DNA of 64,000 nt. Origin: Erwinia tracheiphila. GTDB taxonomy: Bacteria > Pseudomonadota > Gammaproteobacteria > Enterobacterales > Enterobacteriaceae. Location of the stretch: contig NZ_CP089932.1 of the NCBI RefSeq assembly GCF_021365465.1, positions 1,612,001-1,676,000 on the forward strand, written 5' to 3'. Positions 1-64,000 of this stretch are shown in pieces. The position numbers were made by a program, and so were the translations under genes. A model generated the notes under the pieces. The model was not told where the DNA came from and ran no database searches. It saw only the letters and a program-made list of their open reading frames with translations. Numbering within the stretch: the first letter of the stretch is position 1; each line of letters starts with the position of its first letter.

Positions 1-49
1 ATATGAAAGCCGCAATAGAGCGGCACAATAAGAAATGGAAAATCAAATC

Positions 50-286
50 ATGAAAATAAAATTACTACCCCTGAATATGACGGCAGATGAATTTAATATC
101 CTCTATCCTGTCGGCAGTAAGTTTTATTATTTCCCACTGGTTAACCAGCCCGGCGACGGTGAACGGGTCGTCACCCGCTCCGGAGCCTAGACGCTGGGAC
201 ACGGCGCGGTCGTGGTGAGCATTGAGGGGCGTTCGGTGAACACCTTGCCCCTGCGTTACCTGATAGCAGCCGGGATGCCACTCTGA
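50..286 (+). pseudogene. Mu-like prophage small protein, nonsense-interrupted
   Basis: An ATG at 50 opens a frame that would encode 78 residues to the TGA at 284-286, but an in-frame TAG at 188-190 stops it after 46 codons. The reading frame continues sensibly beyond the TAG (T-L-G-H-G-A-V-V-V-S), which argues for a recent tryptophan-to-stop change in a real gene. It sits directly upstream of other small phage genes and GemA, so it belongs to the early/middle operon of a Mu-like prophage. The family is not recognised. Confidence 0.5.
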
Positions 287-459
287 ATAAATGGGCTAAT
301 GAGCTGCAACACCTTGGCAGAATGGCAGAGTTAACCAGTGCTCGTGAATGCGTCCTTTCTGCTGAAACTCTGATGAAATTATCCGTGCTCGTTCGAAGCT
401 GTATATCCGACAAGGCCGGGCTGATGATGGGTAAAACTCTGAGGGTTAATCATGATTAA
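286..459 (+). pseudogene. Start-less phage ORF fragment
   Basis: An open frame from 286 to the TAA at 457-459 gives about 57 residues (N-K-W-A-N-E-L-Q-H-L-G-R-M-A-E-L) with no start codon at its head; the first ATG in frame is internal (around 328). It overlaps the next gene's ATG at 452, as usual in tightly packed phage operons. The 5' part was probably lost by deletion. The function is unknown. Confidence 0.4.
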
Positions 460-694
460 TTTCAATGATGACAGTGATAAAGTTTCTGAACTGGCCGCCT
501 GTGTCACCGAATGGCACAAAAATAAAGTAGCCCAGCTGCAACTTGTCGTTGATAAGAAGGATGCGGATATTGAACTGGGTTATCAGTATCCGGATATTAA
601 GGCAGGTTCCGAACTGGGCCGTGGACTCAGGCTGGGGATAACGCTTGCGTTATTCATGCTGGGAGAACTGCCGTTTACTGTCAATAACGGGTAG
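452..694 (+). CDS. Small Mu-like prophage protein, function unknown
   Basis: An 80-residue acidic protein starting at an ATG that overlaps the previous frame. No catalytic motif is visible; the C-terminal third has a hydrophobic stretch (L-G-I-T-L-A-L-F-M-L-G). Its position immediately before the GemA gene matches the small hypothetical genes of Mu-like early operons. The frame is intact, but the operon around it is broken, so expression is doubtful. Confidence 0.5.
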   Translation: MINFNDDSDKVSELAACVTEWHKNKVAQLQLVVDKKDADIELGYQYPDIKAGSELGRGLRLGITLALFMLGELPFTVNNG

Positions 695-701
695 CGTAAA
701 C

Positions 702-1151
702 ATGGCCGCGAATGTGATTAAACAAAAATTAATTCGCGTGCTGCATACCGGCAAATCCGCCCTTAACTGGGATGATGAAACATACCGGGCTGTACTGGCC
801 CGGTTTACCGGTAAAACCAGCAGCACCAAATGCACCGTAGCTGAGCTGGAAAGCGTGCTGGAGCATATGCACCAGAGTGGTTTTCCGCGCTGTAATCCAC
901 GGCGCGGCCGCCGCCCGCACGTCGCCCGGAGTCGGGAAGACGTTCTCGCCAAAATTGAAGCACTGCTGACCGTATCCGCCCGGCCGTGGCAGTATGCCGA
1001 AGCGATGGCGCGGCATATGTTTGAAGGCCGTCAGGCTGTCGAATGGCTGACCGATGAAGAGCTGTTTAAACTGATGCAGGAACTGATTGCTGACCAGAAA
1101 CGGCGGCAGAAACGGGAGGCAGCAGACAATGATCCGGAACAAAAATTTTGA
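702..1151 (+). CDS. GemA-like regulatory protein (Mu gp16 family)
   Basis: A 149-residue protein starting at ATG 702, chosen over the upstream in-frame ATG at 645, which lies inside the previous gene. The sequence K-L-I-R-V-L-H-T-G-K, W-D-D-E-T-Y-R, L-E-S-V-L-E-H-M and G-F-P-R-C follows the GemA/DUF1018 pattern of Mu-like phages, in which GemA modulates host gene expression and DNA supercoiling. The next gene overlaps by 23 bases. The gene looks full length, but it lies in a prophage remnant that lacks replication and structural genes. Confidence 0.75.
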   Translation: MAANVIKQKLIRVLHTGKSALNWDDETYRAVLARFTGKTSSTKCTVAELESVLEHMHQSGFPRCNPRRGRRPHVARSREDVLAKIEALLTVSARPWQYAEAMARHMFEGRQAVEWLTDEELFKLMQELIADQKRRQKREAADNDPEQKF

Positions 1152-1476
1152 ATCCGTCAGCGAACTGTTACAGGCGGTCGTGCTGGAACTGGTCGAATTA
1201 ATCGGCTATCGTGACACGCAGTCGTTAATAGAGCATGTCGGCGGCGTGTCCTTCCCGGTCGGAAAGAACGTCAACACGACGGGAAAACGTCGTGTTGACG
1301 TTCTGGCGTCTGCTGTTCCTGTGGAGTCCGCAAAGAAAATTGCGGCCCGTTTCGGTGGCGAAACGCTCTATATTCCGCGCTGTTCTGCTGCCCTGCGGGA
1401 GCTTCGCAACAGGCGTTTTATTGCTGAATACCATGCGCTGCGGGCGGCGGGTGAATCCGGCGCTTTGCGCTGCTGA
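1129..1476 (+). pseudogene. Mor-family middle-operon activator, C-terminally truncated
   Basis: The ATG at 1129 opens a 115-residue protein whose first two thirds fit the Mor transcription activator family of Mu-like phages (E-L-I-G-Y-R-D-T, R-F-G-G-E-T-L-Y-I-P, N-R-R-F-I-A-E-Y-H-A-L). It then ends abruptly with G-E-S-G-A-L-R-C. The C-terminal DNA-binding helix-turn-helix normally present is missing. From about 1450 the DNA continues in another frame as a DUF2730 gene, so a deletion joined the two genes. A protein without its HTH should not activate transcription. Confidence 0.65.
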
Positions 1477-1688
1477 ATTCTGCATTCAGCATCGTGCTGG
1501 CAATCTCCACCGGTCTGATTTCTTTCTGGGCCCGTAACATCAATGAGGACCAGAAAAAATTCAGGGACGAGCTGCGCGATATTCGTGACAACTATCAGCG
1601 CCGCGACGATGCACACCGTGATTTCCAGCAGATTATGGCAATGCTACAGCGTATTGAGCAGAAACTGGACAAAAAGGCGGATAAATGA
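1450..1688 (+). pseudogene. DUF2730-like phage protein (Mu gp25 type), 5' end lost
   Basis: In a frame different from the Mor gene, the translation reads F-A-L-L-N-S-A-F-S-I-V-L-A-I-S-T-G-L-I-S-F-W, a membrane segment, followed by a charged helix with R-D-E-L-R-D-I-R and Q-I-M-A-M-L-Q-R-I-E-Q-K-L-D-K-K-A. A membrane segment followed by a coiled coil fits the DUF2730 family. The first in-frame ATG is at 1494, inside the membrane segment, so the true start was removed by the deletion that truncated Mor. Confidence 0.6.
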
Positions 1689-1917
1689 AACGCAGCAGAC
1701 AGGAGCAAACGCTGGGCCGGTTTCCTCTGCGGCATTTTCACGCCCCATAGTGAACATCAGCGCACCGACGCAGCAGCCCGTATTACAGCAGACGCTGGTC
1801 TTTGACCCGACCGAGGCGCTCAGTAAGGGCGTGAACACGGCCAGCGGTAAACGCACCATGATCACCTTTATCAGCAGCAACGCTTCCACGCTCCGCCAGA
1901 TACTGAGGGTCAAATAA
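1685..1917 (+). pseudogene. Phage structural gene fragment (C-terminal part)
   Basis: The frame ending at the stop codon that overlaps 1917 carries N-I-S-A-P-T-Q-Q-P-V-L-Q-Q-T-L-V-F-D-P-T and S-N-A-S-T-L-R-Q-I-L-R-V-K. It resembles the tail end of a larger phage protein and is followed directly by the next tail-region gene. The upstream sequence belongs to a different part of a Mu-like genome, so this is probably a second deletion junction, with the intervening head and tail genes lost. The identity of the parent gene is not certain. Confidence 0.35.
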
Positions 1918-2932
1918 TGGCCGTCTTCCCGTGGCTGGGTGCGCCGGACTGGTCGGAAGGTCTGACCGAAACCCTTGAGTGGAAAACAGACGTTTTACAG
2001 TCGCCGACGGGAGCAGAACAGCGCGTCGCACGCCGCCTGACGCCCCGCCGGTATTTTGAACTGACCACCGTATGTGCCGGTGTGGAGCGCGGCGCGTTCC
2101 AGAACTGGCTGGCGCGCGTGGGTGCTATGGAATGGGCCATCCCGCTGTGGGCTGACGTGGTGCAGATAACCACAAACTACGCGGCGGGAAAGAAAACGGT
2201 CGGCGTGCCGACTGCGGGCCGTGAGTTCGTCGCCGGTGCAGAGGTGCTGATCCAGTCGCAGCCCGGCTGGCTGGCACAGTGGGAAAGCTGCACGATTTCA
2301 AGCATAGGGGCCACCTGGCTGACGTTCAAAGAGGCGCTGGTTTACCCCCTGCGCCCGGCCGTGCTGACCGAACCGCCCGCCATCACCCGGCGTGGTTCGC
2401 TGATATCGGCACAGGTGCGCTTTCGTGTCTCTGAACGCAACGGCCCCGCCGGTCACCTATCTGGGCGTGCCGGTGCTGGAGCATGAACCTGATTACCGGG
2501 AAGATCTCAGCGCGGAATTTCAGCGCCTGATAATGAAACTGGATAACACGGTGGGCATCCCGTACCGCACCGACGCGGCGCAGCGGCCGTTTTACGCCGC
2601 ACAGCATACGTGGACCGTCTCAGGCCGCACGGACCAGCGGGCACTGCGCGTGCTGTTTTACTGGCTGCGGGGGCCGCCAGCTCGTCAGGATCGCAGGCGA
2701 TCCTGACGAGCTGGTGCCGGTTTCCGGACTGAACGGGAATTATATGGATGTGGAATATTGCGGCCTGTCGGACACGGCCGTCGCCGGAGACGTACCGGCC
2801 CGCCGTCATATCGCCGTCACGCTCGACACCGGCAAAAAACACTACATGCGCGTACTCAGGGCCACCCGGCAGAACGACGCTGAACGCCTGTATCTGGAAA
2901 ATAACCTAATATTTACACTATGTTTGCGCTGA
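1917..2932 (+). pseudogene. Phage tail-region protein split by two frameshifts
   Basis: Three consecutive frames (1917-2486, 2425-2706, 2714-2932) read as one protein of about 335 residues. The first break (near 2445) and the second (near 2670, inside a run of five G) are each explained by one extra G. Removing them gives S-E-R-N-A-P-P-V-T-Y-L-G and L-R-G-R-Q-L-V-R-I-A-G-D-P-D-E-L. The end (N-N-L-I-F-T-L-C-L-R) leaves phage-like sequence near 2900, so the 3' end is also lost. It is probably a late tail or assembly gene of the Mu-like prophage; the exact family is not recognised. Confidence 0.55.
2679..2712. repeat. 15-bp perfect inverted repeat inside the phage gene
   Basis: The arms AGCTCGTCAGGATCG (2679-2693) and CGATCCTGACGAGCT (2698-2712) are perfectly complementary around the loop CAGG. 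No T-run follows, so it is not a typical intrinsic terminator. The repeat lies within coding sequence once the nearby +1 frameshift is corrected. Confidence 0.8.
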
Positions 2933-3048
2933 ACTGCAGAATTGTGCATATTTAATGCCAGATCTGACAGCGTAAAGGGTAAATGTCATAATCTGATTGT
3001 CTTCATTGACCTGAATTCGCTGGTGAAAAGTCACTTTCTATGCCGGGA

Positions 3049-3276
3049 TTAAAAGGGTGTATCTACTACTCCACCATCTACCCGCAGGGCAGCGACTGTT
3101 GTTGCAGAAGCAAGTGGAGAGCTAACATAAACCGCCATATTGCTTACCTCTTCGACACTTGCAGCATGCTGAATGAGGGAGCCGGGACGATTTTCTTTAA
3201 CAAACGTCACCGCAGTTCATTGAGATCTGCTCCTTGGGTAAGCTGTTTTTCCGCTCAGATCGATTTTCATTCATGT
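3049..3276 (-). pseudogene. Short-chain dehydrogenase (SDR) C-terminal remnant
   Basis: Read on the minus strand, the sequence ending at the stop 3051-3049 gives F-V-K-E-N-R-P-G-S-L-I-Q, S-V-E-E-V-S-N-M-A-V-Y-V, S-S-P-L-A-S-A-T-T and A-L-R-V-D-G-G-V-V. This is the typical C-terminal block of SDR-family NAD(P) oxidoreductases. The upstream portion (S-E-R-K-N-S-L-P-K-E-Q) is in another frame, so there is at least one frameshift. The Rossmann and Y-x-x-x-K parts are absent. It lies just downstream of the alcohol dehydrogenase on the same strand. Confidence 0.65.
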
Positions 3277-3353
3277 CTCCTGTGACATGGCAAAGGGAGA
3301 GTATGGACTATCTGGCCAGATATCGCCGCGTGAAACGCAAACATCTTACGGCG

Positions 3354-4493
3354 TTACTGAACGGAAAAGGCGCTTTCCAACATAAAGCGCTGCTGGGCTT
3401 TGCTGTACGTGACCAGGGAGTTTTTACTGTTTGAACGTGCCAGTATCCAGTCAATTTCTGAGACTGTGAGTGGGGGGGCATCCTGCCAGAAAGGTGCAAT
3501 TGCCCGATCCTTCAACCATTCTGCCAGCATTTTTGCAGGAGAAAGGGCATGGACGGGAAAAAGTGCAGCGGCCAGATCGGCCATCAATGCCTGCTGCTCA
3601 GGGTTTTCTGTTTTGTTCAGTAGCTCAAGGAAAGGCAGTAGCAGGCGGCCACAGACCTCACCATGATGATAATTTTTGATGGCACCTAGCTCCCCAGCGA
3701 TACCATGAATCACGCCCAGCCCTGCCATACTCAGACTCAATCCCCCCTGCCATGAAGCTAACAACATTTGCTCACGAGCCTGGTCACCTGGAGAACCATC
3801 CTTGTCCAGATAAGGCCAGCCGTTGATAAATGCGCGCATTCCGCTCAATGCCGTCTGGCGAGTAAAAAGATTACCTTTGCAGGAAAGCCATGCCTCAAAC
3901 AGGTGAGTGAAAGTATCGATAGCGCAGCAGGTAAGAATGTGAGTGGTCGTGCCGCGCAGCAAATCTGCATCAAGAATGGCAATCTGCGGAACGAAGTTGG
4001 CATGGCGCAACGATGCTTTTACCTTATGCGCCGTTTTATCTGTAACTACGGCATTTTGCGTTACTTCGCTACCCGTTCCTGCGGTGGTGGGGATGGCGAT
4101 AAGCGGTAGCGTTGCACCACTCAAGGGCGTGTCGCCCACTTTTTCCAGATAGCGAAGCGTATTCAGCGGATGCTGACTCAGCGCGGCGAACGCTTTAGCC
4201 GCATCAAGTACGCTGCCGCCGCCAATTGCCACCACTCGTTCTACCTTACCACGCCATCGCTCAACCCATGCATCAATTTCTGCCGGAGAGGCTTCATGAC
4301 TGACAATTTCATGGCCGATAAACTGTGGTTCAAGTTCAGATTGATATACGCTCCAGGCCGTGCCTTTGAGGAAAGAACGCCCGCAAAAAAGCAGCGTCGC
4401 AGCGGGCTTATCAGCGAGTAGTGGTAACAGCTGGCTCAGACTTCCCCGGCCAAAGAAAGTCTGTCGGTTGGCAATCATCTGGCTGGCAATCAT
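3354..4493 (-). CDS. Iron-containing alcohol dehydrogenase family protein
   Basis: A 379-residue cytoplasmic oxidoreductase. The N-terminal NAD(P)-binding half carries V-A-I-G-G-G-S-V-L-D-A-A-K and P-L-I-A-I-P-T-T-A-G-T-G-S-E-V-T, the hallmark motifs of group III (Fe-type) alcohol dehydrogenases. The metal ligands are expected in A-I-L-D-A-D-L (Asp), F-T-H-L-F-E-A-W (His), G-V-I-H-G-I-A-G (His) and Y-H-H-G-E-V-C-G (His), and all are present. The start at 4493 has an AGGAC-like ribosome site 7-8 nt upstream; an in-frame ATG five codons in is an alternative. The substrate cannot be told from the sequence. The gene stands alone apart from the SDR remnant downstream. Confidence 0.85.
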   Translation of the reverse strand: MIASQMIANRQTFFGRGSLSQLLPLLADKPAATLLFCGRSFLKGTAWSVYQSELEPQFIGHEIVSHEASPAEIDAWVERWRGKVERVVAIGGGSVLDAAKAFAALSQHPLNTLRYLEKVGDTPLSGATLPLIAIPTTAGTGSEVTQNAVVTDKTAHKVKASLRHANFVPQIAILDADLLRGTTTHILTCCAIDTFTHLFEAWLSCKGNLFTRQTALSGMRAFINGWPYLDKDGSPGDQAREQMLLASWQGGLSLSMAGLGVIHGIAGELGAIKNYHHGEVCGRLLLPFLELLNKTENPEQQALMADLAAALFPVHALSPAKMLAEWLKDRAIAPFWQDAPPLTVSEIDWILARSNSKNSLVTYSKAQQRFMLESAFSVQ

Positions 4494-5196
4494 ATCTGTC
4501 CTGTAAGCAAAAAAGGGTCAGGTTCTGTCCAGATTATAAGTTCCCGTTCAGGTGAAATCATTATCGGGTTACAGTGCATTTACCTGTCTGAATAAAAGGT
4601 ATCAAGTAGCATGCCTCCTGCGCCTTATAACGTGCGTGTGCGTGTCAGGCAGGTGAAAACGATCATTGTATCCTGCGGCGCGTTAATTGTGCTAAATTGC
4701 GTATCGGACAGGCATTGCAATAACCAACCGTTGCCAGTGACAGCAGAGGGAATGCATTTTTGTTGGTCGGATGATTGCAGTGGTCCACATTTTGAGATGT
4801 AAATCGCCAACTTCCACACTAAATGAATTAAAAAGAACGATAATCCTACCCAAGGTGTTGCTTTTTGACTGACCAGAAAGCGTCTGCATTTCTCCAGCAT
4901 ACACATTCCTTTTTGCTCAGAAGAGCAGTCTGTCATCAGTACGGTGATAAGAGACAGGGTAACGAAAGCTGGAGGTGTCTTAAGGTGCTGCAATTGCATA
5001 TAACGTCCTTGTCTTGATGAGTATTCAACATTCAATGCCGACGATGAATGATGCCTGCGGGCTAGAAATTAAGTATCGCCGAATCTGAAGAAGGTCTGAT
5101 TTTGCGGCAGGGTATTAAACAAAAAACAGACGCACCGATCGCGTGACAAATCTATTATCAATTTGTGTCTTTTAGGTGAATTAATTCAGCAGAATA
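4494..5196. other. 700-bp gap with no confident gene
   Basis: Between the alcohol dehydrogenase and the IS256-type element. Overlapping frames exist on both strands: a 63-residue plus-strand frame at 4611-4802 with a hydrophobic start, and a 136-residue minus-strand frame at 5035-4625. None has a clear ribosome site, a recognised motif or a family match known to me. The stretch is probably decayed sequence. Confidence 0.4.
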
Positions 5197-6511
5197 GACC
5201 CTGTAAATAATTCTGTGTAACTGCCACCACGTCAAAGGTGAACGCTCAGGCGGTCACCGAACTCAATAATAAAGCGGCTCATCGCCAGCCGACAGTTCTG
5301 GACCGGCATACTCCATTTTTTCGATGCCGACTGGATTGCCAGGTAAATAACCTTTCGCACTGAGTCATCCGTCGGGAATACCTTGCGTTTCTTAATGGCG
5401 GCACGGATCACGCTGTTCAGCGACTCAATGGCATTCGTGGTGTAGATAGCTTTTCGGATGTCAGACGGATAGCCGAAGAACGTATTGAGGTTTTCCCCGT
5501 GCGCACGCCAGCTTTTGCTGATTTGTGGATATTTGTCATCCCATTCTTCGGCGAACGCATCCAGCGCCATCCGTGCGGCCGCTTCTGTTAGTGCCTGATA
5601 AACGGTTTTCAGCCCGCCTGTGACCGCTTTGTAGTCCTTCCACGCCACGTATTTCAGGCGGTTACGCACCATGTGGATGATGCACAGCTGGATGTGAGTC
5701 TGCGGATAGACGCTGTTTATCGCATCCGGGAAGCCCTTCAGGCCATCCACGCAGGCAATCAGGATGTCCTGAAGGCCGCGATTTTTAAGTTCCGTCAGCA
5801 CGTTCAGCCAGAACTTTGCACCTTCATTTTCAGCCAGCCACATCCCCGGAAGCTCTTTCCGGCCTTCGGTATTGATGCCCGGCGCCAGGAACACCGCTTT
5901 GTTAATCACGCTGCCATTCTGACGAACCTTAACAACAATACAGTCCAGATAAACAATGGGATAGAGCGCATCCAGCTGGCGATTCTGCCATTCGGCGACC
6001 TGCTCTTTAACGGCATCCGTGACTTTTGATATCAGGGGCGGTGACACATCAGCATCGTACATCTCTTTGAACGTATCGACGATTTCCCGCGTGGTCATGC
6101 CTTTGGCATACAAGGATAAAATCTGGCTGTCCATCTGCGTGATACGCGTCTGATTCTTCTTAATCAGCAGAGGTTCAAAGGTATTTTCCCGGTCGCGCGG
6201 CGTGTTTAGCCCGATTTCACCGTCGTCGCACAGCAGCGTTTTCGAAGAGTAGCCGTTGCGGGTATTGGTGCCGGTTTTAGGGGCATTTTTCTCATGCCCG
6301 AGGTGGTCAGTCAGTTCTGCATTGAGTGCCGTTTCAACGGTCAGCTTCGTGAGCATGCGGGAAAACTGATTAAGGCCGGCCTCAGTTTTGAGGCCTTTGG
6401 CCAGTTCAGCAGCAAGGGCCTTAAGTTTCTTCTCGTCCATAATTTGCCTGTCTCCATTGTTGGAGTGAACATATCAAAAACAGGCAATTACACAATTTTA
6501 ATTACAGTCTC
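5197..6511 (-). mobile_element. IS256-family insertion sequence (IS285-like), complete
   Basis: A 1315-bp element. The terminal inverted repeats begin GACCCTGTAAATAATTC at the left and, read on the other strand, GAGACTGTAATTAAAATT at the right, and both run on to GTGTAA(C/T)TGCC. Directly flanking copies of GCAGAATA (5189-5196 and 6512-6519) form an 8-bp target-site duplication, normal for IS256 elements. Length and the single long transposase gene agree with IS285-like members. Confidence 0.85.
5232..6440 (-). CDS. IS256-family (mutator-type) transposase
   Basis: A 402-residue DDE transposase of full length. The acidic catalytic residues lie in I-V-Y-L-D-C-I (first Asp), A-C-V-D-G-L-K-G-F (second Asp) and N-A-I-E-S-L-N (Glu). 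It also has the family's C-terminal block R-K-A-I-Y-T-T-N-A-I-E-S. No stop or frameshift interrupts it, and both element ends and the target duplication are intact, so this copy could still be active. A few substitutions near catalytic motifs relative to typical IS285 (for example S-P-P-L-I-S) cannot be judged here. Confidence 0.9.
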   Translation of the reverse strand: MDEKKLKALAAELAKGLKTEAGLNQFSRMLTKLTVETALNAELTDHLGHEKNAPKTGTNTRNGYSSKTLLCDDGEIGLNTPRDRENTFEPLLIKKNQTRITQMDSQILSLYAKGMTTREIVDTFKEMYDADVSPPLISKVTDAVKEQVAEWQNRQLDALYPIVYLDCIVVKVRQNGSVINKAVFLAPGINTEGRKELPGMWLAENEGAKFWLNVLTELKNRGLQDILIACVDGLKGFPDAINSVYPQTHIQLCIIHMVRNRLKYVAWKDYKAVTGGLKTVYQALTEAAARMALDAFAEEWDDKYPQISKSWRAHGENLNTFFGYPSDIRKAIYTTNAIESLNSVIRAAIKKRKVFPTDDSVRKVIYLAIQSASKKWSMPVQNCRLAMSRFIIEFGDRLSVHL

Positions 6512-6519
6512 GCAGAATA

Positions 6520-6804
6520 GGTAGCAGGGAGTTCGCAAATGAATTTACTGATGCTACAACCCCACAGCTTTTGCTGCTTTATGCTGTATCTGTAATTTAT
6601 AATTGTTATTTTTTCGATGAAGTATGCATAAACCACATTCTTATCATGGTCTGTCAGCAAATCAGCCATGTGCTTATATACTTTATGCCGCAATGATGCA
6701 TTCGCGCTTCCCGGCGCGACGTCCTGTCTGGATAAAGAATGTTCTTACGGACGTCAGGTTGAGAAACTTTCTGGCGCTTAAACGTTATCAACCGAACCGA
6801 TCCT
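6520..6804. other. Gap without recognisable gene
   Basis: About 285 bases of A/T-rich sequence right of the IS256-type element. Short frames on both strands lack start signals or motifs. Nothing is supportable. Confidence 0.3.
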
Positions 6805-7028
6805 GTGAATAACAAGACCTCTACTTTCTTATCATTAGCACTGTTCTTTTACAGTCAGCCATTAGTTTTGCCCAATCGGCTACGGCTCAGATTTCTGAAC
6901 TGGTTTCATCGTCTGTAAATGACTCACGTATTATCATCAAACCACGCAGTGGCCTGTCTGAGCTCAATACAACTGCTGCACTTAGCGTGCTCAACCTCCA
7001 CTGTTTCATGGACCGCAGAGCAAAGTGA
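6805..7028 (+). pseudogene. Secreted-protein N-terminal remnant, possibly subtilisin-like propeptide
   Basis: A GTG at 6805 begins a signal-peptide-like stretch (N-N-K-T-S-T-F-L-S-L-A-L-F). After one frameshift near 6845 it continues as I-S-F-A-Q-S-A-T-A-Q with a likely signal-peptidase site, then D-S-R-I-I-I-K-P-R-S-G-L-S-E-L-N. The R-I-I-I-K-P-R motif resembles the propeptide start of bacterial S8 peptidases. The frame stops at 7026-7028 with no catalytic domain. The assignment is tentative; the fragment shows that a secreted-protein gene was lost next to the peptide-export cluster. Confidence 0.35.
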
Positions 7029-7269
7029 CGGGTGATGAGCGGGTACTCTCCCGCGGGCAATAAAATGGGTGTATCACCTTGACATTATCAGGACTGAAGA
7101 CTGGTGCCCGGTTTTTTAACATATCAAAAGGATAATCAGGAGCTTATCCAGTCATTGACCTTAATATTTTGTCCGAAAAACTTCGTTCCTGGCATTAAAA
7201 ACCTTCATTATTAATGAAATGATAAAACGAGATTTACATTTTGTTGTATTTATTGTTAACAAAAAAATA

Positions 7270-7298
7270 TTGACGAATATAGGTGAATGCTGCATAAG
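7270..7298 (+). promoter_or_regulatory. Candidate promoter of the repeat-peptide gene
   Basis: TTGACG (7270-7275), a 17-base spacer and CATAAG (7293-7298) make a plausible sigma-70 promoter about 39 bases before the ATG at 7337. The surrounding DNA is very A/T rich. No Fur-type or other operator was recognised. Confidence 0.45.
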
Positions 7299-7336
7299 AG
7301 AGACTCTTGTTAAGCGCAGTTATACTGGAGAAAAAA

Positions 7337-7636
7337 ATGAAAACTTTATCTTCCGATGAAATTAAATTTGTTTCTGGTGCGGGCCTTCTTGTGAACAAAG
7401 TAGAAAGCTTTGATCCAAGTGGAGCTGGCACAATATTCGAGGGCCGTAGTGGTCGACCAGTTGGCCCTAGAAGTGACAATGGTAAAGCGAAAAGTATCAA
7501 TCTTGGCTCTGGCGATGCTATTCGCGCTGGCTCTGGCGATGCTATTCGCGCTGGCTCTGGCGATGCTATTCGCGCTGGCTCTGGCGATGCTATTCGCGCT
7601 GGCTCTGGCCGTGGTTCTCCATATAATAGGGGATAA
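7337..7636 (+). CDS. Double-glycine-leader peptide (microcin-like) with four eight-residue repeats
   Basis: A 99-residue precursor. Residues 1-15 (M-K-T-L-S-S-D-E-I-K-F-V-S-G-A) match the leader of class II microcins and colicin V, with conserved L/I/V positions and a G-A cleavage site, the signal for C39-peptidase ABC exporters. The core of about 84 residues has no cysteine. It starts G-L-L-V-N-K-V-E-S-F, then carries four exact copies of G-S-G-D-A-I-R-A (residues 57-88) and ends G-S-G-R-G-S-P-Y-N-R-G. A GGAG ribosome site lies 6-7 nt before the ATG; the in-frame ATG ten codons upstream would spoil the leader. The exporter pair follows within 400 bases. Secretion is strongly implied; toxic activity and target are unknown. 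The core resembles no microcin I know. Confidence 0.75.
   Translation: MKTLSSDEIKFVSGAGLLVNKVESFDPSGAGTIFEGRSGRPVGPRSDNGKAKSINLGSGDAIRAGSGDAIRAGSGDAIRAGSGDAIRAGSGRGSPYNRG
7505..7609 (+). repeat. Tandem array: four perfect 24-bp units plus a partial fifth
   Basis: The unit GGCTCTGGCGATGCTATTCG+CGCT repeats without any mismatch at 7505-7528, 7529-7552, 7553-7576 and 7577-7600, followed by a 9-base partial copy (7601-7609). The unit is a multiple of three, so copy-number changes keep the reading frame and only change the length of the encoded repeat domain. Identity at silent positions points to recent expansion by slippage or unequal recombination. Confidence 0.97.
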
Positions 7637-7770
7637 CTGGTAACGGTTCTTTCTTCTATTGAAGGCGGGCTGCTGCAATCGCTGGCGTAAGTACTGGAAC
7701 AATGGGTAAGGCTTTTGGAGAAGCTTTCGGTGGTTTATCAAAGGGATTGAGTCGGGATTTAATCCCCTGA
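7637..7770 (+). pseudogene. Second double-glycine-type peptide, degenerate
   Basis: Right after the first peptide gene, one frame reads V-L-S-S-I-E-G-G (7646-7669), like the end of a double-glycine leader but without a start codon. A second frame, one shift away, reads A-A-A-I-A-G-V-S-T-G-T-M-G-K-A-F-G-E-A-F and on to the TGA at 7768-7770. The latter has overlapping G-x-x-x-G motifs, common in membrane-inserting bacteriocins such as colicin V. The leader's N-terminus is missing and a frameshift separates leader from core, so this copy is presumably dead. Confidence 0.45.
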
Positions 7771-7794
7771 AAGTAGCTCAACAACCATCTGATT

Positions 7795-7823
7795 AATGGC
7801 CCCGCAAATGGTGTGGGGCCATT
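7795..7823 (+). terminator. Possible terminator after the peptide genes
   Basis: AATGGCCCC (7795-7803) and GGGGCCATT (7815-7823) form a 9-bp perfect stem with an 11-base loop. There is no T-run after it, so termination would be weak; it may separate high-level peptide expression from low-level exporter expression. Confidence 0.4.
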
Positions 7824-8002
7824 ACTAACCCCTTCTAAATAAAGTTTAATGTTACCAGAAAATCTCAATTCGCATTTCTTCCATTTTCATGCACCTTTCT
7901 GCTCTTGGGAAATATCACTTTCTGCCCGGCAAAAGCCATGCGTAATTTATTGTATACGGTGGCGGTGGATGCTGAGTCGCCGTTTTTCAGGAGAGTAAAA
8001 GA

Positions 8003-9283
8003 ATGCTTTTCAGACAGGAAGCGCTGGTGCACAGAAAACGACGCTGGGCAGGAAAAGCCGTGCTTATTCCTCCTCTTTCCCCATTACTGGTCAGCGGATT
8101 TACCATCCTGTTTTTCCTGTGCCTGTTGATTTTGTTGATCTCTGGCACCTATACAAGGCGGGTTGCCGTCAGGGGCGAACTGGTCTCAGTGCCGCGGGCG
8201 ATAACATTATTCTCAGAAGCCCGGGGAGTTATTGTTTCTCAGCGTGTCTGGCCCGGAGAACGGGTTAAAAAGGGGCAACCCTTAATGGATATTGACATCA
8301 GCAGAACCACATTGTCGGGTGGCGTCAGTATACGCCAGCGAGAAACCATTCGCGGCCAGATAAATACCGTGGAAAGTATTATCTCCAGACTCAGAGAAAA
8401 CAGGAAAATTACGCTGGAAACCCTGACCGCCCAAAAAGCGCGCTATGAAGAAGCGTTGCGCCGTTCTTCTGATATTCTCCACCAGTCGCAGCAGGGCATC
8501 GCAATTATGAAGGCCAATATGGAAAATTACCGTGATTATCACCGCCGTGGCCTGATTAACCAGGATCAATTGTCCAGTCAAACGGCGCTTTATTACCAGC
8601 AGCAGAATGACCTGCTGACGCTGGTCACACAAAATGAACAAAATGCTCTGCAGGTGATGTCTCTTGAGGGGAATATTCACACGCAGGCGACGGATTTTGA
8701 TAACCGAATCTACCAGCTAGAGATACAACGAAGCGATCTTAACCGGCAACTCACGGATGCTGAAGCTGCAGGCACGCTGGTAGTCACGTCACCAACGGAT
8801 GGACGAGTTGATTCGGTGAATACGGCAACAGGACAGGTTGCCCGTGCGAGCGATGCGCTGATGCAAATCATTCCCGGAAACGTATCACGCTATCAGCTTG
8901 TGCTGTGGGTACCTGACAATGCGGCACCCTTTCTGCGTGTTGGCGATAAAGTGAATATTCGCTACGATGCGTTTCCTTCGGAAAAGTTTGGTCTGTATCC
9001 GGGGCACATTGTTGCCGTGGCGGGGGTGCCGGCAACCTTTCAGGAGATGGCCACTTACCCCTCTGCCCCCGGCTCTGATGCTCTGGCTCCCCAGACCTGG
9101 TATCGCGTCACTGTTGAACCGGACTCCAGCCGCTTCGTCTGGCAGGGCCGCCAGTTGCCTGCGGAGAATGGGATGAAAGCGTCAGTCACGCTTTTTCTCG
9201 AAGAACGGCGGCTTTATCAGTGGATACTATCACCCTTTTACGATTTGGCAGCGAGCGCAGGAGGGCCATCCGGTGGAGAATAA
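8003..9283 (+). CDS. CvaA-like membrane fusion protein of the peptide exporter
   Basis: A 426-residue HlyD-family periplasmic adaptor. A basic N-terminus (F-R-Q-E-A-L-V-H-R-K) is followed by one membrane segment (about residues 28-48), a long coiled-coil hairpin (about 115-255) and a C-terminal beta-barrel ending in E-R-R-L-Y-Q-W-I-L-S-P-F-Y-D. These end motifs, plus N-M-E-N-Y-R and N-I-R-Y-D-A-F-P-S-E-K-F-G, are those of CvaA from the colicin V system. It would link the inner-membrane exporter to TolC. AGGAG lies 7-8 nt before the ATG at 8003. It overlaps the transporter gene by 11 bases. Confidence 0.9.
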   Translation: MLFRQEALVHRKRRWAGKAVLIPPLSPLLVSGFTILFFLCLLILLISGTYTRRVAVRGELVSVPRAITLFSEARGVIVSQRVWPGERVKKGQPLMDIDISRTTLSGGVSIRQRETIRGQINTVESIISRLRENRKITLETLTAQKARYEEALRRSSDILHQSQQGIAIMKANMENYRDYHRRGLINQDQLSSQTALYYQQQNDLLTLVTQNEQNALQVMSLEGNIHTQATDFDNRIYQLEIQRSDLNRQLTDAEAAGTLVVTSPTDGRVDSVNTATGQVARASDALMQIIPGNVSRYQLVLWVPDNAAPFLRVGDKVNIRYDAFPSEKFGLYPGHIVAVAGVPATFQEMATYPSAPGSDALAPQTWYRVTVEPDSSRFVWQGRQLPAENGMKASVTLFLEERRLYQWILSPFYDLAASAGGPSGGE

Positions 9284-11396
9284 AGACCCGATGTCGTGGA
9301 TAACAGACAGACTTGACCTTAGCTTCCGTCGTCGCTTTCCCCTTATCCTGCAGACTGAATCGGCTGAATGTGGGTTGGCCTGCCTTGCAATGATTATAAG
9401 ATGGTTCGGGCAGAATACTGATTTACTTTCCCTGCGGCATGCACACGGTATTTCTTCCCGTGGCGCTACCCTTGCTGAGTTGATGAACATAGCATCCCGG
9501 ATCGGAATGGCCACGCGTCCGTTGTCCCTGGATCTGGATGAGCTGCCAGAGATACGACTTCCCTGTATTCTGCACTGGGACTTCAGCCATTTTGTTGTGC
9601 TGGTAAAAGTGAATAAAGAAAGATGCGTCATTCACGATCCTGCTTTGGGGAGAAGGGTGATAGGGCGGCGTGAACTTTCTGAACATTTTACCGGGGTAGC
9701 ACTGGAAATATGGCCCGATGCCGATTTCACGCAGGTAGGACAGAGAACGCGTCTTCATACAGCAAGGCTGGCGCGCAACATTGTCGGCCTGCGTGCATCA
9801 CTAACAGTAATATTCAGTCTTTCACTGATGATTGAGTTCATTGGTCTGCTACTGCCCGTTGGCACGCAGATGGTTATGGATCATGCCGTGCCGGCGGATG
9901 ACCGCGGTCTGCTGATGATAATCTGTCTGGGGCTGTTATTGCTCACCCTGCTGCAGGCAGGACTGAACGTACTGCGAAACTGGACTTCGCTCATTATGAA
10001 CACCATGACGGATATTCAGTGGAAGGACGGCCTTTTTCGCCACCTCTTGCGCCTGCCGCTGATCTGGTTTGAAAAGCGTCAAACGGGAGATATCCAGTCC
10101 CGATTCAGTTCGCTGGATGCAATTCGCACCACGTTTACCCGCAATATCACGGGTGCACTGACTGACGGTATCATGTCAGTGGGTGCGCTGGTGCTACTGT
10201 GTCTTTACGGTGGTTGGCTTGCTGCCGTTGTGGTGGCGATCACTGCGCTTTATGTCCTGATCAGGCTGCTGGTTTATCCTGTTTATCGGCAAACGTCAGA
10301 AGAATTGCTGGTAAAAAATGGCAGGGCGGCTTCATCGTTTACCGAGACATTGTTTGGTATGGCGACGGTCAGAGCGCAGGGATTGTCGGAACGTCGCCGA
10401 CAGAACTGGCTTAGTCAGGTCTCTGATAGCGTAAACACAGGATTCAAACTGGCTCGCTTTGATATGTTTTTCGACGTGCTGAGTGCGTTTATCAGCGCCT
10501 GCGATAATGTGCTGATTCTGTGGCTGGGTATCTCACGCGTAATGGATAACCAGATGACCGTTGGCGCATTTGTCGCCTTCAGTGCTTTCCGTGGGTTGTT
10601 TTCGGACCGGATTTTGTCTCTGACCGGGCTGTTTGCCCAGCTGCGGATGTTGTCAATACACAATGAGAGAATAGCGGATATCGCCCTCAGTGAGGCGGAG
10701 CCTGAAAATTCCTTAAAGCCACCACTGGCAGGTGACGGTGCGCTCTCTCTCAGGGCGGAGGCGCTGTCATTTTGTTATGACGCACAAAGTCCTGCTGTTT
10801 TTAGCGGTCTGAATATGCATATTCGTGCAGGAGAAAGCGTGGCCATTACCGGGCCATCGGGATGCGGGAAAAGTACGCTGATGAAGGTGCTCTGCGGCCT
10901 TAGTGAGCCAACCGAAGGTCAGGTGATGGCTGACGGCAAGAATATTAACGCTATGGGGACAGGGTCTTACAGACAGGTGGTGGCCTGTATTTTGCAGGAA
11001 GATCGGCTTTTTTCTGGTTCTCTGAAGGATAATATTACTGGCTTTAGTGAACATGCAGACCAGATACTGATGGAGCGTTGTGCAAGAAGCGCACATATTC
11101 ATGAGGATATCCTCGCTCTGCCTATGGGTTATGAAACGTTAATTGGTGAACTGGGCGAAGGGTTATCCGGTGGACAGCGACAGAGAATTTTTATTGCCCG
11201 TGCTCTATACCGTCGACCCCGCATCCTGTTTATGGATGAAGCGACCAGCCATCTTGACGAGAAAAATGAGCAGTTAATAAATCAGGCCATTGCGGCACTG
11301 GATATCACCCGCGTGATCATTGCACATCGGTCATCTACCATCGAATCGGCTGATCGGGTGATTAGTTTAGGATCGGCTGTACAGACGAAAACATAA
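9273..11396 (+). CDS. CvaB-like C39-peptidase ABC exporter
   Basis: A 707-residue exporter that cuts the leader and pumps the peptide. Domains: C39 peptidase (about 20-150) with the catalytic Cys in S-A-E-C-G-L-A-C, His in W-D-F-S-H-F-V-V-L and Asp in H-D-P-A-L-G-R; six-helix membrane domain (about 170-440); nucleotide-binding domain with Walker A G-P-S-G-C-G-K-S-T, signature L-S-G-G-Q-R-Q-R, Walker B I-L-F-M-D-E-A-T and the H-loop in I-A-H-R. All key residues are present. The GTG start at 9273 is supported by AGGAGG 8 nt upstream; ATG 9291 is the alternative. Overlap with the adaptor gene implies coupled translation. Its likely cargo is the peptide encoded at 7337. Confidence 0.92.
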   Translation: MENKDPMSWITDRLDLSFRRRFPLILQTESAECGLACLAMIIRWFGQNTDLLSLRHAHGISSRGATLAELMNIASRIGMATRPLSLDLDELPEIRLPCILHWDFSHFVVLVKVNKERCVIHDPALGRRVIGRRELSEHFTGVALEIWPDADFTQVGQRTRLHTARLARNIVGLRASLTVIFSLSLMIEFIGLLLPVGTQMVMDHAVPADDRGLLMIICLGLLLLTLLQAGLNVLRNWTSLIMNTMTDIQWKDGLFRHLLRLPLIWFEKRQTGDIQSRFSSLDAIRTTFTRNITGALTDGIMSVGALVLLCLYGGWLAAVVVAITALYVLIRLLVYPVYRQTSEELLVKNGRAASSFTETLFGMATVRAQGLSERRRQNWLSQVSDSVNTGFKLARFDMFFDVLSAFISACDNVLILWLGISRVMDNQMTVGAFVAFSAFRGLFSDRILSLTGLFAQLRMLSIHNERIADIALSEAEPENSLKPPLAGDGALSLRAEALSFCYDAQSPAVFSGLNMHIRAGESVAITGPSGCGKSTLMKVLCGLSEPTEGQVMADGKNINAMGTGSYRQVVACILQEDRLFSGSLKDNITGFSEHADQILMERCARSAHIHEDILALPMGYETLIGELGEGLSGGQRQRIFIARALYRRPRILFMDEATSHLDEKNEQLINQAIAALDITRVIIAHRSSTIESADRVISLGSAVQTKT

Positions 11397-12057
11397 ATTG
11401 CTTACAGAGAGAGTCGTGAAGAAAAAACAGTGAATTGATAATGGCAATCTTTCTGCCGTGATCGGATAGGGCTAATGCTTATCAGATGACCGATAACATC
11501 CTCTTACAGGAAGTTAAAATGGTCCAGGTCACCTTCTGTGGCCTGTTTACCATAAATGTTCGGGGCGTTTATGTCAGTCATGGATGAGATTAATCAGCGG
11601 TACGTTAACGCTGAACATGTCTGTATCAACTTTAGCATTGATGGTGGAGGGATGATCCCCGGTTTTGTTGATGGACCATGCCATTTTCATATCCCGATTG
11701 CCTGTGGCCATTGTTAATCTCTCAGTGGTGGACTCTGCTGCAACGATTCCCTATTGTGAAGCCTGTTTAAGGTAATCTGATAGAATTGTTCAAATTCAGA
11801 TTTGTTGTTCACATTCTGACAAACGCGTTGTCAGAGTCTGGAACGGTTGGTTAGTACGCCAGCAAAAACCGACTGGTGGAATATTGTCAACGGTATCGCG
11901 TGTAAGGCGGGACAACGTTGGCAAATATATCTGAATGATATGACGATTTTTATATCAGGCAGGCCCTGTAAATGATAAAAAATCGTCAGTTTGTTCTGTG
12001 GTTAACATAAGGCGTGAGCTGCTGATGGTATCTGTCTTTTTACTTGCCTTTGCAGCT
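11397..12057. other. Gap after the exporter; only short unproven frames
   Basis: No gene can be supported. A 48-codon plus-strand frame at 11571-11717 (ending P-I-A-C-G-H-C) and an overlapping minus-strand frame at 11716-11576 both lack a family match. One might have been expected to be an immunity gene, but neither shows a convincing membrane protein. The rest is A/T-rich DNA leading to the arn promoter region. Confidence 0.35.
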
Positions 12058-12074
12058 CTTAATTTTCAATTAAG
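12058..12074. promoter_or_regulatory. PmrA-box-like hexamer pair upstream of arnB
   Basis: CTTAAT, five bases, ATTAAG: two PmrA-type half-sites with the right spacing, but the second is inverted instead of direct. It lies 238 bases before arnB. In enteric bacteria arn operons are activated by PmrA, so it is a candidate operator, not a proven one. Confidence 0.3.
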
Positions 12075-12311
12075 AAATATGCTCTATCGTTAGCGAAACG
12101 TTGAACTTGAGCGGTTAACATCATGCCACAATGCCCCATATCTGTATAAGGACAAAAGGTTTGTTAAAAAGTATCAGCGAAACTTTCGTTTTCTATTGGC
12201 ACGGTTAGAAATAACTTTGATACCATTTCAAATGGTTATCAATATAACGGACGATGTAAATCGCACATTCTGTTAAAGTAAACTCAGGTGACTATTAAAG
12301 GAAGTTTGATT

Positions 12312-13463
12312 ATGTCCGAATTTCTCCCCTTCTCGCGTCCGGCGATGGGTGAAGATGAATTGGCTGCCGTTAGTGACGTGCTCCGTTCTGGCTGGATTAC
12401 CACCGGCCCCCAAAATCAGCAATTGGAAAAAGCGTTCTGTGAACTGACCGGCAATCAGCATGCCATTGCGGTCAGTTCTGCCACGGCGGGGATGCATGTC
12501 ACACTGATGGCTCTGGGTATTGGTGCAGGTGATGAGGTGATTTCTCCCTCGCTGACCTGGGTTTCCACTCTGAACATGATTGCTCTGCTGGGCGCTGAAC
12601 CGGTCATGGTGGACGTTGACCGTGATACGTTGATGGTTACCCCCGCGCTGATTGAAGCGGCGATTACGCCACGAACGAAAGCGATTATCCCTGTACATTA
12701 TGCTGGCGCACCGGCAGACATTGACGCCATTCACGCTATCGGTAAACGTCACGGTATTCCCGTTATTGACGATGCTGCGCATTCTACCGGCACCTTTTAT
12801 AAAAGGCGCCATGTGGGCGCGATCGGTACGGCAATATTTTCCTTCCACGCCATCAAAAATATGACGTGTGCCGAAGGCGGTCTGGTGGTCACGGATGATG
12901 AATCCCTGGCAAACCGTATTCGAAGCCTGAAGTTTCACGGGTTAGGTGTGGATGCTTTCGATCGCCAGACCCATGGTCGGTCACCACAGGCTGAAGTTAT
13001 CACTCCTGGTTATAAGTACAATCTGGCGGATATTAATGCTGCCATCGCGCTGGTACAGCTGGAAAAACTGCCCCGGCTTAATGCACGCCGTGAAGAAATT
13101 GCTGTGCGCTATTTGCGTGAGCTGGCCGATACGCCATTCCTGCCACTATCCCAGCCGGAATACTCACACCAGCATGCCTGGCACCTGTTTATCCTGCGCG
13201 TCGATGAGGCGCGCTGTGGACTGACGCGTGATGAACTGATGCAGGCACTGAAAGAACGCAATATCGGTACCGGCCTGCATTTCCGTGCGGCGCACACCCA
13301 GAAATATTATCGTGAGCGTTTTCCAGAGCTTTCGCTCCCCGCCACCGAGTGGAATTCGCCGCGTATCTGTTCGATCCCATTATTCCCTACAATGACCGAT
13401 GACGATGTTAGCCGCGTAATTACCGCGCTGCGTGAGATCGCTGAGAAATTTCATGACCGCTGA
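12312..13463 (+). CDS. arnB: UDP-4-amino-4-deoxy-L-arabinose aminotransferase
   Basis: A 383-residue PLP-dependent aminotransferase that converts UDP-4-keto-pentose to UDP-L-Ara4N in the cytoplasm. The PLP lysine sits in [15 protein letters not shown]; other family blocks are [16 protein letters not shown] and P-G-Y-K-Y-N-L. The start at 12312 ([10 protein letters not shown]) follows AAAGGAAG and matches E. coli ArnB; the upstream in-frame GTG at 12288 is less likely. It is the first gene of the seven-gene operon, with an 11-base overlap into arnC. Confidence 0.97.
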
Positions 13464-14433
13464 ACAGCCTATTAACAAAGTTTCCGTAGTAATTCCCGTT
13501 TACAACGAACAGGAAAGTTTACCAGAATTACTCCGTCGCACTAATGACGCCTGCGCCTTACTTCCGATGGATTATGAAATTCTGCTGATCGATGACGGCA
13601 GCAGCGATAACTCAGCCACCATGCTGGCGGCGGCGGCGGAAGAGGAGGGCAGTCACGTTGTCGCTGTCTTGCTTAACCGGAACTACGGTCAGCATTCAGC
13701 AATTATGGCAGGCTTCAGCAATGTCAGCGGTGATTTGATTATCACGCTGGATGCTGATTTGCAAAACCCGCCTGAGGAGATCCCGCGTCTGGTTGCGACC
13801 GCGCAGGAAGGTTATGACGTAGTGGGTACCGTGCGTCAGAATCGTCAGGACAGCTGGTTTCGTAAGAAAGCATCCCGTTTGATAAATCATTTGATCCAGC
13901 GAACCACGGGCAAAGCAATGGGCGACTACGGATGTATGCTGCGTGCTTATCGCCGTCATATCATTGACGCCATGTTGCATTGCCATGAACGTAGTACCTT
14001 TATCCCGATTCTTGCCAATACCTTTGCCCGTCGGGCGATTGAGATCCCGGTCATGCATGCTGAAAGGGAGTTTGGCGACTCGAAATACAGCCTGATGCGT
14101 CTGATTAATCTGATGTATGATCTGGTGACCTGTCTGACTACTACGCCGTTACGTATGCTTAGTGTGGTGGGTAGCCTGATTGCGCTGGCCGGGTTTGCTT
14201 TTTCTCTGTTGTTGATCTGCCTGCGCCTGTTTTTGGGTCCGCATTGGGCTGCTGACGGCGTATTCATGCTCTTTGCCGTACTGTTTATTTTTATCGGCGC
14301 ACAATTTGTTGGCATGGGGCTGCTGGGTGAATACATTGGACGTATCTATAACGATGTTCGTGCCCGTCCCCGTTACTTTATTCAGCGTGTGATCAACGCT
14401 TCCCATCCCGTCTCTACTGAGGACGACAAATAA
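13453..14433 (+). CDS. arnC: Undecaprenyl-phosphate Ara4FN transferase
   Basis: A 326-residue GT2-family glycosyltransferase that moves formylated aminoarabinose from UDP to undecaprenyl phosphate at the inner membrane. The catalytic domain has [21 protein letters not shown] and the D-A-D-L-Q-N-P-P motif; two C-terminal membrane helices lie at about 230-295. The ATG at 13453 overlaps the end of arnB, and the stop overlaps arnA's start by one base. Confidence 0.97.
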
Positions 14434-16415
14434 TGAAAGCAGTTGTTTTTGCCTACCACGATATGGGGTGCATTGGTCTCAATGCGCTGGTTAAGGCTGG
14501 TTATAAAATTGAAGCTATTTTTACACACCCTGATTCAGCCGCTGAGAATCCTTTTTTTGCTTCGGTAGCCCGCACGGCAGCCGATCTTGATATCCCGGTG
14601 TTTGCCCCGGAAGACGTCAATCACCCGTTATGGATTGACCGCATCCGTGCGATGGCCCCGGAGGCTATTTTCTCTTTTTATTATCGCAATTTGTTGTGTG
14701 AAAAGATCCTTAACTGCGCACCTGCCGGAGCATTCAATCTGCATGGTTCGCTGCTGCCTAAATACCGTGGACGTGCACCGTTAAACTGGGTTCTGGTCAA
14801 TGGCGAAAGCGAAACCGGCGTGACCCTGCATCGGATGACCGCCAGTGCTGATGCCGGTGATATCCTTGTGCAGGAAAAAGTACAGATTTCTGCCGACGAT
14901 AATGCACTGACGCTGCATCGTAAATTAAATGCGACAGCGGAAACGCTGCTGGCTGACGCATTGCCAGCATTGAAGGCGGGCCAGCTTACCGCCAGCCCGC
15001 AGGATCACTCTCAGGCGACCGTTGTGGGTCGGCGCAGGCCTGAAGACGGTCGCATTGACTGGTCGCTGTCGGCTAGTGTCGTCAATAATCTGGTGCGGGC
15101 GGTGACAGAGCCGTGGCCGGGTGCGTTTGGCTATGTGGGTTCCGCCAAATTTATCGTCTGGAAGGGGAAGGTCCGTCAGGATCAGCCTGCGGCAAAAGCC
15201 GGTACGGTGCTGTCAGTCAGTCCACTGATTGTTGCATGCGGTGAGGGTGCACTGGAAATTGTCACCGGCCAGAGTGAAAACGGCGTTTATATGCAGGGCA
15301 CCCAGCTGGCACAAACGCTCGGTCTGGTGTGCGGCGCACTGTTAAGCAATCAGCCGGTAACCACTGTTAAGCGTCGTACCCGTGTACTGATACTTGGCGT
15401 AAATGGTTTTATTGGTAATCATCTGACCGAGCGTCTTCTGAAGGATGATGACTTTGATATTTATGGTCTTGATATCGGCTCTGATGCCATCAGTCGCTTT
15501 ATCGGTCATCCGCGCTTTCAATTTGTGGAAGGGGATATCAGCATCCATTCAGAATGGATCGAGTATCACATCAAAAAATGTGATGTGATCCTGCCGCTGG
15601 TTGCTATTGCCACGCCAATTGAGTACACCCGAAACCCACTGCGCGTTTTCGAGCTGGATTTTGAAGAGAACCTGAAAATTATCCGTGACTGCGTTAAGTA
15701 CAAAAAACGCGTCATCTTTCCATCGACTTCTGAAGTTTACGGCATGTGTGACGACCCTGACTTCGATGAAGACAGCTCCAATCTGGTGGTCGGGCCTATT
15801 AATAAGCAGCGCTGGATCTACTCCGTTTCCAAACAGCTGTTGGACCGGGTGATTTGGGCATATGGCGATAAGGAAGGGCTGCGTTTCACGCTGTTCCGTC
15901 CCTTTAACTGGATGGGCCCGCGTCTTGATAACCTCAATGCCGCACGTATTGGCAGCTCACGCGCCATCACCCAGCTCATCCTTAACCTGGTGGAAGGCTC
16001 GCCGATTAAGTTGATCGACGGTGGCAGACAGAAACGCTGTTTTACCGATATCAGCGATGGCGTGGAAGCGTTGTTCCGCATTATTGAGAACAAAAACAAC
16101 AATTGTGACGGACAGATCATTAACATTGGTAACCCGGAGAATGAAGCGAGCATCAAAGAGCTGGCTGAACAGCTTCTGGAGAGCTTCGAACGCCATCCGT
16201 TGCGTAACCAGTTCCCACCGTTTGCCGGCTTCCGCGACGTGGAAAGCAGCAGCTACTATGGTAAAGGCTATCAGGACGTCGAGCACCGTAAGCCGGCTGT
16301 TCGCAACGCCCGTCGTCTGTTAGGCTGGACGCCAACGGTAACTATGGATAAAACCATTGATAATACGCTGGATTTCTTCCTGCGCACCGCTGATGGCGTG
16401 GAAGAAAACCAATGA
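14433..16415 (+). CDS. arnA: Bifunctional UDP-L-Ara4N formyltransferase / UDP-glucuronate dehydrogenase
   Basis: A 660-residue two-domain enzyme. The N-terminal formyltransferase domain (about 1-300) has [14 protein letters not shown] (Asn and His) and D-A-G-D-I-L-V (Asp). The C-terminal SDR decarboxylase domain (about 315-660) has [17 protein letters not shown] and Y-S-V-S-K-Q. It supplies the first oxidative step and the later N-formylation of the Ara4N pathway. Length equals the E. coli protein. It overlaps arnC by one base and arnD by four. Confidence 0.97.
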
Positions 16416-17305
16416 GAAAAGTTGGCCTCCGTATAGATGTTGATACCTGGCGTGGCACCCGTGACGGTGTTCCCAGGCTACTGGAAATTCTCAGCTTACA
16501 TCGCACTCAGGCCACTTTTTTCTTCAGCGTTGGGCCAGATAACATGGGGCGCCACTTGTGGCGCCTGTTAAAGCCTAAATTTCTGTGGAAAATGTTGCGC
16601 TCGAATGCCGCATCGCTATACGGCTGGGATATTTTGCTGGCGGGTACCGCCTGGCCTGGCCGTAATATTGGCAAAGAGCTGGCTGAGATCATTAATGCGA
16701 CGGTGGATCATCATGAGGTTGGGCTGCATGCATGGGATCATTTTGCCTGGCAAACCTGGGCAGGCGTCTGGTCGCCAGAACAGTTGACCCGACAGATCCG
16801 CCTGGGACGTGATGCGCTAAGTGTTATTTCCGGGCAGCCGGTAACCTGCTCTGCCGTCGCGGGATGGCGCGCTGACCAGCGCGTCGTTGAAGCCAAGCAG
16901 GGCTTCTGTTTCCACTACAATAGCGATTGTCGTGGCAGTACGCCTTTTCTGCCGCTGTTGGATGATGGTAGCACTGGTACGGTGCAGATTCCGGTGACGC
17001 TGCCAACCTGGGATGAAGTGGTGGGTTCTTCGGTCAGTAAAGAAAATTTTAATGCTTTTATTATTGACCAGATTCTGCAGGACCGCGGCACGCCGGTTTA
17101 TACCATTCATGCTGAAGTGGAGGGTATTGTGATGAGCGAGTTGTTCAGCGATCTGTTAACGCTGGCAAATCAGGCAGGTATCCAGTTTTGTCCTCTGAGT
17201 GAACTGCTGCCTGACGATCTCTCCATCCTGCCGACAGGAAAAATTGTCCGGGGTAGTCTCCCTGGCCGTGAAGGATGGCTTGGATGCCAGCAATCAGTTG
17301 AGTAA
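16412..17305 (+). CDS. arnD: 4-deoxy-4-formamido-L-arabinose-phosphoundecaprenol deformylase
   Basis: A 297-residue polysaccharide-deacetylase-like metalloenzyme that removes the formyl group from lipid-linked Ara4FN. It begins [11 protein letters not shown], carrying the metal Asp pair, with [10 protein letters not shown] giving the histidine ligands and catalytic Asp/His region. The ATGA overlap with arnA suggests translational coupling. Length is close to E. coli ArnD (296). Confidence 0.96.
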
Positions 17306-17310
17306 TTTTT

Positions 17311-18972
17311 ATGAAAATGATGAGAAATGGCTTTCTCCTTTTGGTTCTTTTTTCTCTTTATTATTTGATTCCCCTGGAATTTCGCCACATTTGGCAACCG
17401 GATGAGACCCGTTATGCCGAGATTAGCCGGGAGATGCTGGTTAGCGGCAACTGGGTTGTTCCGCATTTCTTTGATCTCCGTTATTTTGAAAAACCAATTG
17501 CTGGCTACTGGATTAATAATCTTAGTCAATTGATTTTTGGTCACAATAATTTTGCAGTGCGCTTTGGCTCGGTGTTTTCCACCACCCTTACGGCGCTCCT
17601 GGTTTACTGGCTGACGTTGCGCATCTGGCGCGACCGTACTACTGCCTTGATGGCCGGAGTGATCTTCCTCTCCAGCCTGTTGGTCTATGGCATTGGCAGC
17701 TACGCTGTACTCGACCCGATGATCACGATGTGGCTGACAGCGGCTATGTGCTGCTACTGGCTGGCAACAAACGCGACAACCACTCGCAAACAGGTGTTCG
17801 CCTGGCTACTAATGGGCTTCGCCTGCGGTATGGGCTTTATGACGAAAGGGTTTCTGGCGCTGGCGGTGCCGGTGGTGGCCATCGTTCCCTGGGCTATCCA
17901 GCAGAAACGTTTTATATCCTTGCTAAAGTTTGGTCTGCTGGCGGTAGTGGGCGCGGTGATAATCAGTGCACCCTGGGCAATCGCCGTTGCACAACGTGAG
18001 CCGGATTTCTGGCACTACTTTTTCTGGGTTGAGCATATTCAGCGATTCGCTGAAGACAATGCGCAGCACAAGGCACCTTTCTGGTATTACTTGCCGATTT
18101 TGCTGTTGGGGTGTCTGCCCTGGCTCGCGCTATTGCCGGGAGCACTTCGCAATGGCTGGTGTAACCGTAATGAAAACAGCGGCAGTTTTTATTTGCTGAG
18201 TTGGGTGGTGATGCCGCTGATCTTTTTCAGCATCGCAAAAGGTAAATTGCCAACCTATATCCTGCCTTGCTTTGCACCGCTGGCGGCTCTGATGGCACGG
18301 CAGGCAATGTTGCTTGTCGCCCGTCAGGGAAGGGCGCTATGGGTTAATGGCTGGATCAATCTGGCGTTTGGGCTGCTTTGTGTTATTACCATTATCGGCT
18401 TCCTTGCCCCATGGAGTCTGTTAAAACATTCTCTTTACGGTCATCACGAGCTTCTCAAAGTGGTGCTTGCAGGAGGTGCATTTCTGCTGTGGGCCGCATG
18501 CGGTTTTCTCACCCTTAGCGCATCGTCAGAGCGCTGGGCATGGTCCGCATTGTGTCCGTTAGGGCTGGCGCTGGTGGTAGGGTTTGTGATACCGGACAAA
18601 ATAGTGGATTCCAAACAGCCGCAGCAGTTTATTCAGGAAATTAAAAGCGAAATTGGCACCAGCCGCTTTCTGCTGGCAAATAATCCCGGGATTGCATCGG
18701 GGCTGGCGTGGGAGCTACGGCGCAGCGACATTATACTCTATCAGCAGCGAGGTGAAATGCAGTACGGCCTGAGCTATGCTGATGCTCAGGATAAATTTGT
18801 TGCCGGACCGGATTTCCCGCAGTGGTTGGCTAAACATCGTCATGAAGGTCAGGTTACGCTGGTTTTGCTGTTATCGCGTAGTGATGAAGGCCATGAGCCT
18901 TATTTGCCCAAAGCCGATTTCACTCACCGACAAGGAAGAATAGTGATGTACCAGTACAATCAGACGCCATGA
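17311..18972 (+). CDS. arnT: Undecaprenyl phosphate-Ara4N : lipid A transferase
   Basis: A 553-residue inner-membrane GT83 glycosyltransferase. The first periplasmic loop has W-Q-P-D-E-T-R-Y-A-E-I-S-R-E-M (the catalytic Asp region), followed by R-Y-F-E-K-P-I-A-G-Y-W-I and about a dozen membrane helices, then a soluble C-terminal domain. It places aminoarabinose on lipid A phosphates on the periplasmic side, lowering negative charge. Five bases separate it from arnD. An alternative start is two codons in. Confidence 0.96.
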   Translation: MKMMRNGFLLLVLFSLYYLIPLEFRHIWQPDETRYAEISREMLVSGNWVVPHFFDLRYFEKPIAGYWINNLSQLIFGHNNFAVRFGSVFSTTLTALLVYWLTLRIWRDRTTALMAGVIFLSSLLVYGIGSYAVLDPMITMWLTAAMCCYWLATNATTTRKQVFAWLLMGFACGMGFMTKGFLALAVPVVAIVPWAIQQKRFISLLKFGLLAVVGAVIISAPWAIAVAQREPDFWHYFFWVEHIQRFAEDNAQHKAPFWYYLPILLLGCLPWLALLPGALRNGWCNRNENSGSFYLLSWVVMPLIFFSIAKGKLPTYILPCFAPLAALMARQAMLLVARQGRALWVNGWINLAFGLLCVITIIGFLAPWSLLKHSLYGHHELLKVVLAGGAFLLWAACGFLTLSASSERWAWSALCPLGLALVVGFVIPDKIVDSKQPQQFIQEIKSEIGTSRFLLANNPGIASGLAWELRRSDIILYQQRGEMQYGLSYADAQDKFVAGPDFPQWLAKHRHEGQVTLVLLLSRSDEGHEPYLPKADFTHRQGRIVMYQYNQTP

Positions 18973-19301
18973 ATCTGCTGCTGATTTTGCTTTCCAGTCT
19001 GTTGAGCTGTAGCGGGCAACTCTGCCAGAAGCAGGCCGCGTATCATGCCCTGCTGAAAGGAAAAAAACATCTGCTGTGCTGGTTAAGCCTGAGCGTACTA
19101 CTGCTGGGTTGCGCCATGCTGGTGTGGTTACGGGTGCTACAGCATGTTCCGGTTAGTGTGGCTTACCCGATGTTAAGCGTAAACTTTATTCTGGTGGTAC
19201 TTGCGGCTCGCTGGCTGTGGAAGGAACCGGTTTCGCTGCGCCATTGGTTGGGTATTGGCCTGATTGTGGCAGGCGTGGCGGTGATGGGGATGTTTGCCTG
19301 A
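18969..19301 (+). CDS. arnE: Ara4N-phosphoundecaprenol flippase subunit ArnE
   Basis: A 110-residue EamA/SMR-type membrane protein with four helices (for example S-L-S-V-L-L-L-G-C-A-M-L and L-S-V-N-F-I-L-V-V-L-A). With ArnF it flips lipid-linked Ara4N to the periplasmic face. The ATGA overlap with arnT and one-base overlap with arnF show tight coupling. Confidence 0.95.
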   Translation: MNLLLILLSSLLSCSGQLCQKQAAYHALLKGKKHLLCWLSLSVLLLGCAMLVWLRVLQHVPVSVAYPMLSVNFILVVLAARWLWKEPVSLRHWLGIGLIVAGVAVMGMFA

Positions 19302-19690
19302 TGGGCGTTTTACTGGCGTTATGCAGTGTACTGTTGGTCAGTGGGGCGCAGTTGCTGATGCGTTGGTCGATGATGCGTCTGCCGTCCGTCAGCGATATTT
19401 CGCTGTTTGTTAACGACCTTTTGCAATGTTCACCCGCCACGCTCGGGCTGGCTTGCGGTATTCTGGCTTATGTGCTTTCCATGTTTTGCTGGTTTCTCGC
19501 GCTGCAACGAATGGCGCTCAGTAAAGCTTATCCTTTACTGAGTCTTAGCTATGTTATGGTGTGGGCAATGGCAATGCTTTTGCCAGAACTGAATGAGGTG
19601 TTTCAGTGGGCGAAACTTGTAGGGGTCTTGATGATTTTTTGCGGTTTGCTGCTGGTTTGCTGGCCAGCGCCGACAAAAAGCGAGCAATAA
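19301..19690 (+). CDS. arnF: Ara4N-phosphoundecaprenol flippase subunit ArnF
   Basis: A 129-residue partner of ArnE with four membrane helices. It starts M-G-V-L-L-A-L-C-S-V-L-L-V-S-G-A-Q-L and keeps the family blocks S-K-A-Y-P-L-L-S-L-S-Y and W-A-K-L-V-G-V-L-M-I. The ATG at 19301, overlapping the arnE stop, is preferred over the upstream in-frame ATG at 19217, which lies inside arnE. It is the last gene of the operon; no strong terminator is evident after it. Confidence 0.94.
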   Translation: MGVLLALCSVLLVSGAQLLMRWSMMRLPSVSDISLFVNDLLQCSPATLGLACGILAYVLSMFCWFLALQRMALSKAYPLLSLSYVMVWAMAMLLPELNEVFQWAKLVGVLMIFCGLLLVCWPAPTKSEQ

Positions 19691-20012
19691 ATACCGTGGC
19701 TTCCTTATTTTTTATCAGGGGCCGATACTGGAACTTACGCAACAGAACGCGTATTTTTCACGGTTCTTTCAGCCCTGGCAGGCCGACCTTGTCCAGAAAT
19801 AGCCTCTGACAAACAGCCTGGCCTCTTGATATTGTTGCTGCAAAGTCAGTTTGTCCCCTCTGAGAGAGCGTTCACTTCGAAATAACGTGCCGCTTTCGTG
19901 TTCATGCTGTCAGAACAGGCTGTAAGTTAACAAAAATGTAGCGAGCGCCTGACAGCCTGATCGCTGGCTGTTGAAGCTGGGTTGTCGGGCATGTGCTATC
20001 AGGTATTGCGGG
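19691..20012. other. Gap between arnF and the acetolactate decarboxylase remnant
   Basis: About 320 bases; short frames only, with no motif or hairpin-plus-T-run terminator that I can point to. Confidence 0.3.
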
Positions 20013-20353
20013 TTATTTTTCTATCCGTGCAATAATTTCATCCAGTTCTGCCACGTTAATAGCAAGATTTTTATATTTATCGCTGGCAGGATTAGTAATC
20101 TCTATGGTCTGCTTTCCTCATAGCTAACTATTGCTTCTTCAGCATGGTAAAATAGTACATGACCACTTATCTGCTGTTTTTCATCGATAAAATGAAAGCC
20201 ATGGACAGAAATATGTCCGTAAAGCTCCGACGTCCAGAATCCCACCAGCTTGCCTTTGATGTTATGCAGATAGCCCTCCTGCTGTGTATCCGATACCTCG
20301 CTGATATCACATGTTTCAATTGTTGCTGGCTGTGGACGTCTGATTAACTGTAT
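20013..20353 (-). pseudogene. Acetolactate decarboxylase (BudA/AlsD-like) C-terminal remnant
   Basis: The minus strand reads I-K-G-K-L-V-G-F-W-T-S-E-L-Y-G, then I-S-V-H-G-F-H-F-I and S-G-H-V-L-F-Y. This is the pattern of alpha-acetolactate decarboxylase (G-T-L-V-G-F-W, G-Y-H-x-H-F, G-G-H-V-L in the family), including histidines that bind zinc. A frameshift near 20113 moves the tail into another frame (T-I-E-I-T-N-P-A-S, ending at 20015-20013). The 5' half is gone: IS481-like sequence begins at about 20371. The enzyme would have made acetoin. Confidence 0.6.
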
Positions 20354-20370
20354 TAGTCGCGACGTAATCT

Positions 20371-21293
20371 GACACCGGACCCTGAAAGATTGAGGGTTAC
20401 CGGTTTTGATATGGGTGTCGAAACCTTAAACAAAACGCGAGGTCACCCTCATGCTCCATACTCACAATCCCATCATCAAACACAAAGCCGGCCTGCTCAA
20501 TCTCGCCGAATAACCCGGTAACGTCTCAACAGCCTGCAAGAGCACGGGCGTGTCACGCGACACCTTCTACCGTTATCAGGAACTGGCTGCTGAAGGCGGC
20601 ATTGACGCGCTGGTTAACCAGAACCGTCGGGGTCCCAACCTGACGAACCGCGCCGACGAAGCCACTGAACGCGCGGTTGTTGAATATGCCGTTGAGTTCC
20701 CGGCCCCCGGGCAGCACCGGACCAGTGATGAGCTGCGTAAAAAAGGCGTGTTTACCTCCGGCAGCAGCGTGCGCGCCATCTGGCAACGACACGACCTGGA
20801 GAACTTCCGTAAACGCCTGAAGGCGCCTGAGGAAAAGCTCGTCAGAGAAGCCATCGTGCTTACCGGTGCCCCAATCGCCGCGCTGGAGAAAAAGGCGCAT
20901 GATGATGAGGCCAGCGGCGAAATCGAGACCGCTCACCCGGGCTATCCCGGGTCGCAGGACACCTTCTGTGCTGGCGATCTGAAAGGGTGTGGGCCGTATC
21001 TACCCGCAGCCGTTCGTGGATACGTACCCGAAAGTGGCACACTGCAAGCGGTATACGAGTAAAACGCCGAACATTGCCGCCGACTGCCGTTCTGTGAGGC
21101 TCAGGGGCTGCCGGTGCTGAGAAGACTGACCGACAGGGGAACGGAGTACTGTGGTAAGGTGGAGCAGCATGATTACCAGCTTTATCTGGCCATCAACGAT
21201 ATCGCCCATACGAAAACGAAGGCGATGTCCCCACAGACCAACGGCATCTGCGGGCGCGTCCATAAAAGCATTTTGCAGGACTTTTATCAGACG
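20371..21293 (+). mobile_element. IS481-family remnant
   Basis: The left part starts near TGACACCGGACCCTGAAAG and carries most of an IS481-type transposase gene, but the right third is missing. Coding similarity ends near 21293 (D-F-Y-Q) and unrelated A/T-rich DNA follows. No right inverted repeat or target duplication was found, so this copy is a truncated relic. Confidence 0.65.
20451..21293 (+). pseudogene. IS481-family transposase, broken
   Basis: The ATG at 20451 starts M-L-H-T-H-N-P-I-I-K-H-K-A-G-L, but an in-frame TAA lies at 20511-20513. The frame then stays open to 21062 with the helix-turn-helix block G-V-S-R-D-T-F-Y-R-Y-Q-E-L. After 21060 the reading shifts to another frame that contains L-T-D-R-G-T-E-Y-C-G-K and S-P-Q-T-N-G-I-C-G-R-V-H-K, the second half of the DDE core, before truncation. 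It thus has at least one nonsense codon, one frameshift and a 3' deletion, so it is inactive. Confidence 0.75.
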
Positions 21294-21400
21294 ATTTTAT
21301 TTTATTTTATGCGGAGTTGGCGACTTTTGTTCGTTCCGGGTGCTTTTTCCGTTAAGCGGTTTAATTCATTTCACTATATTGAACTATTTGGGGGGGAAGT

Positions 21401-21865
21401 ATGGGAAGTGAACAAAATGATGTTGTTTCTGAAGTGCCGGAACTCTCCCTTAAGGGCACTCCTGAAGCAATTCTTCGGCTTGGTGAAGGGCTTGCCAGAA
21501 CGAAATATAAAATTGATTTGCTGGGCAAAACCGGCTGGGGTGAGTTTACCGCAAATCTTCACGGCATGGAGTCGAGTGGTGAATGGGACTGTCCTGATGA
21601 CGCGCTAACCTTTCTTAGTAAAATTTTTCCTTTTGCTTTACTGCCGACTGGAAAGGAGTCTTTGGACATATTCCGGGTGCCGGCAGAGCGAGTGATTGGC
21701 CGCCGCTGGCCTTACGAACATATCTGCACATTGTTACGTGAACTGATAAAGCACTTTCCCGGTGATTCTGGTTATCAGCGTTCACACTGGAGCACTGCGC
21801 TTCTGGCAATAAAAATCAACGAGATAACTGGCTGTCAGTTACATGCCGGGATAGTCCGTCGCTGA
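21401..21865 (+). CDS. Hypothetical protein, probably 3'-truncated by IS630 sequence
   Basis: A 154-residue acidic-to-neutral soluble protein with a good ribosome site (GGGGGGAAG directly upstream of ATG 21401). The bulk (L-G-E-G-L-A-R-T-K-Y-K-I-D-L-L-G-K, W-P-Y-E-H-I-C-T-L-L-R-E-L-I-K-H) has no motif I recognise. The last residues (C-Q-L-H-A-G-I-V-R-R) lie where IS630-like sequence begins, so the natural C-terminus may be lost. It is flanked by IS remnants on both sides, suggesting an acquired gene. Confidence 0.45.
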   Translation: MGSEQNDVVSEVPELSLKGTPEAILRLGEGLARTKYKIDLLGKTGWGEFTANLHGMESSGEWDCPDDALTFLSKIFPFALLPTGKESLDIFRVPAERVIGRRWPYEHICTLLRELIKHFPGDSGYQRSHWSTALLAIKINEITGCQLHAGIVRR

Positions 21866-22480
21866 CTGCCGACAGGCGGTGTGGTGTGGCGCAGGTCCGC
21901 ACCCCACACAAAGAAGAGAAAATGGCGGCAATAAACACGGCGCGGGTGAAGCGCAGCCGGGAGCATCCTGTGTTTTACGAAGATGAGGTGGATATCCATC
22001 TCAGCCCAAAAATCGGTGCAGACTGGCAGGTCCGCGCACAACAAAAACGGGTGGTAACACCCGGTCAGAATAAAAAATACTATCTGGCAGGCGCACGGCA
22101 TAGTGGCACAGGTAAAGTCAGCTACATTGGCGGTAATAGCAAAAGTTCGGCGCTGTTTTATCAACCTGTTTAAGCACCTGAAGGCAGGTTACCGGTATGC
22201 AAAAACAATCACACTGATCGTTGATAACGACATCATCCACAAGAGCCGTGAAGTTCAGCGCCGGCTGAAAGCGACCCCGAAGTTCAGCGTGATTTACCCG
22301 CCGTGGGTGACCCGCGTTGAACGGTTATAACAGGCGCTTCACGACACGATAACCGGGAATGATCAGTGCCGTTCAATGTGGTCACTGCGGAGAAAAGTTT
22401 GTCACTTTATGGAAACGGCCAGCCCCTTCCCCGGCGGGAAACATGGTCTGGCAAAAGTGTAGCGGTATCAGGCGCAGCTA
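21850..22480 (+). mobile_element. IS630-family transposase remnant (C-terminal half)
   Basis: Two frames together read as the back half of an IS630 transposase: H-P-V-F-Y-E-D-E-V-D-I-H, K-R-V-V-T-P-G-Q-N-K-K-Y-Y-L-A-G-A and G-N-S-K-S-S-A-L-F. After a +1 T shift near 22156 comes K-T-I-T-L-I-V-D-N-D-I-I-H-K-S and P-W-V-T-R-V-E-R-L. A TAA follows E-R-L, and the tail F-P-G-G-K-H-G-L-A-K-V ends at 22462. A few residues before P-W-V are also missing. The N-terminal DNA-binding half is absent. The element is dead. Confidence 0.75.
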
Positions 22481-22499
22481 TTTAGCAGCAGAAGGATAA

Positions 22500-22865
22500 A
22501 GCCGCGTTAATTATTGTCGCCAGAAAGAGATTCCATTTATCACTGCACATGTCAGTTATCTTAACTATCCGCCAGCTGACCGATTCAAACTCTATCATGT
22601 TAATAAAGGTGCCATACGTCAGCGTTGGGCGGTGTTTAACGATCGCTATTTACAGGTTGTTCACTGGCCTCGCATTACCTTACCTGCGTTGAGTGCATAT
22701 GGTGTGCATAGTGCGACCTGGCCGCCGACTTTTCCACGTGTAAACCTGGTTTTTGACGAGTTGTACGATCCTCAATCAACGGGGAATTTTGTTGCGCCCT
22801 GCGTTGATTTGGAAACAGTGACAGTAAATATAAGAGCCGAAAAAGAAGTAGAAAGAGAGCGGTAA
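22500..22865 (+). pseudogene. Orphan ORF fragment, function unknown
   Basis: An open frame of about 121 codons with no start at its head (the first ATG in frame is at 22632) reads H-V-S-Y-L-N-Y-P-P-A-D-R-F-K-L-Y, R-Q-R-W-A-V-F-N-D-R-Y-L-Q-V-V-H-W-P-R and F-P-R-V-N-L-V-F-D-E-L-Y-D-P. Composition is protein-like, so it is probably the 3' end of a larger gene whose 5' part was lost at the IS630 junction. The family is not recognised. It sits directly upstream of a small membrane protein gene. Confidence 0.4.
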
Positions 22866-22876
22866 AACCAGTAAAA

Positions 22877-23134
22877 ATGGTGCTCAGTGAGATGGATATC
22901 AATAATATTTTGCCGGTTACAATGACGCTGTTTTTCTTTTTTATTTTGTCATTGGTTGTTGCTGGTTTGACCGTTGGCGAAGGATGGGCTGGGGCGGTCA
23001 GCATGTTTGTATGTGGCGTATCAGGAAGTTTACTGCTTTTCCTTGCAATGCCAGTATTTTTGGTCAGTCGTCGACACAAGCGCGGCATTTATCCCCTGCG
23101 ACCGGATGAGGCCATTCTGGACAGGCTAAGTTGA
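22877..23134 (+). CDS. Small two-helix membrane protein
   Basis: An 85-residue protein with two hydrophobic segments (V-T-M-T-L-F-F-F-F-I-L-S-L-V-V and S-G-S-L-L-L-F-L-A-M-P-V-F-L-V) and a basic/acidic tail (R-R-H-K-R-G-I-Y-P-L-R-P-D-E-A). The ATG at 22892 with GTGAG upstream is an equally good start. Eleven bases follow the previous frame's stop, so the two may once have been an effector/immunity or subunit pair, but that is speculation. Confidence 0.4.
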   Translation: MVLSEMDINNILPVTMTLFFFFILSLVVAGLTVGEGWAGAVSMFVCGVSGSLLLFLAMPVFLVSRRHKRGIYPLRPDEAILDRLS

Positions 23135-23273
23135 TGTGACTTTTTCGCAAGATTTTTGTCAACGTCATTTCGTCAGGTGATTTTAAGAACGGCAGAATTA
23201 TACTTTGGTTCTATGCTTAGGTTTGCTGTGTTGAATAGTCATTGATAATGTCATTACAATTCAGGAAAGATGT

Positions 23274-23345
23274 ATGAAAATTATTCTATGGGTGATCGCG
23301 ATTATTTTTATTCTTTGACTACTAACGATTGCGTGTTCATCTAAC
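23274..23345 (+). pseudogene. Very small hydrophobic/lipoprotein-like frame with TGA
   Basis: ATG 23274 gives M-K-I-I-L-W-V-I-A-I-I-F-I-L, then a TGA, then L-L-T-I-A-C-S-S-N in the same frame, which looks like a lipoprotein signal (L-T-I-A-C). Without the TGA it would be a lipoprotein start; there is no downstream domain. It may be a coincidence of A/T-rich DNA. Confidence 0.2.
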
Positions 23346-23367
23346 TTGTTGTTTTTAAATGTTAAAT

Positions 23368-23625
23368 CTATTTTGTTTGTGAGTTATCATTCCAGTGGAG
23401 CCGGGCTGCTGGTAAATGACATTTTTTGTTATCCAGTTCCGACTCCTGTGCAGAAGTGCTGTTTCCATCATTTTTTAGCGGCATTTTAGCATTGAAATAA
23501 CAGTCCCTGAGAGTGATGGGATTATTGCAGTGGGCACACACTGCACCGTGATGATTTCCAAACCGATCCCCTTGCGTTGTAAACACAATCCTTCTATGAC
23601 CGCATTTCCAGCACCGTATTTTCAT
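23368..23625 (-). CDS. Small zinc-ribbon protein
   Basis: An 85-residue protein with paired cysteines C-W-K-C-G-H and C-A-H-C-N-N, a likely zinc knuckle, with the conserved-looking middle G-D-R-F-G-N-H-H-G-A. The C-terminal 35 residues are polar. It resembles short phage-associated or enterobacterial zinc-ribbon proteins of unknown function. A monocistronic minus-strand gene in A/T-rich DNA; nucleic-acid binding is possible but unproven. Confidence 0.55.
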   Translation of the reverse strand: MKIRCWKCGHRRIVFTTQGDRFGNHHGAVCAHCNNPITLRDCYFNAKMPLKNDGNSTSAQESELDNKKCHLPAARLHWNDNSQTK

Positions 23626-24082
23626 GCGTGTGATCCTTACCCTATCATTCCTGATAAGTGGACGATTTTACCAAAAAATAACTTGTTATCGATAAATATT
23701 GTTAATTAATTATCCAGTAGTCTGTCTGGGTTTAATTTTATGATTTATAACGGCTAATCAATAGGCTCATTCTTAAAAATGTAAAATTTTCGATAAAAAA
23801 GATTTGTTTGTTGATATTTATTTTGCTTTTGCGCTCTGCATCTTTTCTTAGTCATAAAAATGATTTGTGTCATTTTTATGACTTTGGTGAATTATTTGTC
23901 TAAATTATATTATGTTTTTGTTGGTTATACTTACAGTAACTTAATGATTTGAAAGTAGTTTTTAGGCTCAGACAATAAAAGGGGATAATAAATATCTGAA
24001 ATATAATTTTTTAGCATTTATCAGTTGTCTAACAGAATGATTACAATAATAATTACGCCCAAATATTATTCTTTTTTTCGTT
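23626..24082. other. A/T-rich upstream region of pagP
   Basis: About 450 bases with very high A+T. pagP is PhoP-regulated in many enterics; I looked for the direct hexamer pair of a PhoP box (GTTTA-type, 11-base period) and found no convincing match. No gene is seen. Confidence 0.35.
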
Positions 24083-24700
24083 ATGGATTTTATGCATTTG
24101 CAATTGATACCAGGTGTTAATGTGGTGAAGCTGTTCAGACTTTTCTTGCCTGTAATGGTCGCATGTACAGAGCTTGCCAATATAAATGAAGCTCATGCTC
24201 AACGTTTTACCGGAATTATCACGTCGAACTGGCAATATTTCAGTAATAAAGTGAGCGATACATGGAGTGATGCACCGTGCTGTGATCTGTATGTTCCAGC
24301 AATTACCTGGCATAATCGTCTGGCTTACGACAGAGATAAAACAGACCGTTACAACGAGCGACCCTGGGGGATTGGCCTTGGGAAGTCGCGTTTTGATGAG
24401 AATGGTAACTGGAATGGGCTGTATGCAATGGCTTTCAAAGACTCGTTTAATAAGTGGGAGCCATTTATCGGTTTTGGCTGGGAAAAAATTTGGCGACCTC
24501 TAAACGATCAAAATTTTCGCTTAGGCCTCGGCTACACTGCCGGGGTCACCGCGCGTGACAACTGGAAGTACATCCCTATTCCGGCAGTGCTGCCGCTTGC
24601 TTCTGTAGGTTATAGCAAAGCCACTTTCCAGATGACCTATATTCCGGGTACTTACAATAATGGAAATGTGTACTTTGCCTGGTTTCGCTGGCAGTTTTAA
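24083..24700 (+). CDS. pagP: Lipid A palmitoyltransferase
   Basis: A 205-residue outer-membrane beta-barrel enzyme that moves palmitate from phospholipid to lipid A. A signal peptide covers about residues 1-40 ([16 protein letters not shown]). The active-site His is in [10 protein letters not shown] and the Asp-Ser pair in A-F-K-D-S-F-N-K-W. The C-terminus ([12 protein letters not shown]) ends in the aromatic residue needed for barrel assembly. The N-terminus is longer than in E. coli; ATG 24095 is an alternative start. It is located before cspE as in E. coli. Confidence 0.95.
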
Positions 24701-24850
24701 TGAGGTGAAGCAGCTGAAATTATGAGAGATATGAAGGAAAAGCGATATTTATCACTTTTTTCGTTACGACTACTGGACAAAAGCCTCGGCAATTGCTGTA
24801 CTAAACACCGACACAGTTTAGTGTCCATTTTTCATGTAAAGGTAATATAG

Positions 24851-25060
24851 ATGTCTAAGATCAAAGGTAGCGTTAAGTGGTTTAATGAGTCCAAAGGATT
24901 CGGTTTCATTACTCCTGAAGATGGTAGCAAAGACGTGTTCGTACACTTCTCTGCCATCCAGAGCAACGGTTTCAAAACTCTGGCTGAAGGTCAGCGTGTA
25001 GAGTTCGAAATCACCAACGGTGCCAAAGGCCCATCTGCTGCTAACGTTGCCGCTATTTAA
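24851..25060 (+). CDS. cspE: Cold-shock-family RNA chaperone CspE
   Basis: A 69-residue single cold-shock domain with both RNA-binding motifs, K-G-F-G-F-I-T and D-V-F-V-H-F. It ends A-N-V-A-A-I and matches CspE in length. An A/G-rich site (AAAGGTAA) lies shortly upstream of ATG 24851. It acts as a transcription antiterminator and mRNA chaperone. A strong terminator follows at 25080. Confidence 0.96.
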
Positions 25061-25079
25061 GTTATCAGACAGAATTTTA

Positions 25080-25107
25080 AAACCTGCCCCTATGGCGGGT
25101 TTTTTTG
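25080..25107 (+). terminator. Intrinsic terminator of cspE
   Basis: AAACCTGCC (25080-25088) pairs with GGCGGGTTT (25094-25102) around a five-base loop and is followed by an uninterrupted T-run. Confidence 0.9.
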
Positions 25108-25164
25108 TTTTTTTGTTTAGCAGGTTAAAATTACAGTGTGAGAAGCGTGTTCCAGACAGCATAA

Positions 25165-25359
25165 GAAAGCCTGGATGGCTATAGCGGTGCTAATTATTTA
25201 CCAGAGCATTTGGATAAAAAAGCATTATCTCAAGCCCCGGAAGTATTCTGTGATAAGAATATTCCACAGGGTTATTCAGGCAACATTAAAGGTGGATTGT
25301 GTTATGAAGTATTCCGTTTTCATAACAACGACAGGTTTTTTGCCATGATATTGTGTTAA
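25165..25359 (+). pseudogene. Start-less ORF fragment, unknown
   Basis: Just after a TAA at 25162-25164 an open frame of 64 codons reads D-G-Y-S-G-A-N-Y-L-P-E-H-L-D-K-K and G-N-I-K-G-G-L-C-Y-E-V-F-R-F-H-N-N-D-R-F-F, ending in TAA. There is no start codon, but composition is typical of a protein, so it is probably the end of a decayed gene. The family is not recognised. Confidence 0.3.
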
Positions 25360-25439
25360 TCCTGTGTTATTTATGCGAGGTATCATTTACAAGAAAACAC
25401 GTCACATCTGTTTTGTGAGCGAAAATCTGGATAAAGTGT

Positions 25440-25868
25440 ATGAATATTCGCCTCGCCCATGAAAATGACAGCTATGCACTGAGCGCTCTGCTGGACGAGC
25501 TGGGCTACGAAAATAATGAGGATTTTATCTCTGCGCGTCTTGCACAGTTAATAAATGATCGTACTGAACAATTCCTGATTGTTGCAGACGGTGCGACCGT
25601 ACTGGGTTTTTTATCGCTTCATTTTATTCCACAGTTAGCATTAGCGTGAGATTTTGCCCGGATAAGCTATTTTTGTATTGGTGAAGGCGAGCGCAGTAAG
25701 GGGGTTGGGCAGCAGCTATTACATTATGCGGAGCACCTGGCTCGTCAGCGGGGATGCGATCATATGGAAGTGCATTGCCATGAACATCGAATCAAGGCAA
25801 ATATGTTTTATGCTCGTGAAGATTACAATGAATCGCCACATTATCTTATTAAAGTCTTGGATCGGTAA
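25440..25868 (+). pseudogene. GNAT-family N-acetyltransferase with one nonsense codon
   Basis: One frame of 142 codons reads as a full GNAT protein. The N-terminal half has N-I-R-L-A-H-E-N-D-S-Y-A-L-S-A-L-L-D-E-L-G-Y; an in-frame TGA (25647-25649) follows; the second half has I-G-E-G-E-R-S-K-G-V-G-Q-Q-L-L-H, the acetyl-CoA pyrophosphate loop (motif A), then A-N-M-F-Y-A-R-E-D-Y. A single GGA-to-TGA change would explain it. It is probably a recent loss of function. Confidence 0.75.
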
Positions 25869-25958
25869 TTTTTGCCAGCGTATGTTTCTGCAAATGATTT
25901 TGACGTTTATATCAGATAATAACCTTTGTATTACCCCATAGTGGGTCGTGACGCAGAT

Positions 25959-26462
25959 TTATTGATAATGATGAAGAGTAAGATACCAACCGATGATCTT
26001 ATCGTGCATTTCCTCTGACTTCGAAAAGCAAATTGTTCTGCGGGTCAGTCGTTTGATATGTGTGCGAAGATTAAGATTATGCCGTTCTGTCCGTTGGGTA
26101 TATTTCTTGCTCACCACGTGGCCTGTTGCACTTAACAGAACTTTATAAACCGGCCAGGCATCTGTCATATAAAAGGCAATGTTAAATTTGCTTAACAGAG
26201 CCAGCAATCGTCGCAGGGTCGGGGCATTTCTCGGGCCGAAGACGTGGGCCAGAGCACGTTTGCGGATACGGTCATAAGCATAGAACAACCACCGGGGATT
26301 GCTTCTACACCGCACGTAAGACCATTGTTCACTGGCTTCACAGCAGATAACAACCTCCGTTTCGGGGTCGATATTCTCAGCTACCTGCTTTGGCGAAATT
26401 TTTTTACGTGCCGCAGAACCGTATTGAGGCTGATACCGAGAACCCGTGCGGTATCGCGACAT
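25959..26462 (-). CDS. insB: IS1 transposase InsB part
   Basis: A 167-residue IS1 InsB-type DDE domain: E-V-V-I-C-C-E-A-S-E-Q-W-S-Y-V, F-Y-M-T-D-A-W-P-V-Y and the C-terminal block H-N-L-N-L-R-T-H-I-K-R-L-T-R-R-T. In IS1 the active transposase is made as an InsA-InsB fusion by ribosomal frameshift at an A-run; the run is present (GTAAAAAAATTT), but InsA upstream carries a stop. Confidence 0.88.
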   Translation of the reverse strand: MSRYRTGSRYQPQYGSAARKKISPKQVAENIDPETEVVICCEASEQWSYVRCRSNPRWLFYAYDRIRKRALAHVFGPRNAPTLRRLLALLSKFNIAFYMTDAWPVYKVLLSATGHVVSKKYTQRTERHNLNLRTHIKRLTRRTICFSKSEEMHDKIIGWYLTLHHYQ

Positions 26463-26656
26463 CCGTAACCATTCATGGCCATATTAACAATGGTCTGGTG
26501 TGTGTCTGGTTTGGCACCGGAGTAGCTAAAGTTGAGCAGAAAGGTCTTTGAACAATGCTTGCAGATCTAACGTTGGGCACCGGATGCTGAATGTCCGTTA
26601 CATCGTACAGCATGAGTTTCATTGCACTGAGGGCAGACGACATCAACTTTAGCCAT
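26383..26656 (-). pseudogene. insA: IS1 InsA, nonsense-interrupted
   Basis: From the ATG at 26656 the minus strand reads M-A-K-V-D-V-V-C-P-Q-C-N-E-T-H, a zinc-finger start. After S-A-S-G-A-Q-R comes a TAG where IS1 has tyrosine, then I-C-K-H-C-S-K-T-F and the helix-turn-helix region G-C-R-D-T-A-R-V-L-G-I-S. Because the InsAB fusion starts here, this copy should not transpose by itself. Confidence 0.8.
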
Positions 26657-26800
26657 ATGTTACATCCAAAGCGCAAAGCATACGTTATCAGCAAGTCTGC
26701 GTCACGACCCCATAGTGGTGAAGTTTTTTAGCGAGTAATTCCTGGCGTATTCTTTCGGCGTCTAGGGTTGATTTTTCTGAGGCCATTAAGGAGCAGGTTA

Positions 26801-27622
26801 ATGAAAGTTGCATCGGGGCAATTCGCAGTGAGTCGTGACTGGCATCAGAATCAGGCTACTGTCATTTCTCTTATGGTGCAGGCGCTGGTGGGTGGTGCCG
26901 ATTTACTAGTATTACCTGAAAGCGTATTGGCCCGTGATAATATCGATCCAGACTGGGGCGTTACAGCTGCACAGCCTCTCAATGGATCTATTGTTACTGC
27001 GGTCTGTGCAGCAAGCCGGGGTAATCAGCTGACCACGATAATGACTGTTTATGTTCCCAATGCTAATGGCAAGGTGTTGAACGTATTGATTGTACTGCGT
27101 GATGGGGAAATCATTGGTCGTTACGACAAGCTACATCTCTATGATGCTTTTAATATGCAGGAATCGCGTAACGTGGTCGCAGGCAACAGCGTGCCACCGT
27201 TAATCACTGTTGCTGGTATCAATGTTGGTCTGATGACCTGCTACGATATCCGCTTTCCTGAACTGGCCCGGCGATTGGTGCTGGATGGTGCAGATGTGCT
27301 GGTGTTGCCTGCTGCATGGGTCAAGGGAGCACTGAAAGAAATGCACTGGGAGTTGCTGGTGGCAGCCCGTGCGCTGGAAAACACTTGCTACATGGTGGCA
27401 GCAGGTGAATGCGGCCCACGCAATATTGGTAATAGCCTGGTGGTTGACCCGTTTGGGGTGATCGTTGCAAGGGCGGCTGAAGCACCGGCATTGATTTTTG
27501 CCGATATTGATCCAGCACGCCTCACTTATGCTCGGAGTCAACTTCCAGTACTGCAAAACCGACGTTTTACTGCTCCTGAACTTGATAAAAACACGGTGAT
27601 ACGACCCCTTGACGGTGTTTAA
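26801..27622 (+). CDS. ybeM: Deaminated glutathione amidase (nitrilase family)
   Basis: A 273-residue carbon-nitrogen hydrolase. The catalytic triad is Glu in L-V-L-P-E-S-V-L, Lys in R-Y-D-K-L-H-L-Y-D and Cys in L-M-T-C-Y-D-I-R-F-P-E. The family repairs deaminated glutathione produced by transaminase side reactions. The start at 26801 follows AAGGAGCAGG at good spacing; the frame extends upstream to 26768 but that start lacks a site. In E. coli K-12 ybeM is truncated; here it is complete. It precedes tatE as in E. coli. Confidence 0.92.
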   Translation: MKVASGQFAVSRDWHQNQATVISLMVQALVGGADLLVLPESVLARDNIDPDWGVTAAQPLNGSIVTAVCAASRGNQLTTIMTVYVPNANGKVLNVLIVLRDGEIIGRYDKLHLYDAFNMQESRNVVAGNSVPPLITVAGINVGLMTCYDIRFPELARRLVLDGADVLVLPAAWVKGALKEMHWELLVAARALENTCYMVAAGECGPRNIGNSLVVDPFGVIVARAAEAPALIFADIDPARLTYARSQLPVLQNRRFTAPELDKNTVIRPLDGV

Positions 27623-27966
27623 ACCTGAATTATTAGCGGTACTGAAAAAGGATTTTTCCTGTTACGTATTTACGGTCAGCGTCAGCAAACATAGTCAACG
27701 TTAATGAAGAGGTACCAGTACCGTTTTTCGATTAAAAAATACCTTTTAGGTTTTCCATATTGCCCGGATTTATCAGACAAAAAATCTTTAACGTGTGAAA
27801 CCGTTCTGTTAAGCGTCAAACCCTTTTATCTGGCGGCCGTTATCACTGCTCTGCGCAGATATTACTCTGTTACAGATTGCGGTTGTATTGACGTGGAATG
27901 TGCGAGTTAATACACTTTACTGTTATCGGTTTTGTCATTGGTTCAGATTAAATAAGAAGGTGCGTA
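27623..27966. other. Gap between ybeM and tatE
   Basis: About 340 bases. A 68-codon plus-strand frame (27704-27910) has no site or motif and is not believed. No terminator or operator was recognised. Confidence 0.3.
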
Positions 27967-28173
27967 ATGGAAGGTATCAGTATTGTCAAGCTGCTGATGA
28001 TCGGTGCTCTGATTGTATTGCTGTTCGGAACCAATAAGTTGCGCTCTTTAGGGGGCGACTTGGGGGCTGCCATTAAAGGCTTTAAAAAAGCCATGAGCGA
28101 CGACGACGCTTCCGCTAAAAAAACGCAGGTTGAAGAAGATAAGCCCGCCGAACAGGTTGCTCACAAAGAGTAA
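27967..28173 (+). CDS. tatE: Sec-independent (Tat) translocase subunit TatE
   Basis: A 68-residue TatA/E-family protein with an N-terminal membrane helix ([14 protein letters not shown]), the hinge and amphipathic helix ([21 protein letters not shown]) and a charged tail. It is a minor pore component for folded, twin-arginine substrates. GAAGG and GTGCG upstream provide a site. A perfect hairpin follows. Confidence 0.95.
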
Positions 28174-28189
28174 ATCGCTGCAAAGGCAG

Positions 28190-28223
28190 AAAAAACGGAT
28201 GACGTCGTCATCCGTTTTTTATT
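28190..28223 (+). terminator. Terminator after tatE
   Basis: AAAAAACGGATGACG and CGTCATCCGTTTTTT form a 15-bp perfect stem around a single T (28190-28220), so the hairpin tip is very tight. A-run and T-run arms make it usable from either strand. Confidence 0.9.
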
Positions 28224-28490
28224 ATCAACACTAAACCACCTCCTGTGGAGGTGGTGATCGTTCATGTGGGGCTTTGCCGGTAGAATGCCCATGCTAAATA
28301 CTGCCCCGGTTTGTTACCAGCAAATCAAGGAGTAAATAGCATGAGCAGATATGAATCCGCTTCCCACGTATTCTATCGCTGTCAGTATCATCTTGTATGG
28401 ACACCGAAGTACAGATACAAAATCCTCAAAGGTCATCTCGGTAAAGAGGTTTACCGCAGCATCTACATTTACAGCAATATGAAAAAATGC

Positions 28491-29805
28491 GGGTCTTCCC
28501 CTGTTGTGGTGGCTAAGGGCATTATGATGGCAGTCTTGATTTTCTGAGGAGTCTGCCATGGACGAAAAGTCCCTCTATGCCCATATCCTTAACCTGTCCG
28601 CACCGTGGCAGGTAAAATCCCTTTCTCTTGATGAAAAATCTGGTTCAGTGACTGTGATTGTCGGCATTGTCGGGCACACTCAACTGACCTGTCCAACATG
28701 CGGTAAATCCTGCCCCATACATGACCACCGGCGTCGCAAATGGCGTCACCTCGATACCTGTCAATTCACCACGCTGGTTGAAGCTGATGTACCCCGCATT
28801 GACTGCCCCGAGCACGGTTGCCAGACACTGCCGGTTCCGTGGGCGGGGCCAGGCAGCCGCTACACCCTGTTGTTCGAAGCCTTTGTTCTTTCATGGCTGA
28901 AAATTAGCACCGTGGATGCTGTCAGAAAGCAGCTCAAACTCAGTTGGAATGCCGTGGACGGCATCATGATGCGCGCAGTAAAACGAGGCCTGGCCCGGAT
29001 AAAACAACCCTTATCGGCCCGTCATCTCTGCGTGGATGAAGTCGGGTTCAAAAAAGGACACCAGTACGTCACCGTTATCTCTGACAGGCAGGGACGCGCT
29101 TTGCAACTGACCGACGATCGCGGTGTAGAAAGTCTTGCCAGTTATCTGCGTAGCCTGAGAGATCACCAGCTTGAAGAGATAAAAACGCTGTCTATGGACA
29201 TGAACACGGCCTATATCAGTGCTGCACGCATCCATCTCCCCAATGCCGTGGATAAAATCGCCTTCGATCACTTCCATGTGGCAAAAATGTTGTGCGCCAT
29301 CGTTGATAAAACCCGTCAGGCTGAGATGAAACAGATCCCGTCGTCAGACAGGAAAGACGCCCACCGCTCACGCTACTTATGGTTTTACAGCAAACAAAAT
29401 CGCTTTGGGCGCCGCGCTGAGAGGTTAGAAGTTGCCCGGCTGGTGTTACCGCAAACGAACCAGTGCTGGGTAATGAAAGAGCTTGCCCGCGATCTGTGGC
29501 ACCGCCGCTATGACGACCATAGCCGTAAGTTGTGGCAGGAATGGATGGCGATGGCTAAAGACACCGGCATACCACTCATGGTCAGCATTGCCCGCATGGT
29601 GGCAAAGCGGCTTTACGGCATTCTGAATGCGATGAAAAACCGGGTATCGAACGGCAATGCGGAGTCTCTGAACAGTAAAATACGGTTGCTGAGGATCAAG
29701 TCACGGGGCTTCAGGAATAAAGAACGGTTCAAGCTGGGCGTAATGTTCCACTACGGGAAGCTGAACATGGCGTTCTGAGTCTCCCACCATGATCGGGGAA
29801 GTCCC
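28491..29805 (+). mobile_element. ISL3-family insertion sequence, complete
   Basis: 1315 bp, with ends GGGTCTTCCCCTGTTGTGG and (other strand) GGGACTTCCCCGATCATGG as imperfect inverted repeats. It is flanked by AAAAATGC on both sides (28483-28490 and 29806-29813), the 8-bp duplication expected for ISL3. It lies inside the IS200-type transposase gene and in the same orientation. Confidence 0.92.
28558..29778 (+). CDS. ISL3-family transposase
   Basis: 406 residues with an N-terminal zinc-finger set (C-P-T-C-G-K-S-C, C-P-E-H-G-C), a helix-turn-helix region and a DDE core: Asp in L-C-V-D-E-V-G-F-K-K-G-H, Asp in L-S-M-D-M-N-T-A-Y and Glu in S-N-G-N-A-E-S-L-N-S-K-I-R. A GAGGAG site lies just before the ATG at 28558. 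No disruptions are visible and both element ends are intact, so it is potentially active. Confidence 0.93.
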   Translation: MDEKSLYAHILNLSAPWQVKSLSLDEKSGSVTVIVGIVGHTQLTCPTCGKSCPIHDHRRRKWRHLDTCQFTTLVEADVPRIDCPEHGCQTLPVPWAGPGSRYTLLFEAFVLSWLKISTVDAVRKQLKLSWNAVDGIMMRAVKRGLARIKQPLSARHLCVDEVGFKKGHQYVTVISDRQGRALQLTDDRGVESLASYLRSLRDHQLEEIKTLSMDMNTAYISAARIHLPNAVDKIAFDHFHVAKMLCAIVDKTRQAEMKQIPSSDRKDAHRSRYLWFYSKQNRFGRRAERLEVARLVLPQTNQCWVMKELARDLWHRRYDDHSRKLWQEWMAMAKDTGIPLMVSIARMVAKRLYGILNAMKNRVSNGNAESLNSKIRLLRIKSRGFRNKERFKLGVMFHYGKLNMAF

Positions 29806-30185
29806 AAAAATGCACAGTAGTTGAGCTAAATGTGGAGATATATCATATGCATCTGGTGGTGAGGACGCCGCCTGGCTTGAGTGTTTCTGAGTTGATGGGA
29901 TTTGTGAAAGGGCGAACGGCCATCAGGCTGTTCGCGAAGTTTCCTTATCTCAGGAAGCACAAGCTTTAGTGTAACCACTTTTGGCAAAGAGGGTATTTTG
30001 TGGATTCGGTGGGTGCAAAAGAAGAAGTAATTCGAAGGTATGTGCGGTACCAGGACAAGGTTGCCAAAGAGGAAGAAGAAAGGCACATACAGCTCGGACT
30101 GGAAAGGTGGTGTTTAAGCCCCCTTTTAGGGGGCGGTGTCTTTGTGTAAGCAGATGTAACTAAAGAAAATCAGGATAGCGTCTGG

Positions 30186-31151
30186 TTATTTCACCTCAAG
30201 ACCCTTGGCTTGCATATCTGCATGGTATGAAGAACGAACGAAGGGGCCACAGGCCGCGTGGGTAAAGCCCATTTCTATCGCTGCGGTTTTCATCTCATCA
30301 AATTCCGCAGGGCTCACATAACGCTGCACGAGCAGGTGATGACGACTGGGTTGTAAATATTGTCCGAGCGTCAGCATGGTCACGCCGTGACGACGAAGAT
30401 CGCGCATGACTTCAACAATCTCGGCATTGGTTTCCCCCAGTCCGACCATCAGACCGGATTTTGTTGGGATTTCCGGGTGTGCTTCTTTAAAGCGTTCAAG
30501 AAGTTTCAGGGACCACTCATAATTTGCACCGGGACGAACCTGGCGATAAACACGTGGCACGTTTTCGAGATTGTGGTTAAAAACATCCGGTGGCGTGGCA
30601 TTAAGAATATCCAGTGCACGATCCATGCGACCACGAAAGTCGGGTACCAGTGTTTCGATTTTTATGGTCGGATTTTTAGCCCGTATAGCGCGAATACAAT
30701 CTGCAAAATGTTGAGCACCGCCATCGCGAAGATCATCGCGATCAACAGAAGTTATAACCACGTAGCGCAGGCCCATATCAGCAATGGTTTGTGCCAGCTT
30801 TTCTGGCTCATTGGTGTCAGGTGCTACCGGACGACCATGCGCCACGTCGCAGAATGGGCAGCGCCGCGTACATATAGCGCCCAGAATCATGAAAGTGGCA
30901 GTGCCGTGGTTAAAACATTCTGCAAGGTTAGGGCAAGAAGCCTCTTCACAGACAGAGTGCAGGCCATTTTTACGCATGGCAGCCTTAATGCCCTGAATGC
31001 GGCTGGAATCTGCCGGGAGTTTGATTTTCATCCACTCCGGCTTACGTAAAATTTCAGCACGTTCTGTGACCACCGCCTTTACCGGGATCAGGGCCATTTT
31101 ATCTGCATCACGGTACTTAACGCCGCGTTCCATCTGAATGAGTTTACTCAT
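30186..31151 (-). CDS. lipA: Lipoyl synthase
   Basis: A 321-residue radical SAM enzyme that inserts two sulfurs into octanoylated proteins. The radical SAM cluster is C-T-R-R-C-P-F-C, the auxiliary cluster [12 protein letters not shown], and the C-terminal R-S-S-Y-H-A-D contributes a serine ligand. The start is [10 protein letters not shown] at 31151, as in E. coli; the frame runs 17 codons further upstream without support. lipB is next upstream. Confidence 0.97.
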
Positions 31152-31323
31152 AATCTTGCAGGTTCCAGGTTGGCATGCGCTCTGTATGTCGCAAAAATGC
31201 AAAGAGTGGTTTTACCATCAAAGGCCAGTGTCTTAAACTTTTTTTGATAAAGCGCGAAAATTATATCACTGCTGTTGCCGGGTTGCAGCCAGCCCGCAAG
31301 ATAAAATGTGACGTGGTTGTAAA

Positions 31324-31995
31324 CTAACAGGTGTAATAGCTTTCAGGAAGGGCGGATTCGGTCTGCCAGATTACATCGCTAATTTGCAGCCCCCGGGCGA
31401 AATTATTCACCAGTAGTGGCCGCACATCGGCTGGTTGGGTGCCGGGTCTCAACACGCTGATCTGGGTCATCTCCATACCGGCATAGCCGCAGGGGTTGAT
31501 GCGAAGAAATGGCGAGAGATCCATGGCAACATTCAAAGCCAGTCCATGAAATGAACATCCGCGACGTATTCTCAACCCCAACGAACAGATCTTCCTGCTA
31601 TCGACGTAAACACCCGGTGCATCTGGTCTGGCTACGGCCACAATATCGAAATGGGCCAGCGTGTTAACAACCGTTTGCTCAATAGCGGTGACCAGTTCAC
31701 GAACGCCAATTTTTCGACGGCGGATATCAATCAGGACATACATCACCTGCTGACCTGGTCCGTGATAGGTTACCTGCCCCCCCCTGTCGCTCTGCATTAC
31801 CGGAATATCCCCGGTCATCAACAGATGCTCTGCTTTACCCGCCTGGCCCTGTGTAAAGACGGCAGGATGCTCAACCAGCCAAATTTCATCAGATGTTTGC
31901 TCGTCACGATTGTCGGTAAAAATATGCATAGCCCGGGAAATGCTGACCCAGGGCTGTATATCTAACTGACGGATTAGTAGGGTATCCTGGTTCAA
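31324..31995 (-). CDS. lipB: Octanoyl-[ACP]:protein N-octanoyltransferase
   Basis: A 223-residue cytoplasmic acyltransferase that transfers octanoate from ACP to lipoyl domains, the step before LipA. The catalytic Cys lies in [13 protein letters not shown] and the Lys in S-R-K-I-C-S-L-G-L. The signature [12 protein letters not shown] is present. The gene ybeF/lysR found between lipA and lipB in E. coli is absent here; the spacer is 172 bases. Confidence 0.96.
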
Positions 31996-32076
31996 AACGT
32001 GCAGTCCGCTGAAAGATGAAAATGAATTGAGCGCTAAACTTTGGGGTAAATCGAATGACGTTGCTCGCCAGAAAAG

Positions 32077-32340
32077 CTACAGAACCATGCGCACAATTTC
32101 AATATTACCCAGTTCTTCATAAAGCGTTTCAACCTGTTCAATGTGGGTGGCGGTTATAGTGATTGAAACGGAATGGTAATTTCCTTTGCTACTGGGCTTC
32201 ACGTCTGGAGAGTAGTCGCCCGGCGCGTGACGTTGAACCACCTCCACCACCTGATCAACCAGCTCTGGTTGTGCCAGCCCCATTACTTTATAAGTAAATG
32301 GTGTTGGAAATTCGAGCAGTTCTTTAAGATTGGTTTTCAT
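32077..32340 (-). CDS. ybeD: YbeD-family small protein (DUF493)
   Basis: An 87-residue protein with an ACT-like fold in known relatives; it starts [18 protein letters not shown] and ends N-I-E-I-V-R-M-V-L. The ATG at 32340 is preferred; the frame goes to 32460 but the extension is not conserved. It sits between dacA and lipB as in E. coli. The role is poorly known. Confidence 0.93.
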
Positions 32341-32465
32341 AAGTTCTCCGGTAACGCTAAAACAAAACTCCCGCCGCAGCGGGAGCCTGGACATCAACAC
32401 AATATGGAGTCGATTCAGAACGAAATCAAGCCAGCGCGGTTGCGACAGGCCGATCCACACCGGGA

Positions 32466-33677
32466 TTAACCAAACCAGTGATGGAACATGAGTTTGATGT
32501 AATCAACGATGCGACCGAAGAAGCCACCTTCCTGCACTTCATTGAGCACCACCAGCGGATGTTGCTCGATGGTTTTACCATCCAGCTGGAAATTAATGGA
32601 CCCGACAACCTGATTTTTAGCCAGCGGCGCATGGAGTTCGGTATTGGTGAGGGTATAGCTGGCTTTAAGATCCTTCATTCTTCCACGTGGAATCGTCAGG
32701 TAAAGATCCTTTTCAACACCCAGCTGTACACGATCACTATTACCAAACCAGGCAGGTTCAGAAGCAAATTCTTTACCAGCTTTTAGCGGTGCCACGGTTT
32801 CAAAGAAGCGGAACCCCCACGTGAGTAACTTTTTACTCTCCGTTTCACGACCTTTATAGGTGTGTCCGCCCATTACTGCTGAAATCAGGCGCATCTGACC
32901 TTCGGTAGCGGAGGCCACCAGATTATAACCTGCGGCGTCAGTGTGGCCGGTTTTAATACCATCCACCTGCAAACTGGTATCCCATAAAAGGCCATTGCGA
33001 TTGAGCTGGCGAATATTATTAAAGGTGAACTCTTTCTCTTTATAAACAGCGTATTCGTCCGGTACATCGCGGATTAAGGCCTGGCCAATCAGTGCCATAT
33101 CGCGTGCTGAACTGTATTGTCCGTCAGCATCCAGGCCATGAACGGTTTGGAAATGCGTGTTTTTCAGGCCAATGGCTTTAACATAGTTGTTCATCAGGCC
33201 AACAAAAGCATCCTGGCTACCGGCGACATAATCGGCCATTGCAACACAGGCATCGTTTCCAGATTGCAATACAATGCCGCGCGTTAACTGCGATACAGAT
33301 ACGCGATCCCCTGGCTTGAGAAACATCAGCGACGAGCCTTTGAATACAGGGTTACCGGTAGCCCATGCGTCTTTACCCACGGTCACCATATCTTCCTGGT
33401 GAATTTTTCCTGCTTTGACGGCCTGGCCAATAACATAACTGGTCATCATTTTGGTCAGGCTGGCGGGATCGCGACGGGCGTCGGCATTTTTCTCAGCCAG
33501 CACTTTGCCAGAGTTGTAATCGATTAGCACATAGGCTTCAGCATCAATGTCAGGAACACCCGGGATCATCGTTTTAATGTTAACGTCATCGGCGTAAGCG
33601 AGCGTTGTCAGACTGAAGGCAATGACGGAAGCTGCCATCAGGCGTTTGAGCGGTAAGGAAGAGGTGAGAGTGTTCAT
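32466..33677 (-). CDS. dacA: D-alanyl-D-alanine carboxypeptidase (PBP5)
   Basis: A 403-residue penicillin-binding protein that trims the fifth D-Ala of peptidoglycan. A signal peptide ([15 protein letters not shown], cleavage near Y-A-D-D) is followed by the S-x-x-K motif S-L-T-K, the S-G-N motif Q-S-G-N-D-A and K-T-G in G-I-K-T-G-H-T-D. It ends with the amphipathic anchor [13 protein letters not shown]. Start 33677 agrees with the signal peptide; the 24-codon extension upstream is not used. Confidence 0.96.
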
Positions 33678-33808
33678 GTTCAGGACGACAGCATCCGTGG
33701 TTAGGTTAGAAAAGTGAGCCACTATAGCAAAATCAGGGTTATCCGGCATCCCTCTTTAACAGCCGCAGATTAACAATCTGTCCGTTGAGGCGGGCTGCCA
33801 GAAAAACG

Positions 33809-34933
33809 CTACATTTTGTCGGAAGCGGCCGTAATAAATGACGACTGATTTACTTCACTGGACAGACGTTGTTGCAGTACGCTGGCTTGCTGACGAGAGC
33901 TGAAGTGTCCCAGTTGCACGCGGTAGACATTGTTGTGGTTTTCCACCGTACCAGACACACCAAATTTTTTACTTAATGTGTTAAGCAACTGCCGAGCGCG
34001 CGCAGGATCGCTGACTGCGCCAACCTGTACTGCCCAGCTGGTGCCGCCTGGTGTGGCGCGTGAGGCTGGCGCTGTGGCAGGGGAAACCGCTACTGCTGCG
34101 GGATGCACCTCCTGTGACTCTGTTGCGGTTGCTGCCGCTACCGACTCACTGCCTTCAAGCACCCCGTTACGCAGGGGCTGCGGTGCGCCCAGGAAACCAT
34201 TGCGATTGACTGGCGCTCCCATATTGTTTTCATTGCTGAGGCTGCGGTTATCGATAGGGTGTGATTCCGCTTCTTCCTGCTGGGCGGGCACGCTTTGTGC
34301 ACCTGACGCTGCGCCAGCGCCCATGACCACCATGCCGCCGCCAATATCAGGGCGCGGTGGCAGAGCGTAACTCTGTTTAGCAACGCGCGTACCGATAGTG
34401 CCAGGACCGGACAGCGAGCCATCAGGTGCCACGCTGATGTAGTCGACTTTCACCCGGGTATTGTTGGAGATATTCAGGCGGTCGCCTGCGGCTTTAGACA
34501 AATCGATTACCCGGCCTGCGGTGTAAGGCCCACGATCGTTAATGCGAACGACCAGCTGACGGCCATTGGCCAGATTGGTAACACGAACATAGCCAGGAAT
34601 TGGCAGGGTTGGATGGGCAGCTGTCAGCGCTTCTGGATCAAATTGCTCACCCGAAGCGGTTCGATTGCCTTTGGCCTCATCACCGTACCAGGTTGCCAGG
34701 CCGGTTTCGCTGAAGTTCGAGGGTTCTTTTACAATACGGTACTTTTTGCCATTAACGCTGTAGTCTTGATTGGCCCCCGCAGCAGGCGGTTCGTAGCGCG
34801 GTTCCACGCCGCCAATCTCCACCACCGGGCCATTGTAAGCCGGTTGTTGAGGGGCAGGCATCTGTTGTTCAGTGGTACTACAGGCTGTCAGCAGGGCTGC
34901 AGCCAGACTAATCCAGAGCCAATCCTTACGCAT
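33809..34933 (-). CDS. rlpA: Septal ring lytic transglycosylase / lipoprotein RlpA
   Basis: A 374-residue lipoprotein. The signal M-R-K-D-W-L-W-I-S-L-A-A-A-L-L ends in the lipobox L-L-T-A-C-S. The double-psi beta-barrel domain carries G-L-A-T-W-Y-G-D and R-I-N-D-R-G-P-Y (catalytic Asp region). A C-terminal SPOR domain (T-S-W-A-V-Q-V-G-A-V) binds denuded septal glycan. It cuts naked peptidoglycan at division sites. Start 34933, five codons inside the longest frame, gives the better signal peptide. Confidence 0.94.
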   Translation of the reverse strand: MRKDWLWISLAAALLTACSTTEQQMPAPQQPAYNGPVVEIGGVEPRYEPPAAGANQDYSVNGKKYRIVKEPSNFSETGLATWYGDEAKGNRTASGEQFDPEALTAAHPTLPIPGYVRVTNLANGRQLVVRINDRGPYTAGRVIDLSKAAGDRLNISNNTRVKVDYISVAPDGSLSGPGTIGTRVAKQSYALPPRPDIGGGMVVMGAGAASGAQSVPAQQEEAESHPIDNRSLSNENNMGAPVNRNGFLGAPQPLRNGVLEGSESVAAATATESQEVHPAAVAVSPATAPASRATPGGTSWAVQVGAVSDPARARQLLNTLSKKFGVSGTVENHNNVYRVQLGHFSSRQQASVLQQRLSSEVNQSSFITAASDKM

Positions 34934-34944
34934 GTTAAAGCCTC

Positions 34945-36057
34945 TCAAACGCTTTTTGATAACAGTTTTCGGTGGGTATGAATGGACATGATTATGCCAA
35001 ACCCGGCCATAAGCACAATCAGGGCGGAGCCGCCATAGCTGACCAGTGGCAGTGGAACACCCACGACTGGCAGGATACCGCTTACCATACCAATATTTAC
35101 AAAAACATAGATAAAAAAGATCAGCATTAATCCGCCGGCCATGACGCGACCAAAAGTGGTCTGTGCGCGAGCCGCCATCATCAGCCCGCGCATAATCAGC
35201 AAAATATATAAGCCCAGTAGCACCAGCACCCCGACTAACCCCAGCTCTTCAGCCAGCACTGCAAAGATAAAATCGGTATGACGCTCAGGCAGAAATTCGA
35301 GCTGCGACTGCGTGCCATGGAGCCACCCCTTACCGCGCAGACCGCCTGAACCAATAGCAATTTTTGACTGGATAATATGGTAGCCAGCACCCAGCGGATC
35401 GGTTTCCGGATCGAGCAGCATCATGACGCGGTTACGTTGATAATCATGCATCAAAAAGAACCACAGGATCGGAATAAAAGCGGCAACCAGCAGCAGGGCG
35501 ATAGTAATCAATTTCCAGCTCATGCCGGAGAGGAATAACACAAACAATCCGCTGGCAGCGATCAGTATTGCGGTGCCTAAATCCGGCTGTGCAGCCACCA
35601 GGAGCGTTGGCATAAAAATGAGCACCAGCGCGATGGCGGTATTTTTCAATGTTGGAGGGCAAACATCGCGATTAATAAAGCGAGCAACCATCAGCGGGAC
35701 GGCAATTTTAGCTATTTCAGATGGCTGAAAACGTACCACGCCCAAATCAAGCCAGCGTTGCGCCCCTTTACTGATATGTCCAAATGCATCCACCGCAATC
35801 AGTAATATGACGCAAAAAATATACATAATAGGCGCCCAGCCTTCATAAACCCTGGGTGGTATCTGTGCCATAACCAGCATCACGACGGTGCCCATCGCAA
35901 TTTGTCCTAGCTTGCGTTCCATCATTCCCGGATCCTGACCGCTGGCGCTCCATATCACCAACGAGCTGTAGACCAGCAGGGCCGTAATAAGAATAAAAAA
36001 AGGTGGATCGACATGAATTCGGGTCCAGATAGTGCGCTTCTGATGACGGTCATTCAT
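34945..36057 (-). CDS. mrdB: Peptidoglycan glycosyltransferase RodA
   Basis: A 370-residue SEDS-family inner-membrane polymerase of the elongasome with ten predicted helices. Characteristic blocks: [29 protein letters not shown] and P-L-V-S-Y-G-G-S-A. The conserved Asp is in the Q-P-D-L-G-T block. It works with PBP2, whose gene lies two bases upstream in the same direction. Confidence 0.97.
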
Positions 36058-36059
36058 GA

Positions 36060-37964
36060 TTATTCGCCTTCATAGCCAGAGGGTAAGGGGGTCGTATCTG
36101 GCAGATTGGTATTATTATCCCCAAGTATAATATGGTCGAGAATTTGACGTGTTATTGTGCCCACCGCTGGTCCGGCACCGCCGTTTTCGAGGATAATACT
36201 TACCGCCACATGAGGATTATCGAAAGGGGCATATGCGGTCATAAGCTTATGGTCGCGAAGGTGTTCAGCCACCTTATGTGCGTTATAAGTTTCATTGGCT
36301 TTCAGGCCAAACACCTGCGCGGTTCCTGATTTTGCGCCAATTTTGTAAGATGCGTCTGAAAAGCTTTTACGCGCGGTGCCGTTTGGCCGATGCGCAACGC
36401 CATACATGCCATTTTTAGCGATTTCCCAGTAACCTGAGTCAATATCTGCTACCTGCGCCGATTCGGGTTGTTGCCAGGGCACTTTTACATTATTGACCCG
36501 CGTTGAAGCCATCAAGTGCGGCGTTTTAATAATGCCGTTGTTAATCAGGATCATCATTGCTTTATTCATTTGGAGTGGTGTTGCTGTCCAGTAGCCCTGT
36601 CCAATGCCTACCGGAATGGTATCGCCCTGATACCACGGTTTCTTAAAGCGTTTCATCTTCCATTTTCGCGTAGGCATATTGCCCGGTGTTTCCTCAAGGA
36701 GATCGACGCCAGAAAGCTGACCATAGCCAAATTTGCTCATCCATTCAGCCAGACGATCAATACCCATATCATAGGCAACTTGATAGAAGAAGGTATCAGC
36801 GGACTCTTCAAGTGATTTTGTTACATCCAGTCGCCCGTGTCCCCAATGTTTCCAGTCGCGATAGTGTTTCTCCGTGCCGGGCAACTGCCACCATCCCGGA
36901 TCGAACAGGCTGGTATTTTTGTTAATCACACCGGCAGAGAGGGCAGAGACGGCAATGTAAGGTTTTACCGTTGAGGCCGGAGGGTAAGCTCCTTGGGTGG
37001 CGCGATTAATCAGCGGGCGATTCGGATCGTTAAGCAGCGCGTTATAACCTTTGCTACTAATACCGTCGATAAAAAGATTCGGGTCGTAGCTGGGCATGGA
37101 AACCATTGCTAAAATATCGCCGTTACGGGGATCGGTGACGACCACTGCGGCACGACTTCCTGCCAGCAGCGTTTCAATGTACTGCTGTAGTTCCAGATCA
37201 ATGGTAAGCCAGATATCCTGGCCTGCCTGAGGAGGTCGTTCATGCAACTGGCGAATCACCCGGCCCCGGTTGTTCACTTCAACTTCTTCATAGCCCGGTT
37301 TACCGTGCAGAATATCTTCGTAATAGCGCTCAATACCCAGCTTGCCAATATCGTGGGTTGCTGCGTAATCGGGTAGTTTGCCCTCTTTATTCAGACGCGC
37401 AATATCACGATCATTAATCTTTGAAACATAACCCAGAATGTGGGTAAGCGCAGAATTATAAGGATAATAGCGGCGCTGATACCCCTTAACTTCTACGCCA
37501 GGAAAGGCGTACTGGTTAACGGCAAAACGGGCAACCTCTTCTTCTTTCAGTCCTGTTTTGACTGTAATCGAGGTGAAACGACGGGAGCGCTTACGTTCTT
37601 TTTCAAATGCGATGAGGTCTTCATCGCTTAAATTGACAATTGGCTGCAATGCCAGCAGGGTTCTTTCGAGGTTTTCTACCTTTTCCGGCACCAGCTCAAC
37701 TTTATAAATGGTACGGTTCATTGCCAGCGCAATACCGTTTCGATCATAAATGATGCCACGATTTGGCGCAACAGGAACCAGCTTAATACGGTTAACATTT
37801 GAGCGGGTGGTATAGTCGTCATAGCGGACAATTTGCAGGTGGTACAAATTGACCACCAGAATTGCGGAGAGGAGAAAAATGCCCAGAAAGGCGACGAGCG
37901 CCCGCCGAACAAACAGTGTTTGTTCGGCAGTGTAGTCACGAAAAAAGTTGCGCTGTAATTTCAT
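36060..37964 (-). CDS. mrdA: Penicillin-binding protein 2 (peptidoglycan DD-transpeptidase)
   Basis: A 634-residue class B PBP. One N-terminal membrane helix ([14 protein letters not shown]) is followed by the pedestal domain and a transpeptidase domain with active Ser in A-S-T-V-K-P, S-x-N-type motif in the S-A-D region ([10 protein letters not shown]) and K-S-G-T-A-Q-V-F-G. It is partner of RodA for cylindrical growth and target of mecillinam. It is intact and of E. coli length. Confidence 0.97.
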
Positions 37965-37996
37965 CCGCTGCTTCAGGGTATCCGGTTGTTCTTGGG

Positions 37997-38467
37997 TTAT
38001 TCACGATGATAGGGATGGTTTGATGTGATGCTCCAGGCCCGATAGAGACTCTCTGCCACCAGCACACGGACCAGCGGGTGAGGGAGCGTGAGTGCAGAGA
38101 GTGACCAGCTTTGTTCGGCAGCCGCTTTGCAGGCGGGAGAGAGACCTTCCGGACCACCAATCAGTAAACTCACATCACGCCCGTCCTGTTTCCAGCGCTC
38201 AAGCTGACAGGCAAGCTGTGGTGTTTCCCATGACTGACCCGGAATATCCAGCGTCACAATATGGTTGCCTTTGCCAACCGCGCTCAACATCAGGTCGCCT
38301 TCTTTTTCAAGAATACGTTTGATGTCCGCATTTTTACCACGTTTACCGGCGGGCACTTCGGTCAGTTCCAGCGGCATATCTTTGGGAAAACGGCGAAGAT
38401 ATTCCACAAATCCGGTGCTTATCCAATCTGGCATTTTGGTGCCGACAGCAACCAGCTGCAATTTCAC
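37997..38467 (-). CDS. rlmH: 23S rRNA pseudouridine-1915 N3-methyltransferase
   Basis: A 156-residue SPOUT methyltransferase (formerly YbeA) with [10 protein letters not shown] and the knotted C-terminal block [19 protein letters not shown]. It acts on the assembled 70S ribosome. It lies three bases after rsfS on the same strand, one transcription unit with mrdA-mrdB. Confidence 0.96.
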
Positions 38468-38470
38468 GCA

Positions 38471-38788
38471 TCAGCTCCAGAGTTTTTCGAGTTCGTACAA
38501 ACGACGGCTCTCTTCTTGCATAACGTGAACAATGACGTCTCCAAGATCAACCACGACCCAATCCGTTGAAATCCTGCTGTCAACTGGCATCGCTTTCAAA
38601 CCAGCTGCACGTGACGCCTGTACAACGTGGTCGGCAATAGACGCTACGTGGCGGGTTGACGTGCCGGTACAGATAATCATGCAGTCAGTAATACTGGATT
38701 TGCCCTGAACATTAACAGAAATAATATCCTGCCCTTTCAGGTCGCCGATTTTGTCGATAACGAAGTCTTGGAGTGTTTGTCCTTGCAA
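38471..38788 (-). CDS. rsfS: Ribosome silencing factor RsfS
   Basis: A 105-residue protein that binds L14 and blocks subunit joining in stationary phase. Conserved: [21 protein letters not shown] and [10 protein letters not shown]. The likely start is TTG at 38788 with an AAGGTG site six bases before; the GTG at 38797 would overlap that site. The usual neighbour upstream, nadD, is separated here by about 3.4 kb of broken genes. Confidence 0.93.
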
Positions 38789-39466
38789 AAGGTTCACCTT
38801 TTTTTAATAATTGATTTCAATAAATTATAGCCTTAAGCGGCTTTGTTCGCAGTTTGTACAGGGGGCACCATTGATTTTACCTGAGCACTTAAACATCCTG
38901 ATTTATCTTCAGACAGATTTCAAATGATGCACCCACTGTACTTCTTTAGCAAAGCCCCCAAAACGTTTCAGACAACTTTCGGGCTGGCGAAGCATTTTCC
39001 CATCTACACTTGTCTTTTTCGCGAGCTTTGCCGAAATGTTTTGTCAGTATTTTTCACGCAATGTCATCATCATCGATGATGTAAAACGCGCGGCAGCGAA
39101 GCATAACAGCCTTAAGATCGGTGTCAATGATGTGCAGGGTGATAGTGAACAGGATAAAAATGCCTGGGCTTGCGTGAGATCCTTGTGACGGGGTTTGCTG
39201 AACCAGCTAATCGCATTATTTTTTAACCAGCGTTCCCAGGCAGCCAGTCTCATACTCGAGACGTCAGGCAAGCCTGCATCGCTGAGAAACTTAAAGCGGT
39301 AAGAAGAGTACACGACAGCGCGATATGACGGCAAAAAACTGTGGATATAACGCGGCTACCGCGCTTTAAGCCCGGTGACTTCCTCATTAAACATAAGCAT
39401 AAATTGTGGTGAATTTTATTTATCCTGAAAATGCGGTGGAGGCATTATTTCCCCCACTGCTGCCGG
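38789..39466. other. 680-bp gap; no supportable gene
   Basis: In E. coli cobC lies here. I see no phosphatase R-H-G motif in any frame. A minus-strand frame (39334-39044, start P-S-Y-R-A-V-V-Y-S-S-Y-R-F) is open but lacks a ribosome site or known family; it may be decay debris. Confidence 0.35.
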
Positions 39467-41091
39467 TTACTTATCGGTGATAACTAAATCAGGAAAGTGC
39501 TCTTTAACGCACTGGGTATAGTCCCCTTTCTTAAATGCGGTAAAAGGTGTCTGATAACTCACCAGCTGGCAGGCGTAGCTTTTTCCTCCGGGGTTGTTCT
39601 GGTTATAGTCCCAGATTTGTTCCCAATAGATAGGTAATGAACCAGCCCCACCTTCTGAAAACTGTTTCATATTTTTACAACCCGGCACTTCTTCTGGTGA
39701 AACAGGCACATTTAACTCTTTGGCGAAGGTTTCGTAATATTTGATACGGTTCAATGACTGGGCAATTTCAACGCTGTCGCTACCTTCCATATCACCATTA
39801 ATAATTTGTGTGGTGACGCCAAAGCTCGGAACCAGACCATCTGCATTATCATATAAATTAGGCTGCCAGGTGCCATCAATGACAAACTGCATGCTGGGTT
39901 TGTGCGGTTGCGGATAAACATAGAAAAAGATTGCGCTGGCAAGATTAATTAAGTCCAGCCCGGTTTTGTTGGGCAGGACGCTTACATCGCCAGACATTGC
40001 TTCCGAGAAAGGGCCGTGGTTGTAATTATAACTAAGCTGTTTTGCACCACGCCCGAAATAGCTCAGATAGCATCCCTGGCGGTCTTTTCCGCAAGGCCAG
40101 GCTTTGCCCTGCCAGGTATCGGGATTACATTCGCCATTGTAACCATTTGGCTGTCCTTCAGCCTGGCCCATTTCACGAACTCAATGCAACCCCTGTCGCC
40201 ATTCAGGAACATCACTGTGTACATTATGTTCGCCAGTTTCCTGGGCAAAATGGGCAAACATTGTGGCCAGCGTTTTGCGACAGATTTGGTCGGCATCGCG
40301 CCTGTCGCGATAGCTGCCACAGATATAAGGAAATTTACCGACGGTCTTGAGGAAACTATTATAAGTCTAGGTGGGATTGCGCTGAGGGAAGAGATGCTCC
40401 CAACGTTGGGCGTCGATGATATTTTCCACTCTCCGTACATTCTCTGGATTAGTTGACGACCCAGCCGTGATTTTTTCAACGGTGGCGTTATCAAGCGTGG
40501 CAATCAATACTTTTACTTCACCCATTAAACCGCCGCTGGTTAGCTTTGCTTCTGTTTGATCAAGTTCACTTTGCGGTAGAGTCATTACCGCTTCTGGTTG
40601 GCAGCCCTGACCTCCATCACTGCTGTCATGATAAACGGGCCATGCGGATTCCCAACTGTGACCAACTCCAGGTTCATAGGCGAGGGAGCTGCCGTTACAC
40701 TATGCCGCAACGCCTTCTTTGCAGATAAAATTGCTGCCCGCATTACTGATAATATCACCTGATTTATACGCGGTGCCTGCGATATAAGGAGGGTGATCTG
40801 AAGGTTTGACTTCCGGCTCTGGTATGATCTCCGGCGCTGGCGTCACACCTGGGGCAGCGCTGTCACTGGCCTGCTCCCACGGTGAATCACACGGGTTTGC
40901 GACAACTTTATCAGGGCGTTGCCCTGCTGAAACTCATCATTTAGCGATATAAGTTTTACCGTCAAGGGTAGACAGGAGCCTGCCGGGTAACTCTGTTGTG
41001 GATTATATAATTCGTGAGCAAAGGCATCAAAAAACAGCGCAATACAGCCAACCAGAAGCCGCCTTTTTACCATCATCTTTTCTTTCTTCAT
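39467..41091 (-). pseudogene. Secreted GH19 chitinase, multiply broken
   Basis: The minus strand encodes a secreted chitinase. Signal peptide: M-V-K-R-R-L-L-V-G-C-I-A-L-F-F. After one frameshift near 40905 comes a Pro-rich linker (P-A-P-E-I-I-P-E-P-E-V-K-P), then a CBM5/12-like module (Y-K-S-G-D-I-I-S-N-A-G-S-N-F-I-C-K) and a GH19 catalytic domain (C-R-K-T-L-A-T-M-F-A-H-F-A-Q-E-T-G with the acid Glu; Y-F-G-R-G-A-K-Q-L-S-Y-N-Y-N). From 40860 to the end a single frame holds, but it contains three stops: TAG at 40702-40700, TAG at 40369-40367 and TGA at 40183-40181. The enzyme would have degraded chitin outside the cell. Clearly inactive. Confidence 0.88.
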
Positions 41092-41289
41092 GTTAAATTT
41101 TCCGCATCTACAGTTTGCTATCCCCACAGTTAACAATACCGATTTAACTTATTAGCGTGTTGCACTTGCAGGTGGGGTGCGAAGAGATTCTTTGATTTTT
41201 TGAAAAAGTTAGTAAATCAATAATGTTTAAAAAGCGGGTGGTGATTATTTTATATATCATCACTGAGTGATATTTATCCCTGCATGAAC

Positions 41290-41906
41290 ACCACCTCCTG
41301 TGGAGGTGGTCAGCAATAAGTTGGCTCTGCCAGTCATGCTACTCATGGGAAAATCCGAATCTGTTATCCCCATAACTGCCAGGGATTTAACCATGAGCAG
41401 ATTCCAGAAAGCATCTCATGTGCTCTGGTGTTGTCAATATCATATCGTATGCACACCCAGGTACCGGTTTCGCATCCTCAGGAACAATGTTGGTAAAGAG
41501 GTCTGTAAGCAGATAAGGATCTCAGGTGAGCAGCCCGGGATAGAAGTAGTGGAGCTGAATGTCCAGAAAGACCATGTCCGTTTGCGGGTAAAAGTGCCTC
41601 CATGGCTTTCGATTTCCCATGTAACAGGCGACTTAAAGGGTAAAACAGCCCTTCGATTGTTCAGTAAATTTCCCTGCTTGCGTAAGAACAAGCAGTGGGG
41701 AATGATTTTTGGGCAAGAGGTTATTGTGTCGATACCGTAGGTACAAACGAAGAAATGATAAGAAAGTACGTGAAGCATCAGGAAAAACATGAAGTTGAAG
41801 AAAGCCAGCTTCCACTGAAAGAAGTGTGAAGGGAAGGCTCTCTGAGTCTGGACTTAGTGCGCCCCTGTGGGGCGAAATCAATGGCACCTGCTATGCAGGT
41901 GGTTTT
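41290..41906 (+). mobile_element. Second IS200/IS605-type element, inactive
   Basis: The left hairpin ACCACCTCC-TGT-GGAGGTGGT (41290-41310) is identical to that at 28235. The right side has CGCCCC-TGT-GGGGCG (41860-41874) and CACCTGC-TAT-GCAGGTG followed by T6 (41885-41907), which can also serve as a terminator. The transposase between is damaged. It lies between the chitinase pseudogene and nadD. Confidence 0.75.
41393..41829 (+). pseudogene. tnpA: IS200-type Y1 transposase, frameshifted and HUH-mutated
   Basis: ATG 41393 begins M-S-R-F-Q-K-A-S-H-V-L-W-C-C-Q-Y-H-I-V. The metal-binding HUH appears as D-H-V-R-L-R-V, so the second His is Arg. At about 41700 one base is missing; the protein continues in another frame as N-D-F-W-A-R-G-Y-C-V-D-T-V-G and M-I-R-K-Y-V-K-H-Q-E-K (Tyr region), ending at 41829. 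Without HUH and with a frameshift this enzyme cannot work. Confidence 0.8.
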
Positions 41907-42202
41907 TTACAGAAAACATTCAGTGCCATTCTCAGTTACAGATTGAGGAAATAATAATCTGCTATCATTGTTATCGAAATTTAGAAAATATAGCTTATTG
42001 TTTTATGATGGCTTATCTGTAGGTGTTTATTGTGTTATCAGTCGCTAAAGTTTGTTTTTTATTTTCCGATAGGTATAAATAAGGTAGATGCTATTGGTTA
42101 ATCAGTTTTTTATTAAGTATGATTGAAATTAAATTAATCGTCTCTGCTAATTGTTTGAGGGAAGCTAACTGACTGATTAAGAACCAGGATTTTTATTGGT
42201 CA
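41907..42202. other. A/T-rich gap upstream-side of IS200 relic
   Basis: About 295 bases between the second IS200-type relic and nadD. No gene, hairpin or operator was recognised. Confidence 0.3.
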
Positions 42203-42868
42203 TTACTCTGGTGTGGCTGAATATAAATTCTGTTGATTAATCCAGTCAATAACGTTATCAGGGAGTAAGTCATCACAAGGAAGACCTGCATGACGGCGTG
42301 CGCGTATTTCCGTTGCAGAAATTGGGAGCAGGGACGTTTCGGCTAAAAAAATGCAGCCTGAAGGCGACTGGTGCAAACGGGGGATGTCCGTAGTTTGATG
42401 CGATTGCAGCCAGTTATCCAGCGCCGGTGTGGGCATCTGATCAGAACATCCTGGACGTTTCAGAACGAGCAAATGGCAATAATAAAGTAACTCCTGCCAG
42501 CGGTACCACCTGTGGAGGTTGAGCAAGGAATCCTGCCCGATAATAAACCCCAGAGGCTGCTGCTCGCCTCGTTCTTTCCTCAATGCGATAAGCGTTTCGA
42601 GAGTATAGGAGGGGGTGTTACGCTGCATTTCGCGCAAATCGATATCAAACAGTGCATCGCCGGAAATGGCAAGCTCCAGCATTTTTACTCGTTGCGCGGG
42701 CGAGGCAATGGGTTGAGTGCGATGAGGTGGAATATTGTTTGGCATCAGCGTTATTTTTTGCAGATCAACCTGCGTGGCCAGCATTTTAACGGGTTTCAGA
42801 TGTCCATAATGAACAGGATCAAAGGTGCCGCCAAACAATGCCTCTATCTGGCTGCTGTTTTCAGGCAT
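42203..42868 (-). CDS. nadD: Nicotinate-mononucleotide adenylyltransferase
   Basis: A 221-residue NAD biosynthesis enzyme. Nucleotidyltransferase motifs: [11 protein letters not shown] near the N-terminus and the late [10 protein letters not shown] (ISSTxxR). It makes nicotinate adenine dinucleotide. It overlaps holA by eight bases as part of the leuS-lptE-holA-nadD unit. Confidence 0.96.
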
Positions 42869-43892
42869 GGTTAAATCCTGCCGTAACTAAGGAACTGCAC
42901 AGCAATAATGTCAGCGTCTCCAGTTCCGGCCAGATATTCTGACCATAATCCTTCTTGAGGCTGATTTCCGTCTGTGCCAGCAGATGAATCGATTGAGTTA
43001 CTTGCTTTGCTGAGAGGCGTTGCAGTGCTTCGCTGAACAGCGGCCGCCGATTTTGCCAGACGCGGTGTTGATCAAACAGTGTGCGCAGTGGAGCGTTATT
43101 CATTTGTCGCTGAAGGGTCAGTAACAACATCAATTCTCGCTGAAGCGTACGCATTAAAATAATCGGTTCGCAATCCTCAGACCGTAGCTGTCGCAGAATA
43201 TGTTGTGACCGTTTACTTTTTCCTGCCAGAAGTGCATCAACCCAATGAAATGGCGAAAAATGTGCAGCATCGTTTACCGCCTGCTCTACGCGCGGTAGGG
43301 TCAGTTTGCCGTCAGGCCAGAGCAGCGAAAGGCGTTCCAGAGCCTGAGCCAGGGCTAACAGATTGCCCTCGTAGCAGTAGCAAAGTAACTGAATAGCGGC
43401 ATCGTCCAGTGAGAGCTTCATACTTTTTGCTCTTGCTGAAATCCAGCGAGGCAGCTGGGCTTTCTCCGGCGTCTGGCACGGCACCTGCACAGCATTCAGA
43501 CTAAGTGTTTTAAACCAGGCGCTGTTTTCCTGTGCTTTGCTGAGTTTGGGCAGGCACAGCATGAGCAAAATATCACTGTGTAGCAGAGTTGAAAGGGTTG
43601 TTAGCTGTTCTGCCATCGCGGCATTAGGGCCGTTTTCGGAAAATGACAGGGTCATTATTTGGCGACTGGCAAACAGACTTAAGGACTGGCAGGTGGCGAA
43701 GATTGACTGCCAGTCGGTATTCGCGTCGATCTCACTAGTGAAATGCTCGGCAAATCCCTGTGGTCGTGCGGCTAAACGCACAGCAGCCTGGCATTCCTGC
43801 AACAAAAAAGGTTCGTTACCGGTAAAGAGATAACAGGTGCGTAACCCTTCGTTAAGCTGTGCACTCAGTTGTTCAGGATAGGTTCTGATCAT
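42861..43892 (-). CDS. holA: DNA polymerase III delta subunit
   Basis: A 343-residue clamp-loader wrench subunit: N-terminal [14 protein letters not shown], middle helical domain and the collar domain with L-R-S-E-D-C-E-P and L-Q-R-E-L-M-L-L-L. Delta lacks ATPase residues, as here. Its four-base overlap with lptE and eight-base overlap with nadD show a packed operon. Confidence 0.95.
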
Positions 43893-44485
43893 TTGGCGTA
43901 AGAAGTGCCCGGTATTGCGGAGCGTGGAGAGATAACGTCAGGTGCGGCGGGCGTTGAACTCAGCGTATTGACCGAGGTATCGTTCTCCGCGATATGCACT
44001 GTAAGCAGTTTACGAACCAGCTGCTGCGCTGCCTGTGTGCGCATTTCACTAACAATAATCGACTGTTCCGAGTCTTTTGCCAGTGCAGCGAGTGGGTTGT
44101 CGAAAAATGCCCGGTACACCGTTGTGCTGATGGGATAGATGCCCTTATTTGGCACCAGCACCTGTGCATTGACGGTCATCATTAGTGAATACTCGGCGGT
44201 TTTTCCATCTTGGAAAATGGTTGCCGTATCCTGATGCTGGGTTTCTGTTCCCAAACGCAGTGACGGCAGGTCTTTACGCAAACCGGGTTTATCAAGAATG
44301 GTCACGTTGTTAAGACGTAACTCTTCACGTACTGCGCGTGCCAGTGGTCCGTAAGGATCGCCGGAATCGACAATCAGGGTTTTCATTTCAGGAGGGACCG
44401 AGCTGGTCCCGCGTAAATGAAAACCACACCCTGCGGTGATCAACACCGCCATACTGACCAGCAATAACATTATCGGGTGTCGCAC
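43889..44485 (-). CDS. lptE: LPS-assembly lipoprotein LptE
   Basis: A 198-residue outer-membrane lipoprotein that plugs LptD. The signal [15 protein letters not shown] gives a lipobox with Cys, followed by G-F-H-L-R-G-T. The start is taken as GTG 44485 (V-R-H-P-I-M) behind GGAGGA; an ATG at 44500 overlapping the leuS stop is the alternative and would couple translation. Confidence 0.9.
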
Positions 44486-44499
44486 ATTTCCTCCTGACA

Positions 44500-47082
44500 T
44501 CAGCCCACGACCAGGTTCAGCAATTTGCCGGGTACGTAAATCACTTTGCGGATGGTGACGCCAGCAAGATATTTGGCGACCAGGTGCTCCTGTGCAGCCC
44601 GAGCCTGAACCTGCTCCTGCGTACTGTCTGCTGCAACGGTAATTTTGCCACGTACCTTACCATTAACCTGAACCACTACCAGCACAGAATCTTCAACAAG
44701 GGCGGTTTCGTCGGTTTCTGGCCATGCTGCATTATCAGCATCGCCGTTGCCGCCCAGCGCCTGCCACAGTACAAAGCTTGCATGTGGCGTGAAGGGGTAA
44801 AGCATGCGCACGACCGCCAGCAGTGCTTCCTGCATCAGTGCGCGATCCTGCTCGCTCTCCTGGGAGGCGCGCGTCAGTTTGTTCATCAGTTCCATAATGG
44901 CTGCGATGGCGGTATTGAAAGTCTGACGACGGCCAATATCGTCAGAGACTTTAGCAATGGTTTTATGCAGATCGCGGCGCAACGCTTTCTGATCTTCATT
45001 GAGCGTGGCGATGTTAAGGGCGACAGTTTCACCTTTATCAGTATGCTCAAAAACCAGCCTCCACACGCGCTTCAGGAAGCGGTTAGCGCCTTCAACGCCT
45101 GACTCCTGCCATTCCAGCGTCATTTCTGCCGGAGAGGCAAACATCATAAACAACCGCACCGTATCCGCGCCGTAGCGTTCAACCATGACCTGTGGGTCGA
45201 TGCCGTTATTTTTCGACTTGGACATCTTGCTCATGCCGGCATAAATCAGTTCGTGTCCGGTCGCATCGGTGGCCTTAATGATTCGACCTTTCTCATCGCG
45301 TTCAACGGTCACATCAACCGGAGAAACCCAGTTACGTTCACCATTTAAGCCCTGATAGTAAAAGGCATCGGCCAGCACCATACCCTGACACAACAGGCGT
45401 TTGGCCGGCTCGCTTGAGTTAACCAGGCCAGCGTCCCGCAGCAGCTTGTGGAAGAAACGGAAGTAAAGCAAATGCATGATGGCGTGTTCAATGCCGCCTA
45501 CATACTGGTCGACCGGCAGCCAGTAGTTCGCGGCTGCCGGGTCGAGCATACCCTTATCAAAACCCGTGCAGGTGTAGCGCGCGTAATACCAGGATGATTC
45601 CATAAATGTGTCAAAGGTATCCGTCTCACGCAGTGCAGGCTGTCCGTTTACTGTGGTTTTCGCCCATTCAGGATCGGCTTTAATTGGACTGTTAATGCCA
45701 TCCATCACCACATCTTCTGGCAGAATCACTGGTAGCTGATCCTCTGGCGTTGGCATCACGGTGCCATCTTCCAGCGTCACCATCGGGATGGGAGCACCCC
45801 AGTAGCGCTGACGCGACACGCCCCAGTCGCGCAGGCGGTAGTTAACCTTGCGTTCACCAGCACCCTGTTCGGCCAGTTTGCTAGCAATCGCATTAAAACC
45901 ATCCTCATAAGACAGGCCGTCGAATTCACCTGAGTTGAACAGCGTCCCTTTTTCGGTCATGGCTGATTCACGCAGGTCTGGTTCACTGCCATCGGCATTA
46001 AGAATGACAGGGACGACGGGCAATGCATATTTTGTGGCGAACTCCCAGTCGCGCTGATCGTGGCCGGGGACGGCCATAACAGCACCGGTGCCGTATTCCA
46101 TCAGTACAAAGTTAGCAACCCATACCGGCAGCTTTTCACCGCTCAGTGGATGAACGGCAAACACGCCTGTCGCCACGCCTTTTTTCTCCATGGTGGCCAT
46201 GTCCGCTTCAGCCACCTTGGTATTACGACATTCAGCGATAAAGTCTGCCAGCGCAGGGTTGCTGGCAGACGCCTGAGCGGCCAGATGATGTCCTGCTGCG
46301 ACCGCCAGGCAAGTTGCCCCCATAAAGGTATCCGGGCGAGTGGTATAAACGGTCAGCGTTTCATGGCTGTCAGCTATGTTAAAGGTGATTTCTACACCCT
46401 CAGAACGGCCTATCCAGTTACGCTGCATGGTCTTGACCTGTTCTGGCCAGTTTTCCAGCGTATCCAAATCGTTCAGCAACTCATCGGCATAGGCGGTGAT
46501 TTTGATAAACCACTGTGGAATTTCTTTGCGCTCAACTTTACTGTCACAGCGCCAGCAGCATCCTTCTATGACCTGTTCATTGGCCAGAACGGTCTGGTCA
46601 TTTGGGCACCAGTTGACCGCAGACGTTTTTTTGTAAACCAGACCTTTTTCATAGAGCCGGGTAAAAAACCATTGTTCCCAGCGATAATACTCTGGCTGAC
46701 AGGTTGCCAGTTCCCGGCTCCAGTCATAGCCAAAGCCCAGCAGTTTTAGCTGGTTCTTCATATAAGCAATATTGTCGTAGGTCCAGGGTGCTGGGGCCGT
46801 CTTGTTTTTTACCGCTGCACCTTCTGCGGGCAAGCCAAACGCATCCCAGCCAATTGGCTGCAATACATTTTTACCCAGCATTCGCTGATAGCGAGAGATG
46901 ACGTCACCGATGGTGTAGTTACGGACATGGCCCATATGTAGGCGGCCAGAAGGATAGGGTAGCATGGAGAGGCAGTAGTACTTCTCTTTTCCTTCCTCTT
47001 CGACGACTTTAAACGTTTGCTTCTGGTCCCAGTGTTGTTGAACCTGGGATTCTATCTCTTCCGGGCGGTATTGCTCTTGCAT
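44500..47082 (-). CDS. leuS: Leucyl-tRNA synthetase
   Basis: A 860-residue class I aminoacyl-tRNA synthetase. HIGH-type motif H-M-G-H in [17 protein letters not shown] in [10 protein letters not shown]; editing (CP1) domain with T-T-R-P-D-T-F-M-G. The start [12 protein letters not shown] at 47082 matches E. coli; the frame's 18-codon extension is not used. First gene of leuS-lptE-holA-nadD. Confidence 0.97.
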
Positions 47083-47294
47083 GGCAGCCAGTGGTCCTTT
47101 GTAAACTTTAAACATTCGTTCAGATCGGCATAGCATAGCTGATCCCGCCCCGGCGCAACAACTGTATCCGGCCTGTCGACAGGCATTTCTCTGCAGGCTG
47201 TAAGGTAACTGGCAAAATTCATCGTTATCGCTTCGTCCTGGCGTGGCAGGCGCTAAACTAAAAATGTGATCAACAGGCTGCTGCCGGAGGAATA

Positions 47295-47777
47295 ATGAAC
47301 AAGGTTGCTCAGTATTACCGGGAATTAGTGTCTTCGCTGACTGAAAGAATTAATCAAGGGGAGCACGATATTGATGCACTGGTGGAAAATGCCCGCCAAC
47401 GTATGAATAACCGCGGTGAGCTGACTCGTCATCAGATTGACGATGTTGCCAGGGCGGTACGCCGCGATCTGGAAGAGTTTGCCCGGAGCTATACGGAAAA
47501 TCAGAGTGACAGCGACGGTAGTGTTTTTATGCGCATCATTCGTGAAAGCGTATGGAAAGAGCTGGCTGATATTACGGATAAAAGCCAGCTGGAGTGGCGT
47601 GAAGTTTTCCAGGATCTGAACCATCACGGTGTCTATCAGAGTGGTGAAGTTGTGGGACTGGGTAATCTGGTGTGTGAAAAATGCCAGTTTACCCGAGCGA
47701 TTTACACGCCTGAAACGCTTACGCGCTGCCCGGAATGTGGCAACGACCAGTTTCATCGGCAGGCATTTATGCCCTAA
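47295..47777 (+). CDS. ybeL: YbeL-family zinc-ribbon protein (DUF1451)
   Basis: A 160-residue protein with a helical N-terminal region and a C-terminal zinc ribbon, C-E-K-C-Q-F and C-P-E-C-G-N-D. It is divergent from leuS, as in E. coli. GGAGGA lies seven bases before ATG 47295. Function unknown. Confidence 0.93.
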
Positions 47778-47873
47778 TGAAAATATCACTCGCAGTGATG
47801 CTGACAGGTAACAGGTGCCTGGAATGAACGGATTAAAAACGCCAGTGGTGAAATACCGGCGTTTTTAATAACG

Positions 47874-49406
47874 TTATCGGCGTTGATACAGACGGCTGAA
47901 TATCGCCGTCACGCCACAAAGTATGGTGATTATCCACACCGGCCAGTTTCCGAAACGCGCATACGGAGTCATCCCCTTGGTGGGTATGACGTGTGCTGCC
48001 AGAACATCGGTTTTAAACTGTGGGATCATCTCTTTTGCATTGCCATCAGCATTCACCACCGCAGTCACGCCGTTATTGGTTCCGCGCAACAGCGGGCGTC
48101 CCAGTTCCAGTGCTCGCATGCGCGCCATCTGGAAATGTTGCCACGGTCCGATGGAATGACCAAACCAGGCATCGTTGGAGATAGTCAGCAAAAAGTCGGT
48201 ATCAGAACGAAAGTTATCCCGCACCTGCTGGCCCAGCACTATTTCATAACAGATTGCGGCGGTCAGGTTATAACCAGCGACCTTAAGCTGTGGCTGAATA
48301 TAAGCTCCCCTGCTGAAAGAGGACATTGGCAAATCAAAGAAAGGTGCCAACGGGCGTAACAAACTTTCCAGGGGTACAAATTCGCCAAAAGGCACCAGGT
48401 GGTTTTTCTGATAACGATTGTTGCTGTTGTGGTCGTAGGGTTCGTCACCCCCCAACACGATGATGGAGTTGTAATCGTGATAGCGATTATTTTCCAGCCT
48501 CGAATCAACGATACCGGTAACCAGTCCGGTCCCGCTGGCGCGTAAGGCTTCATCCAGTGACTTCAGGAAGGACTGCTGATTGGTTTCCAAATCTGATATA
48601 GCCGACTCAGGCCAGATAACCAGCTGTGCCTTTCCGGTGTAAGGGCGACTGAGGGCACTGTAAGTACGTAGCGTATTAAGCAACTGTTCAGGGTCCCACT
48701 TCATTGACTGCGGGATATTACCCTGAACCAGTGCGACCTTAACTTCGCGCTCTGGCTGCGGGTGATACCAACCGATCTGGCGAAGCGGCCATGGTAGTAG
48801 TAGCAATGCCAGGGCAGCAACGCCAGCAACCCAGTTTCGCCTGGCCGCTGCAAAAACAGCGAGGCCGCATACCATCACTAAAACATAGGTGATGCCTTCA
48901 ACACCGGTAATCGCCCCCAGTCCTTTTAGTGGGCCATCAATCTGGCTGTAGCCAAACTGTAGCCAGGGAAAACCGGTCAGAATCCATCCGCGTAAAAACT
49001 CAGTAAACTGCCACAGCGCCGGGGCCGCGACCACAAGACGTATCAGCGATGTTTGCGGAAATAAACGGTTAAGCAGCGCAGTAAACAGCATGGTAAATAG
49101 CGACAGGTAGGCTGCAAGCAGCATCACCAGAAATACATTTACCTCAGTAGGCATCCCGCCGAAGGTGGCAATACTGACGTAGACCCAGTTAACGCCAGTG
49201 CCAAACAGGCCAAAGCCCCAAACGAACCCGATAGCGGTTGCCTGGCGTGTGGAACGATTCAGGGGTAAAGCCAGCAGCCCAAAAAGCGAAATCAGCGCAG
49301 CCGGCCAGAAATCATAGGGTGAAAAAGCCAGGGTGCCAGCGGCACCCGTGAGTAGCGCTAATAGCAGGCGAACTCGCTGGCGCTGATACAGAGAGGCAAT
49401 GGCCAT
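47874..49406 (-). CDS. lnt: Apolipoprotein N-acyltransferase
   Basis: A 510-residue inner-membrane enzyme with six to eight helices and a periplasmic nitrilase-fold domain. Catalytic Glu in V-I-W-P-E-S-A-I-S, Lys in [11 protein letters not shown] and Cys in A-A-I-C-Y-E-I-V. It adds the third acyl chain to lipoproteins such as RlpA and LptE encoded nearby. Six bases separate it from ybeX. Confidence 0.96.
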
Positions 49407-49412
49407 CAGGGA

Positions 49413-50291
49413 TTATTCTTCCAAAATCGGTTGTGGCGAGTTTTCCGGTATTCTGACATGGACCTGTATAATACGTCGGCTGTCAGACATCGCGACTTTG
49501 AACTGATAGCCATCGATCCCGATACTTTCTCCTCTGGCGGGCAGGTGGCCAAATGCCTGCATAACCAGACCACCAATAGTATCGACTTCTTCGTCACTAA
49601 AGTGGGTACCGAACACGTCATTGAAGTCTTCGACTGGCGTCAGCGCACGGATGGTATAGGTGTGACGATTCAGCTGACGAATATCGCGATCTTCTTCATC
49701 ATCATATTCGTCCTCAATTTCGCCCACGATCAGCTCAAGAATATCTTCGATGGTCACAAGACCAGACACACCGCCAAACTCATCTATGACGATAGCCATA
49801 TGATACCGCTGAGAGCGAAACTCCTTCAGCATGCGGTCAACACGTTTACTTTCTGGTACCACCACCGCAGGGCGCAGCACTTTTTCAATACTAAAAGGCG
49901 CAGAGGTACTGCTCATAAAGGGCAGTAGATCCTTCGCCATCAAAATACCCTCAACGTGGTCTTTATCTTCGCTGATCACCGGAAAACGCGAATGGGCAGA
50001 CTCGATAATGGTATCCAGACAGGCTTCCAGCGTTTGGTTTCGCTTCAATGTGACCATTTGTGAACGGGGGATCATGATATCGCGCACCCGCTGTTCAGCA
50101 ATATCCATGACGCCTTCAAGCATGTCGCGAGTGTCCGGGTCAATCAGATCTTTTTGCTCTGAGTCGCGGATTAACTCCAGAAGATCGTCACGGTTCTTAG
50201 GCTCACCGTGAAAAAGCTGGTTGAGGATAAGGGTGAAAAATCCCTTTTTAGTACCGGGAGTATCGTTGTTCTGTGGATGGTCATCGCTCAT
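49413..50291 (-). CDS. corC: CNNM/CorC-family protein YbeX
   Basis: A 292-residue cytoplasmic protein with two CBS domains ([25 protein letters not shown]) and a C-terminal CorC_HlyC domain ([12 protein letters not shown]). It is linked to Mg/Co homeostasis and ribosome health. The start M-S-D-D-H-P at 50291 matches E. coli; a GTG at 50339 would add 16 residues. Confidence 0.93.
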
Positions 50292-50378
50292 GGCGTTATT
50301 ATTTAGTCGCTCATCGTCATAATTAAAATTCCTGTTCACCGTGAAGGCAGAACAGGGGGTAAAGAGCAGGTTCGCTGC

Positions 50379-50852
50379 TCAGGATAATGCTTTCTCCGAA
50401 ATGTACGGGTCGTCATAACCAAGAGCAAGCATTATCTCTGTCTCTATCGACTCCATCTCTTCTGCTTCATCGTCTTCGATATGGTCATATCCCAACAGAT
50501 GCAGGCTACCGTGAACAACCATATGTGCCCAGTGGGCCAGCAGTGGTTTCTCCTGTTCTCCTGCTTCCTGCTCGACAACCTGGCGGCAGATGACCAGATC
50601 ACCAAGCAGCGGTAACGCTATGCCTGGAGGGGCTTCAAAGGGAAAAGAGAGCACGTTGGTAGGTTTATCTTTACCGCGGTAGGTGTGATTTAACTGCTGG
50701 CTTTCAGTCTCGTCCACTATCCTGATCGTCACTTCGCTCTCCTCTTGGAACTGAGGTAGCACGGCTTCCAGCCAGTGGTGAAATTCAGATTCAGTGGGCA
50801 GGCCCTCCAGTGGTTCACAGGCCAGCTGGAGATCCAGGATTACATTACTCAT
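50379..50852 (-). CDS. ybeY: Endoribonuclease YbeY
   Basis: A 157-residue metal-dependent RNase for 16S rRNA 3' maturation and ribosome quality control. The zinc motif [11 protein letters not shown] is complete, and V-L-S-F-P-F-E is conserved. It overlaps ybeZ by four bases. Confidence 0.96.
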
Positions 50853-51913
50853 TCGGACTCCTTCGGCATAGCAGACTGTATTGCCAGTGTTTCATGTTTA
50901 CGTTGTTCAGCTGCAGCCGCCCGGCGTTTCTTGTCAGCGGCTTCCCAGATTTCATAGGCGATAACCACGCGCGCAACCACAGGGTGGCGCACGACGTCTT
51001 CACTATGGAAGAAATTAAAGCTTAATTCTTCTACTTCAGAAAGCACTTCGATAGCGTGGCGCAGGCCTGATTTAAGATTGCGCGGCAAGTCTGTTTGCGT
51101 GACGTCACCGGTAATAACCGCCTTTGAGTTAAAACCGATACGCGTCAGAAACATCTTCATTTGTTCAATGGTGGTGTTCTGACTTTCATCAAGGATGATG
51201 AACGCATCGTTGAGCGTACGGCCGCGCATATAGGCCAGCGGGGCGACCTCAATGACGTTGCGTTCAATCAGTTTCTCCACGCGTTCAAAACCAAGCATTT
51301 CAAACAGGGCGTCATACAGTGGGCGCAGGTAGGGATCGACTTTTTGGCTGAGATCGCCGGGTAAAAAACCCAGCTTTTCGCCGGCTTCAACTGCCGGGCG
51401 AGTCAACAGGATGCGGCGCACTTCCTGGCGTTCCAGCGCATCTATCGCAGCGGCGACGGCAAGATAGGTTTTTCCCGTGCCAGCGGGTCCGATACCAAAG
51501 GTGATGTCATGATCGAGAATATGAGCAACATACTGTGCCTGATTCGGCGTACGCGGTTTAATCATGCCACGTTTGGTTTTAATATTTACGGTTTTGCCAT
51601 ATTCAGGAACGCTGTCCGCGGTTTGCTCCAGAACTCGACTCTCTTTGATTGCAAGGTGGATCTGCTCGGGATCGATATCTGAAATAGTTCCCCGCACCGG
51701 CGCGGTTTCGACATACAGATTGCGAAGGATGTGGGCGACGGAATCAATAATCAGCGTTTTGCCCACCAGCTTAAAAGCATTATCACGGCGGTTGATTTCG
51801 ATCCCCAGGCGGCGCTCAAGTTGCCTGATATTATCGTCGAACGGGCCGCAGAGGCTTAACAGGCGTTGATTGTCAGCGGGCTCTAAGGTGATTTCGCGTG
51901 TATCAATATTCAA
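50849..51913 (-). CDS. ybeZ: PhoH-like ATPase YbeZ
   Basis: A 354-residue protein with N-terminal KH-like region and PhoH ATPase domain: Walker [10 protein letters not shown] and Walker [11 protein letters not shown]. It works with YbeY. ATG at 51913; frame intact. First gene of ybeZ-ybeY-ybeX-lnt; miaB lies 211 bases upstream on the same strand. Confidence 0.95.
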
Positions 51914-52124
51914 ACTAATCCTTTGGGTCGCACAGGGCCAGGTTGAGAATGTTTTTCATGGACTTACCGTTGTGGCCATGAGACCGGTGCCACAAGGAAA
52001 TTATTTATGGCGGTGCGTCAATCCGCAAGCGTAGAGAATGATATTTGGGTGAGGACGTGATAAAACAAGGGTAACTTGCCGTTTTGCAGCGGCGAACCTG
52101 CGAGGCCCGCCGCACATTGTTGTC

Positions 52125-53549
52125 TCAAGGCTGGAAGGTGCCGACGCCCAGTTCATTTTCCTTGCGCGTACGCGCAATCACTGAAGCAGGCGTTTGCATG
52201 ACGCGCAGGTCCATTTGATCTTCAGTACGAATCACTTTGCCACGCAGTGAGTTCGTATAGACATCGACGATCTCCACATCCACAAACTTGCCGATCATTT
52301 CCGGTGTGCCTTCGAAATTCACGACGCGGTTGTTTTCGGTTCGACCAGACAGTTCCATCACATTTTTACGCGATGTACCTTCAACCAGAATGCGCTGAAC
52401 CGTACCCAGCATGCGGCGGCTCCACGCCATGGCCTGCTGAGTGATGCGATCCTGCAGGATCCACAAACGTTGCTTTTTCTCTTCTTCTGAAACATCATCC
52501 GGCAGATCGGCTGCTGGCGTGCCTGGCCGCGCTGAATAGATAAAGCTATAGCTGGTGTCGAAATTGATGTCACCCACCAGTTTCATGGTCTGCTCGAAAT
52601 CCTGCTGCGTTTCACCCGGAAAGCCAATAATAAAGTCTGAACTGATTTGAATATTGGGACGTGCGGCAATTACTTTACGAATAATGGCTTTATATTCCAG
52701 CGCGGTGTGCGCACGTTTCATCAGTGTCAGGATGCGGTCTGCACCACTTTGCACCGGAAGATGCAGGAAGCTGACCAGTTCAGGTGTATCGCGATAGACA
52801 GCAATAATGTCATCGGTGAATTCAATCGGATGGCTGGTGGTGAAACGAATACGGTCAATGCCGTCAATGGCTGCCACGAGGCGCAGCAAATCGGCAAATG
52901 AACATATTTCACCGTTATAATCTGCGCCGCGATACGCATTGACATTCTGACCCAGCAGATTCACTTCACGCACGCCCTGTTCCGCGAGCTGCGCGATTTC
53001 GAACAGGATATCGTCACAGGGGCGGCTGACTTCTTCGCCGCGGGTGTAGGGCACTACGCAGAACGTACAGTATTTATTGCAGCCTTCCATTATTGAGACG
53101 AAAGCGCTCGGCCCATCCGCCCGTGGTTCCGGCAGCCGGTCAAATTTTTCAATTTCCGGGAAGCTGATATCCACAACCGGACTTTTTGAACCGCGGACGG
53201 TATTGATCATTTCTGGCAGTCGGTGCAGCGTCTGTGGGCCAAATACGATATCAACAAAATTTGCACGCTGGCAGATGTGATCGCCTTCCTGGGAGGCCAC
53301 GCAGCCGCCTACACCAATAATCACATCGGGATTGGTCTGCTTGAGCGTTTTCCAGCGGCCTAACTGGTGGAACACTTTTTCCTGCGCCTTTTCACGGATG
53401 GAACAGGTATTCAGCAGCAGAACGTCGGCTTCTTCTGCTACATCGGTCAGAGTAAAGCCGTGGGTGCTGTTTAACAGGTCAGCCATCTTGGATGAATCGT
53501 ACTCATTCATCTGACAGCCCCAGGTTTTGATATGCAATTTTTTGGTCAT
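52125..53549 (-). CDS. miaB: tRNA-2-methylthio-N6-dimethylallyladenosine synthase
   Basis: A 474-residue radical SAM methylthiotransferase. N-terminal cluster cysteines in T-W-G-C-Q-M-N, N-T-C-S-I-R-E and V-G-G-C-V-A-S; radical SAM motif C-N-K-Y-C-T-F-C; C-terminal TRAM domain. Start at M-T-K-K-L-H-I-K (53549) as in E. coli. It modifies A37 of tRNAs reading UNN codons. Confidence 0.97.
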
Positions 53550-53733
53550 CTGGTTGCCATTAATCATGCAGAAGTGAGTGCAGGGCGCGTATTGTAATGC
53601 TTTGCTGCGGTTGTGACCAGTGTATGAGGCTTTTGAAACTGTTCCGCGAAATTCCGGTACACTAGGGGTAACAGAATAAACCTTCTCAGATGCAGGGACA
53701 CGACGATCCGCATGTTCGCAGGACGGAAAAATT

Positions 53734-54924
53734 ATGATTGAAACAACACATCGTTGGGACGTTGCCGTGGTAGGCGGTGGGATGGTTGGCGCAGCGTTGG
53801 CCAGCGGGCTTTCCGCTCAGGGTTTCAGGGTTGTGGTGCTTGAGCAGACCCGCCCGACTGGTTTTGACAGGGAAAGGGAGCCAGACGTCAGAATTTCCGC
53901 TATTGGCGCAGCATCGGTGGGTTTACTAAAGCGTTTGCAAGTCTGGCCAATGCTGGAGGCGATGCGTTGTAAACCCTACAGCAAACTGGAAACCTGGGAG
54001 TGGCAGAGTGCGAAGGTTGGTTTTGATGCTCAGTCGCTGGGTTTACCTGAACTGGGATACATGGTTGAAAACAGCGTGCTGAAACTGGCTTTGTGGCAGC
54101 GTCTTGAGCAGCAGGGCGTAACATTGATTTCACCCACTACGCTGAAAGGCTTGCAATCAGTAAACGGTGGCTGGCAGCTAACGCTGGAGAATGAGGAAAT
54201 CCTTCACGCACGCCTTGTTGTCGGTGCTGACGGGGCGAATTCTCAGGTTCGTCAACTTGCGGGGATTGGTATCAGGGGCTGGCAATATGCACAGTCATGT
54301 ATGCTGATCAGCGTGCGTGGAGAGCAAGATGCAGGTGATTGCACCTGGCAGCAATTTACCCCCCAGGGACCACGCGCATTTTTACCGCTGTTTGATCGCT
54401 GGGCATCGCTGGTGTGGTATGACAGCCCGGCAAGAATCCGCCAGTTACAGGCAATGACTATGGCTCAGTTGCAGCAGGAGATTGCAACGCATTTTCCTCA
54501 TCGTGTCGGAAAGGTCACACCGGTGGCAGCAGGTTCTTTTCCTCTGACGCGGCGTCACGCCAGCCGCTATGTGTTACCGGGGCTGGCTCTGGTTGGCGAT
54601 GCTGCGCATACTATTAATCCGCTGGCCGGGCAGGGGGTTAATTTAGGTTACCGCGATGTGGATGCGCTTATTACAACTCTTGTGGCTGCACGGGAGCAGG
54701 CTGAAGACTGGTCGTCAGAGAGAATCCTGTTACGTTACAAGCGCCAACGGCGGAAAGATAACCTGTTAATGCAAAGCGGGATGGATCTGTTTTATTTCGC
54801 TTTCAGCTCATCCGTTGTACCTATTCGTATCGTGCGTAATTTAGGTTTAATGGTTGCTGAACGCGCTGGTGCTCTGAAACGTCAGGCTTTGCGTTATGCA
54901 TTAGGTCTGACAAAAATGGAATGA
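53734..54924 (+). CDS. ubiF: Ubiquinone biosynthesis flavin monooxygenase UbiF
   Basis: A 396-residue FAD hydroxylase. Dinucleotide motif [12 protein letters not shown], second FAD motif [14 protein letters not shown]. It hydroxylates the demethoxyubiquinol ring at C6. Divergent from miaB with 184 bases between. A hairpin follows at 54993. Confidence 0.94.
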
Positions 54925-54992
54925 TGAGTGGCTGATGCAGGACAGGCGACATAATACTTTGGTTATGACGCTTTCGGCTTTATATGAGGCAT

Positions 54993-55019
54993 AAAAAAAC
55001 CACTTATGAGCGGTTTTTT
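54993..55019. terminator. Bidirectional terminator between ubiF and the tRNA operon
   Basis: An A-rich left arm, ACCAC, a short loop and a complementary GCGGT with T-rich right arm form a hairpin with A and T tails, usable by both convergent transcripts. Confidence 0.7.
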
Positions 55020-55025
55020 ACTTTT

Positions 55026-55100
55026 TGGCTGGGGTGCAGGGATTCGAACCCCGGAATGCTGGTATCAGAAACCAGAGCCTTACCGCTTGGCGACACCCCA
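55026..55100 (-). tRNA. glnX: tRNA-Gln (anticodon CTG)
   Basis: 75 nt including CCA. The acceptor TGGGGTG pairs with CACCCCA; the anticodon loop reads TTTCTGATA, and the T loop has GTTCGAATC. Last gene of the six-gene operon. Confidence 0.97.
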
Positions 55101-55138
55101 GTAATACTGTTGCAGTTTATGAAAACCGACTTTATATC

Positions 55139-55213
55139 TGGCTGGGGTACGAGGATTCGAACCTCGGAATGCCGGAATCAGAATCCGGTGCCTTACCGCT
55201 TGGCGATACCCCA
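55139..55213 (-). tRNA. glnV: tRNA-Gln (anticodon CTG)
   Basis: 75 nt with encoded CCA; acceptor TGGGGTA, anticodon loop ATTCTGATT. A second CTG isoacceptor that differs from its neighbour in the acceptor, anticodon and T stems. Confidence 0.97.
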
Positions 55214-55220
55214 AGAAAAT

Positions 55221-55297
55221 TGGTGGCTACTACGGGAATCGAACCTGTGACCCCAGCATTATGAGTGCTGTGCTCTAACCAGCTGAACTAAGTAGCC
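55221..55297 (-). tRNA. metU: tRNA-Met (elongator, CAT)
   Basis: 77 nt with CCA. The acceptor GGCTACT, anticodon loop CTCATAA and T arm CAGGTTCGAATCCCG identify elongator methionine tRNA. Confidence 0.96.
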
Positions 55298-55340
55298 AGA
55301 ATTTCTGGTACAAGACGTAATGCTTTTTACTAAGAAAAAA

Positions 55341-55415
55341 TGGCTGGGGTACCTGGATTCGAACCAGGGAATGCCGGTATCAAAAACCGGTGCCTTACCG
55401 CTTGGCGATACCCCA
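55341..55415 (-). tRNA. glnU: tRNA-Gln (anticodon TTG)
   Basis: 75 nt with CCA; the anticodon loop TTTTTGATA reads CAA codons (and CAG by wobble). E. coli has two TTG genes at this place; only one is present here. Confidence 0.97.
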
Positions 55416-55438
55416 TCCGTGCAAATCATTTATGGAAA

Positions 55439-55523
55439 TGGTGCGGGAGGCGAGACTTGAACTCGCACACCTTGCGGCGCCAGAACCTAAATCTGGTGCG
55501 TCTACCAATTTCGCCACTCCCGC
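55439..55523 (-). tRNA. leuW: tRNA-Leu (anticodon TAG)
   Basis: 85 nt with CCA and a long variable arm; acceptor GCGGGAG, anticodon loop ATTTAGGTT. Confidence 0.97.
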
Positions 55524-55530
55524 AAAAATA

Positions 55531-55607
55531 TGGTGGCTACGACGGGAATCGAACCTGTGACCCCAGCATTATGAGTGCTGTGCTCTAACCAGCTGAGCTA
55601 CGTAGCC
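55531..55607 (-). tRNA. metT: tRNA-Met (elongator, CAT)
   Basis: 77 nt with CCA; acceptor GGCTACG, anticodon loop CTCATAA. First gene of the operon after the promoter at 55647-55675. Confidence 0.97.
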
Positions 55608-55646
55608 ATTTTTTTTCGCGTTACCTTCAACGGCGTTGCGGGGCGC

Positions 55647-55675
55647 ATTATGCGGAGTTGACCTGGAAGCGTCAA
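55647..55675 (-). promoter_or_regulatory. Promoter of the tRNA operon
   Basis: On the minus strand TTGACG (55675-55670), a 17-base spacer and CATAAT (55652-55647) are followed by a G/C-rich discriminator (GCGCCCC), typical of stringently controlled stable-RNA promoters. Confidence 0.75.
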
Positions 55676-55968
55676 CAAATTTTTTCCTGTTTTTGTCCCA
55701 AACCGATTCGTTTGTCTGGCTTATAACCACCCTGGCGATTAAACCAGCAATTAAAGACGGTTTCGCACCATTTCTAAGCACCTGACCAAAGGTAAAAGAC
55801 ATGCACAAACTCTTTAATTGTTTGATAGCTCGACCTTAATGACCGCTACTTTTTATGGTAGTCAGGTGCTTGTGAGAGTGCTGCAACGATTAATATAACA
55901 GTGATGAAGCACAATAGATGCGCGGTGATAAACGGCGACTTGTTTTATTGGCGAAGGACGATAACCGA
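55676..55968. other. Gap between tRNA operon and asnB
   Basis: No gene recognised; contains upstream DNA of the tRNA promoter and trailing sequence of asnB. Confidence 0.35.
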
Positions 55969-56000
55969 CAGGGTTATCTCATCGAAGTAAGATAACCCTG
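55969..56000 (-). terminator. Hairpin after asnB
   Basis: CAGGGTTATCT (55969-55979) and AGATAACCCTG (55990-56000) make an 11-bp perfect stem six bases after the asnB stop. The T-run is weak. Confidence 0.6.
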
Positions 56001-56006
56001 CCGTAA

Positions 56007-57680
56007 CTATTTCACTGCATAGGCTGACTGGTGCACACCAACAGCGCGGCCTGATGGATCGTCCATCGTTTTAAAAGCTTCGTCCCATTCAATGGCCTTG
56101 GCCGATGAGCAGGCGACAGAAGGGCCACCCGGTACACACTCTGCTGCGCTGGCAAGAGGGAACAGCTGCTCAAACATTTCACGATACAGATAGCCTTCTT
56201 TAGATGTCGGCGTATTATACGGAAAACGAAAATGGGCTGTCTGAAGCTGTTGATCGCTTACCTGTTGCGCGGCAACTTCTTTTAAGGTGTCGATCCAACT
56301 GTAGCCCACGCCGTCGGAGAACTGTTCTTTCTGACGCCAGACCACGCTTTCTGGCAGGTAGGAGGAAAAGCACTCGCGCAAAATGTGCTTTTCCATTTTA
56401 CCGTTTGCACCACACATCTTGTCTGCTGGATTGATACGCATTGCCACATCCAGGAACTTTTTATCCAGGAACGGCACCCTGGCTTCGACTCCCCAGGCAG
56501 ACATCGCTTTGTTGGCTCTTGCACAGTCAAACATATGTAATGCCAGCAATTTACGGACGTTTTCTTCGTGAAATTCTTTGGCGTTTGGCGCTTTATGAAA
56601 GTACAGATAGCCGCCAAATACTTCATCTGCACCTTCACCAGACAGGACCATTTTAATGCCCATCGCTTTGATCTTACGGGACATCAGATACATTGGTGTG
56701 GAAGCTCGTATCGTGGTGACATCGTAGGTTTCAATGTGATAGATAACATCGCGAATAGCATCGAGGCCTTCCTGTACCGTAAAGTGGATCTCGTGATGAA
56801 CGGTTCCCAAATGGTCGGCAACGGATTTTGCGGCTTTCAGATCGGGAGAACCTTCCAGACCCACTGCAAATGAGTGAAGCTGTGGCCACCAGGCTTCGCT
56901 CTTATCCTGATCTTCAATGCGCATGGCGGCAAATTTTTTCGTGATTGCCGAAATAATGGAAGAATCCAGCCCACCAGAGAGTAAAACACCATAAGGAACG
57001 TCCGACATCAGATGGCTTTTAACAGAATCTTCGAGCGCGTCCTTCAGAGCAACGGCATCGGTAACATTGTGCTCAACGGCTTCATAGCTGAACCAGTCTC
57101 TCTGCCAGTAACGGTGTATTTCACCATCGGTGCTGGACATATAGCTGCCCGGAGGAAATTCTTTCAGCGTTTTGCAGGCCGGAACCAGCGCTTTCATTTC
57201 AGAAGCCACGAACAGGTTGCCGTGTTCATCATTGCCCATATAAAGCGGGATGATGCCGATATGGTCACGACCGATTAGCCAGGTTTTCTTAATGGTGTCG
57301 TAAAGAATAAAGGCAAACATACCCTGTAATTCATCAAGGAAATCGACGCCTTTTTCCTGGTATAAGGCCAGAATTACCTCGCAATCGGATTCTGTCTGGA
57401 ATTCATAGCGGTCACTGAGACGGGCACGCAATGCCTGGTGGTTGTAGATTTCACCATTCACTGCCAGAACATGAGTGCGGTCGGCGTTATAGAGGGGTTG
57501 TGCGCCATTGTTGACGTCAACAATAGACAGGCGTTCATGAGCCAGAATTGCATGGTCGTCAGCATAAATACCTGACCAGTCAGGGCCACGGTGGCGCATC
57601 AAACGCGAAAGCTCCAGGGCTTTTTTGCGCAGCTCAACTGAATCGCTTTTAAGATCCAATACTCCAAATATAGAACACAT
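56007..57680 (-). CDS. asnB: Asparagine synthetase B (glutamine-hydrolysing)
   Basis: A 557-residue enzyme. After Met removal, Cys of M-C-S-I-F-G-V is the glutaminase nucleophile; the synthetase domain has the PP-loop L-S-G-G-L-D-S-S. It makes asparagine from aspartate, ATP and glutamine. Monocistronic; followed by the nag genes as in E. coli. Confidence 0.97.
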   Translation of the reverse strand: MCSIFGVLDLKSDSVELRKKALELSRLMRHRGPDWSGIYADDHAILAHERLSIVDVNNGAQPLYNADRTHVLAVNGEIYNHQALRARLSDRYEFQTESDCEVILALYQEKGVDFLDELQGMFAFILYDTIKKTWLIGRDHIGIIPLYMGNDEHGNLFVASEMKALVPACKTLKEFPPGSYMSSTDGEIHRYWQRDWFSYEAVEHNVTDAVALKDALEDSVKSHLMSDVPYGVLLSGGLDSSIISAITKKFAAMRIEDQDKSEAWWPQLHSFAVGLEGSPDLKAAKSVADHLGTVHHEIHFTVQEGLDAIRDVIYHIETYDVTTIRASTPMYLMSRKIKAMGIKMVLSGEGADEVFGGYLYFHKAPNAKEFHEENVRKLLALHMFDCARANKAMSAWGVEARVPFLDKKFLDVAMRINPADKMCGANGKMEKHILRECFSSYLPESVVWRQKEQFSDGVGYSWIDTLKEVAAQQVSDQQLQTAHFRFPYNTPTSKEGYLYREMFEQLFPLASAAECVPGGPSVACSSAKAIEWDEAFKTMDDPSGRAVGVHQSAYAVK

Positions 57681-57952
57681 ACTTAACTCCTGACGACATC
57701 CCTGAACGGTGATGATAATAAGGTGAATATGACTGACGAAGCGTTCGTCCGGTGCCTAAGAACATGCGCTATCTTGCTATGTTGATGCAAGCAATTTAGT
57801 TTTTTTATGAGAAATAGTCTGTTCAGATGTTCACTGAATTAACGTTTATTCAATAAATGGCGGCATAAATTGAATAAACGATATTTATGGGGCGGTAAGA
57901 GTCGGAAAGTGTGCGGCAAAAGCGGTTAACCCGGCTCAATGCCGGGCGCTGT

Positions 57953-58705
57953 TCAGAGGATATCGATATCCGCAACGGAGGGGAAAATCCAGCTTGGCCT
58001 GAAAGGCATTGCATCGACATCACTTAACGTAGACACGCCAGACAGCACCAGAATCGTTTCCAGGCCAGCCTGAAAACCCGCCAGAATATCGGTACGCAAG
58101 TTATCACCGACAATCACTGTGTCTTCTGAATGAGCCTGCATTTTGTTTAACGCCGCCCGAATTATCCACGGGCTGGGCTTGCCAACGTAAAAAGGTTTAC
58201 GGCCTGAAATAGTCTCAATACCGGCACAAAGCGCACCGCAGGCAGGTACGAAACCGCGTACGTGAGTATCAGGGTTGGTGGCAATGAAGCGTGCGCCATT
58301 GGCGACAAAAAAAGCGGCTTTATGCATCATTTCCCAATTATAGGAGCGCGTTTCGCCGACAATCACAAAATCGGGATTAATGTCGGTGATGGTAAAACCT
58401 GCTTTATACATTTCATGAATCAACGCGCCTTCTCCCACGACATAGGCTTTTTTACCTTCCTGACGTCGAAGAAAATCAGCCGTGGCCATTGCTGAGGTGT
58501 AAAAGACGGTTTCAGGCAAGTCTATTCCGGCAGAGGCAAAACGATTGGCAAGATCGGGGGGGGTTTGCGAAGGATAGTTGGTCAGAACAACCAGCGGCAT
58601 TTCCTTTGCCATAATACCTTGCAGAAATTCTTTTGCTCCCGGCACTGGAGTGTTGTCGTGCATCAGCACTCCATCGATATCACAAATCACATTTTTGATA
58701 GTCAT
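57953..58705 (-). CDS. nagD: Ribonucleotide monophosphatase NagD
   Basis: A 250-residue HAD-superfamily phosphatase: motif I I-C-D-I-D-G-V-L, motif II T-N-Y-P-S-Q-T and motif IV V-G-D-N-L-R-T-D-I. It hydrolyses UMP/GMP and sugar phosphates. Start M-T-I-K-N at 58705; the upstream part of the frame overlaps nagC and is not used. Last gene of nagBACD. Confidence 0.95.
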   Translation of the reverse strand: MTIKNVICDIDGVLMHDNTPVPGAKEFLQGIMAKEMPLVVLTNYPSQTPPDLANRFASAGIDLPETVFYTSAMATADFLRRQEGKKAYVVGEGALIHEMYKAGFTITDINPDFVIVGETRSYNWEMMHKAAFFVANGARFIATNPDTHVRGFVPACGALCAGIETISGRKPFYVGKPSPWIIRAALNKMQAHSEDTVIVGDNLRTDILAGFQAGLETILVLSGVSTLSDVDAMPFRPSWIFPSVADIDIL

Positions 58706-58736
58706 TATTTGCTGTCCATACTGGCTAACACATCTG

Positions 58737-59957
58737 TTAACTTTCAAGTAAATGTTGCAATAAAATCCCATTGAGCATGGCGCGTTTTGCCAGCGCAAAG
58801 GCACCAATAGCAGAGCGATGATCGATTTCCGAACGCACCACGGGCAAATTATTGCGGAAGGATTTCAGTGTTTGCGTGTTAATACAGCCTTCGATAGCGG
58901 CCAGCAGAATTTTATCTGCTTCAGTGATTTCTCCGGCAATGACCACTTTTTGTGGGTTAAACAGGTTGATGGCAATGGCAACCGCTTTACCTAAATGGCG
59001 ACCAACATAGTCAATCACCTCTGTTGCCAGCGCATCACCATGGTTAGCCGCTTTACAGATATCCGTTATCAGGCACGCTTCCTGAGTCAAAGAACTGGCA
59101 TGGCCTTGCCTGAGCAAATTGCTCACGCGCTTTTCAATAGCTGTGTTTGCAGCAATGGTTTCCAGACAACCAAAATTGCCGCAGTGACAGCGCTCGCCAA
59201 GTGGATCAACCTGAATGTGTCCCAGTTCCCCTACGTTGCCATTACTCCCCAGAAAGACTTTGCCGTTGGTTATAATGCCAGCACCGGTTCCGCGGTGAAC
59301 GCGTACCAGAATAGAGTCAGCGCAATCGCGCGATGCCCCAAAATAGTGCTCGGCAAGCGCCAGACTTCGAATATCATGCCCAACAAAGCTGGAAACGTTA
59401 AAGCGTTTTTGCAAATTGGCAACCAAAGGCCAGTGATTCACTTCAATGTGAGGCATATAGCGAATGACGCCATTATTCGGATCCACCAGACCTGGTAATA
59501 TGACTGAAATGGCTATTAGTTCACGTAATTTACGCTGATGCAGCTCAGAAAAGTCAGTAATTGCATCAAATAATGCGTTTTCCAGCGCCTGCTGTGATTC
59601 TTCCGGTAGGGAATAGTCTTCCTGCGCAAGAGGTTTACCGCTCAGGTCAAATAAAGTCAGCGTTGCATCACTGCGCCCCAGCCGAACGCCAATAGTATTG
59701 AAGCCGCGGGTTTCAGTGATAATTGAGATAGCGCGGCGACCGCCAGTCGAGGCCTGCTGGTTCACTTCTTTTATTAAACCGCGCTCTATTAACTGACGAG
59801 TAATTTTAGTAACGCTGGCGGGAGCAAGTTGGCTTTGCTCGGCAATCTGAATACGTGAGATCGGACCTTGCTGGTCGATCAGCCGATAAACGGCTGCGCT
59901 GTTGAGTTGTTTAACTAAATCGATATTACCTATTTGAGACTGCCCGCCAGTGGTCAT
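58737..59957 (-). CDS. nagC: N-acetylglucosamine repressor NagC
   Basis: A 406-residue ROK-family regulator. N-terminal winged HTH (S-R-I-Q-I-A-E-Q-S-Q-L-A-P-A-S-V-T-K), sugar-binding ROK domain with zinc motif C-H-C-G-N-F-G-C-L-E. It senses GlcNAc-6-P, the NagE product and NagA substrate. Confidence 0.96.
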   Translation of the reverse strand: MTTGGQSQIGNIDLVKQLNSAAVYRLIDQQGPISRIQIAEQSQLAPASVTKITRQLIERGLIKEVNQQASTGGRRAISIITETRGFNTIGVRLGRSDATLTLFDLSGKPLAQEDYSLPEESQQALENALFDAITDFSELHQRKLRELIAISVILPGLVDPNNGVIRYMPHIEVNHWPLVANLQKRFNVSSFVGHDIRSLALAEHYFGASRDCADSILVRVHRGTGAGIITNGKVFLGSNGNVGELGHIQVDPLGERCHCGNFGCLETIAANTAIEKRVSNLLRQGHASSLTQEACLITDICKAANHGDALATEVIDYVGRHLGKAVAIAINLFNPQKVVIAGEITEADKILLAAIEGCINTQTLKSFRNNLPVVRSEIDHRSAIGAFALAKRAMLNGILLQHLLES

Positions 59958-59973
59958 TCAATATCTGCTCGCT

Positions 59974-61113
59974 TTAGACCTCGTTACCATTAACGATGGT
60001 CTTGATTATTTTATAGTCCCGGGTAAAAACCGTCAGGTTCGCGATTTTTCCTGCTTCGACAGAACCTAACTTATGATCCACACCGATTGCGCGGGCCGGA
60101 TAAAGCGTGGCCATTCTTAACGTTTCATCCAAGGCGATCCCTGCATATTCGACGCTGTTAGCAACAGCTTCAATCATAGTCAGGGCCGATCCACTCAGCG
60201 TACCATTTTCATCAACGCAAAGCCCATCTTGATAGTATATTGTTTTTCCAGCGAAAATGAACTGCTCAATATCAGCGCCTGCAGGTGCGGTGGCATCAGT
60301 GACCAGGATTAGCCTGTCTCTTTTAATACGTTTGGCATTACGAATGTTTGCATAGTGCACATGTAAACCATCAGCAATGATACCGCACCAGACATCCGGC
60401 GAATCAAACAATGCGCCGATCAGCCCCGGTTCACGACCGCTAATGCCCGGCATAGCATTATACAGGTGTGTTGCAAAGGTGACGCCGGCAGCAATACTGC
60501 GGCGTGCTTCATCATGACTGGCGTGCGAGTGTCCGGCCGAAATGACAATGCCCGCCTCGTACAATTGTCGGATAACCGCGCTATCCACTTGCTCAGGAGC
60601 CAACGTGATTTTGCTGATAACATCCGCGTTATCACAGAGGAAGTCTACCATTTCCGGTGTCGGGAGACGGATTAAAGCAGGGTTGTGCGTTCCGGGTTTA
60701 CGTGGGCTCAACCACGGCCCTTCAAGGTGCAGCCCAAGTGCCTGATGACTATTTTGTGCCAGATAGGCGCGCATTACCTCAACCGCGCGCTTCATCATTT
60801 CATCGCTGCTGGTTATCAGTGTGGGCAAAAAGCTGGTGCAACCCGATTTCTCATTCGCTTTCTGCATAATATGCAGAGTTTCTGCAGTGATGGCCTCAAG
60901 GCTGTCATTAAACTGTACGCCGCCACAACCATTCAACTGCAAATCGATAAAACCGGGAGCAATAAGTGCACCTTTAACATCGCGTGTTGAAATGCTTTCT
61001 GAAAGATCGTTCATTTTACATATGCGTTCTATCAGGCCATTGGCAATGATAACAGCATGATCGTCAAGTATTTCATGGCCGGTATAAATGCGGCCATTGG
61101 TTAAAGCGTACAT
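59974..61113 (-). CDS. nagA: N-acetylglucosamine-6-phosphate deacetylase
   Basis: A 379-residue amidohydrolase. Metal/active residues in G-H-S-H-A-S, H-L-Y-N-A-M and the general-base Asp in V-T-D-A-T-A-P. It converts GlcNAc-6-P to glucosamine-6-P. Between nagB and nagC on the same strand. Confidence 0.96.
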
Positions 61114-61164
61114 AAAGTTCTCCCGGTATTACCCGCTTTCTGCGGTTAATCATGTGCTAATGAA

Positions 61165-61965
61165 TTACAGATTTTTCATGTTTTCCGCTTCCAGTTCGCG
61201 GAAATATTTTATGGTTTTGACCTTAAGTTCCATTGTGGAAGGCTCATCACAGACCACGACGGATTTTGCGTGCAGCTGCAGGCAGCTGATTGTCCACATA
61301 TGATTTACGTTTCCTTCCACTGCTGCCCTCAGCGCATGGGCTTTAGCATGCCCGGTGACCAGAATCATCACCTCTTCAGCATCCAGCAACGTACCCACGC
61401 CGACTGTAAGCGCGTATTTGGGAACCTGATCGATATCGCCGTCAAAAAAGCGCGAATTTGCCACGCGGGTCTCATGGGTCAGGGTCTTGATGCGCGTACG
61501 GGAGGCCAGTGAAGACGCCGGTTCATTGAAAGCGATGTGACCGTCATTGCCCACGCCGCCCATAAACAAGTTAATTTTGCCATAAGCGCGGATCTTGTCT
61601 TCGTATTGGCGACATTCTGTGTCAATATTCAGTGCATTACCATTAAGAAGGTTAATATTTTCGCTTTTAATATCAATATGATCGAAAAAGTTACGGTGCA
61701 TAAAACTGTGATAGCTTTCTGGATGTTCTTCAGGCAGGCCAACATACTCATCCATATTGAACGTGACCACATGTCTGAAGCTAACATGGCCCGCTTTGTG
61801 CATGTCAATCAGGTGTTTATAGGCTTCCAGCGGTGTGCCGCCTGTGGGCAGTCCCAGTACAAATGGCCGTTCAGCGGAAGGATTAAATGCATTGATACGA
61901 TTCACAATATGGCGTGCTGCCCATTTACCGACCTGAGTAGGGCTGGTAAGAGGAATTAGTCTCAT
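61165..61965 (-). CDS. nagB: Glucosamine-6-phosphate deaminase
   Basis: A 266-residue isomerase-deaminase. Blocks: [15 protein letters not shown] and [12 protein letters not shown]. Produces fructose-6-P and ammonia. First gene of nagBACD, divergent from nagE. Confidence 0.97.
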
Positions 61966-62300
61966 GTTATGACCTCACTATAAGCTTAATTTTAAAAAGT
62001 CTGGATAATTCTGTTACTGTCCCTGAGCATAAAAGCACGGGCAGCTGGTTTCAAAAAATTAAAGGTGCTAAGTTTTTTTTAATCATAAAATAAGTAACCC
62101 TTACTCACCAGATGCTGCAAAGTGTAATACTTATTTTTAATGATAAAAGTCACATTAGCTGCGGTTTTAATTTGCAGAGCGAATTATTTTCTTTTTACAC
62201 TCGACCCTATCAAATTTGTGTCATCCATAAAATAGTTTACCATTGAGATAATGTCGTTAGATTATAAATGCTCTAACGCGCCTCACAAGGGGAAAAGAAC
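61966..62300. promoter_or_regulatory. nagB-nagE divergent control region with CRP-like site
   Basis: 335 bases between divergent starts. AATGA-N6-TCACA at 62139-62154 is a fair CRP site. Several A/T palindromic patches near 62076-62096 and 62130-62149 could be NagC operators, by analogy to E. coli where NagC loops between nagB and nagE; no exact consensus could be confirmed. Confidence 0.4.
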
Positions 62301-64000
62301 ATGCTAGGTTATTTACAAAAAGTAGGTCGGGCACTTATGGTGCCGGTAGCAACGCTACCGGCAGCCGCTATTCTGATGGGCATAGGCTACTGGCTTGACC
62401 CGGATGCCTGGGGAGCGGGCAACGCCTTTGCAGCATTATTGCTCAAGTCGGGTTCCGCTATTATTGAACACATGTCGGTCCTCTTCGCGATTGGCGTTGC
62501 TTATGGTATGTCGAAAGACAAAGATGGTGCTGCAGCGTTAACCGGGTTTGTGGGTTTTTTAGTCGTGACGACGCTGTGTTCTCCGGCGGCTGTTGCGATG
62601 ATTCAAAAAATTCCTGTCGATCAGGTGCCAGCGGCGTTTGGGAAAATTGAAAACCAGTTCGTTGGCATTATGGTCGGGATCATTTCGGCAGAAATGTACA
62701 ATCGCTTCAGCCATGTTGAACTCCCAAGAGCACTCTCATTCTTTAGCGGTCGCCGCCTGGTTCCTATCCTCGTCTCGTTTTTGATGATTCTGATCGCCTT
62801 TATTCTGATGTACATCTGGCCGGTTATCTTCGGAAGCCTGGTGAGCTTTGGTGAACATATTCAGAAGCTGGGCTCTGCAGGTGCTGGTGTTTACGCTTTC
62901 TTTAACCGCATGTTAATTCCGGTCGGATTGCATCATGCATTGAACTCGGTGTTCTGGTTCGATGTGGCAGGCATTAATGACATTCCTAACTTCCTTGGTG
63001 GTGCACAATCGCTGGAAAATGGCAAAGCTGTTTTAGGAATAACCGGGCGTTATCAGGCTGGTTTTTTCCCAATTATGATGTTTGGCCTGCCCGGTGCCGC
63101 AGTGGCAATTTACCATTGCGCACGTCCTGAAAATCGCGCCAAAGTAGGAGGGATCATGATGGCTGCAGCGTTCGCCGCTTTCTTCACTGGCATCACTGAA
63201 CCACTTGAATTCTCCTTTATGTTTGTGGCTCCGGTGCTTTATTTCCTCCACGCTGTGCTGACGGGTATCTCTGTGTTTATCGCCGCAAGCATGCATTGGA
63301 TTTCCGGTTTTGGTTTCAGCGCGGGGCTGGTTGATATGGCATTACAGAGTCGTAATCCGCTGGCGATGCACTGGTATATGCTGATCCCTCAAGGACTGGT
63401 TTTCTTTGTGGCCTATTATGTCATTTTCCGTTTTACCATAAAAAAATTCAATCTGTTAACGCCAGGCCGTGAACTTACAGTGGAAGGTGACGAAAGCGAT
63501 GGCTACGATGCCAATGTGGACAGCCAGCGCCACGACGAGTCTGATACCGAGTCACTGGCGCGTCGTTATCTTGCTGCCGTGGGCGGTTCTGAAAATCTGA
63601 CTGGAATTGATGCTTGTATTACCCGCCTCCGCCTCAGCGTGAAGGACAGCAGTGTTGTGAATGAGCCTGTGGCCCGTAGCCTCGGTGCTTCTGGCGTAAT
63701 TCGTCTGAACAAAGAAAGTGTTCAAATTATTGTTGGCACCCAGGCTGAAACCATCGCCTCGGCCATGAAAACCGTGCTGGCCAGAGGTCCCGTTGCGGCC
63801 GCATCGGTTAAACCCGAATCCCCTTTAGCAGCGATAACGAAAGCTGAAAAATCAGCAACAACAGGATCCACAGTTGAAACGCTGGTTGCACCGGTGAGTG
63901 GTGAGGTCATTGCCCTGGAAGATGTACCGGACGACGCCTTTGCCAGTAAAGCCGTGGGTGAAGGACTGGCAATTAAGCCAACCAGCAGCACCGTTGTTTC
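62301..64000 (+). CDS. nagE: PTS N-acetylglucosamine transporter EIICBA, 3' end outside window
   Basis: 566 codons are visible from ATG 62301 (AAGGGG site upstream), open to the window edge. EIIC membrane domain (about 1-385) begins M-L-G-Y-L-Q-K-V-G-R-A-L-M and holds I-T-E-P-L-E-F-S. EIIB has its phospho-Cys in I-D-A-C-I-T-R-L-R. EIIA begins near V-A-P-V-S-G-E-V-I, cut before its His. It imports and phosphorylates GlcNAc for nagA/nagB. Confidence 0.96.
   Translation, partial: MLGYLQKVGRALMVPVATLPAAAILMGIGYWLDPDAWGAGNAFAALLLKSGSAIIEHMSVLFAIGVAYGMSKDKDGAAALTGFVGFLVVTTLCSPAAVAMIQKIPVDQVPAAFGKIENQFVGIMVGIISAEMYNRFSHVELPRALSFFSGRRLVPILVSFLMILIAFILMYIWPVIFGSLVSFGEHIQKLGSAGAGVYAFFNRMLIPVGLHHALNSVFWFDVAGINDIPNFLGGAQSLENGKAVLGITGRYQAGFFPIMMFGLPGAAVAIYHCARPENRAKVGGIMMAAAFAAFFTGITEPLEFSFMFVAPVLYFLHAVLTGISVFIAASMHWISGFGFSAGLVDMALQSRNPLAMHWYMLIPQGLVFFVAYYVIFRFTIKKFNLLTPGRELTVEGDESDGYDANVDSQRHDESDTESLARRYLAAVGGSENLTGIDACITRLRLSVKDSSVVNEPVARSLGASGVIRLNKESVQIIVGTQAETIASAMKTVLARGPVAAASVKPESPLAAITKAEKSATTGSTVETLVAPVSGEVIALEDVPDDAFASKAVGEGLAIKPTSSTVV

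What the first reader, a model, noticed from the sequence alone, without database searches (positions are those of the whole stretch)
7337..11396. Colicin-V-type export cluster with a peptide built on four identical G-S-G-D-A-I-R-A repeats
Seen: a 99-residue precursor with a G-A leader, a cysteine-free core of about 84 residues with four exact repeats, then intact CvaA- and CvaB-like genes. Known: C39-peptidase exporters cut such leaders and export class II microcins through TolC. Inference: this is a functional secreted peptide system whose core is unlike the microcins I know (no Gly-rich membrane helix, no siderophore-type Ser-rich tail). The repeats might act in binding, metal contact or self-assembly instead of, or besides, killing.
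Basis: partly seen in the sequence, partly recalled or inferred. Interest (0 to 1): 0.88.

Follow-up and report, generated by a model that had tools for sequence, protein, structure and literature searches.

The report
Repeat-variable export-tagged peptide in Erwinia
A bacterium that is probably the cucurbit wilt pathogen Erwinia tracheiphila carries a small export-tagged peptide beside the pump that should cut and release it; its four identical repeats look like a copy-number variant between strains, and similar export-tagged peptides are scattered through many genomes of its genus.

Summary
At 7337-7636 lies a 99-codon precursor (GA leader, cysteine-free 84-residue core, four exact GSGDAIRA copies), followed by intact CvaA (8003-9283) and CvaB (9273-11396) with C39 catalytic motifs. 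The genome is probably Erwinia tracheiphila.

The leader is conserved and exporter-type. The repeats are not a conserved design: the four DNA copies are identical, and another E. tracheiphila protein has one. A second locus has the same upstream region and leader but an unrelated polar core. E. mallotivora keeps this exporter with a ClpP-like gene, a small hydrophobic ORF and a microcin-like leader ORF; in the window the ClpP-like gene is broken, the other two were not found, and no immunity-like ORF is adjacent.

A leader profile matched 100 places in 26 of 37 genomes of the genus (9 are its own rows), 99 in genomes with a C39 domain, 75 over 10 kb from one. So the peptide is probably one cargo of a dispersed set sharing few exporters. 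Polar cores are a minority there (rank 10 of 95), not unique. Function (competition, host contact or relic) is open; class II microcin membership is not met.

The parts
7204..7218 (.). 15-bp palindrome TTCATTA-T-TAATGAA upstream of the precursor, identical at the second locus; possible operator
   Evidence: function inferred only. Best match to a Fur box (consensus recalled) is no better than shuffles (467 of 500 reach it)
7337..7636 (+). 99-codon peptide precursor
   Evidence: the only two protein relatives at E <= 1 are the same gene called short and an E. tracheiphila protein
7337..7381 (+). leader, 15 codons ending Gly-Ala (predicted C39 cleavage after Ala15)
   Evidence: cleavage itself not shown
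7505..7600 (+). four identical 24-bp repeats, GSGDAIRA
   Evidence: one copy in strain protein P0003
7637..7788 (+). about 151 bp present here and absent at the second locus; holds a Gly/Ala-rich remnant frame at 7663-7770 (P0004), perhaps from another leader peptide
   Evidence: origin inferred
7794..7824 (+). 13-bp stem hairpin between precursor and exporter genes; near the left edge of the stretch that is 99% identical to the second locus
   Evidence: -22.8 kcal/mol, z -3.63; terminator scan found none
8003..9283 (+). CvaA-like membrane fusion protein, 426 aa
   Evidence: dN/dS 0.06 against E. mallotivora
9273..11396 (+). CvaB-like C39 peptidase ABC exporter, 707 aa (GTG start), Cys33/His106/Asp122
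   Evidence: dN/dS 0.045
11420..11772 (+). broken remnant of the ClpP-like gene that follows cvaB in E. mallotivora (three pieces, one with a stop)
5232..6440 (-). Mutator-family transposase upstream of the cluster
   Evidence: PF00872 2.3e-111

Best explanation
A small secreted peptide of the double-glycine kind. It is made with a 15-residue leader, cut after Gly14-Ala15 by the C39 domain of the adjacent CvaB and released through CvaB, CvaA and a TolC-type channel as an 84-residue (here), polar, basic, probably disordered peptide. It is one of two peptides of this genome that share upstream region and leader but have unrelated cores, and one of a genus-wide dispersed set of such cargos that share a few exporters. 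The four repeats are a strain-level copy-number expansion, not a conserved working part. Its most likely job is competition with related bacteria, as for other cargos of this exporter family. Shown: gene, leader conservation, intact exporter, repeat number differing between two strain proteins, dispersed leader ORFs. Inferred: cleavage, export, which exporter is used, competition.
For: Leader: 44 of 48 bases identical between the two loci, 3 of 4 codon changes synonymous, while the core stretch matches at 65 of 123 aligned bases with 129 gap columns. Exporter intact with catalytic motifs, dN/dS 0.06 and 0.045. Genus: 100 leader matches in 26 of 37 genomes, 99 of them in the 32 genomes with a C39 domain; five genomes with a single C39 match have 4 to 8 leader matches each (G007, G013, G014, G026, G033). 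Strain variation: one repeat against four; 4 substitutions of 77 aligned residues against 3 of 426 in CvaA (Fisher p 0.012). OEP-family proteins are present. A weak Pfam MccV match over residues 1-44 (E 0.67, 11 bits, cut-off 27) points the same way but is below threshold.
Against: No immunity-like ORF adjacent. Core without membrane-type segment or Cys. The cluster is partly decayed in a species known for gene decay (PMC6168856, passages). No homologue found outside E. tracheiphila, so no functional anchor. The genome has a second C39 exporter that could serve some cargos. Low dN/dS averages over the whole split from E. mallotivora with saturated dS and cannot show present-day use. The leader profile was built largely from exporter-near loci: 9 of its 20 rows come from searched genomes; without those 9 matches the link to C39 is weaker (23 of 32 against 1 of 5, p 0.042) and that to CvaA is not significant (17 of 22 against 7 of 15, p 0.083).
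Confidence: 0.5

Rival explanations
1. Relic. The cluster was a class IIa-type microcin cluster as in E. mallotivora; here immunity, microcin and ClpP-like genes decayed or left, and the surviving leader ORF drifts without function, its repeats growing by slippage.
For: Broken ClpP-like gene; no small hydrophobic ORF or microcin-like ORF seen after it, while E. mallotivora has a 65-aa hydrophobic ORF and a NANSGYEGG-class leader ORF there; Gly/Ala-rich remnant just after the gene; other leader genes of the same genome are short (21 and 49 aa); fast change between strains.
Against: The ORF is open in both strain versions, the one-repeat protein being listed on 28 contigs. Leader codon changes are mostly synonymous. 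cvaA and cvaB are open over 3.4 kb in a decaying genome. Three other leader peptides remain of ordinary length.
Confidence: 0.3
2. Host- or surface-directed peptide: the polar core acts on the plant, the insect vector or extracellular polymers rather than on bacterial membranes, as RaxX of Xanthomonas does in rice.
For: Polar, Cys-free core; seen only in this plant pathogen. RaxX precedent: PMC6637879 (start of abstract in the listing; its C39-type export is recalled). Morton 2026 (PMC13174018, Discussion read) says some microcins may affect plant or animal hosts.
Against: The only Sulfotransfer_3 match in the genome is about 1.95 Mb away, beside a dioxygenase-like ORF (that label is recalled). 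The only Tyr of the core is His in the other strain. Similarity to plant peptides was not tested.
Confidence: 0.12
3. Ordinary antibacterial class II microcin with an unusual core and an immunity gene elsewhere in the genome.
For: Leader, C39 exporter and fusion protein as in class II microcins (PMC9746304, introduction read). Lack of an adjacent immunity ORF is usual for dispersed Erwinia leader ORFs: 7 of 64 have a same-strand hydrophobic ORF against 8 of 64 on the opposite strand.
Against: Immunity ORF not found nearby; no Cys pair (class IIa) and no Gly/Ser siderophore-type tail (class IIb).
Confidence: 0.08

Closest known systems
Class II microcins (MccV and relatives), leader-C39-TolC export
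   Same: 15-residue leader ending GA, CvaA- and CvaB-like genes next to it, C39 catalytic residues
   Different: Polar core without membrane-type segment or Cys; four repeats; no immunity ORF adjacent; no activity shown
E. mallotivora exporter cluster (NZ_JFHN01000011.1; L088, L122)
   Same: CvaA 86% and CvaB 85% identical; DNA alignable from just before cvaA into the ClpP-like gene
   Different: There an intact ClpP-like gene, a 65-aa hydrophobic ORF and a NANSGYEGG-class leader ORF follow; no precursor of this kind was found
Polar C39 peptides of two Erwinia genomes (L057, L058) and a Yersinia bercovieri plasmid (L107)
   Same: Polar Gly/Ser/Asn-rich cores with basic C-terminus behind a class II leader, near CvaA/CvaB
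   Different: Those have 2-3 Cys and GG leaders, and large neighbouring ORFs (252-286 aa of unknown family, or a double glycosyltransferase)
RaxX of Xanthomonas
   Same: Small secreted peptide of a plant pathogen
   Different: No sulfotransferase beside it, Tyr not conserved between strains

Membership tests
Class II microcin | N-terminal leader of 15-18 residues ending GG or GA (PMC10233263, passages) | tested here: met
   MKTLSSDEIKFVSGA, aligned with 18 leaders of other loci
Class II microcin | C39 exporter with Cys/His/Asp triad, and fusion protein | tested here: met
   Cys33, His106, Asp122; CvaA full length
Class II microcin | TolC-type outer membrane partner in the genome | tested here: met
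   at family level only: seven OEP matches in four places; TolC itself not identified
Class II microcin | Cognate immunity protein near the gene | tested here: not met
   none within 300 bp; ORF list read by eye; both are heuristics
Class II microcin | Class IIa Cys pair or class IIb Gly/Ser tail with modification genes | tested here: not met
   0 Cys; tail GSGRGSPYNRG. Neighbouring ORFs were read by eye; six window proteins were scanned with Pfam
Class II microcin | Antibacterial activity | not testable with these tools
   needs bench assay
RaxX-type peptide | Tyrosine sulfotransferase gene in the cluster (recalled) | tested here: not met
   the only Sulfotransfer_3 match is about 1.95 Mb away
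RaxX-type peptide | Conserved sulfated tyrosine | tested here: not met
   Tyr96 is His in P0003
RTX repeat protein | Nonapeptide GGxGxDxux repeats and uncleaved C-terminal signal (recalled) | tested here: not met
   8-residue unit and N-terminal leader; no RTX family in the Pfam scan at E <= 1
Ntox47 toxin domain | Pfam gathering score 25 | tested here: not met
   14.2 bits, E 0.051

The most novel reading that the evidence does not exclude
Erwinia species keep a dispersed secreted peptidome: many single-gene loci, some syntenic between species and mostly without a recognisable immunity gene beside them, feed a few shared C39 exporters. E. tracheiphila has added two polar members whose cores were replaced behind one upstream region and leader, one of which varies by repeat number between strains; these act on something other than bacterial membranes, perhaps the plant or vector.
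Probability: 0.2. Interest if true: 0.72.

Novelty: new variant of a known kind. Interest (0 to 1): 0.42.

Why it matters
Searches for microcins look for exporter, immunity and peptide in one genome and favour those close together. If many leader peptides in a genus sit alone and share an exporter, such searches miss part of the secreted peptide set, and the rule 'one microcin, one immunity gene' needs testing. A polar, repeat-variable cargo in a crop wilt pathogen would also be a clean test of what these exporters carry besides membrane-active microcins.

Tried and rejected
Rejected: Ntox47 (E 0.051, below cut-off). The cytochrome match in PDB by sequence (E 0.63). Fur control. Common ancestry of the two cores: p 0.066, and 0.23 without the last four residues. 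RTX (recalled motif). A plasmid copy (no match) and a copy elsewhere in GTDB r220 (none of 60 candidate stretches; both searches may leave out near-identical genomes). I first thought that E. mallotivora had no cargo at its exporter: wrong, searches show a leader ORF running to the contig end.

Led nowhere: AF2 of the precursor on a 3-row alignment (mean pLDDT 62.9; repeats about 84-87, no secondary structure assigned because DSSP gave nothing); relatives of the remnant P0004 (best other match E 0.04 in 149 genomes; phmmer 0.007 with high bias in a panel of 95); sigma-70 and terminator scans (0 found); PHROGs (0 families). The structure search never ran.

A check of the draft report changed it: the leader-profile E-values of the two peptides are not evidence, because both are rows of the profile; the profile's bias is now counted; the gene order in Pantoea is not the same as in E. 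mallotivora; call numbers for the E. mallotivora leader ORF were mended.
Full report
What is there. Near-identical relatives of its proteins are from Erwinia tracheiphila: P0003, 'hypothetical protein LU604_16920 [Erwinia tracheiphila]', and CvaA P0006, 423 of 426 residues identical, whose longest contig has the same length as that of P0003, 4891733 bases. I therefore read the genome as E. tracheiphila; this is inference.

The peptide. MKTLSSDEIKFVSGA is a class II type leader; the core is 84 residues, no Cys, net charge +4, 22.6% Gly, best 19-residue hydropathy 0.44. Pfam gives only sub-threshold matches: Ntox47 (E 0.051) and MccV over residues 1-44 (E 0.67, 11 bits, cut-off 27); NCBIfam and PHROGs give none. 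In a collection of about 5.8 billion proteins two of 7917 word-sharing candidates reach E <= 1: P0002 (the same gene called from a later start, 2 contigs) and P0003 (77 aa, listed on 28 contigs). P0003 has one repeat, GSGDVIRA, where the window has four GSGDAIRA, and four substitutions in 77 aligned residues. CvaA differs at 3 of 426 residues between the window and P0006; Fisher p 0.012, one pair of strains only. The four DNA copies are identical. The simplest reading is a 24-bp slippage repeat that varies between strains. Only protein, not DNA, of the other strain was available.

A second locus. At 3007861 of the same contig lies a 56-codon ORF (L002:1501-1671) with MRTLSSDEIKFVSGA, then a different polar core ending YYRG, against YNRG in the window. 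Upstream DNA matches at 159 of 177 bases, the first 16 codons at 44 of 48 bases (three of four codon changes silent), the core at 65 of 123 aligned bases with 129 gap columns, and from the hairpin to the cvaA start 211 of 212. There cvaA matches only over residues 1-83. The two cores are not demonstrably related. A variant of the 56-aa peptide with K2 exists on another contig, P0005. So upstream region, leader and stop are kept and the core is exchanged or very fast evolving.

The exporter. Motifs CGLACLAM (33), SHFVVL (105), HDPALG (121), GPSGCGKST (527), LSGGQRQR (631) and ILFMDEATS (651) are present. Against E. mallotivora CvaA has dN/dS 0.062 and CvaB 0.045; dS is saturated (1.4 and 2.1), so this shows long purifying selection, not use today. 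A second C39 exporter with its own outer membrane protein lies at about 474 kb. OEP-family matches are in four places.

The cluster in its relatives. Genome G010 is read as E. mallotivora because its contig C11 and the record NZ_JFHN01000011.1 have the same length, 25444 bases, and the same CvaA identity. There cvaB is followed by a ClpP-like gene (PF00574, 3.6e-13), a 65-aa hydrophobic ORF (no Pfam match) and a leader ORF MTIRLLTEKEITIVSGGNANSGYEGGC... that runs off the contig end. On two Pantoea agglomerans plasmids CvaA-CvaB-ClpP-like is followed by a microcin-like ORF and then a 65-aa ORF, so the last two stand in the other order. In the window a broken ClpP-like remnant covers 11420-11772 in three pieces, one with a stop, and the 65-aa ORF has no match better than E 1.2 in 6001-13000. 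The remnant at 7663-7770 is Gly/Ala-rich and has no clear relative. This cluster seems to have lost its ordinary microcin part.

A dispersed repertoire. A profile of 20 leaders (A3) searched in the window's genome and G010 gave 20 rows at E <= 10; at E <= 0.01 there are 6 and 9. The window's genome has, besides the two polar peptides (both are rows of the profile), three of ordinary length (88, 97 and 92 aa: L113, L114, L116) and one of 21 aa (L119); a 49-aa ORF (L123) is weaker, E 2.7. L113/L112 and L114/L120 share flanking DNA and 57 of 88 and 59 of 93 residues; L119/L111 share flanks; L116/L118 share an upstream flank but only 37 of 92 residues; L123/L122 share nothing. In 37 genomes of the genus, own included, the profile gives 100 matches at E <= 0.01 in 26 genomes. 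Nine matches are rows of the profile itself; 91 in 24 genomes are left without them. C39 domains are in 32 of 37 genomes, 0 to 4 matches each, some of them in frames too short for an exporter. 25 of 32 genomes with a C39 domain have leader matches and 1 of 5 without (Fisher p 0.021); 99 of 100 matches are in the former; without the nine it is 23 of 32 against 1 of 5, p 0.042. For CvaA relatives (E <= 1e-40) the split is 19 of 22 against 7 of 15, p 0.025, and 17 of 22 against 7 of 15, p 0.083, without the nine. Twelve genomes have a single C39 match; of these G013 has 8 leader matches, G014 5, and G007, G026 and G033 4 each. 25 of 100 matches lie within 10 kb of a C39 domain and 75 do not, on draft contigs in many cases. 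Genomes of one genus are related, so these p-values are not independent tests.

Immunity. A scan for same-strand ORFs of 40-250 aa with a hydrophobic segment within 300 bp found them at 7 of 64 dispersed leader ORFs, against 8 of 64 on the opposite strand; at 18 exporter-near ones 5 against 2 (leader ORFs with under 450 bp of flank, or missed by the regular expression, were dropped, and the two groups were set by hand). Of the 7, five look like housekeeping or exporter genes (labels recalled). The window's precursor has none. So lack of an adjacent immunity gene is usual here and says little against an antibacterial role. Cole 2022 (PMC9746304, passages) also allows that not all microcins may have specific immunity proteins.

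How unusual is the core. In a hand-built panel of 29 cores the three E. tracheiphila entries (P0001, P0003, second locus) stand with three polar, Cys-containing ones (L057, L058, L107) below the other 23. In a regex-collected panel of 95 distinct precursors, not checked one by one, P0001 ranks 10th by weakest hydrophobic segment and 9th by GRAVY, the second-locus peptide 6th and 2nd; P0001 is the only one with three or more exact tandem copies of a unit of 5-12 residues. Polar cores are a minority, not unique.

Literature. Morton 2026 (PMC13174018; [quoted passage not shown] 'tracheiphila' and 'mallotivora' occur 0 times in its main text; its supplements were not read. Full-text searches for E. 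tracheiphila with microcin or bacteriocin (20 of 1070 rows listed), for dispersed or orphan double-glycine leaders (10 of 12), for microcins with tandem repeats (4 of 4) and for C39 exporters with Erwinia (8 of 19) listed no paper whose title or abstract start is about this peptide or a dispersed set. PMC6168856 (passages) describes strong gene decay and three lineages in E. tracheiphila. PMC10233263 was read in passages, PMC9746304 in abstract, introduction and passages.

Verdict. Observation confirmed; a new, species-restricted, repeat-variable cargo of a known export system, with a wider and less expected context (dispersed cargos). Function is undecided between competition peptide, relic and host-directed peptide.

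Noticed in passing
L107 (Yersinia bercovieri plasmid NZ_CP124241.1) 1920-6281: A polar Ser/Gly-rich leader peptide, an 85-aa ORF and an 808-aa protein with two glycosyltransferase domains (PF12919 3.7e-24, PF00535 6.5e-18) stand before CvaA/CvaB; may be a glycosylated exported peptide.
   Followed up: partly
window 7479-7643: A 54-codon ORF in another frame across the repeats reads MVKRKVS followed by a long LALAMLFA-type hydrophobic stretch (part of the 7410-7643 ORF). No strong ribosome site seen; probably a side effect of codon usage.
   Followed up: no
L104 5994-10791 (G000:C1, about 473-478 kb): Second C39 exporter of the genome with fusion protein and its own OEP-type protein; no leader ORF was seen beside it.
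   Followed up: partly
L089, L090, L091, L095 upstream of CvaA: About 500-aa ORF plus a 144-163-aa ORF resembling HlyC-type acyltransferases (resemblance recalled, not scanned), and in L090 and L095 ORFs ending CGCG..CGHDL.
   Followed up: no
L092 7551-9268 (Kosakonia sacchari): Four leader-type peptides in a row after CvaB, the last cut by the locus end; the first has a weak PSMbeta match (E 7.7e-4, below cut-off).
   Followed up: no
L057, L058, L061: In L057 and L058 polar leader peptides with two Cys follow a 286- or 252-aa ORF; the L058 one has no Pfam match, while the 234-aa ORF of L061, next to a truncated leader ORF, has a weak ClpP match (E 0.0035, below cut-off).
   Followed up: partly
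L053 8915-9145: 76-aa ORF upstream of the second peptide locus, no Pfam match.
   Followed up: partly
window 12288-13463: Aminotransferase over the cut-off of the UDP-4-amino-4-deoxy-L-arabinose model PRK11658 (735.3 bits), downstream of the cluster.
   Followed up: no
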